A stretch of 64,000 nt of DNA from Whalleya microplaca (taxonomy: Eukaryota > Ascomycota > Sordariomycetes > Xylariales > Xylariaceae), in the NCBI GenBank assembly GCA_022497155.1, contig MU385738.1, positions 496,001-560,000 of the forward strand, given 5' to 3'. Each line of letters starts with the position of its first letter. Position 1 is the stretch's first letter. Under the pieces are notes generated by a model. That model had not been told where the DNA came from. It saw nothing but the letters and a program-made list of their open reading frames with translations, and ran no database searches. Below are positions 1-64,000 of the stretch, one piece after another. The position numbers and the translations under genes are program-made.

Positions 1-1021
1 ATGTACCTTGGGTATTGAGTAGGTACATATTTCCCTTACTGCCCACCGCCTACCTCCTAGGTACCATCTACCTATCAACACATCAACACTCACCCTCTCT
101 CTCTCTCTCTCTCTCTCTCTGACGGGGGCACCTACCACCTCCTTGTGGTCAACCACTGAGCACCGACCACCGACGACCACCGACCACCCGTCCATCGTGT
201 TGTCGTCTGTCGTCTGTCGCCTGCGCCCGTCGCCTGTCAATACCATCGGTCATCTTTCCCTTTTTTTTAGGCTGTTGTTACCCGGCATCCCCAACCAACA
301 ACACTAACAATTAAAGAAGAGCAAAAAAATGATCGTCTCCCGTCGCTCGTGATCTGCCCAGCACTAATAATTCTTCTAAAACCACCTCACTGTGCCACAT
401 AATCCATACTGTATTGATCCTGACCCTGACCTTGAATCCCGACAGTCACGACGACCACGTCCACGACCACCCATTATCACATCACATCATTCGGACGCCC
501 TTTTGCCTCAACGCGCGACGGCGAGACAGTCGGTCAATTCGCCCAGGACCGCTTGACTGACCGATTGATTGACTAATTGATCGATTGATCTTCCGTGTGC
601 TCGTGATTGCTTGTGTCGCGCGCACCCCGAAGATCCAACTATCGCGTCTTGGGTTCAAACCGCGAGCGAAAACCGCATGTCTTCAAGAGCTACTACTTCG
701 AGTCTCGTCGCCCAAAGTGGAACCCTCTAGTAGCCATAACGAACCGAGTAAAGGAACGTGGAACGCTCGTCCGGCGGCCGAATCACCATTCCATCTCGCG
801 ACGCCGCACAGAAGCCACTCCTTGCTCAATCGCCCGTATCGCACACAACCCTACCGCATTATATCGCGACACACCACTCCCCACGTCACGCGCAGCGACG
901 TCTTGGTGTGGTGCTATTGGCAGACAACCTGGCCATACCTTGCCTCCGGCACACAGCGTATGAGATAGCGAGCAGGCTTGGGTGTCGGTATCCACGTCGT
1001 GGATAGTCGACAGTATCAGCA
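1..1021 (+). promoter_or_regulatory. Upstream region / probable 5' UTR of the PtaB-like gene
   Basis: No coding feature is supported here. The stretch holds a (CT)13 tract at 95-120, a CCTAGGTACC palindrome at 56-65, and pyrimidine-rich DNA, all common in fungal promoters and long 5' leaders of regulatory genes. Short open frames at 585-1006 overlap one another in different phases, have no recognisable product, and could at most be upstream ORFs in the leader. Confidence 0.5.
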
Positions 1022-3744
1022 ATGATGGCAAGCATGGGACCCGGCGGTTTCCATCCAGGCATGCAGCAGCATCCGGGTGTCCATCCCAACCATCCCATGG
1101 GTGCTCCCGGCATGGCTCACAACCCGAGCCAGCCTGGAGTCCAGCCCGGGATGCCACCTCAGATGGCTGGGCACATGGCCGTCTCTGGCCCCGGCGGACA
1201 GGCCAATCCCGCCGCCATGATGGGAGGTATGCCGCCGGGCGCTGGCGGGCCAAGCGCCCACGCGCTGCAGCACCTGAACCCCCAACAAATGTTTCAACAC
1301 CAACAGGCTCAGCAGCTTGCATGTAAGTATTGCTTCCTTCCCGCCCGCACAAAGCCTGTGACGCGTTGGCTGACCGAATTCGCCTTCGTCAGTTGCCCAA
1401 AATCCCCAGATGATGGCCCAGTTACAACAACAAAGGATGTTTCAACAGCGCCAACAGCAGGCGATGATCCAACAACAGATGTATGGCGGCGGGATGCCCA
1501 TGAACATGCAAGGAATGAACATGGCAGGTATGACGGCAGCCCAGTTCCAAGCGATGAGGAATAATCCAAACATGCAACGAGTCCTGCCCCAGCACCTTCA
1601 GCAGGCGCATCAAATGAGCCAACAGGGGCAGCACCAGAGCCCACAACACACTCAGGTAAGGGGGTCTAACCCAGTCTTGCGCTTGCAGAGCAGAGTGACT
1701 AACCATCGCGTCAACAGCAACTGCTAGCACAACAGCTAGCACTACAGCAGCAACACGCCCAACAGCAGGCGAATAACCACATGCATCAAGGCAACCAACC
1801 CGGCCATCCCCAAATGACTCCGCAGCAACTCCAGCTCCAGGCGGCCCAGCAGGCTCAGATGGCACAGTCGATGGCGCAACAAGTGCCCCAGGGCTCGCAG
1901 AACCAGGGTCCTCAGCCCCAATCGCAGCCCCAGGGCCAACCACAGCAGCAAGGGCCACAGCAACAACCGCCGCAGCAGCAAGGACAGCAACCGCCGAGTC
2001 AGCAACCAGGCCAGCAACCGCAGCCTAACTCCCAAGGTCCTCAGCGAGCCCCGACTCCTGCCGGTAGCCAGCCAAATCAGCCTCAAAGTCAAGGACCAAA
2101 CCCCGCGCAGACCAGCCAACCACAACAGCCACAGGCTCAAGGGCAGCCCCAGAATAATCAGCAAAACCAAGCTCAACATCAACAGCCCAATCCACAATTG
2201 TTGCAGGCAGCTCACCACCAGCAACAATTAGCAAATAACCTCCAGCAGATGCAGCAACAGCAACAGCAGAAGAACGATGGCATGAAGGGCCATTGCTTGT
2301 TGAAGCTGCTCCAGTTTGGTGAACATCTAAGCGGCTATATCCCTGTGAGTATTGGCGCTATTCCTGCTGGTGCGAGAAAACTGCTAACTGGACGCGTTCA
2401 ACAGAACCCGAGGGTAAAAGACGACATAACGTATTGGAACTCATTTGTTGCCCAGTTCTTCTCGCCGAGAGGCGTGTTCCGGCTTTCTCTCTTCTGCACT
2501 AGCACCGACCCCTCGACCGAGGAACATACCGACAAACAATACGAGATAACGCGGCCCGCCCTGCCGCGATACTTCCACACTCACTATCAAAGCGGCATAA
2601 AGCGAATCAATCTAACATTCGAGAAGGGTACTTCTGACAAGCCGTTGCCAAACGGTTGCCATTTTATTGAGAATCCAAAGACTAGCTTAACCTATTGGTT
2701 TGACAGCTCACACGTACGTTCGCAACATTTTGTGTCACGGACCCTCCAAACTATTTTATAATTCTGACATTGCACATTTAGGTTGTTGCAACAGGAACGC
2801 TTCGAGCCCAATTCGACAGCGAACAAAAGTTAGAGTTGCTTGAGTTCATTACAGCTGGCCACGAAGAGTTTCATTCAAGAAAGATGGTAATAGAGGCGGC
2901 ATTGCCGGCTCACAGCTGGGTCAAAGAATGGATGAAAGTTAATGGCCAGGATTCGAGGTTGTCCCCAGAGATGAGCAAAAAGGGAAAGCCGAAACTGTTG
3001 AAGTCTCCGCCAAACCCACCTCCCGATATTGATCTACCCCAATCTGCCGTCAAACAGAACATGGGTATCACTGAGGCCGTTTTCCAGTTTCTCGAGGTGA
3101 GCCTCGCCGTTACCCGCAATGAGCCTCATACTGACACAGCCCTTCAGATTGTTGAGGTTATGGGACAGATGTCGGTGAGTGGTCATGTCCGAGGAGATTA
3201 ACATATCAAAATCTCCTCCCACCCTGCCGTTAACGTGGTTGCTGACTACTTAATCTAGCCATTGTTCCAATTTCACCATGAGCACCCCGATCTCTCCCCG
3301 TACAGTGCGCTAGACCAATATGTCAATTCGCATATCACCAATGTTTCTCAACAACCCGTCATGAATGGCCAACCACAGGCTAACGGACCAACGAACCCCC
3401 GCACGCCGAGCTTCAGTCAATTTCCCATGGGTGCTTCACCGGCTGCACAACATCTTCAGCTCCCTAATTCACCGCATATGGGCAGTCCCGCCCAGGGTCA
3501 TATGCAAGCTCCTGGCATGCAGATGCAGCCAAGTCAGCAAGGAACGAGCTCCAGTGGACCCAGTGCCAACACCAGCCCGGCGAGCAACAAGAGAAGAAGA
3601 CCGTCAACCGTTAAGACCGAGGAAGAGGGTGGGGCACCAGCACCTGCGAATCTTGGTGGTGCTCAGGTCAATGGTGTAGGCATGACTAATAAGAAACAGA
3701 CAACACCTAGGCTACAAAAGCGCATAAAGGGCAATCCTGCATAG
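1022..3744 (+). CDS. ptaB: LIM-domain-binding (Ldb1/PtaB/Mfg1-type) transcriptional adaptor
   Basis: Nuclear adaptor that in Aspergillus works with the LisH protein SomA (yeast Mfg1 with Flo8) to control adhesion, development and conidiation. Seven exons are inferred: 1022-1322, 1393-1655, 1718-2344, 2405-2713, 2782-3096, 3148-3174 and 3259-3744, about 775 residues with all phases consistent. Residues 1-370 are Met/Gly/Pro- then Gln-rich, like a low-complexity activation region. About 376-640 is the conserved Ldb core, recognisable from LKLLQFGEHL, ITYWNSFVAQFFSP, GVFRLSLF and LFQFHHEHPDLSPY. The tail is Ser/Pro-rich with a basic KRRRPS patch. Intron 3 (60 nt) has donor GTGAGT, branch CTAAC and acceptor CAACAG but is also open and a multiple of three, so retention would add 20 residues inside the conserved core. 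Exon 6 is only 27 nt. The start is the first of two tandem ATG codons. Confidence 0.85.
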
Positions 3745-5805
3745 GATGCTACGGGGAGACTTTTGGGTAATCCTGTTCTATGAACAGGAAAGGGCAAAAA
3801 ATGACAGCATCTAGCATACCGGCGTCATCATTCTGGATACGGACACTTTTGTACTGTTCTTTCGGTCGTGGCTCGGCTGTTTTCTTCACTTACATGGGGC
3901 TGGACGTTCAGGACTTCGCATCATATTCAGGGACCAGGCAGGGTTTGGCGGTCTTCTCCATGATTCCCCCACACCATGATTTCACGCTTTTTTTGTCTGT
4001 TGATCGCGCCGGAATAAAAATGAAGCATCATTTGATTTCCAATGGGGATAACATGGCGTTGTTTCATGGAGTTTTGCTATGCTGGATTCCAGCAAAACCT
4101 CTACTTCATGGAGGTTTGTTATATGTCGATGATTGCTGTTGCTGCTGGTATTGTTGCTACTACTATTAGTGCTATTTGGCGAAGAACTTCATTAATCACG
4201 GTGACTACGAGGAAACGGAGAGAGGAATGGGCCTTGCCGGCTAGTACCTACGTTGTTCGCATCGACCGCCCCCTTACTACCCATGTACGATATTGTCATC
4301 GTTTTTGCTGTTGCTGTTGTTATTGTATTTATCTACGACGGACCCCGGTTCATAGCTCAGGGATATCTGTCGTGACACGGATCATGCCGTGTGTTGCCGA
4401 TTTGCGTGGTTTCATTGATAACCTGAAAAATTAGGTGCTAGGAGTAGGGTGGGCAATGGGAAATGCGGGACGTGGCGCGCGGGTATCCGCAGTCAAAGAG
4501 TATTTGAATACCTATGGGTGGATTTTCTATAAATATTCAATAACATTCAGGTATTTACCTCACCGAATATAGTATACCAGTGCTTGGTCGAGTGTTAGTA
4601 AGACGTGACAATGACAATGCCGAAAGGGGTCGAGACCGATGATACACGTACGGAAAAACTAGAAGAACTAGATGAGGTTAACTCGTTGAAACTCATAATT
4701 CTAGCCTTATCTTTATGTTCTAATGTGTACATGTTCTACTCCCCATGACGCAGCTTCAACCGTGAATTTTCCATTATCAGCCTTGGATCCTATTATTTTC
4801 GTCCAAGATCCTAGTCGATACAACTGTCAGTATCAACATAGACTAAGTTCCATAGGAGTATGCATAGACTAGGAGCCTTCCACCAAGGTGTGTATACTGT
4901 TTCACACCTTCCAACTTAGACATGTACTACTTTGATTCATTCGGGCCTGGTGTGTTGGAGACGTAACTGCAGGTGTGACAAATTAGCATGATTATTTACA
5001 CAAGCGAGAACAATTCAAACGGTGAAGTACTTTTGCCACATCTTTCCGAACACTCCAGCTGGCCGCTGCTCAGCCATCCTCGCACGTCTCTTCTGAGACT
5101 CCAGATCCACCGATCGTTTCTGTTGGTACATACTGTCGAAGCTGGGACCCAAAATCTGAGTGCATACATGTTAGCTGTCTTTAATATTCCGTTGACATAT
5201 TTAGGTTTGTAGTCGCGGAAGTTCGAAATGGAGCTATACATACCCCAGAAGTAGTTGTGCTGCTCCCCCCTTGATGACCAGCTTTACCCCCTTCCGAATG
5301 ACTGCTGCCCCAGCTGCTCATATTGACTGTTAAATAACTTTTAAAGAAATATGTACTGAGATGAAGAAGATGGACTTTCACTTGCGAAGTCTTATAGGTC
5401 TAGGCGGTAGTATTCGTAGCTTGGGTGTTGACTTGACAAAACTAGAATGCTTCTCGAAATGAAGTGCAATATCTGTATTTATATCAAGATCTTACCTAAA
5501 GGCTATAACACCTTAATTTAAGTTAACACATGAATAGTAAAGGTGCGCTGAACCAGCTTGAGTCATGACTTCATCAGTCATTATGAACTTATGAGGTCAC
5601 CATATCCTTATGAAATCGATCACACGTAACAGCTCATCGAAGACACAGAAAATAGCCCATGACATATCTGAATGAGCTAAATAATCTTACATGTACTATT
5701 GCCAGAATCCATAAATCCTAGTCATGATAGATTACACTATATATAAGCTGCTGTTAGGTTACAATATGTACAGTGTCCAGCTATATCCAGAAATATATGC
5801 ACTCG
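3745..5805. other. Intergenic: 3' UTR and hAT-like remnant
   Basis: The first ~700 bp is probably the 3' UTR of the PtaB-like gene; its open frames (3780-4434) are low complexity with repeated GTT/GCT runs and look non-coding. Around 4440-4530 a TAGG.GTAGGGTGGGCAA.GGG motif followed by CGGGTATCCGC resembles the terminal part of fungal hAT transposons, but no matching second end was found. The rest shows no supportable gene. Confidence 0.4.
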
Positions 5806-7774
5806 TTAAGCATTGCCGTTGTTTAGGACATCATTTATGATCTGAGCTGCATAAAGACATTCCTCGTCCCGAAAGCTAGGCGTTATAACCTGAATGGCAC
5901 ACGGCGCTCCATCCATCGCATCGGCATCGTCTAGGTAGGTCAAGCAAGTTAGCCACAAAATTCCGTCCTCAAGTGAAATATAAGAATTAACCTACAATCT
6001 GGATCGAATGTATTGGTTGACTTGACATAATGGGGATCCTTCGCTTTCGATGCGGTGCCGTATGGGATAATGCAGGCCGGATACTATAGGACATTCTGAT
6101 TAGGATCCTCTGAGTTAATGGACATGATCGAACGCCTACATCTAAGACATTCCACACAGCGGTGTAAGCTGGAACTCCGTATTCGTCCCACGGCACGGCC
6201 GTGCTCTGGGCTCCGGGTGCAATCACGACGTCAAGGTCGTACTCTAACCAGGTTTTTCTCCAGTTGTCACTGTACTCAAACTTCACTCCCCCGAGCTCGG
6301 AAAGCTGCTGCGCCAGATCCGGATGATTCGGCACAGGAGGCGGGACTGTTGTGAAAGGATGGACCCCTTTGACCAGGGAGTTGACCAGCGGCTCTCCAAA
6401 CTCCTCCTCGAGCCCGTCAGGGCCTGGATGGCTTAGCCCGTAGAAGCTGAAGGCGATACGGGCACCGTGCCCGATGCCCCTCGAATGATCTACAGGGAGG
6501 CGGACGATGGTGTGTCCGGCTGCGGAGAGTTCGTCAATGGCGGTTTCTATGGCGCGTCGAACTGGTGGGTGGAGAGGATGCTCTGCGTCTTCTGGGAGGA
6601 TGCCAATTGTTAACTTCCCATTCTTGCTTGCTTCGAGCGGCCGCCATGGGATGTCAATAGCGCTAGAATCGTATTTCCATGGCTTTTGACCAATCACGGT
6701 CTCCATGAATAATTTCAGGTCCTCAAACGAGCTAGCCATTGGCCCGGCTACGGGCATTATACCGGGAAGCCGAAGACGTGGAAATGGACAGAATGATTGG
6801 CCCCCGAACGGTATGCGGTTAGATGTTGGCTTGAACCCATACACTCCGCAGCAAAGCGAAGGGATGCGTATCGACCCGGCAATATCTGTTCCAACACCTA
6901 GAGGCGATCCACGAAAGGAAAGAAGAGCTCCTTCGCCGCCGGTTGATCCGCCTGCTGTGAGGGTAGTTTTATGAGGATTCAAGGTACGGCCGAAAATGTT
7001 GTTCTCTGAATCGGCAGTCTGTAGATCTTAGTGTCTATGCACACGCCTATGGGGACGATCAAATACCTACCATCATGGTTTGCGGCACATTGGTTTTACA
7101 ATATAGGACTGCCCCGGCATCAAGGAGCAGTTCGACGAGTGCCGAGTGGTCGTCTGGAATTGGCCGTTTGAGAAACTCGGTGTATCCTACCGTGGCATGA
7201 TGTCCCTTCACGATGAACGAATCCTACAGACAGTCAGCTTAGTTGACACAAGAAATCTCACAAGTAAAACCTTTAGGCTTATAGGCAGACCATGCAATGG
7301 ACCGGCAACCGAGCCATGTTTTGCCAGATGCTCGTCCAGCAGCTTTGCTCGTTCGATCGCTTCTTCAAAGAAAATTTCCGTCAAGCAGGATGTCTACAAG
7401 ACTGGATGTCAGAATTGTGCTTCTTGGGCCGAAGAGTAGATACTGACCAACTGTTGCGCGATAGCAGCCCGCTTGCAGAATGCAATCGTGGTCTCCGAGG
7501 ACGTTAGCTCTCCTCTAGCAATTCGGGCGAGCAGTTCACCAGCCGAGTACTTTTCCGTGATAGCGATTTCCTTGTCGGTCAGCAAACCAGCCTTCAGTGC
7601 TGCCTGTAGCTTGATCAAACGGCCTTCATCTGGTGTACCATGTCCACGGAGCTCTTTCAGTGTACCCTCAGCGAGTTTCCACTCCTTGGGGATGTTATTT
7701 TGCTGCTTCTCCCTGTGGGTGGAGGTAATGTGCTGCCACTCAGTCATCTTGCCAGCAAAACTTTCACTTGTCAC
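5806..7774 (-). CDS. Amidase-signature enzyme (acetamidase type)
   Basis: Hydrolyses small amides to acid plus ammonia; family relatives are fungal acetamidases used in nitrogen scavenging. Six exons on the minus strand: 7774-7448, 7393-7271, 7223-7071, 7018-6140, 6083-5996 and 5930-5806, giving 564 residues, the usual length. The Ser-Ser-Lys triad is complete: Lys150 (ISLK), Ser226 in GGSTGGEGAL and Ser250 in GTDIAGSIRIP. C-terminal VLDYPA and DAMDGAP blocks match the family. Intron 1 starts with a weak GTCAGT donor, and intron 2 has a GTTTTA donor or an alternative GTGAGA nine bases further in; the first fits conserved LK-DSF better. The MFS gene and Zn2Cys6 regulator lie upstream of it and could form a small catabolic module. 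No inactivating change was seen. Confidence 0.9.
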
Positions 7775-10192
7775 TTCTATGTGGTTGGCTGCTATGCGAT
7801 TTGGAAGGACACCTCTACAGAGCAGTAAAGCCCACGAGGGCCTAATAAGTCGTTCATATGCTTACATATTGACCCTTGGTTCGAACCAAGTGCCAAGCGT
7901 CTCGCCTGGGAGGCATTTGGGCAGTTGGGGTCCCCCACACATGCAAGATCTCAGGTAGTTGCTTAAAAGGGCAGGTTAAGGCGACCAAGCTATCCCCGCG
8001 CTTCACATATGTCGGCTTACGGATCCATGCTGGAGACAGGCTTCTCCACTTATGTTGTTATCAGGCGTATCTCTAGCTATTCCGCTAGTGCCAGCCCTCT
8101 AGAGGCATCCAAACCCATGACGCCGATTGCAGGATGAACCAATAACACTGCGATGGCTATCTAAGTCATTTTCTGGTATGAAATGGCCTCAAAAGAACCA
8201 TCTGGCTGGGTCACCCGGCAATTATTGACTAAGATAGCCCCCGCCCTGTCCATATTACTCGGTGATGTAGGCAGGCTCTGGCCAGCCGCTGTCCAACTGG
8301 GACTTGGATTCACTGATGGCCGTGGCATTACGCAACGAGATCGGTAAATGGTCCAGGCAAATACAGTAATATTTGATGCTATGGGCGATATAGTTACCTC
8401 GGCTACAGGTAGTTCAGGATTCGAAAGAAGCCAGGGCGGTATTACCTATCACGGACACCTCTGCCGACGATGAGGCCGAGAGAGAAACTTGAGGTTATTA
8501 GAATTAATAATGAATACCATAAATAAACTCCATGCAGCTTTTTTCTTTAGTAATTTAAGATAACGTGCCTTCTATAGGTTTGTGGTGGCTTCTATAGATG
8601 CTTCCCTCATGGAACAGTTGATACCGGGAAAATAATAATCATAACTATTGTGTACTTATAAACCGAAAATAAATTGTTTATGCGATATTTCTATTAATCA
8701 ACCTAATCATCTAGTATAAGTGGCATCTGGACCGAAAAGGTCTCCGTGGCAAAAAGAGAAATAGTATTCTGGCCCACGAGAACTCTGCTTCGCTTTGATT
8801 TCAATAGTAAGCCTGAGCTAGTTTTGTTCATATAATTTATCCTCTTCGATTCCCCAGGACTATATGTCTCTTTTAAACCAAGTCCAACGTTGATATGAGT
8901 CAGAAGTAAGTGGATCAATGCGTGGTTTAAGACATGCTCTCCTGTAGGATGGCTCGATATGTAATCCGGAATGGGAGTGCCATCACCGATTCTTCCGTGA
9001 CTAGTAGAGGAAAGTTCGTATTTGAGGGTATCATGCTCCTATAGCCCTAATACACCTCCTACTATATCTAGAACTAGCGTAATGTGACTTCCCGATTTTC
9101 AAATTTCTGGTTGCAATAAGTTCTCTGGTACTGATTTCTCCATGTGGATTCTGGCCCTCGTTTCAACATTGTTTATGATACTAGCAAGTTTCGGAATTAT
9201 GTACCAATAGCCATATTGAAAACCACGATAAGTTAAGATGTTTTCCCTGAGGGTCCAGTACCTGGTCTGAGTACTTACAAATATTCAGGACCAAAATGGA
9301 TATCGATATAGAGCAGGCCTCGAAGCCACAGCGACCAGCTTGTCTACTCTCCTAAGTATATACTTGCGGTTTCACCATGTTACGTTTGGCAAGTCCTGGG
9401 AATTTAGGTAGTCAATCTGTCGGTTTCGTTAATCGTCACGCAAAATATTCTTCTACTACTTTGTCAACATTGAAAACCCCTGTTCTCTCTTGATAGCCTA
9501 TTCACTGTTATTAATATCGTCAAGTATCTATCTTCTATAATTGAAGGACAGCTCTACGAATATATTTTGGTTTAATCTAGCTCTACAAGGCTGTAAACGA
9601 ACATAAGGCAAGTACGATATCTTCGTCGAGTGACCATGGTAAGACTTTGAATTTTCGGGAACTTTTGAGAATCAACAGACAAGATGAGTTACCTGCCAGA
9701 CTCGTCAATGTTGTGATAGACGGAGTTTATAAGTATCATAGCAGTTACTATTAGGGAGGTATCATCACCAGAGTCCTCAGGGGAGAGAGCCCACTACTAT
9801 GTAGTCACGGCTTTGGGACGTCCTACGGTGCCAGCCACCTGAATTATCAGCCACGCTTTAATCCGACAGTTGATACTACAAGTTGGGCTGCTGTGAAATT
9901 ACGAGTAGCACAAAGGTCATGATTTATTATACTTGGGGTAGTAGGAATTTTGGCAACACAGCGGAGGTCTGATTATTTAAACCACAATATTAATGAGACT
10001 CGTTTGAATTAACCTACTGTCATTCGAGTTTGTAACTACACATTATGACAGCAATATGTAATATAGCCTATTCTTTCGCATTGAAAAGTCACAATGCTAC
10101 ATTTGATTTGTATGTTCGTTGGCGCAACTCTTCCAAACATCCGTCTTCGTTCTAACGGTGTCTCTGATGCTCCCAGCTTCTACTCTGATAAC
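7775..10192. other. Intergenic, no gene; dispersed repeat copy near the right end
   Basis: About 2.4 kb of moderately AT-rich DNA without a credible open frame; the frame at 8703-8918 (minus) has no recognisable content. A segment at 9714-9867 matches 41546-41690 in direct orientation (described separately), suggesting old mobile-element debris. Confidence 0.5.
9714..9867 (+). repeat. Dispersed repeat family 1, copy 1
   Basis: Shares with 41546-41690 the ordered blocks ATAGACG.AG.TTAT.AGTA, ATTAG.GA.GTATCATCAC.AGAGTC and CCAGCCACCTGAATTATCA. Differences are mainly transitions, as expected of two old copies. No coding capacity; the class of element is unknown. Confidence 0.6.
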
Positions 10193-12395
10193 CTATTCGC
10201 GTAATCTTTCCACTAATCTATAATATCGAGGCGCTAAAGCTACGCGGATTTTCTTCCCCCATATAATCATTGGAATGTGAAGGAGACCGATGAAGAGCGA
10301 GATGCAGCCGCCGAGAATGTGCACATTCGTTATTCCCACATCTTTCATCCACGGAACGAGGGCCAATGGAATACAGATGCTTATCGCATTGCGAAGAAAG
10401 GCCACGCCGACGAAGGCTTCAGCAACGAGCTATAGGGGGTCAGTGGTCAATAGTCTTTGGGTAATATGCATGGGAAGTACTAAATAGGATAACATACATC
10501 TCGGTACGAATCAATCACGAACGTGAAGGCAATATCACCTCCAGCGCCTAGGCCGAAGGCGAAACAGGCTCCGCCGATACTGGGATAAATCCAATGCAAA
10601 CCCTAATGAATATTTCACAGTCAGCGATAGTCCTTCTAACGTAGGGACTGTATGGGCTCGTTTCCTGCAAAGGGCTAACTCACCCTGTCTGCAGTAGCAC
10701 CGAACATGATGATCCCACCAGACATGAGTATCACAGGGACAATGTAGATATACAGCCGCATTTCTGGCTCGAAGATGCCGCCATTCCGTCTGGCTAGCCG
10801 TGTCACGGACCAGTCAGAGAAAGGCCCGCCATACAAACTACCGATAATGTTTCCGATACAGGGCCCCAAAGCCATATACCCAACCCCAGCCGTGTTAAAG
10901 CTGTATGGAGGGGCCGCAAATATAATCGATGTCATAGTGAGGAGAAGCACTAAGCAGCTGACGATGGATGCGAACTGCAGAGCAGTGAAGATTACGTGTG
11001 GAAACATGATCGCTGCCAGAGGTGCCATAAAGACTTTCGGGAGAGATTCCGACGTGGGTGTCCAGAAGCGCATGCGCTGGCGGTATGTGTTCAAGGGAAT
11101 CGTCATCTCCGCGACAGCATTTGAGGCGACAGGATAGAGGCCAGCAGAGTCGTCACATTTTTTCCCTCCGTCTTCGTCTGACCTTGCTTTGGAATCTTCG
11201 TAATGGGTCTCGGCAGGGCTTGATGACATTGTGTCTAGCACAGGACCGTTGTCGGCGACGATATTAGCAGCCGATGAGACGAATTTCGTTTCCTCGAAGA
11301 AGAAACCGAATACAAATGCTAATACGGTAAAGGAAATGGCCAATGCATAGTATGGCCAACGCCAGCCCTGGGCTGCAGCCTGGGCGCCGGCTGCCATGGG
11401 ACAAAGGAAACTACCGATCATGACAGCGATGAAGTATAGGGCGTTGGCTCGCCCGCGCTGGTGTACGAAGAAAATGTCGGAAATCTGACCGGTCATCAGC
11501 CATGCTACTCGTCAGAAATTGCGGCTGGTTTGTCTATATTTAAACCAATATGATATACGACGACCAGTAGGAGGGATCATGATAGAACTCACCGTCATTT
11601 GTACCGTTGTCTCGTTAATGGAGCCTACCAGGCCAACGAGGAAGTTTGCGGATACAAGCTCGGCATATGTGTTTATTCTCGCTGTCCACCAACAAAGAGC
11701 GGCTAGGACAGCTGTCGAGAGCACGTAGACAGGTCGCCGGCCATATTTGACGGCTATGGGAATGAAGAAAATGCAACCCACAGCCAGACCGGCGAGCTGT
11801 GTCGAGTTGCTATTGTTTAGTTGTTGGAGGTTCACTTCCAGGTCGACAGCCATTTGTTGCCAAAAAACAGTCTGGATTGATAACCTATTGTAGAACGCTG
11901 GTTAGAATCATGGAGGCCCCCTGATAGAGACACTAACACTGTAGCACCTATAGTTAGCATTTTCTCTTTTATACACTTTGACGGATGATCGAGAGCCCTA
12001 AAGCAGGAGTTTTTGACTCCCAGACATACAATAGGGCATCTTGCTCTCATGAAAAGATAGTCAGGAAAATGCTTCATTCCGTATTCTACTTACTAGTAAA
12101 AGCAGCAACTGTCATTGCTGTTATCAATCCGTAATTGACGTATTTGCGCCATGGTTTCCAGTTCTTATAGCCCGAATATCAATTAGTATCGTAGTTACCA
12201 ACAATCTTATTTGCGAACGATAGTCATACAAGAGGGTCATTTGGGTCATTGGACGGAGTTGGCGATAAAACAACATGACCTGACTCGGTAGCAACTTGAA
12301 CTGAGAATAATTTCATATTAGCCAAAATGCTTTAGGTATTTTCACACCAGGTATCTCTCACATTCGACGAGCGAAACTGTCCCGGGAGCAGACAT
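10193..12395 (-). CDS. MFS transporter (DHA1/HOL1-like)
   Basis: Plasma-membrane proton-coupled transporter of the fungal DHA1/HOL1-like group, whose members export drugs or move amines and toxins; the substrate cannot be read from sequence. Eight exons: 12395-12362, 12300-12230, 12163-12094, 11947-11934, 11871-11593, 11484-10684, 10602-10498 and 10429-10193, 536 residues, phases consistent. Landmarks are NDPNDPLNWKPWRKY before TM1, FWQQMAVDL, STQLAGLAVG, YGRRPVYVLS (loop 2-3 signature) and FFVHQRGRANALY. A long hydrophilic loop separates the two halves. Exon 4 is a 14-nt microexon, the least certain part, but it is the only join found that keeps phase between exons 3 and 5. It is divergent from the Zn2Cys6 gene across ~0.9 kb, compatible with co-regulation. 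Confidence 0.82.
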
Positions 12396-13319
12396 GTTTC
12401 TAGTCTTTGACGGCGAGTATAATTAAGAGTGTCTGAACTATAGCCTTAGAGACAAAGATAGAGGCTGTGTAACGTCAAGTCGAGTTAACAACAGGAACTG
12501 AGATGCTAATGAGCCTAGTATAAGAGCGAACACTAGGATTCAGAGGCTTGGATATAGCTACGTTGGCCCAATGAACAGACTGAAGATAGATGGATGGCAG
12601 GCCACACTAAATATAAAGAATATCAACGCGTCGGCGCCTGAGAGCAGCTGAAGAGAAGTCAAAGGAGACTACCGAGGACGCTCAGCCACCCCTCCAAAAC
12701 GGTCGTCAAGAAGATGACTACTTAGGCAATTAGATCGATAACCACGAGACGCATATACGTCAGAGCAGCTACGTGAAAGATCTTTCACAGACGAAAATAA
12801 TCCAAATCTAGGGGTAGCTCAATCTGCAGATTTGGCCTTTCCATTAGTTCACGCGCCAAGCAGACTTGCAGATAAGGACTGCATCAGCCGCTGCGTTGAG
12901 ATGCTCGGCAATCAGAGAGCGGGACTAAGACACTATAGACTAAACCTAGAATAGCTGGTCGAAGCGACAGTCGCCTCGCGTTGCATCGTTCATGCCGACG
13001 ACACCGTGGTTGGGTTTCATCCCCGCACGTTAACTTGACTCTAGCTTATCAGTCTGGGACACTAGCTGATATCCTATCGGGAAGGGAGGGGCGCAATTTT
13101 CAACACCGCCTTAACCCTTGAAGATCTGCTGCGACTGTATGATATGTCGACCATTGATTGAAGCATCTGCCAAGCTGGAAGTAACTCACGGCTGCTTTAC
13201 CATCGAATGAATGTACCTACTGGGAATATTTCTTATGGGCCTCTTTGCAGCTCCTCGTTGTCAGTTGACATCATCTTACCGCGGGCTTCTATATCTCGGT
13301 ATTCAACTGCGGCCAGAGG
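12396..13319. promoter_or_regulatory. Divergent intergenic region between MFS transporter and Zn2Cys6 regulator
   Basis: Shared upstream region of two divergently oriented genes. No open frame with recognisable content. If the regulator controls the transporter, CGG half-sites in this stretch would be the expected targets; no convincing paired CGG-Nx-CCG site was singled out by eye. Confidence 0.4.
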
Positions 13320-15044
13320 ATGTCTAGGTCCAGAAGTAAGCAAGCCTATCCTACAGATAGATCGACCTCGTCTACAGGCGGGACTCAAGACGTCAACCAT
13401 GTATATACTAACCGTGGCATCGTTAAGGCGGGTGCATCACGTGCCGGAATCGCAAGCGGAAGTGCGACGAGACCCGGCCGGAGTGCGATGCTTGTACAGC
13501 CCGGGGTGTACGCTGTGAAGGCTACAAGGTTCAACTTCGGTGGGGAAACACGGTTGCTTCTCGAGGCCGTCTTGCGGGAGCAACGATACCTGTTATTACA
13601 TCTCCCGTAGGATCGGAAGCGTCGTCGCAACCGGATAGCGCGCCGACAGACAAGTCTAGACACAATGGCGACCCTGAGCACCCCGGTCCGCGATCGGCTG
13701 CAGCTTCCCCTTTGGCTTTAACAACCACCGAATTGGCCGGAGGCGAAATTCGTCCGTTTGAGGGCGGTCTTCACAATCCCGTATTAGAGAAGATGTTCAA
13801 CAAATGTCTGTATTTCTGCCCCTTTTCTTTGCGGTCATTGAGGTAACTACAATTCTAATGCCTCTGCAGTCCTCGTCATTGGCCTGCGCAGGCTCTATGC
13901 CACTAAATCAGGCAGTTGGGTTGAAACGTTGATACAGGTGCTGTCCAGGGACTCGCCGGCATTGTTTTATGTCGGCGTGGCCATCCAGATGTACCTGGAT
14001 GAAGGCCTCTCTGTGTCTTGTCTTGAACATGTCGAGCATGCTTTACAAGCTTTCCGACAAGAACTTAGAGCCAGAAGCCAGACCTTAGCTGCCGCAACTA
14101 TGGGTGCAGGTTTGTTAATATGCTCGCTATATGTACGATGACAGAAATTTTCTAGAACACCATATGTGCTACTGTACTAATGATGCATGCAGCTGCTCCA
14201 AGGAAGACCCTGGACTATGCTTCTACAGCTTATGACAGAACTTTACCACCTAGATGGCGATCTGAGTCAACTGCATCCAGATCCCCAATACAATCTTCCG
14301 GTACAGCATCAGCTTGAAGTGCTCGCAATCATGGATATGCCATCGTTCGTGATCGGTCGCGTCAATCCTAGCATCGGTCTCTGGCGGCGATTCCGTGAGG
14401 CTCAAACCCGCTGGGACCAGGGTAAGTTGAGAGGAGTAGAGCTAGTCTCCGGATTGCCGCGATCCTTACTCGACATCTTCGCCCATATAACCGACGACGA
14501 CCGCGAATTAGAAACGGAGTTGTGGCAGTGGCCCGGCGAGATTGGAGAGTTTCTTCAGTGTCAGCTCTGGGAGTGCTATAGGTTCGCGGGCGTCTTGCGT
14601 GTACGACGTAGACGTCTCCAAGAACAATCTAGTCAAGTATATCAGGCAGGCCAACACCCACGGCTTGCGGCGATATCGAACGATCAGGCTAGATATCCGG
14701 CTACACATTATACAGATGAACTGGTCCTTTGTCGTCTGTTTAGCTGCATGGAAGCTCTGTGCTATGGAATGCAACGCCCAGAATGCGAACCTCTGCTTGT
14801 ATTCAACGCGATATTGTACCCTCTGGTGGAGGCGAGTTTGCAGGTATGCCTGTTACGGCGTCACCCAGAATGGGTGGAGGTGTTGAAACGAGTTCGCAAC
14901 CAGTTTGTGACCAAGCAGAGCTCCGTCATGCAGGTGATCCATGTCCTGTTTTCCATCCTTGACGATGCTTGGATATCAGGGGTGGATGGTTATGATCTCG
15001 AAGCAGCAGCCAGACACAAGGGCGTGGAAATTGCCATATTCTGA
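13320..15044 (+). CDS. Zn2Cys6 binuclear-cluster transcription factor
   Basis: Nuclear DNA-binding regulator. Four exons: 13320-13335, 13428-13805, 13870-14132 and 14193-15044, 502 residues. The zinc cluster is complete at the N-terminus, Cys8-x2-Cys11-x6-Cys18-x6-Cys25-x2-Cys28-x6-Cys35, followed by a basic linker and a C-terminal region typical of the fungal-specific TF domain (AGLLICSLYLLQGRPWT, PLVEASLQVCLLRRHPEW). The cluster lacks an upstream ATG in its own frame; it is reached from a 16-nt first exon through a 92-nt intron with a strong TACTAAC branch site, so a simple ORF search misses the DNA-binding domain. Intron 2 uses an atypical GTCTGT donor. It probably regulates the neighbouring MFS/amidase genes; that is inference from position only. 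Confidence 0.85.
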
Positions 15045-16785
15045 TGCATGTATATGTGTAGAGATAACTGCTTATGGCTGGCCGTCCTCTATCTGGGTTA
15101 AGAATATGGCTCGTTAGAACATCAACGAGTATCTCGGGGGGACGAATCTGAAGACGCGGGTTTCGAAGGCTCTCGTATAGAGTCTAAGGAAGTACAAATG
15201 TGTATAGATACTAGCATAAACGGGTAAGTGTGGTGGCGTTTAGGGATTGCTCACGCTGCGTTGTTGAATTCTTATGCATCATGTATAATTGAAGAATTGG
15301 ACAAAGCACGCACCATAATAATATTAGGATATATTTCAACGTATTTTAGTAGCAATTTGAACCTTGATTTGTTTTACATCATAATGCGAACCACTGTCTA
15401 CGTCTAACCGAATCTCAGCATAGCTCGATGGGAAAGCACTTCCATGCCTGGCCAATGGCGGCAGCAGATATGCGTCGTTGTTGGTTACCTAGCTCCTTTA
15501 GTTTAGCTTGAACGCCAAAGAGCCAACGAGTTTATGAGCATGGAATTACACATGAAGGGGAAAGAGGCGACACCGTTTCGGTACAAGGGGGAGAATACAG
15601 CTCACCATGAGTGCGCTATCGGGACCACTAGGAGCGAGTATCTTTTTTCGTGTCTATTTCAGACATATTTCTCTGTGTCAATATGAAATAATGGAGTTAT
15701 CAGACTGCATACTTAGTAAACGCGCCATCGCAATCCCACTAACAAGTTGTCAAGCTCCACGAGGCAACTAGCTGTTCCCTGTTCCCTTTGCGTGTTGAAT
15801 TTCCGAGTTCTAGAACTTTTCCTAACGTCAATCCTTTTTGTTTCATTATTGCTGAGCGTACAGATCGCCTATCGATACTTGGCCTGATTTCCTATATCAA
15901 GTCCTTGCTGCTCTGAAGCGCTAGTAGAATAAGTATGCTGGCAATAGAGCACCGATACCTCGATGTGGCATTGTATTATCCGAAAGTAACCACCATCTGC
16001 CCGCGAATTGCGGTAGCCTGTCCGCCTGCTTTTTCTTTGGTCGCCGTTTCTTCAGTCTGCCTCTCAGTCTCCGCAAGTCTCCAATGATTGCAGTGCCTTT
16101 ACCCCAGCGTTCTTCAGACTTTAGAGACTTAGAGGCAAATGTGCGTGAAGCCTCCAGTAGGTTAGGAACGTCACCGTTGCCATTGCCGAGGGATACCATA
16201 TAGCTTCGTAGCTCAGTGTTCTGTTGCGGCAGTGCTCGCGTAGCTTTGGGCTTTGGTTCACTGCCGTTTGCTTCGATAGACGACGATAATTATTGGGAAA
16301 TGTTGTACCGAGTTCCTTTATTTTCTTCCGCTCTCCACGGAGACCCGCCGCCTCGCCCTGGCAGATTTAGCTACCTTTGACGAACAGGCTGGACCAAGTA
16401 TTGTATCTACTAGAGATCTGGTCGAATTTGCGTGGGGAGATGCTACATGTCTAGCTGGCCTCCTTTTTCGTGGTGTTCGCAAGTTCAATGTTGAAGGATC
16501 ATGCTCTGTAGCAAAAGCGAGAAGCCCATTGCTAAGGAACCCCCTTAGAGGTCGCTGATGCTTCTCGTGTGTTCCAAGGAACACTACCACTTGGTGTCTC
16601 AAATCCTCATTTGAGTCCAGGTATTTGACTTTCTTGTATGCCATTGTGTTGACTCTTTCGGGGACAGAAGCACGGTCGTTCCGAATATTTAAATCCTGTT
16701 CTAGCTGCTCCCTTGCCTTGGAAAATTGGTAGATGAATTAATGGAATAGATGTGCTGCTTCGCGCTCGCGTATCTGTGTATCTTG
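15045..16785. other. Intergenic with unassigned open frames
   Basis: No gene can be supported. Minus-strand frames at 15921-16199 (Lys/Arg-rich) and 16318-16644 match no family I recognise. On the plus strand a frame from about 16290 to 16555 lacks an ATG but reads protein-like (for example DLVEFAWGDATC), so a decayed gene is possible. Confidence 0.3.
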
Positions 16786-17904
16786 TTACATTATAGTCTG
16801 CCTCATTTCTTGACGCTCTTCGGTCGTCGTGGTTTCGGACCTGTGGTCCGCACTTAGTTCGCTTGGTATACCCTGGCCAAGATTGTACAGCTGAAAATCC
16901 CTAACTCGTGACAGCACAGAATGTGGCTCCGTTGCCGATGTGTACACATGGTGCCCAGGGCCTGCTCCGGCTCCTGATACCAGGTCATGTTTGTTGTGGG
17001 TGACTTCGTTTGCAGTCAGTTTAAGGCTCCCCACATGACGTGCAAGAAACCAGCCGAGTGTGAACAGGGTACTACCGCTGGGCCCTGCACCAACACCTAT
17101 ACCAGCTTTGGCGCCTATTGACAACATCGAACTCGACGGGCATGTCGAAGCTAACGTACTTGATGGAGTTGGCGATTGTGTCGTGGAAGTAGTATATCCT
17201 ACAGTTCCCGACGGGCTTGGAATTTGACTGTTACTCGTTGTCAAAGAGGACGTCGATGTAACGCTCGTAAACGGATCAGTTAAGATGAAACGTGACGACG
17301 AGATTCTAGTGTCCCCGCCTCCGCTTGGCGTGAAACGGAATGACCATGTGTTGGCGGTGACGAGCTCGGAGGAGGGGATGACTACCGTCCTTTCGTTAGA
17401 GAAAGAAGAAGTGACGTCAATACTAGCTGTGCATCGTATAAGTGGTGATTTTAAAGTCTGCCGAATTATGAATACGTTGACAACGATGCCTACAAGCAAG
17501 TATGTGAGTCCAGGTTTCAGCCGCCACCCATATATCAACATGCGAGGTGTTGCAATCTAGACAATAGGTTTGAAAATACCTAGTTCTTGAGGTCCGACGT
17601 CCACTGCAACATCTAAGCCAACGGTTATTTTTCTTGGACTGTTTGACAAACACTCGAGATTTTCGAGGCCTGCCTGAGAGGGCTTCACTCCTAATCATAA
17701 CGCAGATGGGGTTATTACCCGCGAAATAGGACAAAAGTCCAATAAATAGCTCTGGACACTACCCACTCCAATAGAATATGAACTCCCAAGGGCCAAAATA
17801 GTCGAGTCATTAGGCGTGTGAGGACAAGTCCAGTCATCCTGAGGGGTCTGGCTGGATACTAGTGCAAATAGGCCAAGGAAGGTCTCGATACATAATGTTA
17901 GCAT
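16786..17904 (-). CDS. Secreted Ser/Thr-rich single-pass membrane protein (hypothetical)
   Basis: The outline resembles a widespread fungal family: signal peptide, small extracellular domain, Ser/Thr-rich stalk, one transmembrane segment and a short cytoplasmic tail. The start at 17904 gives MLTLCIETFLGLFALVSSQ, a good signal peptide with cleavage after SSQ. The last exon (about 17440-16786) supplies NTWSFRFTPSGG, a stalk rich in Ser, Thr and Pro, the GAKAGIGVGAG motif that usually opens the TM segment, a TM helix and a tail ending near RQTIM. At least one intron lies between 17695 and 17440, but I could not join the middle exons with confidence; two overlapping frames there each carry part of the likely domain. 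Function is unknown; relatives are presumed cell-surface proteins. Confidence 0.55.
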
Positions 17905-20594
17905 ATTGGTGTGTGTAAAAGCAACCGAAAAGCAACAACAGTCGTCATCGTGGACCGGATTATCTTGGTAAATTACAGGAAAGGGGCGTGTGAGCTGTGA
18001 AGAGACGACGATACATTAGCCCAGAGCGGACACCCCCTTTCGACTTATATCCGATCTGGAATCCTGTGGTACCATAAAGCTTAGATGTGCAGAAATGCCT
18101 TGGCGAACCAGTAGTTGAGAGCAATAGGGCTCTGGAATCTGCAATTTGCACCTTAAGCCCCCATCAATATGTACTTGGCCCTCAGTCGGGCCACACTCCT
18201 GTAAAGAAATCAAGTTAAGTCTACCGTGGCTTGTTGAAAAGCGATTGGCTCTCAAGGCCGGAACAGCTCATTTACAGGATAGGACCGCTAAAGGTGTGGC
18301 ATAAGTTGCTGGAGACTGTAACCTCTACCAAACCCTTCAATGCTTCAAGAAGATGTATGCAACGTGAGTATGTCTCCCAAGGGAGTCATAAAACGTCCGA
18401 GAAAGTAATGAATATGACCTTGGTCTGCGTACTCTTACGTTCTTCTACGTCTCTTTTGGTATCTATGTATGATGATATCTGCTGGATGAACAATGCCCGA
18501 AGGCAGGACCAGGTCAACTTTGTCCTACCCAGGAATATGGTTCACATGTGTCCTACCTAGCCACCAATATTGAAGCCTCATTCACACAACAAGGGTCAAG
18601 GTAGGATGACTTGGGACCTGGAAACTGTTAACTAGTTAGCTGATATACGTCTGGTCGAGCTCTCTGACCTAGTTCGCTGCTGGGAGGCATAGAGGGTGGT
18701 ACAGGGGAGCCAGCCTAAGCCTTTTTCTAGCACTTTGATCGTAGATATAGAAGTAGGGCGACAGAGTCTTGTTATTGAGGCCATGAAGGCTGCGTGTTAT
18801 AAATAGCTTCAGGGGGAGATGCAGGCACAAGGCGGACTATATTGTATGTCACTAGATGGCAGCGTCGAGCCTACGTTGAACAGGTTTCAAGTTAAGTGAT
18901 AACGATTTCCAGCTACGTGAGCCACAAATTGGCGATGTGATAGATATTTGGATGATGGGGTCCTCCAACTAATCGGTCATAATGTTTCACTTGATTAGTG
19001 AGCTATGAAACCAGTCTCCGACCTCAACACTCAATTCCTAAGCCGGGATGTTCTACTATGTATGTGAATAGGAAAATTTACCGAAAAAGTACGGAGGGAT
19101 GCAATTATAGTGTAAAGGATCTTGTAGCTAACTTATAGGTATAAGGTACAACTAACCTCAAACTACTACCTAGGTAGGCTAAGTGTCAGAAGGGACGAAC
19201 GGATACGGCTTCACTTGAACTAAATTGAACCAAACCACCTTAATTTAGTACTCGGCTTGTTATATACTCTGAGTCTCCCCATTGTTCCATTAGGAAACAG
19301 CAATAACGCCAACACCATAGTCTCGAACTCCAGCTCCGGTTCTACCACCCCAGACACCTTGGCCTTGACACTGTCATCACTACCTATTAGTATTATCGGC
19401 CTCAGTCCGTTCTAGCACACGAGGCTATGTCTACCCAGCCTCATTAGAAAGCGATAGGTGAGGATACGACATATTGTTGTTGTCTAGATAGTTGATACGT
19501 GACTTTCGGTACTTACTACGGTGGGTCTATACGCACTTATACAAGCATGACCACACAACGCCATCACTCGATGCAAGACCTGGACAGACGGCGTTTGAAT
19601 TCAGGGATCACAAGTGATGTCAATCACCGATTATATAGGTATTCGGTGCTCGGCTCTAGCCTACGAGGGTCGGATATGCTCTATATCAACAATGCCCAGT
19701 CGCAGTCCGTCCTGGCACGACGATCTAATGGGATGCGAGGAGCCGACCCTGACCACAAGACACAACAGCCACTCCTGTATCCCGGTTGCGCGGAAGAAAA
19801 TTGCTGGCTGGCTGGCTGGCTGGCTGGCTAGCTATTTGTCTGCCCATCCATAGAGATGGTGGCGGGGAAAGGAATGGGAGACCCCATTGCACCACGTATC
19901 AATCAACCAACCGATTATACTGCTTTGCTGTTGCGAATTGTTCGTCCGCCACTGGGCCAATAATAAATACAAGGCATACGCAAGATACATTCGTCCGTTG
20001 GAACTTGGCTGAGAGCATATGGACGCAGCACCTCTTGGCACATAGATATGCATCATTCTCGCTTTAGACGAGATGTCAGAGCTACCGTAAGCCAAACACC
20101 CCAAGACTATACGCTGGCAGCAGTAATGCTCAGCTGTCTGCGAGATGGGAAATGGTTATAGGATGGGTAGAACAATACACATCTCGAGTTGGGCTTTTCA
20201 ACGTACAGCTAGTCATGGTTAGTTGCTTTCATGTAGGACTCGTTATCGAACAGTCAATTAATGGGAGACGAGTAAGCTGCTGCTCCCTCAAAAGTTGGCC
20301 GCATCAAGATCACATGGCAGGACACGCAACAGGGAACATGGTGGGCAGAAACGGCTATGGTTATTGATGGTCTGAGTCCCTTTGGTATAAAGAAACCAAA
20401 CATGTATGTCATCTAGGCCTGCAAACGCACAAATAAACGACGGAACAGGAGCTACTTCCGCCATCAACCATGTGTCTTGCTTTCCTGTCCTGTCCGCAAT
20501 GACGAATTGCCATTAAGAATCGCCTCGAAGTTCGTCCAGACCAAATGAAAACCCGTAAACGCCGCGGTAGAGCAAATGAAAGAGCTGGCATTCT
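17905..20594. other. Intergenic, 2.7 kb, no supported gene
   Basis: Open frames at 18016-18560 and 19499-20067 have no recognisable domains and are broken in all phases. The stretch contains a (CTGG)n microsatellite at about 19804-19829 and a CTACCTAGGTAGG palindromic motif at 19166-19178. Confidence 0.45.
19804..19829 (+). repeat. (CTGG)n microsatellite
   Basis: Six consecutive CTGG units in non-coding DNA. Confidence 0.9.
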
Positions 20595-21348
20595 TTAGGC
20601 GGCCTTGCCAAAGGTGTTCTCGCCGGAGTAGGTGATGTAGAGAAATCTAGACAAAAGCCAAACGAGTTAGTCTCTAATCATGGACGGTGAGAGGTGTGAT
20701 GGGAGAGGCCAGGCCAGGGCAGGCCAGGCAGAGAGACATACCCATCCTCGTCCTTGTGCTCTTCGTAGATGCTGCTCATGAGAGCGGCGGTCGGGGGCAG
20801 GACCTCATCGACGAAGATGAAGATAGCCTTCTCGGGCGACAGCTTAATCCGCTTCCGGATGACGTAGACAAACTGGCCGACGGTGAGGTCTGCGGGAACG
20901 AGGTACTTCTTCTTGTCGATGGTCGCAATGTCGGACTTCTCAACCTTCTCACAGATGACCTGTGGGGTGTTTGTCAGCTTTGTGTATTTGCGAACAAAGG
21001 CGGAAAGCGGTGAAGGGACTTGGAACTGATGGATGGGAGGATGGATGGATGGATGGATGGATGGATGAACAGGTGCATGGATGGATAGAAACGACAATCA
21101 GGATGATTATGATGGCCGTGATGGTGATGACGATGACGATGATTGGCAATAGGCAGATACAACAGCTGACGGAGAGAGAGAGAGGTCGGGAGATGGAGAA
21201 TAAGGGCGGGAGAAGCAAATGATAAGAGACAAATGGTGATGATGGTGGTGATACATACCGGAATGCGGTCGGCGTACTTTTGGCGGATGCGTTCGGCCTC
21301 GGCCTTGCGCTTCTCGAAGGGGTGCTCGTCCTTAAACTTGGATCGCAT
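20595..21348 (-). CDS. atg8: Autophagy ubiquitin-like protein Atg8
   Basis: Ubiquitin-like protein conjugated to phosphatidylethanolamine on the phagophore, needed for membrane expansion and cargo receptor binding. Three exons: 21348-21259, 20959-20742 and 20646-20595, 119 residues, the normal size. It begins [20 protein letters not shown] and has [15 protein letters not shown] (LIR-docking strand), [13 protein letters not shown] and [13 protein letters not shown]. Gly116 is followed by KAA, so Atg4 cleavage is needed to expose the glycine. Intron 1 is unusually long (299 nt) and contains a GATG/GGAT tandem repeat. The gene has a long leader with several GGTACCT-type motifs upstream. Fully intact. 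Confidence 0.97.
21025..21066 (+). repeat. GGAT/GATG tandem repeat in atg8 intron 1
   Basis: Near-perfect tetranucleotide array inside the first atg8 intron, with further GATG-rich DNA to about 21140. It accounts for much of the intron's extra length and is likely length-polymorphic. Confidence 0.85.
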
Positions 21349-23224
21349 ACTGACGGTCGTGACGGACTCTTGCTTCGGTGGTGCGGGAGTTGGCTGTTGT
21401 GACTGCAGAGAAGCAGAGAATGGTTGATAGGAGAATGCGACTGACTGACTGACGATCGATCGGCTCTAGAAATGGTGATGGTTAGGAAGAAAGCAACACA
21501 GATGAGATGGTGATGGAGTAGGTAGAAGAGGATGATTTACCAGAGAGTTGTGGGAATGAAGATGTTCAGGTTTGGGTTCGTCAAGGCGGCAGAAGAAGGT
21601 TTACGTGGGGGGGATAAAGGCAGCTGCTGCTGGTTGCTGGTTGCCTTGTTGTATTAATATGCCTATCGTATGTATTGCGTGTATGTATGCATGTATGTAC
21701 CGTACTGTATGGAGGTGAAAGCTACATGTACTGGGTGAACGGTACCTAGGTACTGTAGATGAATGGTAATGCACTGATGACCAAAAGGCAGGCTCTCGTC
21801 AAGTGACGGCCTGGCACTGGCCGATGACTACAACAATCTGAACTGCGCCCAGCAAATGTTGCTCTCTGGCGCGTTGCTATGTACATGTAGGTGGTGAATA
21901 TGGTATGAAGGTACCTGAGGTACTTGCCATGACTAACATGCTTATTAGAGGTACCAGGTTACGTATGTAGGCGGTACCTCAGGTAATAGCGGTGGAAGAG
22001 GGGATAATTGGCCAAGGATGACGATAACGCTGGAAGGGCGGGGCTCTGCCTAGAGGTAACGTGACCGAGCCGAATCTGGCTTAGCTGCAACCGTTTTTGC
22101 CCGACTTTTACACCTGGTCAAAGCTCACTCTCCTTTCATTATATGTATTTCCCTTCACCAGACCTCCTGTCATCAGGTGTCCTGGGCGCTTCTTTTTGTC
22201 TCGGTCAGTCACTTGGTCATCGGTAAGCCCCCCCTCCCCCTCCCCCCAAGTTAATGACTTGACCTGACAAAGCAGACAAAGACCCCCCGAATTCAACTGA
22301 ATGAGATGGAAGGCCATCGGACGGATAGTAGTGGACTGTAATCCGTATTCCGGAGGTATTGTACCTGTCATCACTAGAATTTGCTGCAACGCCCTTCCCC
22401 TAACAAGAACCGCCATGGCTTAATAAGTGCCATTCACCAATGTATTCCAACTTCTCTAGTCGTGTGACTTAGGTATCGATTGATTTCAAATGCATGACCC
22501 TACCTAGCATATCTGTTGGGTTATTGTGATATGTGAGTCAAGTTCGACACTAGATGATGACTAGGTACCTAACTGCCCAGGCGAATATATTACACCATCC
22601 ACACGTGATAGTCGTTCCAACACAAAAAAAAGTGATGCCTCTTGTTGTAGAGCAAGTGACTCTGTACTCATTTCTGAGCACTCATTGACAGTCAGTTGAG
22701 TGCTGTATATATGCTGGTTTTTATCAGAACAGGAGTGTATTCATGGTTAATAATTGCAATGTCACTTAGAGGATATAGATCGTATAAGGACACAATCTGT
22801 GGGAAGCTCAAGAAAGGATATTAATCGCTTGAAAGGAGCCAAGAATTCTTCCAGAAAGAGTCCCGGTCGTATAAATTAGAATCGAGTTGACTTGTCTGGC
22901 CTCTAAGAAAGCTCGATGGCGACATTTGAGTCTACTTGCACATTCCAGTAGAATTACATATGCACCCTCTCCTTTACATATGTAGATATGGATCGAGAAC
23001 TTTTCGGTCCTGCTCCAGGCTACATCTTCATACCGCCCGCGCAATATGATCATCACCGATTGTTTGATAATGCCCCAATGGAAGGGCTATTCTATTACCA
23101 TATGACTTGCTGCTGTTGAATCTACTACGGAATAGTACTGCATCGTATCTGCATACCGCCTATCTTTCATCCCTCCCTCCCTCCTTTCCATCTTTCCGCA
23201 CAGGGCCGGCCGACTAGCCCCCTG
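21349..23224. promoter_or_regulatory. atg8 leader/promoter and intergenic region
   Basis: Non-coding. It holds four copies of a GGTACCT(A/G/C)AGGTA-like palindromic motif (21741-21753, 21910-21923, 21973-21985, 22561-22571) in under 1 kb, presumably part of the atg8 promoter. The frame at 22108-22416 (minus) is not protein-like. Near 23165-23185 a CCCTCC run lies downstream of the AMA1 stop. Confidence 0.5.
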
Positions 23225-25295
23225 TCAACGAATAACATCACCCTCCTTATCGATCCCCTCGCCCATCTCCAGAATATCACTGCCGGCGAGCACCCCACTC
23301 CCGAGCGTCGTGGCCTTGCGCCCCGCCATCCACACCTCGTGGAACTTGACGCTCTCGTCGCTGCTGGCGACCACAATACACCCCTCCTCGGCGGTGCGGC
23401 TGCGCAGGCGCTCCTTGGTGCGGTACGTGTCGCTGGGCCCGCCGGGGTACGCGATGGCGTACAGGGCGCGGTGCTCGCCCTCCCACGGCACCGCGCACAC
23501 CTGGCGGCAGTCGGGCCAGCTGAACACGGCGATGCGGAACGGGTGGTCCGGCTGCGCGTACCCGAACGTCGCCACGATCTCCCGCCGCGTCGTGCTCCAG
23601 ATCAGCGACGTCACCTGCGCCGCCACCGAGATCGTCGCCAGCGCCGCCCCGGACGCCCCGTGGTAGAAGTGGATGCACTTGTCGTTCGACCCGCCGCCCG
23701 TCGCGATCAGCCCCGCCCGCCACGGGCAGAACGCGATCGCCTTGACGGCCGCCGCGTGCCGCCACCGGTGCCTCTCCGAGCCCGTGGTGAAGTGGTGCAC
23801 CGGGATCGGGTGCGAGGTGAAGGGGTCGCAGGCCTCGGCGAGAGATAGGGATGAGGCGGCGTATTCTGACTTTGCTTTTTTCCTTGATGAGCTGAGCTTA
23901 TTCACGCTGTTACCAGAGCTCACCGTGGGCGGAACTAGACTGGTCGCTGTAGGCCCCGCGGAGATGATCTTCTCGGTGTCGAAGAGACAGCACATGTTGT
24001 CGTTGCTTCCCGTGGCGAACTGGGCGCCGTTGGGAGACCAGGCGAGCCCGCATATCTGCTGCGTGTGGACCCTGATGCGAGCGGTCAGGGTCATGGCGCC
24101 GGGCCAGTTTCCCCGAGCCACTTCCTAGGACTCGGGCCACTCGACGGAGTAGTAGTAGACATCTCCCATCTCGTCGCCTACCAGGAGATCTTCCGTCTTC
24201 ACTGGCACGCCGGGATTGCGAGGGTTCACCGACGGGCGCGTGGTGACGGTGGGGCGCCAGGAGAGACATGTTACGGGCGCGGGCTGCTGGGCTTCGAAGC
24301 GGGGAAGCAGGCTGTCGAAGAGGGACATCAGAGAGAGCGCGCCGTTGGACCGACCAAATGCCAGGATGCATTTGCCGCCTTCGTCGGACGAGAACGCGAC
24401 CGACGTCAACCACGACCCGTCCTTGATTCCGGCGTTCAGGAGAGTGACGCCTGAGGATTCCGACCAGCCGTACAGGAGATTGCCCAGACCGACGGCCAGA
24501 GTGTTACGCGACCGGGAGTACGCCATGATAGAGCAGTAGAAGTCATCTCGAAGACCGGGGGCGTCCAAAACTCTGCTCAGATGTCAGCAGCTGGAGATCC
24601 CTGCTCGGAGACCTGCTCACTTGAATGGAGCATTGGGGATGGTTCGTTCTTCTTTCTGCGCCTCTGTAACTTTTGTCAGTCTCGCAAACAGGTTAGCCCG
24701 ACCTGAGACGCAGCATACCCGGCGTATGTTGATCATTGCTCCACTCGCTTCCCGTCCACGTGGTCTTCGCATGTCGCAACGACGGCCTACCCTTGGGCTT
24801 GCAGCGGGGGAACGTGGAGTAGCCGTCGAAGTCCAGAATCCGCTGCACCCGATCGATCTTCAAGGCGAGGGCGAGCCTTCCCTCGTGTTTCTCCTGCTCC
24901 TCTTCGGACTTCGTCCGCGTATTTGAAAAGGAAGTAGTGTAGAGACGGGCATTAGTCCCAGAGCTGACCAATCGACCACGACCACCGTCAATGGCTAGTC
25001 CTCCGGGGGCCAGACCGCCCACGGCCCATACGGTGCCGTTGCTGACTTGTCTTTCCAGACCCGGCAGGCCGATGACCGTGCCTAAGCGGCGTTCCGTGCC
25101 ATCGGACCGGGAAAGTTGCCGTGCTGCCATAGGCACAGACCGCTTCGGGGTGAAGCAGAAGGCGTCGGGAGCGGCATCTTCGGTGCGGTGTAACCGTTCA
25201 GACGGTGAGAGCTCGTGGGGCTGCTTGTTGGTGCGGAAACGGTCGGACCCGGGCACGCGAAAAGGTAGAAAGCGGTCGGGGGACGTGATAGACAT
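23225..25295 (-). CDS. ama1: Meiotic APC/C activator, Cdc20/Fizzy-family WD40 protein (AMA1-like), with in-frame TAG
   Basis: Co-activator that brings substrates to the anaphase-promoting complex during meiosis and ascospore formation. Exons 25295-24719, 24663-24621 and 24572-23225 give 655 codons. Residues 7-13 are a C-box (DRFLPFR) and the protein ends in Ile-Arg, both APC/C-binding signatures; WD40 repeats lie between (PGLRDDFYCS, VHTQQICGLAWSPNG, AAVKAIAFCPW). Codon 356 (minus strand 24127-24125) is TAG in the context PES-stop-EVARGNW, where relatives have Trp. The frame continues intact for 299 more codons, so this is one event in an otherwise unmutated gene. The TAG lies in a hairpin loop, suggesting A-to-I editing to UGG (Trp). 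Translated unedited, the product would stop before most of the WD40 propeller. Confidence 0.85.
24112..24136 (-). promoter_or_regulatory. Hairpin presenting the in-frame TAG of ama1
   Basis: On the mRNA strand CCCGAG and CTCGGG form a perfect 6-bp stem around a 13-nt loop TCCTAGGAAGTGG that contains the TAG. The target A (position 24126) has U at -1 and G at +1. Hairpin loop plus UAG context is the reported preference of perithecium-specific A-to-I editing in Fusarium and Neurospora. The structure is seen directly; the function is inferred. Confidence 0.6.
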
Positions 25296-26320
25296 GCTGA
25301 ACGAAAGAATGTATGAAGCTATTCAGATGCCATACCTACCTAAAATGTAGGGAAGAGGGAAAGAAAGAGGAGAGGTGGGCTTTACTAGGAGATTATGGAA
25401 TGAGGTTGGTGTCCACACGGGGAGAGAAGTAGACACCGTAGGTGATAGGCAAGTAGGTACATGTAGGGAGGTAAGTGAGATTCTTCCGTGATCGAGATGG
25501 AAGGAACTCAGGGGAAGAAAGATACCTTACTCGACAGCGACTTGCCGCACATGATGCTTCGATGCCCTTTTAGAAAAGTTCCACAATGATCCTGGTGAAC
25601 CTCAATGGGTGACATATCATATCGAAATCTGAAACCTTTGGCGCTTGCCCATTTCCTAGGAGTACGAAGTAAGATATAGAACACGACATGATGGCTATTC
25701 TTGGCCCCGCGTAAGTAATATATCCGCAAATTGTTCCCTTCTTTCGACGTGAAAGTTGAGTAAGATACTACCTAGGTACTTGGGTGTTTGTGGTTGATGG
25801 CATCAGTTTCTGTTACATACGCATCTTTGAATCATATGGTCCTGATGATAGATCCCGTGCTTAATGTAGTCTCATCGGCTCTACTCCATATATTGGACCA
25901 ACAAAAAAGATATGAATATATAGCTCGTGACTTGAGATGTCAGCAAGAGCAAAACATTCCCATGGATGAAGACGGAGTCGTAATTTCTACACTTGAGATG
26001 TAACCAAAGGGTTGAACCAATGGTTGAACAACGCGAGTACGAGTTGATGAAGGGAGTTGGCGAACGAGTTTGGGAAATGGAACTGCACATCGATAGGTGC
26101 CTATATTCTGAATATGCATATATGCGGCTATATATATACATACAATATATTCAATATAGCAGGACAAGGTATGGGATATTCATGAAAGAAGAACTAGCTT
26201 TATCGATAGGCACTCACCCATCCATCTGTCCATCAGTCCACGACTGCTATTCCGTCACGTCTCATGCTTCATCCATCAAGAAGCAACCAAACGCCCTGCC
26301 AGGTCTGACGAGTTGTCGAT
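25296..26320. promoter_or_regulatory. Divergent intergenic region between ama1 and bet4
   Basis: About 1 kb between two divergent genes, containing a TACCTAGGTACT motif at 25769-25780. Small frames (25508-26328) are low-complexity and unsupported. Confidence 0.45.
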
Positions 26321-27624
26321 ATGGCTAGTGTACGTTGAAGGACGCACGGTCTTTTAGTAGAGGTGTACATGTAGCTGATCGGGGCCAACAGCACGGCGTA
26401 GCTCGCACTGCCCGAATCACCCGCACCGAGGAGCAACGCCAGCAAGACCTCGACAAGATCAACAAGTATCGTGAACTGGAGCACTCCATCCGCGCTCAAG
26501 TTTCCCAGGACAGCTACGACAACGCCCTATTCCAGCTCACTTCGAAACTCCTTCGCCTAAATCCCGAATACTACACAATATGGAACGTCCGTCGGCGCTG
26601 TCTAATTTCTTCCTTACTGTCCAGATCGTTGCCTGGGTCATCGCCCTCGAAAGCGTCGCAGAGTGGTTCTCACAACGACACTACGAAACCGTCCTCAGAA
26701 AGCTCATTTCCCTCTTCCTCGGATGCGATCCCGCAAGGCCCAAAGTCCCTGACGACTGGGAAGAGTGGTACTACAGTTGACAGCACGGCATGCGACAAGG
26801 CACGCGACAAGGACCCGGAATCCGATGTTCACATCCTGCAATCAGAGCTTGCATTTACCATTCCTCTTCTACTTGAATTCCCCAAATGCTATTGGATATG
26901 GAAATACCGCAAGTGGGTTCTGGAGCAAGCTATCGTACGGCTGCCTGTGCCCGTCGCCCGCAAGATATGGGAGGCGGAGCTGGCTCTGGCTTCAAAAATG
27001 TTGACGAAAGATCGACGTAATTTTCATGCTTGGGGTTACAGGCGTCATGTTGTCGCCGCTCTGGAGAGTTCTTCACTAGCTGGGAAGAGCATGGCTGAAG
27101 ACGAATTTGCCTATACGACCAAGATGATTCATGCTGATCTATCTAATTTCTCGGCTTGGCATAACAGGACCCAGCTGATTTTACGTGTTCTTGGAGAACG
27201 AGGTGCTGACGACGCAACAAGGAAGGCTTTCCTCGACCAGGAGCTCGATCTCGTCAGGGAAGCGCTGAACGTTGGGCCCGACGACCAGAGCCTGTGGTAC
27301 TACCACCAGTACTTGATGTCGCAGATCGTCAACCATGACCAGTCTACGATAGCGCCAGCCCTAACGGTTCAGGAGAGGATTGCCTATGTGAAGAGGGAAA
27401 TTGGAGATGTCAAAGATCTACTGGAGGACTACGATGGTACCAAGTGGATTTACGAGATACTGCTAGAATACAGCATTGCACTACGGCAACTTGGACAACG
27501 CGGGGATGAAGATGACCAGAAGGAAGATCCCCGGAAGTGGCTGGGAATGGTTCGAGGCCTTGATCCAATGAGAGCAGGTAGATGGAACGACATAGAGAAG
27601 CAATTGGACTTGAGTCAACAATGA
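26321..27624 (+). CDS. bet4: Rab geranylgeranyltransferase (GGTase II) alpha subunit
   Basis: Cytosolic alpha subunit that pairs with Bet2 and, with the Rab escort protein, attaches geranylgeranyl groups to Rab/Ypt C-termini for vesicle traffic. Exon 1 is only nine coding bases (26321-26329, Met-Ala-Ser) followed by a 62-nt intron and exon 2 at 26392-27624, 413 residues. The join gives MASHGVARTAR, the usual N-terminus; the apparent upstream ATG at 26335 is intronic. PPTA repeats are visible as NPEYYTIWNVRR, CYWIWKYRKWVLEQ, NFHAWGYRRHVVAAL, NFSAWHNRTQLI and SLWYYHQYLM. A Ser/Thr/Lys-rich insert of about 55 residues after the first repeat is a lineage-specific loop. Intact, housekeeping. Confidence 0.93.
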
Positions 27625-27661
27625 ACGCGGAATGATTGAACCTTGAGGTATCGATTTAGTC

Positions 27662-29527
27662 CTAGACCGGCAGCGTCCCGTTGCATTTCCCCAGGACTAA
27701 GCTAGCATGCTTGCCCACCAAACCGTCGAAGTATGCGAGAAGTGTCTCCGCTGGCACCATGTCCATCAACCCGAGGCTAGGATTCGATGACCTCAACGTC
27801 TTACCGCCGAACAGCACTCTCACGAAGAATTCGTCACCCTTGCCGCGTGTGCTAATGTTGTCGGTTGAGTAAGGAGGTCCCGCGCCTTCTCCCGCTCTTT
27901 TGTACACTTCGAACACTACTTCGCTGCCCATTCCTGGCCACTGTAGGTAACGCCAGGATTAGTATTGCTCCTCACTTAACTGGAAGGGAAGACACCGAAA
28001 ATATATCTAGATTCTGAAATACAGAAACAATGCCCAACAGGAGAAATTGCTAGGGGCTTGGGAAAAAGAAGAACTCGGGGGCTTTGTATGCTGACTTACC
28101 ACCATCACATCTATTTGCAGGATGCTCAAGACTCGACTCAGAGACCCGTCATGCGCAACATTGTGGCGGTAGATGGGCCCCTGCTTACCTGCCGTCGCAT
28201 CTCGCAAATGAGCGCTTAACTCTGCGATCCATACCCCATACGATGTCGAGGACGCAGCAAGCGAGGACGGAGCATCCCGATACATCTGGGAGTACTCCCA
28301 TTGACCCATACGATACACAGCGTCGGCCGTTGTTTGGTCAACGCACGTCGTTGAATTCACACCATCAATTAGTTTGCAGGGCAATGGCTTCGCATGACAC
28401 TGCCGCGCCGAGAGATTGTCAAAATAATGGTCGAAGCTGGCATGAAAGCCCGAGTCGGTTGGGGGTACGCCAGAGATACCGTCTAAAGTGCTGAACAGGC
28501 CCGCAGCTTTTTCCAGGTGATTTTTCCAAGCAGCGTTGGAAGTTGACTTGATGCCGTTAGAGAGGTTGCTACCCACGCTACAGCTGTACTGTGGTTCTAG
28601 GCTGTCGACATTTGCTGCTTGAATCATCAATGGTGTTGATTCAGCTGTCTGCCACATTCCATTGATTAGCATGCCGGCCACCTGGCTCGTGATGACATTC
28701 TGCGTGACTCGATACGCCACTTTGCTGCGCCAGTCCTCGTCTCTGCCAGGCAGGAATCCGAGTAGATCATGGTAAACTTCGTAGAGGTCTTGCCCGTGCA
28801 CCCATGCATCGTCAAGCCCGGCGGCCGTGAGCTGGGGAAATTGACAAGTGCCAATCCAGCCCGACGGCGTGTAGGGATTGATGGGCGAAATGTAGCCCTG
28901 CCAGAAACCCTCGGCGGCTTGCTTGTCACTATTGAACGCCTGTCCGTAGTAATACAGCCCCTGATCACCGCAATCCCAGCGGTACGACTCTACTGGGAAA
29001 GCATTGCTCGCATATGGTGTCCTCTTGTGATGTCTTTGAATCTAGACGAACTTAGCCTCACGGCGTTGGCAGCCACGTTGTCAATCAATCAAACGCGGAG
29101 AAGGACACAAACTACTAACCACCTCAACGTACTGAAGCTCGTACTCGTTCCTGGAAGGCCGGACGTACTCCGTCCTCCGCACATGCGGCATATTGCACCA
29201 GTTGTACGTGCCGTACTGCCCCGCCGCCGTCTCCGAGCTGTTGAAGATGAACCCGTACACACCCTGGCTATTAAGCACCGCGGTGAAGTTGTTCACGCTC
29301 GTGTTGCGCGGCGCGTGCCAGGCCAGATCCACGTCCACTGTGTGCGCGGCTGCTGCTGCGAACATCGCGCCGACGAATGACATAATTGTGGAGGGTATGC
29401 GATGAGGGGGAGCCCATGGTGGCCACTTCATTGTCATGAACGGCTGCTGGTAGGCAAGGATGAGTGACAAAATGAAGATGAAGACGCTGCATAAGACGAT
29501 GAGGCCGAAGTGCTGCACGCGTCGCAT
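27662..29527 (-). CDS. Histidine-phosphatase superfamily (acid phosphatase-like) protein, membrane-anchored or secreted
   Basis: Extracytoplasmic branch-2 histidine phosphatase relative, widespread in fungi, substrate unknown. Exons 29527-29120, 29041-28100 and 27940-27662 give 542 residues in phase. The catalytic block is RHHKRTPYAS at residues 139-148, the second residue of the usual RHG replaced by His-His, as I recall for this fungal subgroup. Other landmarks are NWCNMPHVR, DCGDQGLYYYGQAF, GTCQFPQLTAAGLDDAW and GFLPGRDEDW. From the first ATG the N-terminus is a hydrophobic helix (LIVLCSVFIFILSLILAYQQ); a second Met at MSFVGAMFAAAAA could start a shorter, secreted form. Intron 2 is 159 nt. 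It lies 37 bp from the end of the convergent bet4 gene, so 3' UTRs probably overlap. Confidence 0.8.
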
Positions 29528-32500
29528 ACTCGTTCATGGTTCATTTTCGCGCTGCTATCTATAAGCAGGCAAGAAAGCGCCAAGGATGGAGGATTTGGAC
29601 CCCACGTGGGTAGGCGGTGATTGTTGATCACTATCGCCAGGCTGTTAACAAGTCTAGCTTGTCATTTGTGATTGAGCTATTGCTTTATTAGGGGCGGCCG
29701 GTCTGCTGAACTGCCTAATTAATTAGTTTTTCAAGACTTCTCGCGTATGTTGAGGAAAGACTGAATTATTGATATATGGAGGACGTTCTAGACGCCGAGA
29801 CTTAGAGCTGCACGTTTTTGGAGGAGCTCTGCTGACTGGTCAGCTTTTGTTACTTACTTGGAGGCTATCAGAGTGACGTACGTACAGTAGCAAGCCCCCT
29901 AAAATTCATCCCCACATTATTCAACGTCGTCGGTCATAGAAGATCATGGTCTATTAATAGTCTTGCTATGGACTAGATATGTCGTACGTGTGCCCTGGTG
30001 CTAATGACCTCGTTTTGTTGCCTACAAACCATGTTGCGATTAGTAGCTCAATGTTGTGAAAGGTAAAGTATTCTCAATATATGCGAGATTTTCTATCGCA
30101 TTGCTCAAACGCGATGCCGAGAAGCACTACCTAACTATTGGCGGCCTCACTAAAGTCGGGTTAAGGATCTTGGTACTATGAGACTGAACTACGGGAAGGC
30201 ATAGATAATGCGGCGATGGGCATGCTACGCGATGTGGAAATCAGTCACTTTGAACCCCACAAAGCCCCGTGGTGGAAGATATTCCCCAAGACCCAACTAA
30301 TGCGAGAAGTGTTCTAACATTTTTCTTGTAGGATGCTTTCGCATTCAAGAGTATTAAAAATGTTCAAATAATGACAATCATTACCTACACACAAAGTAGT
30401 CTTGTCCAGCCATATTTACTTGCTATTGGGTTTCCCTGATAGGCTCTCCATAGCTGCCAATGAGGTCCAGTCATGGGCAGCATGATTGAGGTAGATAAAT
30501 GGGATACCCAGATATTTTTGTCAGTAAAGTGCAAAGAAGTGACGATAATCGAGCATAAATTTGAGCTGGAAGAGGCAGGGTCCCTGATATATCTATAGGC
30601 GACGGCTATGTGTAGGCGTATATAGTAGCTATTAGCCTCATCCCAATATTTCTATCAAAATAGCTTTACCGCATCTCGCGCATCAATCTGGACTCTAGCC
30701 TATAAGCCCACAAGGCTGTCGTTTGACTTGTCTGTTCACGTCGCTATAAACTAAAAGTGACAGTTGATCCCTTCGAGGACGAGCAAGTTGCTACCGGCCT
30801 TGGCCGCATCGTGAGCTATGACGACATGTAATGGCTGGATGGCTGATTTCCATCGAGAGCTTTTGATTAGGTAGTCTGAGGGATTGTATCGGAGGTTGAC
30901 TTATCGTTCAAATCGCGCACGTGATTGGAGCGCTGTTCTCATAGATGCCCGTAATAAGGAGCTTAAGTTGCCCCTATCTCCGTGTATACCACCTGTACTA
31001 AGTCTGAGGACTTTGAAACAAGTCTTCAAAAACTCAGATTGGCTAGATATACTGAATGTGGCCTGTGGGCGAAAATTGAGTGGCTCTAGCCGACTGGATG
31101 TAGAAAGCATGGATAGCAAAGCAGTCGTTATGGGAGACTATGTACGCCTTAACAGGCTGGGCAAACTATAAACCTGAGTTGGCGCCGGAACTTGAGACCT
31201 CGCAATTCCAGACTACCACAATCAAATCTTCATATAGATGAGCCCTGGACTCTTATACTCAAGGATACCTACATATAATAAGGAGTAAAGTATGAGTGAT
31301 CACTGTAAGCCACGAGTTCGCTTGCTGAGATCGTAAAGATGGACAAGACTCTCAAGCCCAAACTGTTAAGCTCGTGGTAGGTCTCTAGCCGACAGTGAAT
31401 GGTGCTAGACAAGGGGCAAGGAAGCATAATGTTTCTAGAACCTGAAAACGACCGGAAGAATCCCTACACAGGACGAAGAATACTTCGCCTTGTCACCACG
31501 TTAAACAAGATCATTAAGACCGGAGATAAATATGAGAACATACCCAGGCTTATCTTAGATAATTAGCCAGCTCCCATCTCAGACAACTACAGACCAGCAT
31601 ATACATCTAAGCTCAACAGAACAGGAGTAACGACCCCCACACTACCTCCCCAATACGTTGGGTCAACGTTCAAGGAGCCCCCAGCTGCTACGAGCTGTAA
31701 GGCCAGAATGTATGATGAAGCGTGATCTATCATTAATGAGATGAGTCCCGCGGACTCATCATATGCTACGGGAGCCTAACAATTGCCTCCCCGGGCAAAT
31801 GATCGACGTCCCCCAGACATTCTTCGTGCGGGGCGGTTGCACTAGACGCTGGGGACTTGGTAAGGCACCTCAGTCACCCGACAGATTGGAACCACTGTGA
31901 AGGAGTGTTTGCAAGGGCTAATATATCTATTTCGACGAGTTTGTGCCAAGGTACTCACCTGGAAGTGCTGCGTGGGATGTCTTTCGCCTTTGGCTAAGCA
32001 ATGACGTTTGCTCAACTGCCGGGTCATGTGAGACAATCCAAGTTAATTCAAAACTTTTCCAAGACTTCAATAATGCGATAGAACATACTGGGCTTTGTAT
32101 GCTGATATCTATATTCTTATTACTTAATTAATATATACAAGTTCCACTTTACTGTCATGTTGAAAGTTGAGAACATTAAAACATTTACCTAGTAATATAA
32201 CCCAGCAAACGTCTTTCCGTGATATACTGCGTATACGCTAGGGTAGGCGGAGAAATGTTAGTTGACAAACTCTCAAGTTATGCAACTGGGTGAAAGCCAG
32301 ACAGCTGATTTGTTGACACAGTGTGTTTGCCCATATGTATTTTCAGCTATCAACTCCCCGGACTCCATCTATTCTGCATTATCCTTGAAGCTAGCTAGAA
32401 GACAGAGATACAAACCTTCATAGCAATTTACCAACATATTATGAGCCAGCATCAACCTGGTAGAATTGAGTGGCATGTAAAGTACGAAAATGGAAAGACA

Positions 32501-33059
32501 ACGCTTCTAGAATTGTCGTTGGCTCCTGTCATTATCGTCACCCCACGGCCACAATCTCTGTTTCCAACTTGTTCCGGCCTCTGAAACGTTAGAGCTGTCA
32601 CACAAAATGAAATTGAAGAAGTGATCGTAGGCCCACTGCTGTAAAACTGTCATTTTCGGCTCATTTGTATGTGTGTTCCGAACAAGGAAAAGTTCCCCAT
32701 AGAGCCCTACATGTGCTAGGTAGAGCAGGTCGAAAACTTCGCTCGCATAGACTCCGTATTTTTATATTAGACAACCTTCACCATCCATAAAGCATACAAA
32801 TGTAAGGCTTTGGAGCTCGACTAAGCGGATGATAACACTTCACCATGGCCGAATTATATGGTGTCGGTGACAGTTATGAAGTCGAACCGATGCCCAGAGT
32901 TAGGCATTCTACGTTGCTGGTAAGCTTGAGCGCGGAAGACATGGAGTTCTTCAGACGTACTAAATAATCCAAGGGCGTAACCTGGACGTTGTGCGGGGCC
33001 GCTTCCGCACTGGTGATGTGAGTATCATCTAGAGACATCCATTTCTCCCAGCATATTTC
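29528..33059. other. Gene-poor intergenic region, 3.5 kb
   Basis: No gene supported. A 95-codon plus frame at 30884-31171 has no recognisable motif and is doubtful. A perfect 9-bp hairpin occurs at 31740-31760. The mild AT bias and absence of long frames suggest decayed sequence. Confidence 0.45.
31740..31760 (+). repeat. Perfect inverted repeat (9-bp stem, 3-nt loop)
   Basis: GATGAGTCC-CGC-GGACTCATC. Non-coding context; could be a terminator-like or transposon-derived hairpin. Confidence 0.7.
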
Positions 33060-34501
33060 ATGACTGTTGCAAGAATTTCTCCACTGGTGTGCATTCAAGA
33101 GAGACATGCCCCCGATCTTAATCTAAGACCTCCTGCAAACTCGCTAGATCGCCTTCAAAGAGCAATTACTGACTATGTATGCTATAGTGCACGCCTGACC
33201 ATTCGCTGGCGTTATTTACGTGGGTTCTTCATCGATGACTATTTGACGATACTGTCTCTTGTTATTCTCATTGCAAATGCTGGCTTGGTTACATCTATGG
33301 CCCCTACTCGTGAGTCTGTCTTTGTTCCACTCATACTTACTCTAGGAACTAGGAGTACCTGCTAAGGCTCGACGGAGTTAGTGTACAAGATAGCGCTTGT
33401 CGATGCGGCTCGCAAAAAGCCAGACCGGAACTTTGATGCTGAACTTACCTGGTTTCAACAATGCCAGTTCGCCTTCACATTCCTCTTCTGGACCGACATC
33501 TGGATCGTAAAGGCGTCTTTCCTCGCTTTTTTCTTCCGTCTTACGGGCCAGCTGAAATGGCCAAGAAGAGCTTGGTGGGGTATTGCAATTACCACTGCCT
33601 TGACTTATATTGGATGTGGTGAGTGTAGGCTCGACAGTGGTTCCCTCGTGACTTAAATGTTCGCCACTTCTATGGAATATTTTTGCGATCATGACAGCGC
33701 TTCGATTATTACCTTTGGCTTTTGGGCTAATATCCCATAGTGATCTCTTATATGGTCGCATGCGAACCAGCCTTAAGTAAGCGAGATTTTGGGGGCTTCA
33801 TAAGGAGAGGGCTAACGTTATTTAAAGATGTTGAATGTCATTTGTCAAGGAAGGTTACCCTTCTGACCCATGTCAGCCTTGAGTACAGCACGGCTGTTGA
33901 TATCACTACAGACATGCTAAGTAGTTGAACCCATTTATCAAGCACCCGAAGTGCCCGTTGCTAATCAAATCGATCACCAGTCATGATTCTCCCTATTTCT
34001 CTCACTATCGGTCTCAAAATGTCCATCTATCAGAAGCTTGGGCTTATTGGCGTCCTTTGTCTAGGCTGCATTATCGCCATCTTCGCTCTGATCCGCGCCG
34101 TTGTTAATGGTTCTGATAAGCGCATGCCGGAGCTATCTTGGTTCTCCTTGTGGACAATTATTGAATCAAGTATCGCAGTAATTGTTGTTTGTCTGGCCAG
34201 CTTCAAGCTCCTCTTCAACAGGAAGAAAGCGTCGAATCCATATTCCAATATCAATGGCGGAAGACTCAGACCGAATTGCAGTAGCCGAGCAACTAGTGGA
34301 AACTTCAAAGGTCCTGAGGGGGTGATTAATAGTATCCATGCGGCCGACGAAACAGAACTAGACCACATTGACAACCACCATAACATCACGGTCACTCGAT
34401 CTTTCGCTGTTTCCACGATCCACAAGATGCCGACATTGAAATCGGAGAGCCAAGGAAGCAATGGCATCGACACCGAGTCTCAAGAGATTATGCTGAATTA
34501 G
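33060..34501 (+). CDS. Integral membrane protein with fungal rhodopsin domain (SAT4/PTH11-like)
   Basis: Member of the large fungal seven-helix rhodopsin-domain family; roles range from surface sensing to secondary metabolism, none assignable here. Five exons: 33060-33309, 33382-33618, 33741-33776, 33828-33920 and 33981-34501, 378 residues. Recognisable blocks are RGFFIDDYLTILSLV, ANAGLVTSMAPTLYKIAL, WFQQCQFAFTFLFW, KASFLAFFFRLTG, RRAWWGI, YIGCVISYMVAC, TAVDITTDMLIM and the final helices IYQKLGLIGVLCLG and WFSLWTIIES. The N-terminal helix region between ITDYVCYSARL and RGFFIDD looks a few residues short and the start codon is uncertain, so an upstream exon or mild decay cannot be excluded. 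The hydrophilic tail carries Ser/Asn-rich sequence. Confidence 0.75.
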
Positions 34502-34872
34502 GAGGTGTGTCTTATCGAGAGACAGTCACCTGCCTAAGCATGGCTGTCAATGAGACACCAAAACCGGTGTAAAAGACAACTTAGTTGCTACCGGCAATTG
34601 GTTTAGACCAGTATGCAGACGGAACAGACTACTATGGCTAGGGGGGTTGACTACTTAGGCACCCACACTCCATACGTAACAACAACACATACCCGGCCAA
34701 TCCACACCATGAATCTAGGCTTACACCTTAGGATATATGGCACTTTATTTGAAAAACTACATAGATGGAGATGTAGGGGCTACGGCTTCCCTTCTAGCTT
34801 TCCTTGTGTTTGTTATTACTCATTATATAGTCCCATAATGGCTCTTCCCATATTCGAATCGATTCCGTCATA

Positions 34873-35157
34873 CTACTTGCTAGGACCTAACTCGCTGACG
34901 AGGATGCCTGCCGCTTTCTCCTCGATGACCAATACAGTGTTGTTGATACTTACAGCAATGTTTCCAGGCACGATACTGAGGTTGGTCAGCTTCAAATTGT
35001 CAACCCCGTAAACGCTTATATCCTCGTCTACGACCCCCAGTCTGTTTAACGGTGCCATCTTATATGCTCCTAGGGGGTGCCAAGAAGAGCTGACATTCTC
35101 GCGCGACCACTGGTCGATGGCGAAGTCGTCTTCAGCTATGTATAGGCGGCCGGCCAT
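34873..35157 (-). pseudogene. GMC oxidoreductase C-terminal fragment
   Basis: Only the last ~90 residues of a GMC (glucose-methanol-choline) oxidoreductase remain: SSSWHPLGAYKMAP contains the active-site His, followed by LGVVDEDISVYGVDNLK, LSIVPGN and NNTVLVIEEKAA with the catalytic-site Asn. The FAD-binding N-terminal domain and most of the substrate domain are missing, and nothing upstream restores them. The first codons of the open frame (MAGRLY) fall inside a dispersed repeat shared with 41305-41385, so the fragment was probably cut off at a mobile-element junction. Not expected to be functional. Confidence 0.75.
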
Positions 35158-35205
35158 ACGTAGGCTCGTACCACCCTCAGCTCTATAGGGCGTATCTTAA
35201 CAAAA
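35131..35205 (+). repeat. Dispersed repeat family 2, copy 1
   Basis: GGCGGC(C)GGCCATACGT followed by ACC.TCAG and GTATAG.GCGTA blocks matches 41308-41385 in the same orientation over roughly 65 bp with mainly transition differences. It abuts the truncated GMC fragment. Confidence 0.6.
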
Positions 35206-35846
35206 TCGCTCCTGGATTTACCCCTGAACCCCCTGGAGCCCCTGGATTTTTCGAATTCCTTGTTGCCATATAGCTCACTGAGGGTACGTAGTTTTCTCAA
35301 TAAGTTGAATCAGTTGTTGAAGAGATCTACAATAACAGAGAGATAGGGTCTTCAATTGTGTGCGTGAAGCGAATACATACAAGCTGTTACGAGCTGTCAC
35401 CCCTAACCTAAATGAACCGTTGTAGGCTTACCTAATAACCTGAGCTGCGGCAGGAAATTTCTCAAGAGGCTGAGAGGCTTACGGGTATGAGAGTAGTATA
35501 TCGATATATTGCATCACAGTTACTGAGGGCCAACATGCTCCGTGAGGATATCTGAATTGGTGTTACTCTTGAGGGAGAAGCCAAGGAATATCGAATTGTG
35601 TGCGCGCATTGAGCTGACGAGGCGCAACAACTAACACGGGCTGGTTCCTGACTTGAATACAGCTATGGATGGAGCTTTAGGGCTGTGCAAGTATATGTGG
35701 ACTATGATATATGGAATCTCAGCCGCAATGGACTTAGCATCATCACAAGTGCTGCCACTCTACCTACCCCACTGCCGCTCAGTGCCTAAGAGCTAACCAA
35801 CGCTGTATAAATATGTACCCTCGCCTAATTAACACCAACAGGCATC
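35206..35846. other. Intergenic, no gene
   Basis: Non-coding between the GMC fragment and the histidine acid phosphatase; no recognisable feature. Confidence 0.4.
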
Positions 35847-37788
35847 TTAAGACCTAGGTGCCCTCCCATTGTAGTTGTTTCCCGCCGATGCTGTGTAATT
35901 AGCAAAACAGTCGTAATCAAAGTCGATTTCATTAATACGGTCCTTGAGCACCTCCACAACATTATCGAATGAGCAAAGGCCGTCGGGATCGGCTGCGCAT
36001 CCAGCGTAGGAGTCCGAGATGGGAATGACAGCGTCATTTCTGAGAAGTTCATCAATACGTGAGCATTCTCATTATATATTGCGCCCGCGACACATAGAAC
36101 AGGAGAAGAAAGTACGTACAATATGAACCTTATCTGCTTGGATGGGCTACGAGTCTGGCACTCGAGAACCTGCACGGTGAAGTGCGTAGCGAAGGGCACA
36201 ACCTTGCTAGCCACGAAGCTATTCTGTTTTCGATTTCCCGAAACGCTCAATGGCGGCCCATCAAACAAGGCCGTCAGGTTGAAAGCCGTGAGAGTGTCGA
36301 GAACAATGACCTCATGTGTGGCATCAGCGTAAATGGACTGGTTGAGCGGAAAGTACGTGGATGAGCTGTCATATGTCTCGTTCAGAGCGGATGAGGCTTG
36401 GGGGTACTCTCCGGTAAAGCGTGCGACGAATTCCTGGAGATAACCTTTACCCTGAGCTGCGGCAACAGGCGAGCCAGGCCCATTATTATAATAGAATGAC
36501 TGGCGATTTAGCTTGTGGATTAGATACATTTTTGGAGACTCGAAAGACCAGAAAGATGGAAACGTACGAGATCATAATAGTATTCGTAGTTAATGAAATC
36601 CTGCTCGGTGAAGAGGTTGCAGAATGATGAGTAGCCGAGTGCGTGCGTTTCGTAAGAGCATAGTTGAAGCATGGCAATGGCGTCAGTTGGCGTGAAGTTG
36701 AGACCGGAAACCTGAACGAATCTTGTCAATATTGGGCTCTCTCGGTGGTATATGGGGCTGCCTCACCTGCGAGTTCAAACGAGCAAGCGTGGTATTGAAG
36801 ACGTCCTTTGCCCAATTCGACGCGACCGTGTTTCCAATGCTCCCTCGACTAGCGATGTTGGAATTATTGCAAACCTCATATGCTGCGCCCGAGTTATTCA
36901 CCCCGGATGTTTCGACGAGAATCTCAATATTTACTTGATCTAGATATTCCGGCACACCAAAGAAACCTGCCGCAAAGTTCTCGGCAGTCTTGACCATACG
37001 GTCTTGTGACTCGGTCCGGAAGACAGGGATGGTGTTGGAGGCAGTGAAGTTTTCAAGAAGCCCGCCATAGAGCTGGCGATATTGGATACCGAGCAGAAAG
37101 TTCTGACTCCTACCAAAGGGCGTGAGGAGCTCGGCACCCAGTTTATAGGTCCAGTTGGACAGGAAAGCTAAGTCGTCCCACACCGCGAGTCCCGTCTTAG
37201 TCGCGTTCACAATTTTAGAGGCGAACTGCGAAGGCGCCGCACCACTCGTCGGATATCTTGCACCATGCCGATACAAGAGATGCACTTGGGTAATGCTGCA
37301 GCCTTCCGGGGCAAGCGGACTGGCATCGGGTAGCCCGTAATCGGACGAAGACAAGGAATACCAAGGGGACAAATTACCCCAATACTTGCTGATCTCGAAT
37401 TTGGATGATTGGTCTTCGCCATGGGGCTGCGGTGCAACGAGTGGGAATGCATTGGCAGGCCCCGCGTTGTACGGATATGCCGGGGCTGTCTGGGCGGCCG
37501 CGGGCTCAGCACCGGTCGGCGTAGAACCAGGGAAGCCGACTTTGGATTCGGCGGGGAAAAGCACGTGGTCGGCGGAGGCTGAAAACAGCACAAAGAAGGG
37601 ATAAGTTAGGCCGGCTAATCATTTTCATGGCTGGGTAGAGATATTCAGGACCACTTACTGTCGGAAGGAGGATATAGGTCCGATGTCGCCAAGCCAGCGT
37701 CGGGTGCCGCCGTGATAGTGGCAGCATCGTGTGCTTTACCAGCCTGGGCCAACAGGGCCAAGCCGAAGGAGAACAGGACGAACTGCAT
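35847..37788 (-). CDS. Secreted histidine acid phosphatase (phytase-like)
   Basis: Extracellular phosphomonoesterase of the histidine acid phosphatase family, releasing phosphate from organic esters. Five exons: 37788-37659, 37578-36767, 36711-36568, 36499-36120 and 36039-35847, 552 residues. The start gives MQFVLFSFGLALLAQAGKA, a clear signal peptide missing from longer single-frame readings. RHGARYPT at residues 147-154 is the catalytic motif; FRTESQDRM and NFAAGFFG follow. The C-terminal acid/base motif appears as ATHEVIVLDTLTAFNL, that is His-Glu rather than the classical His-Asp, as in a known fungal subgroup. Several N-x-S/T sequons and paired cysteines fit a secreted glycoprotein. The first intron separates the signal peptide from a Pro/Ala-rich linker. 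Intact. Confidence 0.88.
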
Positions 37789-38813
37789 GCTCTGCTTAAC
37801 TTTTGCTGATCATGCAAGTAATTATCGGTATCCCTCCAAAAAGTTTGACGTGAGCTTGAATTCACTTGGCAGCTTGGTGCTTGGCTTGATGCTAGGTTCT
37901 TATAGCCGTCGCGGGGCGAGCTTACGCTTTCATCAATTGACCTATCAAACGAGGTAGTTGATAGCATGTGCGGGAGGACCCTAGTTGGTATAGCTGAATG
38001 TCAGCCATCGACGTAAACTACTACGCAGGAGAGCATCCTAGCGTGCAAACCTGCATGACAATATTGTTTTATCAAGCTGTCAAGTAGTCACCAGCTGCAG
38101 GGGAGCCGCTAGTAGATGTCTAGGGGCTTGACTAGGCCGGCCTGCTAGGTCATGATGCAATGGTTCATTAAGAGGGCCAGCTCTGTTCCAACTGCACGGT
38201 TCGAACATCAATCCCCCAACATGATCATCCAGATCTTGCAGTTACCCCTGCAGCTGCCCTGTAGATAAGCTAGTTAGCCTAGTCCTCCTGACTAATGTGA
38301 TGATGATGCCCTTAGCATCGCCTTGTTTGCCTATAGAAGGGCTGACATTCTGTGAGAAAGTGCCTAGAAGGCTGAATATATGGCTAGAGCGTGTATTCTA
38401 GGAGGTCCCAATTGATATGGGGCAGGGTTTACATACCTACCATATACACGTGCAGAATTTCACGAACATTGCTCACTACGCGACTACGACTTGCCACTCG
38501 TGTTCTTCAGACCTATTGTCTTGGAGCGGGATTCAAAACCCATTTCAATCTTCAGGAATGACAATTCATCAACTATTTGATCTACATAGCCCTAGGTGAT
38601 AATGTGCATCTGTCTCTAGCATCATTGCCTTGTTACATTGAGGGACTGGCGTGTAAATTTGCTAGAGTAGGGCTGTTGATTGAATATTACTGGCAAGATA
38701 GCGACTGTATTAATTTTCTTTCTTACATTTTCGCTCAGCTTCACTCGTCACTGTCTCTTGGCTATGTTCAGTTCACATTAACACACCAACTAAATCCTAC
38801 AACTCTGCCATTA
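37789..38813. other. Intergenic, no gene
   Basis: About 1 kb upstream of the acid phosphatase and downstream of the sugar transporter. Plus-strand frames at 38417-38873 are not protein-like. Promoter of the phosphatase is expected at the left end. Confidence 0.4.
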
Positions 38814-40589
38814 TTAGACGCCCATAGCAGTAGGCGTTTTCCCCAGAACCTTCGTGCGTATTGTCCTCACTAGTCCTCTGGCTCCATGAACGTGGACCCC
38901 ATCGAATGCTCGCTCAATCTCATCCAAGCTCCGCCCTTGTGTCTCCGGCATGAACACCCAGCAGACTACTGCTGTGAGACAGGTACATGCGCCAAACAGA
39001 AAGTATGCACCGTAGCCCGTATTAGCTAGCAACGTTGGCGTGACTAGTGCAACAAGAAAGTTACATAACCAGTTGCTACCATGAGCGATACTTGTTGCAC
39101 TAGCCCGTGACTTCTGGGGCTGAATCTCAGCCACATAAATCTTGATGCCGACTGCCCAGGACACAGAGTAAATGACAGCAAAAACATATATCGCCACGAT
39201 CACAACCCATCGGCCAGTGCCAGTGCCAGCATGTACAGCCTTTCCAGCATAGAGTCCGCCCATGAGGAACATGGTAAAGGCCATCCCAAAGCCGCCAAGG
39301 ATGGCGTTTGCACGTCGGCCCCAGCGGTCAGCCCAGATAGTCGCCGGTATGGTGACAGCGAAGATGACAATCGCGGATATGCCAGAAGCGAGGAAGGTAG
39401 ATTCATTAGAGGAAATCCCTGCTTGTTGAAAAAGAAGGGGAGCATACTAGGTTACGCTTACGATTAGCGCCAACATACACATAACACGAGACACCCAGCT
39501 GGATGGTAGCAATAGTTTGGAGATACGGTAAAGAGTGAATGTGTGGAAACTCACGTAAAGAACGCCATCAATACCGCTCAGCTGTAGCATGCCCATGAGG
39601 AACACGGCGAAAAAGAGGCGAGGATCGGCGTTAGAGAACATGTCGAGAAAGCGGACTTTCTTCGATTCTGAGACTGGCTTCTGTCTTGAGCTCTTATCGG
39701 TGGTAGTGGTGCTGGCGTCCGCACTGGCAATCACAGTTGCGTCGATGTCAGAATCGTCCGACTGATCTAGGATCTTCTCCCTATCAGCAGCAGTAATACC
39801 CAGCCGCTCCCAAGTTTCCGACGCTTCGCTGTTCCTCCCATGATGAGTCAGCCACCGAGGAGAGGCAGGAAGACAGGTTAGAGCTGCCATAGCAAAGATG
39901 AACGAGTAAGCAGCCAGCAGCATAAACGGCAGGCGCCACGAGAAAGAGGACTTCATGTTGGTGGTACCATAGCATGTGAAGAAGCCAGCGACTAAACCAA
40001 GAGTAATGAGCAACTGAGGCAGGGTGGAGAGGGCCCCGCGATGTCTCGGGGGTGAGATTTCGCAGATATACCTAAACAGGCAAAGCAGCCTCAGATTAGT
40101 TTCAAGTATAGTCGGGTTACGACCACGATGAGATGAATACTTACACCACCAATGTGCCTATAGCATCCGGAGTCAGTATCTACCTCCACGTATAGCTCAT
40201 GGTTCTCTCAACTCACCCAGATAGAGTCCTTCGCCAATGCCTTCTATAACGCGCCCGGCTATGAACATGCCAATATGCACAGAAGCAGCCTCCAGCGTAG
40301 CACCGACGGCGAAGACAAAAGAGCCGATAGCAATCCCGCGGGGTCGGCCGAGAGCATCAGCGACCTTGCCGGCGAAGAAGGAGGAAATCGCGGCAGGGAT
40401 GAGAATGGAAGAGACGATAAGGCCGTGGATCGTGGGAGAAGGGTTGCCGACATATTTCTTGAAGTCGTGCATGACGGTCACAGGGCCTATGATGCCCGTA
40501 TCGACGCCGAAAATAAAGCCTCCGAAGGAACATAGCAGACTTGCGAGTACGTAGCCTGAAGGCCTATGGAAGAGGCTGGGAATATGCAT
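38814..40589 (-). CDS. MFS sugar-porter family transporter
   Basis: Twelve-helix plasma-membrane hexose or related solute transporter. Four exons: 40589-40217, 40157-40145 (13-nt microexon), 40071-39555 and 39446-38814, 511 residues. Family marks: GFIFGVDTGIIGPV in TM1, GKVADALGRPRG (loop 2-3 GRR/K variant), GRVIEGIGEGLYLGTLVVYICEISPPRHRG, PASPRWL after TM6, DGVLYYAPLLFQQAGI (TM7, variant of the usual QQ-x2-G block), ADRWGRRA and PETQGRSLDEIE at the end. The start chosen is MHIPSLFHR; an upstream in-frame ATG would add an unlikely 60-residue leader. The central loop is long and Ser/Thr-rich. The microexon joins the two halves of the conserved LG-TLVVY segment and keeps phase on both sides. 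Confidence 0.88.
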
Positions 40590-41307
40590 TTTGGGTGCAG
40601 TCAACGTTCCCGTAAAATGGCTGATGACACCGACAGTATTGCTCGTATCGTGGGTCAATATATCGCGACTGCAAGTTGGGAAGATGTAAAAGGGGGCTGA
40701 GAGTCGTAGGTCTGGGAGGAATGGCGGAGTAGGCTCACAGCCCGGGTTACTTAGGTGCACAGGAAACAATAGGCGCGCAGGAACATAGTGAATGAAAAGG
40801 TAAAATTTATAAGCTCAGGATGCTGGGCAACCTGCGCCTTCGTAGAAGTAGTTTGCTATGGAAGTTCTATGCCGGGGAACTAGATTAATGGGTTGTATGG
40901 GTTTCCAGTGAATGCACCCCCTTTTGAAGTCACCATAGCATCTCTGTCCTCCCGACAACGTCGACCAACCACTTGGTCAACAATCTGGTATCAATATATC
41001 CCACGCGTACCATGAAAGTGATATTACACGAACCGCTTCTCAAATAATGAACCTTGATCGACGAAGGTCACATTGGAACCAGGCTGGGGACATTCTAGTT
41101 GATGAAGCAGGCTCGATCGGGTTGACCGGTAGAATTAGGCGGTGAGCGGTGATGAAGTTATCAACTACATATATGTAATGAGTGGCCTCCGGGCATGGTT
41201 ATTTCTGTATTCAGTTCTGTCAATGTGGGACAAAGTAATGAGGAGTATAGTGACTTGATTAGTGGGTGCAAGGTGAAGCTATAGGAAAGTGGCAGAGCCC
41301 CTTATAT

Positions 41308-41385
41308 ATACATGTACAGGCGGCGGCCATACGTTGGCCCATATCACCTCAGCCGTATAGAGCGTACCTTATGAGTATTGATTGA
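41308..41385 (+). repeat. Dispersed repeat family 2, copy 2
   Basis: Counterpart of 35131-35205, same orientation: GGCGGCGGCCATACGT then ACCTCAGCCGTATAGAGCGTA. Confidence 0.6.
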
Positions 41386-41545
41386 ATTCAGGTTCAGCTA
41401 TTCTAGAGAGGTAGATGGCCCGTTATATACACAATGCTACTGTTTGTCCCTTGTACTGTACCAGCCCCTAACCCTCAATTCAACAACATCAAACCCCTTC
41501 GGATCTAATTTAAGCGAGGCATAAACAATTACTCACCCAACTGAT

Positions 41546-41690
41546 GATATAGACGCAGATTATGAGTAGTATAGTAGTTATTACATTAGAGAAGTATCAT
41601 CACAAGAGTCTGGCAGAGCCTCCTATATATAAGCCACAGCTTGTGGGGCGTCCAGCCACCTGAATTATCACAGGCACATCCCTGTAATCC
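41546..41690 (+). repeat. Dispersed repeat family 1, copy 2
   Basis: Counterpart of 9714-9867. It runs up to within two bases of the stop codon of the adjacent Q-rich gene, whose 3' UTR must therefore lie in it. Confidence 0.6.
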
Positions 41691-41691
41691 G

Positions 41692-43474
41692 TCAAAGATA
41701 ATCGCCCAGCTCGTCCAACCCGGACTCATCGTCGTCGGTGTCGGTGACGCGGCGACGCCCGCGTTGGGGTCGCTTTCGGGTCCGTCGCTTCACCGGAGGC
41801 TGGTCGCTGGAAGATTCGTCTGAAGCGGTCTCCCGGTGAGACCGCTTGTTGGCCTCCTGCTCTTTTTCAGCCTGCCTCTTTTGCAGCTCAGCCAGCTCAG
41901 CCATCTTCGCTTCGATGGCGGCAGCAATTGTGCCGCGTTGGGGTCGCCTTCGGGTCCGTCGCTCTACCTGAGACTGCTCGCTGGAAGATTCGTCTGTGTC
42001 GGGCACTTCCCTTTCAGTCTTCCTCCTTTCCCGCCCAACCACCTTCTCATTGCCGGCGTCATCAGTTTCGTCGACGGCGAAGTAGGCCGGGCCGTAGCCA
42101 CGGTTGGAGCTAGCGGCAGACCTGGATGCTGCACTGGTGTCACGGTCGGAGAGAGAACGGAGCCGAGTTGGCGTACTCCAAGCCGGGCCTGCGCGGTTAC
42201 TAGGCGGGCTGTCTTGGTTAAATGATATCCTAGTTATACGTGGGTCGAAGGTGATGGCGGACTGCTGGGGTACCGGCTTCGTGCCAGGGGGCCATGGTGC
42301 CGATGGACGGGGTGGAGGCCGCCTGGGCATATCCTCGTAGTCACTCTGGTGTGGCAGAAGAGCGGAACTCTGCTGAGGAACCTGCTGCCGAGGAACCTGC
42401 TGCTGTTGGTGGCTCTGATGGCTCTGGTGGCTCTGGTGTGCCATGAGAGGCGGGCTCTGGTGGGGAGTCTGCATGAGCACACCTTGGTGATGACCCTGGT
42501 ACGCCAAAAGCTGGGGATTGTGATGGTACTGAAGCTGGCGATGAGAATGTCCAATGGTCGTCCTGAGAGCTTGCAGGAGTTGATGCTGGTGCTGAGACTG
42601 CTGAGACTGCTGAGGGGCTTGTAGGTGTTTAGGGAGATGCGCAGTCGCCAGCCGGTCAAGTAGCTCCCGAGCCTCCGGGGGAGTCTCCAGTTGAAGGTGA
42701 CGCTGAGACTGTTGAGGAGTCTGCGTTTGAGGGAGACGCTGGGCAAGATTCAGGGGCCCATCTTGGTGATGGCCCTGGTATGTGGGAGGCGGGAACGTTG
42801 GAGGCGGGAACGTTGGCGGCGGGAACGTTGGCGGCGGGAACGTTGGCGGCGGGAGAGGCTATTATAGCGTATCAGCACACGAATGGAACGATGGCCGTAT
42901 CAAGACAAACCTCTGCCAAGGTAGCATGGCCCTGAGGCGGAATACAACCCGCGGTCGCCTCTTCTCCGGGCAGGGCAGATGGCACAGATGCACCCACGAA
43001 GTCCTTTTCGTTGCCGGCAGGAGGACCATGGTTGTGGCCATGGCCATCGCATGAGTGAGGCTGGCCATGGCCAAGGGGGCCAGCGGTTGTAGGAAAAGGG
43101 GTTGGCTGGGGTTGAAGAAGGTGATGGGGAGCGTGACTGGACCCTGGGGCCTGGAGCTGATACCGCTGTTCCGCAATCATGGACTGGATGGGGAAACTTT
43201 CCTCATACTGTTGCTGTCGCACCTTTTTGGCGAGCCAATTGCGCTGGACTTTGGCGAGCTCGGCCTGGGCGTTGGCGAGCTGAGCTTCCAAATATTGGTG
43301 CCTCTGGGGATTATCGACACAGGCAGAGAGCTGATTCTGGATATTCACGACACGGTCCCGCTGCACATCATACTCCCTCTCAAGTCGGGCGACCTTCGCA
43401 AAGGCTTGGGGGTTGAATCTTGGCGGAGGAGCGCCATCTGGCCCCGCACTGGGCCCACGACGCCTGCGACCCAT
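41692..43474 (-). CDS. Q/P-rich coiled-coil protein of unknown function
   Basis: I do not recognise the family. Two exons (43474-42911 and 42858-41692, 52-nt intron) give 576 residues. Residues ~1-110 start basic (MGRRRRGPS) and form a likely coiled coil (KVARLEREYDVQRDRVVNIQ, LEAQLANAQAELAKVQ). A His/Pro/Gly-rich part follows. Right after the intron come five tandem PPPTF-type pentapeptides encoded by near-identical 15-nt repeats. The middle is Gln/His/Ser-rich (QSHQSHQSHQQQQ). The C-terminus repeats a unit, SSSEQSQVERRTRRRPQRG and SSSDQPPVKRRTRKRPQRG, around a second short coiled coil, then ends acidic. Composition suggests an intrinsically disordered nuclear protein; the basic RRTRRRPQRG units could be nuclear localisation or nucleic-acid-binding patches. 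The last codons sit against dispersed repeat family 1. Confidence 0.6.
42780..42856 (+). repeat. 15-bp tandem repeat encoding PPPTF units
   Basis: Five copies of a GGCGGGAACGTTGG(C/A)-type unit, in frame within exon 2 of the Q/P-rich gene. The near identity at DNA level indicates recent expansion. Confidence 0.85.
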
Positions 43475-43668
43475 GATGACGATGACGATGTAGGGATGAA
43501 CGATACCTATATGTCGAGCAATACGTTCGCTCTATGGATGAAAAAAATGAAAAAAAAAAAAATGAAAAAAATGTACAACCTCCACCTTGGTGGTGGAAGG
43601 GAAAGGGGAAGCTTGCTGAATATTAACTAAGAAAACAGTTGGGATGGGAGCGGGAGGAGGGAGTGGGA

Positions 43669-43748
43669 GGAGGAGGAGGAGGAGGTGGTGGTGGTGGTGG
43701 ACGGAGATGAGAAGAAGGACGAGAAGAAGGACGAGAAGAAGGACGAGG
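43669..43748 (+). repeat. AGG/TGG and GAGAAGAAGGAC microsatellites
   Basis: Consecutive AGG, then GTG/TGG, then three copies of a 12-mer GAGAAGAAGGAC, in the promoter region of the Q/P-rich gene. Confidence 0.9.
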
Positions 43749-44804
43749 GACGTGAGCAAAATGTAGAGCGATGTCCATCGGGAAAGTGTGATTCTCCAAC
43801 GCGACAAGTTCAATTTCGCACGAGCTAGGCTGGACCTGCCTGCGGATGTTGGCTGTCTATGCACATCTCCCAAACACCAGCCAATACCTAAGGTAGCCTA
43901 CACGTACTGCAGGAAGGAGCAAAGCACCTTTGGGAGACTCGCGGATCGCCCCCCCTCCCGCCTACCTACTAAGTACTTAGACCTACCTAGGTATGCAACG
44001 TTTCCTCGTCGTTGAAAAGGCTCGGATGGCCAGTGGCCAAGAGCTGTGCTGGTCTTACAGGACAGGCTGTCGTTGCTGAGGCACACGCAGCTTTGATGCA
44101 GTTTGGCTGACTTCACCAACAAGGCTCCTTGCCAGCGGCCCAGCAAGGTATACGGGCTTGGGCGTACGAATATATGTACGCAGAACTTCGACGACGTGTC
44201 TTGTATTGCACCAGTGCTCTGCTTTCGCCTATCTACTTCTTATATACTTACCTGGTATATTTGTCGATGGCCGAGTTGACGGACAAATGCTGCAGGCGAA
44301 GAAGTCGAGCCTTGCGACTTCCCGGCTTAAAAACGTCGTCGACCTGCGCAGTGGAACGATTCCTCGAATTCTTCGCGCCATGAGGAAGGTAGTTGAGTCT
44401 GGTTCAAATTGATTTCTCGATGTATAGTCTCGTCTCCAGCTGCTCCTGCACTTCTGACCTTAACCCCTGGCGTAGAGGAGGGATACCTACTTACGGAGCA
44501 TAGGCCTTCAATATGTACTATAAACATTGGACTTTCTGTATACCTGGGTAGGCAACTTTGAATGCAACGACATGAAGTCTATATAATACGTATGTAACGC
44601 TGTATGCTTGGAGCGTAGCGAAGTTTTTGCGATGATGGATCTTGTTAGGCCAGGAGTATGCACACACTCACTGTAGCAGAGCCACAGGTGGCTGGAAAGG
44701 TGGCGCAGCCACCCTCTCCTATTATAGCTATAGCTTCACACACACATAGTAGCTTAGAGAATCATCAATCGATACACATTGAAGCCTCACAGGGGAGTTT
44801 GTGT

Positions 44805-44838
44805 GTCACGCCGGCCGGCGTAAATATACCATACCCTA
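44805..44838 (+). repeat. Direct repeat, copy 1
   Basis: GTCAC(G/A)CCGGCC(G/C)GCGT(A/G)AA(T/C)ATA then CATACCCT; second copy at 44978-45012. Differences are mostly transitions. Confidence 0.6.
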
Positions 44839-44977
44839 AAGGTCCTTTATAGGTATGACATATTTTACACTATTTTTTATACAGGTGAAAGTCACTTTTA
44901 AACCGATTCGCGCCAGCCTGTCGGTTTGTCGATCGGGGGGTTATACTTAAATGCGCCACCTCCTTGCTTAATAAGTC

Positions 44978-45012
44978 GTCACACCGGCCCGCGTGAACAT
45001 ATCATACCCTCA
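44978..45012 (+). repeat. Direct repeat, copy 2
   Basis: Second copy of the element at 44805-44838, about 170 bp away and in the same orientation; the pair may be termini of a small element or a duplicated regulatory block. Confidence 0.6.
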
Positions 45013-45216
45013 AAGCAACATTTAATTTAGACTTGTCCTAAGTATATACATGATGTCCAAGAATATGAATCCAGACGCCTTTGACCATTACGATTCCCTT
45101 GCCCAGTCGTGAGCGGGACAAACTGTCAGGATCCTTTGTTGGGATCTTGTATATAAGAGGTTGTTCGGAAACAACCCTTTAGTTAGTTCTTCGTGCAATA
45201 ATAACTGTGCTGTTTG

Positions 45217-47553
45217 CTACCTCATACGTTCATCTCGTGACACAAGCCCTCTTCCTTCCCCTATGTACTCGAGCTCTCTAATTTTCCTGAGAGCCATATG
45301 GAGTGCAAGGCGAATAGACTCGGCCTTTAAGCCCTGTTGAACCATGTGTTCGTATACTTTCTCGGCTAGGCTGGCGGAATCGGGGTCCCTGACTTTCCAG
45401 AGAGTGGCGATGACATTTTGGAAACCGGCAGCTAGGAATGAACCAGCGAGGCGAATGCCTTCATCTGCGAGACCATCAGCTTGGTTGCTAGCCGTAAGAC
45501 AAGCCGAGAGGTAGGCCAGCAGTGGTGGCCTCAGGTTCAGTTTCACGTTTACGAGATCGCCCACGCTGAGTGATTCTTGGACGATCTAGAATGGGACCGA
45601 CCGCCGCATCCCATAACCGTTCCAGCTCATCATGTATGTCCAAAGGAACGGCGTTCGAGGCGATCTTCTCTTTGAACCTGGCTGCTCTTCTCTGAGTTTC
45701 GCTCATATCCAGCTTCTCTAAATGCAGAACCTCAACACCGGCTCTCCTGACCAAGAAAGCGCCAGACCGGAAGGAGACATCTATAACAACAATAGCACTT
45801 AGTGGATTGTCCTTCATCAGGGCACAGGGGTTTGGTGGAATGAGAAAGTTTCCGAGGTCAGGCTAAATCCGTATCGGCGCGGTGGCGCAGCGAAAGATCG
45901 ACCCCGATATTTTCTATTGCAACCGACTGTTTTCCGTCTCGATCTAGACTCCGACAGAGGTTCTCAAACCTGTCAGCCAGATCATGTCGAGTGCTTCGCA
46001 GACGGCTGATGTCGGCGAGGCGCTCAAATCGGTGGCCGGATATGATGCAACGGCCGCTCTCTACGAGCTGCAACACCTCTTCTGCTTTGCGATTGGCCAT
46101 TAAGGCGGCTGCCGCGGCTCCACTGGCGAGCCCAGCGTACCCCATTTGCCACGGCTGTTGGTCTCGCTGAACAGTGTAGCGAGGACTGAGCAATGGCTGG
46201 AGTTGTACCGCTGCCTCCATGGCTTTGTGTACATCTTCCCAGTTACACTCATCGCGAGCGATCATAGCCAAGGACAAAGCAACCTCCACTCTGTCTCCGG
46301 GGCTTAGCATGGTCGCTTCGAGCAAGATCTTGACATGGGCGGGATCCGCATCATATCCCCCGCCGTGTTCGTGGCCAGTCCGAGACCTGACATACCGTGC
46401 CCGGGCAATAGTAAGGACTATCTTGTCCCTATGCTGGTGCCATGGCGTTGCCTGAGTCACGGCAAATGCTGCTTCAGCCAAGTCTATGGCCTCGTTAATC
46501 ATGTTAGCATGTTCTTTTGACGCAGTCTTCCCACCGACCTTGAACAACTCTAGCACCCAAATCGCCAAGTTAACCAGTCTAGCAGCGGTCGGCCTACCAA
46601 GGCCTACAGACTTTTGACAGTTGACAACGGCATTCTCGAGGTCTTCGATATGTCTCCCCACCATTTCCCACTTCGTTCTATAGAGAACTCCGAGAATCGA
46701 ATATGCTTGACGACTCCTCTCTGATGTGCATTCGGCAGCTATTTTCCCACAGTTGATGGCCTCGTAGAGATCCGAGTCCCTTCCAAGCCTGTCGTATCGA
46801 ATTTTCAGCACCAGTGTCACACGGCTATTGGAGCCAAGACCTGTTGAAAGCTATACGAGATGCAGGAATGCTACACGAGTACATACCTACCAGGAATACA
46901 TACCGCGGAAGCAGGTCCAGAAAGACCTGTCGCCGAAACTCAGACTCAGATTGAAACTTAGAACCACAAGCACCCTCAGAGGGCCTAGAGAACTATTGCT
47001 GAATTGATATATTTCCAAGCCCTGAATTACAGCCCTTGTCACAACCAGAGACCTATTCCTCGTGACAGCAGTATATTCAATGCTTTCTTCTGGCATTAAA
47101 GCAGCTGCATTATTTGCGAGCGAAGTTGCTGTTTCTATGTCTTTAATGGCGGCGCTTAGAGTGTAAAACGCCAATGCCTTGTTTATAACGCTGTCGGTAT
47201 GCAAAGCCTCTGATGACACGCTATCCTGGGCTATCTCGACGGCCCTATGTAGGTCCTTTATGTCCCCGTCTATCTCATATCTCTTGACGAGGCTGTGGCA
47301 CAGGTTTTGGTCCAGTACGGCTCGCTGGGGGGTGGGCCCTAGTTGCCTTCCTTATAGCCAATTGACTGAAATTCAACGATAGATCTAGGCTTTCTCTGAG
47401 ACCAGTGTGATCAAAATGGCACTTTAATCGATTCGCATAGGACGCAATGATCTCACAGTGCCCCTGCCAGTTCCCTGTCCCCCTTGCGACTTTATTCACA
47501 GCTTCTTTATTGCATTTTAGAGACGCCTCTAGACTTATACATGGGAGTCCCAT
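45217..47553 (-). pseudogene. Decayed TPR-CHAT domain protein
   Basis: Fungal TPR-CHAT proteins pair N-terminal helical repeats with a caspase-like CHAT protease domain. Three minus-strand segments read as one gene: 47553-47275 (LRESLDLSLNFSQLAIRKAT), then in another frame 47350-46904 (LCHSLVKRYEIDGDIKDLHRA) spliced by a 63-nt intron (46841-46903) to 46840-45858 (TPR-like helices), then 45860-45594 (LWDAAVGPILDR) and 45580-45217 (LLAYLSACLTASNQADGLAD, with the catalytic-type Cys). Lesions: a one-base frameshift in a C6 run (plus-strand G run at about 47331-47336); an out-of-frame junction near 45850; and at about 45590 a direct jump from PILDR to ESLSVGDLVNV, where relatives carry roughly 150 residues including the catalytic His. 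The missing stretch is absent from the DNA, so it is not an intron. The gene lies at the edge of the AT-rich block. Confidence 0.7.
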
Positions 47554-47562
47554 GGGACTCCC
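47543..47562. repeat. Perfect 20-bp palindrome at the AT-block boundary
   Basis: GGGAGTCCCATGGGACTCCC reads identically on both strands. It lies on the last bases of the CHAT pseudogene, where normal-composition DNA gives way to AT-rich DNA. Confidence 0.9.
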
Positions 47563-48809
47563 ACCAATTCCTATGGGAAGTGATGGGACTTTTATATAAG
47601 TCTTACGCTAGTAATAAGACTCTTACGAAATTTCCCTCCCATTATATATTTTTATAGAACTTTTATAGGAAATATATATATATTAATGAGATAAATAAAA
47701 TTTCGAAATAATTATAAAATAATTAATTAAAATTTATATCTTAATATAAATTAATAAATATTTAAATATTTATATTAATAAATAATAAAAGTATTTATAT
47801 AAAATTTTATATTTTAAATATTAATATATTTTTTAAAAATTAAATACTATTAAATTATTACTTTATGTCATAGGAATTGGCTATAGTAGTAACAGTTATA
47901 CCTTTTGCTTAATTAATATAATGTAATAAAGCTGGAGATTTAAAACTACGGGAGGTGCGCAGGTATTTTATATAATGGCTACCTCACTTTACTTAATTAG
48001 CTATAAAGTCCGTGCATCACCGATTTCACGTTTTATTACCTTAAGCTAAAACTAAGCTAATCAGGTGAATTTATAACACTTTAATTAAGTTATAAAATTT
48101 TTTTTTTATAGTTTTAAATTATTTACTTTTTTTTATATTTTTTGTTTTTTTAAAATTTCTCGAGCTAATATAATTTAATATTATTTTATAGTTTTTTTTA
48201 CCGTTAAATTTTTCCGAGTTATTTTTTTATAATATATTTATTATTTTAATAAATTAAGTATATAATTTTTTAATTATATTTCTTATAAAATTAAAAAATA
48301 ACTAATAACTATTTTTATTAAAATTATATTATTAATTTATAATATAATTTAATTAATATAAATATTAAAGATTTATTAAATTATTTTATAATTATTATAT
48401 TAATAATTATATTTTTTATTATTTTTATTATAATAAATTAAGTTATTTTTTAAAGGTTAAATATAATAAAAGCTTATTATTTATATTTTAAATTAAATTA
48501 TTAAAAAATTTCCCGGATAAATTATTAAAAAACGGCTTTAAAAATTAAAAAGTCGGTATTTTTTTAATAATAATAAATCTTATATAAAATAGCGACTTGA
48601 CACGCTATAGCAGCAGGGTCACCTGGCAGCGGGGTCACCTAGTGACCCCACCTATAGATAAAATAAATAGATTAAATAAAGCACGCACTTATATTAAAAG
48701 CTACAGCTTTCGGCTATAGTTATAAGAGTCCCTCCTTTCATTATTATCATTATCTTTATTTATTCACATTATTTTCACACACCCTTGATCTTTTATATCA
48801 CGACTATAA
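47554..48809. other. AT-rich RIP-like DNA, no genes
   Basis: Almost exclusively A/T with frequent TAA/TTA and no open frames. It contains a candidate inverted-repeat element (47564-47881) and a GC-richer island at 48600-48650 with a GGGTCACCT duplication and the inverted repeat GGGGTCAC-CTA-GTGACCCC (48631-48649). Confidence 0.7.
47564..47881. mobile_element. Candidate small inverted-repeat (MITE-like) element
   Basis: CCAATTCCTATG at 47564-47575 is exactly the reverse complement of CATAGGAATTGG at 47870-47881, enclosing ~300 bp of A/T-only DNA. No clear target duplication is visible. Confidence 0.4.
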
Positions 48810-49036
48810 TGTTTTAAGACAGGGTGTCGGGGTGAAAAAGGTGTCACTTCATGGCTTAGCTAATCCGAAATAATCGAGGCAACGAAATAAAAAAGTCACT
48901 TATAATAGCTATTAATCGAAAAAAGAGATATATTTATTATTAGCGACAAAGCTATCCGAGCTATATATATTTTATTTAAAAATAAAAGAAAAAAACAAGC
49001 GATATATATATGCCATAATACATTAGCTTTATAACA
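48810..49036 (+). repeat. 5' LTR of element A
   Basis: 227 nt, TG...CA ends, preceded by ATAA. Matches 55222-55448 throughout, with differences mainly C/T and G/A. Confidence 0.8.
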
Positions 49037-51830
49037 TCTTTTTTAAATTTTATTATAAATATCCTTATTATAAAAAAATCTAATTAATTAATATAAACGC
49101 GGAAAGTATTTACCTTATTTACTTCTTAAAAGCTTTCGCTTTAGGTTTAACTGCCCTTCCTTTTTTATTTAATTCCACATACTTTCTAATAAACCTACGT
49201 CGTTTTATACGTTTTAATCGACTAGGCTTAATAAAAAAAAAAATTCTTTATCGATTAATAATAGCTATATATCTTTTATAATTTACCTAACTATTTTATC
49301 CCATAAGAAAAGTAAGCTATAGTTATTTTCCTAACGCAGTAAACTTATTTTCTACCTATTTATATAAAATATAAGCTTTTTTATTTCGATAGGCAGTTTT
49401 TTATTATTCTCTTAAAAAAGGTTATTATTAATCGAGATTTAAAAAACTTATATAAGCTTTATATAATTTAAGCTAACGTCGGAATATCTTTTTCGCTTAA
49501 AATAGGCTGGGGGTAAAAGTAAGCTTAAATTCGGGTTCTTGTTTTAGTTTATTAAAGCTATCAGGTTAATTAATAACCCTATAAGTTATTATTCGCTTTA
49601 TTTTTATAATCTAGCTTTTTATTTCTCGTTTTTCGTTAATAAAATAAAAATTTTTATAAAAGCGAAAAAATATAATAAAGGAGCGAAAAAAGCGAAAAAT
49701 TAAATAAGCCACTTAAAAGCTATAACTAAACCTATCTTATTATTATATTATTTAAATAAGTTTAATACGAATAAAAACTATATTATTTTATTAAACCTAA
49801 ACTTAGCGCAATCGATTAAAAGTAGCTCGAGCTTTTTTTCTATTATAAATACTTATAAAGTTAAATAAAAAAGCAATACAAGTTTTTACTAACACAACAA
49901 TTAAAAAAAAGTAAAAGCTGCCTTTTTTTTTAACGTTAATAGTTATAAAGTTGCATAAATATATAAATGCCGTTAATATAAAAAACTAGAAATTATTTAA
50001 AACAATCCGAAAAAAAAAACTAGTCGTTAATTTAAATAACCTTTTAATTAAGTTTTATAGTAGTTCTAAAATAAACCTCCGTTTTAATAAGTCTTTCTTT
50101 AAAAATAACAATACTTATTTAAATTATAGCAGCCATAAAAATAATATCGCAATATTAACGCTTATAATAAGCAAAAAAACATTATATAAATTTAATACTC
50201 TATTTACCTTTCATTTATTTTTATTATAACTAAAAGGGGCGTTTTAATTAGAGGTAATTTTAAATACTTTATTATTTCTAACTAATAAGAAATCTATGTT
50301 TAAGAAATCGATAATTTACTTAATCTTTTGCTTTAAATATTATAGCTTATTTTTAGTCTAAAATTTAAGTTTATATATTTTAATAAAAAGGCCGCAAAAT
50401 TAATTAATAATACAAAAATTAACATTAGCTATTATAACAAACGTACTAAAATCTAAAGGGGGAAGCTGCTTTTATAAGGGCGAACTAGTAGGTAAAGTTA
50501 TTCCAGCCTTATACTCAAGGTCGGAATTAGCTATAAACTTAATTTCAGCCTCGTCTTTAAGTATAGCTTTAAACTTAACATCAGCTTTCGGGGCAGGCTT
50601 AGTGTAAAATTAAACTGGGATTGCTATCTTTATTGCCACTAATTAATTACTTCGGCTAAGGGGACATAAATTATCTCATAAAGCTTCCGACTTATCTCAC
50701 CCGCTTTATTAAATAGGTATTAAAGTAATACCTTATTAAACCCCGTATAATATTTAATTAAATTATCCTATAAAACTTTAAATCTTTTTACCGCATTTTT
50801 AGAAATCCTTTTCTTTTAGTATTTTAAAATTAAAGCTAAGGTTAATTAATTAAATATAATACTTTCTAGCTTATTAGCCTAGGTTTATTTCGGCATTTCT
50901 AAAACTATTAAAAATAAAAGGTTTAGCCTTAATAATACCTTATCGATCGTTTTTTTTACAGATATATTGCCGTTTATATTTTTATGCCTTTTGAATACTA
51001 AAACGTTAATTTTATTTTTACTTTTATATTAAAATAACTTAATTACTACTTTATATATAAAATTCCCGCTTTTATTAATAATTAGTTCTTTTTAAAAGTA
51101 ATTTTACAGGTTTATAAATTCGTAAAACATGTTACTTTTTAAGCCCTTTATTTTAATATTATTAACCTTTAAATTTATAACTAATATTATTTCCGGGTTA
51201 TAATTTTATAAATCAGCCGATGATTAAATAAAATTATAGTTTTATTTAAACTTTATATTTTTTCGATTTTATTATATTTATAAAAATAATAATAAGTTAA
51301 TTTCCGAATTTAAATACCGTATACCTTTATTTCGTATAAAAATTATAAATAATGTCTTAAGATAAGGTGTCGGGGTAAATCGAAAGTAAGATATTAAGTT
51401 AAAATAAGTGTATATTAGCTGCTAAAGCTATATATATGTGACTATTTAATGATATCTAGTGTTATTTATAATAAAAAAGTGAAGGAAATGTAAGGGAAAA
51501 AGTTAGTTAAATATAAGTATATAATCCACTATAAATTGCCTTATAAAGTGCCTTATAAATACCCTATAAAATGCCTTATAAATACCTTATAAAATGCCTT
51601 ATAACGTGGCTTTAAAGGGCTTTTAATAGCTTTTAAGCTGTTGTTAATACCCGTAATCCCTTTGCCTCATTACATCCCTCCCTAATTTTTCAGCTAGCGT
51701 TCACGCAGCTGAAAAATCTGAAAAAAAAAAAAAAATGAAAAATGAAAACACGCCCCACACTTGAATGCCTGACCTTCAGATCTGAAAAAAAAAAAAAATT
51801 TTCACCCCAAGGACCTTAGGGTAACAGGTC

Positions 51831-52110
51831 AAATAGCCACAGCTATCAGCAGCAGCAGCAGGTTAGGTGACAACAGGTTAGCTAGCCACAGCTATCAGCA
51901 GCAGCAGGTCAGGTGACAACAGGTCAGCTAGCCACAGCTAGCCACGGCTTTCAATAGGTCAGATAGCCACAGCTATCAGTAGCAGCAGGTCAGGTCAAGT
52001 GACCTCCTTATAAGCCTCCCTAGTAGCTAACAGCAGGTGATAGCAGGTTAGCTAGCCACAGCTATTAGCAGCAGCAGCAGCAGCAGCAGCTGACAGCCTC
52101 CCTTGCTACT
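51831..52110 (+). repeat. Minisatellite inside element B copy 1
   Basis: Repeated AGCCACAGCTATCAGCAGCAG and CAGGTCAGGTGACAACAGGT modules in alternating order. GC-richer than its surroundings and homologous to 60695-60875. Confidence 0.8.
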
Positions 52111-52646
52111 AAAGGTGACATTCAAGTGATATAGTATATTAAGGTATATAAAGGTGTCCTCCGATATTGTCGTCCATATAAATTATATACGTATTAATAG
52201 CTAGCTATATCTAGCTATATATTAATAGCACAATTAGCTTATTACCGTTATTTATATAAAAATAAATAGGTTTATATATAAAAACATACGGTTTAATATC
52301 TCTAATATTATTACACTCTGTATTTCTAGTATATAAAAAGAAAATTTATAAATCGTAAGTAACAAATAACGTGGATATAATATGGATGAAAGTAGCTAGC
52401 TAGCTATCGATCGAATATATAGCTTAGTTCGATTTATATAGGAGATAAGTGACTATCGGACAAAATCGAAATAAAATAGTTCGCGTGCGATTTATCGGAT
52501 AAAAATAAAGTAAGCTTAATAGTAAATATATTTCAAGTAGCTATTACTAATAAATTTTATGCTTCCGTAACGTGTGGTATAAAAAGGACTGTTTTACTCG
52601 ATTAATTAGAAGGCAAAAAAGTTAAGGCCTATCCGGGAGAGCCAAA

Positions 52647-52945
52647 TATCTTGGGATAAGGTATTAGGGTAAATCGAAAATAAAATATTAAGTTAAAATA
52701 AGTGTATATTAGCTATTAAAGCTATATATATATAACTATTTAATAATATCTAGTATTATTTATAATAAAAAAGTGAAAAAGATATAAAAGAAAAGGTTAG
52801 CTAAATATAAGTATATAATTTACTATAAATTGCCTTATAAAATGCCTTATAAATACTTTATAAAATGCCTTATAACGTGGCTTTAAGGGGCTTTTAGTAG
52901 CTTTTAAGCTATTATTAATACCCGTAATCCCTTTGCTTTATTACA
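52647..52945 (+). repeat. 3' LTR of element B copy 1
   Basis: Homologous to 51353-51674, more heavily C-to-T/G-to-A mutated, followed by ATAA. Confidence 0.8.
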
Positions 52946-55221
52946 ATAAGCCTAAATAATACTTTCTTTATTTATTTTACTTTCGGTAATTATATGCCTA
53001 AAAAATAAAATATTCCTAACTTTAAAAACAGCTTAAAAACTTCCGATAAAATATCCCTTAAATTAATTATTATATCGCATTATGTTATCGCAACTTAACG
53101 ACACTATTAAAAAGTAGGTAATAAAAAAATAGCCTAATTTCCCGCAAAAAAAACAAGTATTTTAATTATACCCTTAAAATAATATCGGTTGTAATATATA
53201 CTAATTATTTTAATTTTATCGGCTATTATACCTTTTATATCTTCCTTTTTTATTTAAAAGCCCGGCGTAATAAATATTAAAAAATACATCCCTTATTTTA
53301 CGTCTTTAAACATTTTGCTAAATAAAGGTTTCTTTTTATAAAGTATAATATTTTAACTTTAATAATATTAATCGAAATTTCTTTATAAATATAATAAAAT
53401 TTTTATTAGCTTTAAGCTATATAATAAATATTTATTTTATAAACTTAATTAAGTCTTTTATTTTATTTAACTAAAAAAATAAAGTCTTTTTTTTTTAAAA
53501 TAACTTTAGGCTATTTTAAACTTATTAATAGTAAACGGAACCGAACTAAACATTAATAATTAACCGAATTATTTTTATACGGCCGATTAGGTAAAACCTG
53601 TCGGATATTACGGCTATTATAATTTATTAAGCCGACTATAATATCCGCTTATATATATATAACGTTTTAAGCTTTTTCGTAATTTAGTTCAAAAAACTCG
53701 TTATATAATTTCGAATAAAACTATATAATCTGTTTAATAACTTTTTAATCGATTTTCTATTATAAACCACTAATAAAAATGGCGTTTTATCCTTTAATTT
53801 TCCCTTATTTCCAGACATCTTTTACCCGAACTAAATAATTTAAACCATAATAATAAATTTCTATCGGTCCAAATAGTTTATTACTTTTTTCCAAGTTTTT
53901 TAACTGTTTTATAAAAGTTTTTATTTACTTTAAGTTACTAATTTTAAAATATCGCTTTAAAATTACCTTTATTTTTTTCTAAATAATAATACCTTTTAGT
54001 AAAGTTTCGATCTATCGCTTATTAGTTTAATTATTTATTTAATATAATATTTCCTTAATTTTAACATTATTTTCCAAGCTATATCTATCGAATATATACG
54101 TTACATTTTCGATCTAATTTATAACATTATTCCCATTAAATAAAAGCTATAAATAGTTTCGAAAATTTAATAACGCAACTGTTATTATAAACCTAGTTCC
54201 TCCGGTTATAATAAATCGCTTTTAATCGGAAGCTATATTTTAATCTATAAGCTTTTTATCGAGTTATATATCTTTTATTCTGCTAAAAAATAAAGCTTTT
54301 TAGCTAATTATTTCTAATTAAATATTCTAATTATATAATACCGAGTCTCCCTTATTTTAATAATATTTTTAATTAATAGTAAGATTAATAATTTCTTAAT
54401 TATCGATTAGTCGGAGGAATCCTTTTTTAACTATATCTAATATAGTTTAAAATATCTTATTGTCTAGCTATTTTAATTCTTTAGTTATGCTTAATTTTAA
54501 GGGAATATATTTTATTTCTTTTAATTATATTAGGTTATAGTTTTACAATACTTTAGATATAAAATTGCAACTATTTTTTAAGACGCTAATAATAGTCTTA
54601 AAAATTAAAAGACTTTTAAAAAAAATCTCGATAATAAGTCGCTAACCTAGCTATTATATTACATTAATTAATTAATCGCGTAATAAAACTACTTATAGGC
54701 TAATTAAAAGCTCGGATATTATTTTCGTTATTTATATTTTACTTTAATTTACTTTATAGGTTTAAACTATAGCACGTTTCCGTATATTATTTATTATATA
54801 TTTTATAATTTTCTAATTCTTCCTAATTTCTCGTGCTACTGATCTTCTCGTATTTAACTTGTTTTATTAAAACTTATATTTTTCTATATCTTTATATTAC
54901 TATATTCTCGTACTTCCTATACTCTATATCTCTATATCTCTATATTACTAGCTTATTAATACATGCTATAAGTCTTTTATAAATCTTTCTATTAATTTAT
55001 TTATTCTTAACATTACTTCTTTATTTTAAATAATCGTTTACCGTTAATTCTTTCTTTTAATTAGTGCTTCTTTTCGTAAGTTCGGTTAGTTTAGTAATTT
55101 TTGGGGGTTTTATTAAAGTCCTTCTCTTTTAGTCCTATCTTACTGCTGCCTTTATTTAAACTATTCTTCTCGATAAATTAAAAAGGCGAAAAAATCAAAG
55201 CCTGTCCGAGAGTAAGCCAAA

Positions 55222-55448
55222 TATCTTAAAACAGGGTATCGGGATAAAAAAGGTGCCACTTTATAGCTTAACTAATCCGAAATAATCGAAACAACGAAAC
55301 AAAAAAGTCACTTATAACAGCTATTAATCGAAAGAAAAGATATATTTATTATTAGCGACAAGGCCGTCCGAGCTATATATATTTTATCTAAGAGTAAAAA
55401 AAAAAAACAAGCGATATATATATGTCACGGCACACTAGCCCCATAACA
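55222..55448 (+). repeat. 3' LTR of element A
   Basis: 227 nt, partner of 48810-49036, followed by ATAA. Confidence 0.8.
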
Positions 55449-57371
55449 ATAATTAAGGTAATAAAATAATTATAAAATAATTTTTTTATATATTTTTTAG
55501 CCTTTATTTACGTATTTTTAGTTATTATATATTAAGTATATTAAAAATAAATTTTTTTTATTTATTTTTAAGTTTTTTTAATTAATAAAACAGGTATTTT
55601 ATAAGCTATAGTTTTACGGCTTTTTTTATTTATAATAAATTAAACTTTTTTAAACTTAAGTTTAATATTTTTTCTTTTTAAAAATAGTAAATTTATATTA
55701 ATATATCGCTATTTTCTCTCGGTAAAGTTTTTAATAATTATTATATTAATTTTATTTTTTATATTTATTTATTTATTATTGTTTTTATTATTTTCGTTAT
55801 TATTATTAGCTTTATAATTAAGTATTATTTTATTATATTTATTCCGGCTATTATTTTAAAAAAATAAAAATAAAATTATTATTTAAATTTAATATAATTT
55901 AAAAATTTTTATTATAATACCGATCGGTATTATTATTTTTATTTATAAAATTATCGGCATTAATATCTTTATTTTTAAAGTTATTATTATTTATTTCGGT
56001 ATTATTATGGGCGTTATTTTTAATTATATCCTGGTTTTTTATAAATAGTTATTTTTAAATTTAATTATTTATTTTTATTATTAAAATTAATACTTTTTAA
56101 TTATTAAATTAAAGCTAAGGCTTAATTATATTTTTTTAAAAATATACTTTATAATTTATAAAAATTTACGCTTTTATTATAAAACTTATTAATATCCGAT
56201 TATTTTATAATTATTTTATTCTTTTATTAAAAGGTTTAAATTATTATTATTAGTAGTTTTTTTATTTATTACTTTATTTATAAATTTAATAATATCGGTA
56301 TTTTATATTATAAAAAAATAAATATATAATTATTTTTTAGTTATTTAAAGGCATTTATTTTAATTTAATTAATAATAAAATTAAGATTTTTAAATTAGGA
56401 ATTATTTAATAATATATATTAAAATTTAATTCCGGCGTTAATATAATAAGCTATGCCGTAATAAAAAATATCGGCGATTATAAGCCGATATAATAATATA
56501 GCTCTCGAGAGTTAATATAAATGCTTTTAAGCTATATCGATTTTTTTTTCCTTTAATTAAAAAATAAATATTTATTTAATATTATAAAATTATATTTTAA
56601 TATAATAACTTTTTATATATTTTTTAATTTATTAATTTTTAAGCTATATTAAAATAAATTAAAATATTAAAAAAAAATTTAAAATAATTTTTTAATAATC
56701 CGGAAATACCGTTAATAAAATATATAAAAGTATTAAATATTTAAGTTTATTAAATTTATACCCGCTTTAAATAAATATATATAATATTAAAAATAATATT
56801 AAAAAATAATTTAAAAAAATAATAATTAAAATAAACAGCTTATAAATAAAAATTAAAAAAAGAATAAAATAAATTATTATAATATTAAGTAATTTTAAAA
56901 ATATAATTATAAAAAAACCTTAATTTATTAATTATATAAAATATAAATATAATAAAAAATATTTTTATATAAAACCTTTAAGATTTTTAAAAATTTTAAA
57001 AATGATTAGCTTAAATAAATATAAATTTTTAGTTAAAAAACTTTTAGTTAAAAAATTTTTAAATATTTTTAATATTTATTTTAATAATTACTATAATTTT
57101 AATATTTAAATATAAACTATTATTATAGCTTTAAAATATATAATGTAGTTAGTAAATATGCCCGATAACTATTTTTAGGTAAAGCGGCCCGAACGTACGG
57201 ATTTATTATACGACTTTTCGCGGCTCCGATATATATTTCCCGATAATTATTCCGCTAGCTGCTTACCGGTTGCGACGCGCGCTTATTAATTACGTCGCTA
57301 GGCCGCCTGTTATCTGCTAAAATATTTTTTCGGGCCGGGAAAATTTTTTTTCGATTTATTTATTTAAATAT
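55449..57371. other. AT-rich degenerate DNA with a CpG-containing island
   Basis: No gene. 55449-57130 is nearly pure A/T. At about 57150-57350 a GC-richer island keeps many CG dinucleotides (GCGACGCGCGC) while CA/TG are scarce, the signature expected when CpA is the mutated dinucleotide. Confidence 0.6.
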
Positions 57372-58010
57372 TATAATGGGGCAAGGGGATTACGGGTATT
57401 AATAGCAGCTTAAAAGCCACTAAAAGCTCCCTGGAGCCACGTTATAAAGCACTTTATAAAGCACTCCACAGGGTATTTATAAGGCACTTTATAAGGCAAT
57501 TTATAGTGGATTATATACTTATATTTAGCTAACTTTTTCCCTTACATTTTCTTTACTTTTTTGCTATAAATATTACTAGATAGTTAAATAATTATACACA
57601 TAGCTTTAGTAGCTATATATATTTATTTATTTAACCTAATATCTCACTTTCGCTTCACTTTAACACTTTGTCTCACCACATTTAGCTTATTCCCGGACAG
57701 GCCTTAATTTCCTTACCTTTTAATTAATCGAGTAAAATAGTCCTTTTTAAAATATTATAAGTTATAAAGGCATAAAATCTACTAGTAATAACTACTTGAA
57801 ATATATTTATTATTAGACTTATTTTTACATGCGAACTATTTTATTTCGATTTTATTTAATAGCCACCTGTTTTTTATATAAATTAAACTAAGCTATATAC
57901 TCGATTAATAGCTAGCTAGCTACTTTATTTATATATTACATTTATATTATTTATTACTTACGATTTATAAATTTTCTTTTTTTATATACTAGGATATTAG
58001 GAATATAAAC
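57372..58010 (-). mobile_element. Element B, copy 3, inverted and truncated
   Basis: Reverse-oriented LTR at 57372-57680 (opens TATAATGGGGCAAGGGGATTA, the complement of the B LTR end) followed by sequence complementary to the right part of the B interior (CCCGGACAGGCCTTAA, ATTAATCGAGTAAAATAG). The left part and the other LTR are missing. Confidence 0.7.
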
Positions 58011-58280
58011 CGCTGTCATATATTATAAGGGTTAAGGTAGCTTAGCGACCTAATTCCTATATATTTTATATAATATTAAAATGGAGGAAAAGGGAAAAAA
58101 TTTAAGCTAAAAGGTCGGTTAAGAAATTTATTATATATATTAGATATGGGGTCTTAAGCTATGATTACGTAAGGCGTATAAACTATACCTTAAATCCTGT
58201 ACCTAATTTTATACTATAATATTACCTTCCCGTTAAAAAAATTTCCGTCCCGAAAATTTCAATTAAAAAAATAACGAACT

Positions 58281-58368
58281 AGTCCGTCCGGAAATCGAAC
58301 CCTAAATGACTCCTAGGCAGAAGAAGAATGCCCTCGGTTCTATATATTAACCATTACGCCATCAGGCT
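58281..58368 (-). other. tRNA-like / SINE-like sequence
   Basis: On the minus strand TGGCGTAATGGTTA resembles a Pol III A box and GGGTTCGATTTCC a B box about 50 nt later, in an 88-nt span whose ends (AGCCTGA / ACGGACT) pair partly. A GGCA...TGCC stem encloses TTCTTCTTC. The cloverleaf is too damaged to name an anticodon, so a tRNA pseudogene or tRNA-derived SINE head is the cautious reading. Confidence 0.35.
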
Positions 58369-60217
58369 TTTACTACTAATAGGCAAGATTAGCGTATTTC
58401 GTATATATAGTTGTTTGTTAATAAGGCGTTTATTAATAGGTATTTTAATTACGTTTTATTATTTACGCCTAGCTTTACGTAATTCTTTTACCGATTACGA
58501 TACTACTTTATTATTATCTTTATAAAGGAGATTGTTTTCTTTAAACTCGGCAGTCTTACGCTAGTTACTTAATTACATTAAAAGCCTAGCCTTATTAGGA
58601 TTTTTATTATAATAGCGTTATAATATAGTTATACTATTTTTAAAACTTTTAGCGTTATATTATTTAAAGTTAAAATCCTATCTTTTTTACTATATTTAAT
58701 ATTATAATTTTTTACGATATATACGTAATAATATAACGTAATCGATTTTTTATTTCTCTTTTTTATTTAAACCTATTACTTTACCTTTAGGGTTTTTATT
58801 AGCTTGTTTTAATAATAGGTTATTAAGGTATTTATATAAACAATTTATATAGAATATTCGGGATCTTTTCCAGGTATTAAGTAACTTTAATTAATAAAAA
58901 TGTCCGACTATTTTTTTTATTTTATAATAATTTTTCGTTATCGGATAGTCAAATTTGTTATTAAGTCGATTTATACCCGTACCCGGTTTTTTAAAAATAT
59001 ATATGCGATCGCTAGAGCCGAAATCGAGCTCTTTTCGATAGCGATTAGCTTATTCGCTTATACAAGTTTACAATCGAATCATAATTTCTTATATTAAATT
59101 TAAATAGCCTTTTAAGGTTTAAGCTATTAATTATACGTTTTTGCGATTAAGGCGTTTACGCGAAAACAGAGATATTAAATCTTAGATATAAGCTTCCCAG
59201 TCAAAAAGTAAAGGTATAAAAAATCCTCGTTTTATTTTATAAAAAAAGCAGCTAATAAACTTATAAAGTAGGCTAGCCTATATTACGTTAGCTATAGAAA
59301 TAATATTTAACTAGTTATTTTAATAATAATTAATAAAAAATCGCAATCGTTAATCGATATAAACATTTATAATTTTAGCCTATTTTATAGTTTATAAATA
59401 ACCCGCAAATAACAGTTTTTATTTAATACTTAAAATCTTAAATAATTTATTAATAAAATTTATAATAAATTAAGGTTTCCGGTCGCTTTTAATAAACTAA
59501 AGTAATTTATAAACTCGTAAAAGTTTATAATAATATATTATTACTACATTTTTAGCTATAACGGACCTATTATATAAAATATATTAGGATTTCTTGCCTA
59601 ATCGGCATATTATTACTAGCAGGTTATCGCGACCTTTTTTATTAGCAGGTATAAATTTAAAATCTATTACTAAATATTACTAAGTTCGTAAAAATATCGG
59701 CAGTAGCTTTAAAAAACCAGGTTTTTTATTCCTAAAGGCTTTAAATAGTCGGCATTTATAATTATTAACGAAACAGTTTATATCGGAAGCCTGATCTAGC
59801 CACTAATATCGCTTAATTATAAGCTACTTTATTTTCGCATAACCTAAATAGCTAATAAAAAGTCTAAAGTAAACTTTAATTAATAGTCAGATATATAATT
59901 AATTTTAATCGGAAATTATTAAGCGGCTTATATATAATACTAGCTATTTAGCTATAAAGTAATTAAAATACGGGAACGTAATATAGGTATGCTCCCGGTA
60001 AATATCGAGATCCCGATATATAACGTTAGCTTTTAATAAAAAATCTATTAATTTAATGCCGGAATTAAAAAATAGTTCTATATTTTAATCTAATATAAAT
60101 ATACCTACTTCTTTACTTTATATTTTTATTATAGTTATATCGATATAAGAAATTACGGTATCGATAATAAAGGTCGTAAAAAGTTAGGGAACGGGTTAAA
60201 ATAAGGTTATTATATAG
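58369..60217 (-). mobile_element. Ty3/gypsy element C, integrase part (relic)
   Basis: Minus-strand conceptual reading through stops at about 59830-59260 gives integrase-like blocks: RY*WLDQASDINCFVNN, KAFRNKKPGFLKLLPI, YLVIDFKFIPANKKGRDNLL, and later SDRKPQFIINFINKLF and FINYY. Order and spacing match the zinc-binding and catalytic core of a gypsy integrase, with many sense-to-stop changes typical of RIP. The part toward 58400 would be the integrase C-terminus and 3' end. The element is split from its reverse transcriptase by element B copy 2. Non-functional. Confidence 0.75.
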
Positions 60218-60548
60218 TGTCTTAAGACAGGGTGTCGGGGTAAATCGAAAGTGAGATATTAAGTCAAAAATGAGTGTATATAATAACTGCCAGAGCTATA
60301 TGTATAACTATCTAACTATCTGGTAATATCTATTAATGTCTATTATAAAAAAGTAAAAAAAATATAAGGGAAAAAGTCAGCTAAATACAGGTATATGATC
60401 CACTGTAAATTGCCTTATGAAATGCCTTATGAATACCTTATAAAGTGCCTTATAAAGTGCCTTATAAAGTGCCCTGTAACGTAGCTTTAGGGGGCTTTTA
60501 GTGGCTCTTAAGCTGCTATTAATACCCGTAATCCCCTGCCCCATTATA
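60218..60548 (+). repeat. 5' LTR of element B copy 2
   Basis: 331 nt, contains several TGCCTTATAAAG subrepeats; end ATTATA is ATTACA with one C-to-T change. Confidence 0.85.
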
Positions 60549-60694
60549 TCCCTCCCTGATTTTTCAGCTAGCGTCCACGCAGCTGAAAAATCTGAAAAAA
60601 AAAAAAAAAAAAAATGAAAACACGCCCTACACTTAAATGCCTAACCTTTAGATCTGAAAAAAAAATTTTCACCCCAGGGACCTTAAGGTAATAA

Positions 60695-60875
60695 GTCAGC
60701 TAGCCATAGCTATCAGTAGCAGCAGGTCAGGTGACAACAGGTCAAATAGCCACAGCTATCAGCAGCAGCAGGTCAGGTCAGGTGACCTCCCTGTAAGCCT
60801 CCCTAACAGCTGACAACAGGTGACAGCAGGTCAGCTAGCCACAGCTATCAGCAGCAGCAGCAGCTGACAGCCTCC
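60695..60875 (+). repeat. Minisatellite inside element B copy 2
   Basis: Same CAGGTCAGGTGACAACAGGT and AGCCACAGCTATCAGCAGCAG modules as copy 1, with different copy number. Confidence 0.8.
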
Positions 60876-61406
60876 CTTGCTATTAAAGGTAACATTCAAA
60901 TAATAAGGTATATTAGGGTGTAAAAAAGTATTATCCGATATCGTCGTCCATACAAATTATATACGTATTAATAGCTGGCTACATCCAGCCATATATTAAT
61001 AGCACAATTAGCTTGTCACCGTTGCCCATATAAAAATAGATAGGTTTATATATAAAAATATACGGTCTAGTGTCTCTAATATTATCGCGCTTTATATTTC
61101 TGGTATCCTATATAAAAAAAAGAAAATTCGTAAATCGTAGGTAATAAGTGACATAAATATAATATATAAATAAAGCAGTTAGCTAACTATCGATCGAGCA
61201 TATAGCTTGGTTCGATTTATATAAGAGACAGGTAGCTATCGGACAAAATGGAATATTCGTATGCAAAAGTAAGTCTAACAGTAAATATACTTCAAGTAGC
61301 TATTGCTAGTAAATTCTGTGCCTCCGTAACTTATAGTATAAAAGGACTATTTTACTCGATTAATCAGAAGGCAAGGAAGTTGAAGCTTATCCGGGGGTAA
61401 GCCAAA

Positions 61407-61737
61407 TGTCTTGGGACAGGGTGTCGGGGTAAATCGAAAATAAGATATCAAGTTAAAAATAAATATATATAATAGCTGCCAGAACTATATGTATAACTAT
61501 CTAACTATCTAGTAATATCTATTAATATCTATTGTAAAAAAGTGAAAGAGATGTGAGGGAAAAAGTCAGCTAAATACAGGTATGTGATCCACTGTAAATT
61601 GCCCTATGGAATGCCCTGTGGATACCTTGTGGAATGCCTTATAAAGTGCCTTATGAAGTGCCCTGTGACGTGGCTCTAAGGGGCTTTTAGTGGCTCCTAA
61701 GCTGCTATTAATACCCGTAATCCCCTGCCCCATTACA
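61407..61737 (+). repeat. 3' LTR of element B copy 2
   Basis: 331 nt, TG...CA ends intact, followed by ATAG. Confidence 0.85.
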
Positions 61738-64000
61738 ATAGTAAGCTTTTTATTTAATTTTCTATATTTTTAAATTTTCGAATTTTTTAAATAAAATATT
61801 AACTAATATATTTTTTAATTCTAGTCGGTAGGTAATAATAAAATAGTATTAAACTAATAGCTCGGCCTAGCCGGCTTAGCAAATATTTAAGAGTTTTTTA
61901 ATACTAAAATATTTTAAAATATAATGGTTAATTATTATAAAAAACGGATAAAAATTTTATAAGCCGATTAATTTAGCTCTCTAATTTTATAATACCTAAA
62001 TTATAGCTAATATTTCTTTATTATAAATATTATAATTAAATTTAGCCCTTTATATAATCTCGGAATAATATATAATAAGGTATTATTCGGAATCTTCCGA
62101 AAGTTACTAAAATATTACGTTTATAATTATATCTCTAAAAATATTAGTCTTAAGTCTAATTTTTAAATTATATAAGAAATAACGAAATATAAATACGTAA
62201 ATTAATCGATATTTTAAATTATCAAAAGCTTTTTAACATTTATAGGTCCAATTAAAAGCTTCTTTTTTTCGGGTAAAATTTATAAATAGTTTAACAATCC
62301 TACTATATTCTCGTATAAATTATCGGTAGAAATTATAAAATCCCAAAAAGGATTATACGCTTTTTACAGTTTTAGGTTTTTTCTAAAACTCGATAACTCG
62401 GATTTTCTTAAAATCGACAGCTATTTTATTAGTATCTATAATAAATCTTAAAAACTTAATTTTCTATATATAAAATTTATACTTAAATAAATCGGCTTAT
62501 AATTTAATAATTTATAACCGGGCTAATACTTTATTAATATATTTAATATAATCGATCTCGTTTTTAAAAAAAATTAAAATATTATCGATATATACGCTAT
62601 AAAAATTATCTAAATATTTTATTAAAATATTATTAATATATTTTTAAAAAGTCGATAATCCGTTAGTTAATTTAAAAAAAAGAACTTTATATTTATATAC
62701 TCCGTATTTAATACGGAAAGTTATTAGTTTTTTAATATTTAGATATATTTATATATAATAAAAAGCTTAATAGATATTAATTTTAATAAATATTTTAACT
62801 TTAGAAATACGTAATAAGGTTTCGTTAATAAAAAGTAAAAGGTAGTAGTCCTTATATATAATAGTATTTAGTTTTTAATAATCTACGTAAAAACATATCT
62901 CTTTATTAAACTTAACTATAAAAAAAATAAGGGTAACCTAAAAAGCCGCGCTCGATTCGATAAATCCTTTATATAAATTATTAATAATATATTAGCAGCA
63001 AATCTTTAATTTTTTTAATAATATCTTATATAAAAGGCTATACCTTAATTTATCAAGGGTTTTTTCCAATTAGATTTTATAATTTATTTTAGGTCGGTAA
63101 AAAGGTAACTTATTAAAGTCTACTTTATTAAATATATCTAAGTATTAATAATAAACTTTAGGTACTATTTTTAGGGCCTTTTAACGGAGCTTTATTTTAT
63201 TACGATTTAAAAAGGCCTCGTATTTTAAGTTATCGATATATCGGTCGATCTTGTATAAACTAATTACGCCTAAATAATTTTTTTTAGCTACGTAATAAAA
63301 AGCTATTACTTTAATAAATGCTATATCGGCTAGTCGATTACGGAACTAAATTAGGCAGTTATATCTTAGCCGGTAATAGCTATATTAATCGCATAACGGG
63401 AAAACTTAGTCTAAAACGTCCTTATAACTTTTGCGGCGTTTCTTAAAAATAGCGGGCGGTAGTTTTTATAGCTTTCTGTTTATTAGTATTTTAGCTATCG
63501 ATAATATGCCTTAGTCAGATTTATTAACTATTATATAAGGTACAAAATCTTTTAAATTTAATATATAGGCAGACCGTTTTAAAATAATGGCGGGGGTTAA
63601 TAATTTCGAAATTAGGCATTAGCTAATAGTTTTAGCTTTTTATAGCTCCGCTTCTAACTCCTTTATACGTTACTAAATCAGATTTTTATAGCTTATTGTT
63701 TATATTTTCCTAGGCTCCGGAGCTTAAAAGAGTTGCGGAATCTTTTTTATATTAAAATAACTGCGTTTATTTATTAAGCGACGCTAATCCTCATTAGTTA
63801 TTTATTACTTACGTTATTATATATTTTTTAAGAAAGCCTTTTGTCGATTAGGGATCAGTTATTTAACTTTATTAATAGGAATATTAATATTAATAATAGA
63901 TTTTTAATTATTAGAAAACAGGAGGCGTTATTGCTTAATATTTACATATATATTATATTCCTCGAACTATTTTTTACCGATAATAATATCGGGGGTTATA
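61738..64000 (-). mobile_element. Ty3/gypsy element C, protease-RT-RNase H part (relic, runs off the window)
   Basis: Minus-strand reading from about 63150 to 62200 gives, with scattered stops, NKVDFNKLPFYRPKINYKI (for the HRPYDHKI region), YKGFIESSAAF*VTL, FYVDY*KLNTI (from VDYRxLN), LLLFINETLL, VYIDNILIFFKN (the YxDD box read as YIDN) and SFLGFYNFYR*FI (RT-RNase H connection). This is unambiguous gypsy reverse transcriptase in the right order. Further upstream (63200-64000) coiled, charged sequence fits a gag/protease part. The element continues past the window end and resumes left of element B copy 2 as the integrase. Confidence 0.8.

Follow-up and report, generated by a model that had tools for sequence, protein, structure and literature searches.

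The window, a stretch of 64,000 nucleotides of Whalleya microplaca DNA, carries on its minus strand an AMA1-like gene for a meiosis-specific APC/C activator, which extends over 23225..25295 from its start codon to its final stop. In our two-intron model, exon 1 (24719..25295) contains near the N-terminus the sequence DRFLPFR, which we take to be a C-box-like motif. Intron 1 (24664..24718, 55 nt) runs from GTATGC to ACAG and includes both CTAAC and CTGAC, exon 2 (24621..24663) is followed by intron 2 (24573..24620, 48 nt; GTGAGC to GCAG, with CTGAC), and exon 3 (23225..24572) encodes the WD40 propeller and a C-terminal Ile-Arg tail. When the two introns (24718-24664 and 24620-24573) are removed, the gene reads as 655 codons plus the final stop, with exactly one internal stop, a TAG at codon 356 (24125..24127, minus strand), and editing is predicted for the A of this TAG, at 24126. 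A first-pass annotation of this DNA had described a frame open on both sides of a single TAG in an otherwise pristine gene ending in Ile-Arg. The 655-codon model agrees on each point: the translation contains no second lesion, and the Ile-Arg tail is present in exon 3.

Matches to the CDC20/Fizzy WD40 profile flank the stop on either side (E values of 6e-16 and 6.4e-42); the pieces were searched separately, and each scores under the Pfam whole-protein cut-off. Exon 1, searched alone against protein family profiles, gave no family match. Three close homologues (P0067, P0117, and P0123) carry the name AMA1 in their source records, and the gene is distinct from the other fizzy-like genes of the genome, at C11 and C24, which match its downstream half at 46% and 39%. 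Judged by its sequence, the gene is of the AMA1 type, that is, an APC/C activator of the meiosis-specific Cdc20/Fizzy class. By chance alone, an intact gene would not be expected to carry an in-frame stop at a conserved column; of the short WD40 matches listed for this genome, 150 were scored out of 358 candidates, and not one contains a stop. The neighbors of AMA1 in the window include, on the plus strand, an open reading frame with a profile match to protein prenyltransferase alpha repeats (PF01239; 26335-27624) and, on the minus strand, one that presumably encodes a relative of the autophagy protein Atg8 (20678-21097).

The best homologue of the window translation is the protein deposited for W. 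microplaca (Xylariales, Sordariomycetes) itself, P0001, which differs from it in two respects. It has two more residues (VT) at intron 1, as with an acceptor 6 nt upstream, and it is missing V338 through codon 356, corresponding to a 57-nt in-frame GT...TAG segment (24125..24181, minus strand) that was cut out of the deposited model as an "intron." This segment starts with GTAGGC and ends with TAG, and its length is divisible by three. It does not show the features of a spliceosomal intron: no CTRAY branch site occurs within 24181-24125, unlike in both accepted introns, and its boundaries are not conserved. Eleven GT-AG segments, all in frame and 36 to 120 nt long, would each remove the stop if spliced out, which gives gene predictors several options, and the chosen segment differs by species. 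The protein sequence of the 18 codons preceding the TAG is conserved, with 12 to 16 of 18 residues identical in the seven relatives that have them, and homologues with Trp at position 356 encode the residues of the 57-nt segment as exon. We consider its removal most likely an annotation artefact, although it is possibly a weak alternative intron. An automatic model that inserts an intron and so avoids the stop is a feature of premature-stop-correction sites, and P0001 displays it. In the portions of the articles available, PUK1 and 69 genes like it are reported to have been annotated in the same way (PMC4817773), and Fusarium CHE1 provides a parallel in which a conserved TAG likewise defeated automatic gene prediction (PMC11169179), although CHE1 is a zinc-finger gene edited in hyphae.

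The first-pass annotation had proposed an alignment of orthologues at the TAG. Among the best 120 of 1016 proteins from our first homologue search, Trp proved to be the majority state at column 356 (72 proteins), with Tyr in 1 and the column absent from the remaining 47 gene models, P0001 included. The 47 absences represent 14 different deletion spans, every one of them covering column 356, which argues against one real intron. All of them fall together with the window gene into one clade of 64 rows, where they account for 47 of the 63 homologues; the other 16 rows have Trp and, by their source names, include several Xylaria and Nemania models, Rosellinia necatrix, and Seiridium cardinale. The names identify this clade as Xylariomycetidae, comprising Xylariales and a few Amphisphaeriales (Seiridium, Pseudomassariella). 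On a FastTree phylogeny built without bootstrap, the states at column 356 require at least 8 changes, the Tyr being one.

Two more searches (best 120 of 287 and best 120 of 914) brought the combined set to 236 proteins, which are part of the existing homologues, being the best 120 per search. Column 356 holds Trp in 152 of these, is absent from 51, and holds another residue in 33, the last group belonging by name mostly outside Sordariomycetes and Leotiomycetes, with a few inside. The four absences added by the larger set are in Truncatella angustata (Amphisphaeriales), Tolypocladium capitatum, Sarocladium strictum, and Fusarium sp. NRRL 66182. Stops in homologues are deduced here from gene models, and the window TAG is the one AMA1 stop read directly from DNA. 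Individual substitutes at the column include Tyr in P0077 (Apodospora peruviana), Ser in P0205 (Ilyonectria robusta), and Arg in P0217 (Golovinomyces); each of these residues is one base change away from TAG or TGG.

P0002, which comes from a separate genome, lacks the same 19 residues as P0001, and this speaks against an assembly error. The window protein is identical to P0002 at 132 of 138 residues upstream of the TAG and 273 of 299 downstream, and to P0086 at 105 of 156 and 183 of 287, respectively. Identity was lower downstream than upstream in 10 of 10 comparisons, all of them made with the stop-bearing window gene. The part downstream of the TAG contains a variable linker, to which we tentatively attribute the difference.

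The TAG had also been placed in a hairpin (24112..24136), and the arms CCCGAG (24136-24131) and CTCGGG (24117-24112) are found on the minus strand with exactly the letters and positions claimed, separated by a 13-nt loop, TCCTAGGAAGTGG (24130-24118), that holds the TAG. The six-base-pair stem stands, whereas the loop size does not: in the minimum-energy fold, four more base pairs form beyond the six, so that the extended stem closes on an AGGA tetraloop with A24126 as its first base. In the folded mRNA, the TAG has the U at -1 and the looped A that characterize fungal premature-stop-correction (PUK1-like) editing sites. A24126 lies in a hairpin loop of the minimum-energy fold at all eight segment lengths tried, with a probability of at least 0.99 up to 61 nt (0.998 at 61 nt), 0.58 at 81 nt, 0.50 at 101 nt, 0.77 at 151 nt, and 0.93 at 201 nt. 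The stability of the hairpin is unexceptional (z score of -0.42; 61 of 200 shuffled sequences fold equally well). As background, 1972 TAGs of the window were folded: 26.6% place their A in a hairpin loop, and 6.5% of 1971 have a perfect stem at least 6 bp long. Given this ordinary stability and this background, the hairpin taken alone is weak evidence, and we rejected it as a sole argument for editing. With respect to base context, the GGAA downstream of the A fits the preferences at +1 to +4 in the available part of PMC4817773, and positions -2 and -3 are both C, where U and G, respectively, are mildly favoured. A search of the whole window for RNA families gave no match.

Other signs of editing appear elsewhere in the genome. 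A RID-like cytosine methyltransferase gene (G000:C19:507058-507570; L016) has a single in-frame TAG within the conserved motif NLST*GVPQPRKR, and its A, at position 3013 of the locus (1-based), is in a predicted hairpin loop (P = 1.00). The available part of PMC4817773 lists a rid orthologue among edited F. graminearum genes, a match at the level of the gene. Similarly, a PUK1-like kinase gene (G000:C7:970786-971079, minus strand; L023) contains TAG TGG in CD*WSVGVILYE, the A again being in a predicted hairpin loop (P = 0.97), and UAGUGG also occurs in the kinase domain of NCU03242, the PUK1 orthologue of Neurospora (PMC4817773, in part). RID-like and PUK1-like are labels by resemblance, given without a tree or homologue search. 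These two were counted from ten stop-bearing stretches inspected, which cover part of the kinase matches with stops. The other eight stretches (L017-L022, L024, and L025) were not counted as premature-stop genes, their stops being at exon edges, in intron-like stretches, or, as in L022, ambiguous. In this last, a kinase gene (G000:C41:215300-215671), a TAG stands in the open stretch DLA*VAFHHML and may be either an intron end or a premature stop. SPO22, of a published editing target family (PMC9499528, in part), was likewise left out of the count; its TAG ends a 48-nt GTAAGT...CTGAC...TAG stretch that looks like an ordinary intron, an observation that weighs against editing in this genome.

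We also considered the editing machinery. The genome has four DUF726 genes, and one alone (G000:C5:314218-315312; L008) has MV at the diagnostic site of Ame1, where the others (L005, L006, and L007) have NQ, RN, and LD. According to the available part of PMC11087585, MV is needed for Ame1-Tad3 binding and the ancestral residues are KN. Counted by hand, the Asp at +58 and the His at +98 from the Ser of L008 correspond to the published numbering, and MV lies closer to the Ser by one residue than in that numbering. With MV at this site, L008 is a candidate Ame1 of the editing type. Matches to deaminase domains, among which Tad2 and Tad3 may lie, number 11 in the genome.

AMA1 is itself a known target in Fusarium, where Hao et al. 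(2019) reportedly described premature-stop-correction editing of FgAMA1. FgAMA1 (FGRRES_10728) is a published edited gene of F. graminearum in the portions available of three articles (PMC4817773, PMC11156358, PMC9499528), two of which describe the change of an in-frame coding-region UAG to UGG by editing in perithecia (PMC4817773, PMC11156358). The Whalleya gene is thus the same gene with the same type of event, an in-frame UAG, for which editing is predicted here. The first-pass annotation, in citing the Fusarium AMA1 orthologue as a known case, is right for the gene; by gene models, the agreement does not extend to the codon. Trp at column 356 is kept in 12 of the 13 listed Fusarium models, including F. 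graminearum and F. verticillioides, and 7 of the 13 (P0207-P0213, again with these two species) lack stretches that overlap at columns 254-261. The only conserved Trp within this overlap is Trp 261, and the deletion ends exactly there in four of the seven; the remaining six models retain Trp 261. In F. graminearum (P0211), 254-282 are missing and Trp is present at 356. Since these Fusarium models keep 356 and drop 254-261, AMA1 would be gated there through a different codon, and the F. graminearum stop appears, from the gene models, to be at Trp 261. One model, P0203 (Fusarium sp. NRRL 66182), differs from the other 12 in lacking columns 354-369; it keeps Trp 261.

A turnover of stops between Trp codons of one gene has a precedent in PUK1 (NCU03242 in Neurospora): both stops occur in F. 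graminearum, the first alone in N. crassa, and the second alone in F. verticillioides (PMC4817773, PMC5381528, both in part). The two PUK1 codons are adjacent, whereas the candidate codons of AMA1 are scattered over the propeller. FgBUD14 resembles the Whalleya gene in another way, in that its edited stop is inside an alternatively spliced intron and the AMA1 TAG is likewise a candidate for both editing site and intron; for FgBUD14, stage-specific splicing is reported (PMC11156358, in part), whereas the Whalleya intron is a feature of a gene model only.

We then examined where deletions end across AMA1 as a whole, counting internal deletions of at least 7 residues with their 3' end in a chosen core of the 236-homologue alignment. 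Columns 424-458 and 566-594 (570 excepted) were set aside as gap-rich, and the columns were chosen after the data were seen. Of 92 deletions counted, 51 end on conserved Trp columns against 3.1 expected from composition, 34 of them at column 356 and 17 at other Trp columns; we give these figures as description, since rows from one clade are not independent observations. With column 356 left out, 17 of 58 deletion ends are on Trp against about 1.9 expected, whereas ends on Gln, Lys, and Glu, whose codons can also end in AG, number 12 against about 10.9 expected. Counted as distinct deletion ends, 6 of 33 are Trp columns (P = 0.00036, in a test that treats positions as exchangeable). Model support is thin at three of the Trp columns, with one model at 477 and two each at 532 and 621.

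Column 570 is a gap in 39 of the 236 models, many of them through different deletions (P0004, P0014, P0018, P0025-P0039, P0042-P0046, P0048, P0049, P0051, P0052, P0087, and 11 others), and Trp 570 is where deletions of several types in Xylariales models overlap. This pattern suggests a second premature-stop codon in the AMA1 genes of relatives, although true introns or indels may also occur at the column; codon 570 of the window gene is TGG. Six residues ending at Trp 570 (columns 565-570) are missing from three Leotiomycete models of Lachnellula (P0093, P0096, and P0132), a gap too short for an intron, which makes column 570 less certain. We tentatively propose, at somewhat less than even odds and from gene models rather than DNA, that AMA1 has come under stop-codon control repeatedly. 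Independent TGG-to-TAG changes would have occurred at up to six conserved propeller Trp codons in different Sordariomycetes, and Xylaria and Nemania would have reverted to Trp; it would look as though an editing-dependent, sexual-only activator were favoured by selection whichever Trp was hit. In this equally tentative scheme, column 261 would serve part of Fusarium, 356 the Xylariomycetidae and a few Hypocreales, and 570 many Xylariales and some Hypocreales.

Several other origins of the window TAG deserve consideration. A TGG-to-TAG change might have created a 3' splice site here and with it a 57-nt intron (24181-24125), real or alternative; splicing would then remove the stop, and the protein would simply lack 19 residues. 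The GTAGGC...TAG form of the segment, its length in multiples of three, and its use by the deposited model agree with this idea, as do the deletion ends, since 34 of the 51 deletions over column 356 in the 236 homologues end exactly at 356 and the 57-nt span recurs exactly in 18 of the 47 deletions of the first set. We nevertheless regard such an intron as improbable: unlike both accepted introns, it has no CTRAY branch site, the deletion boundaries vary among relatives (14 spans in 47), and the residues of the segment stay conserved and are exon in homologues with Trp. That AMA1 is a recent pseudogene or a loss allele of the sequenced isolate seems less probable still. The TGG-to-TAG transition is a common mutation, CpA to TpA is the pattern of repeat-induced point mutation, and identity is somewhat lower downstream of the stop than upstream, but 655 codons carry no other lesion, 273 of 299 downstream residues are identical to P0002, and the same column is missing from 47 of the 63 homologues of the clade.

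Translational readthrough of the UAG, rather than editing, would also yield a full protein and would likewise keep the downstream frame under selection. It is hard to credit, because close relatives carry Trp as the other state of this column, precisely what editing to UGG restores, and because TAGs are also present in the RID-like and PUK1-like genes, whose families are edited in Fusarium and, for PUK1, in Neurospora (PMC4817773, in part). An error of sequencing or assembly that hides a genomic TGG would involve a single base, but the column is also avoided by the independent genome of P0002 and by 45 further models of the clade, and we give this explanation almost no weight. The reading we prefer, to which we assign a probability of about 0.85, is that the AMA1 gene is functional and that the TAG at 24127-24125 is a premature stop which A-to-I editing would correct. 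This prediction, made in the first-pass annotation, is well supported by the homologue alignments, the clade distribution, the fold, the TAGs of the RID-like and PUK1-like genes, and the DUF726 gene with MV.

Under A-to-I correction, the genomic TAG would be a genuine premature stop in functional AMA1. In vegetative cells, the AMA1 message would yield residues 1-355 as a truncated product, or no protein at all. In the sexual phase, A24126 in the hairpin loop would be deaminated by Tad2-Tad3 acting with its cofactor Ame1, and ribosomes would read the resulting UIG as UGG (Trp), producing the full-length meiotic APC/C activator. We infer that A24126 is edited in W. microplaca and that editing would confine AMA1 activity to fruiting bodies, with full-length protein probably made in sexual reproduction only. 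The Tad2-Tad3-Ame1 mechanism is already known; what the sequence would add is another order and another codon of a known target gene. Neither the codon-356 site nor Trp-codon turnover in AMA1 was found in the literature searched, which leaves most subscription journals outside its coverage; RNA editing in Daldinia was not found there either, and RNA editing in Xylariales is scarcely represented in it.

As AMA1 exemplifies, deposited gene models can conceal stops of the kind predicted here. If AMA1 has truly gained stops at more than one of its Trp codons, this would offer a comparative test of whether restorative editing is adaptive, for example by restricting harmful vegetative AMA1 activity, or the product of a neutral ratchet. 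For the Xylariales, the predicted site at codon 356 would extend to this order the stop-codon-gated control of a meiotic APC/C activator.
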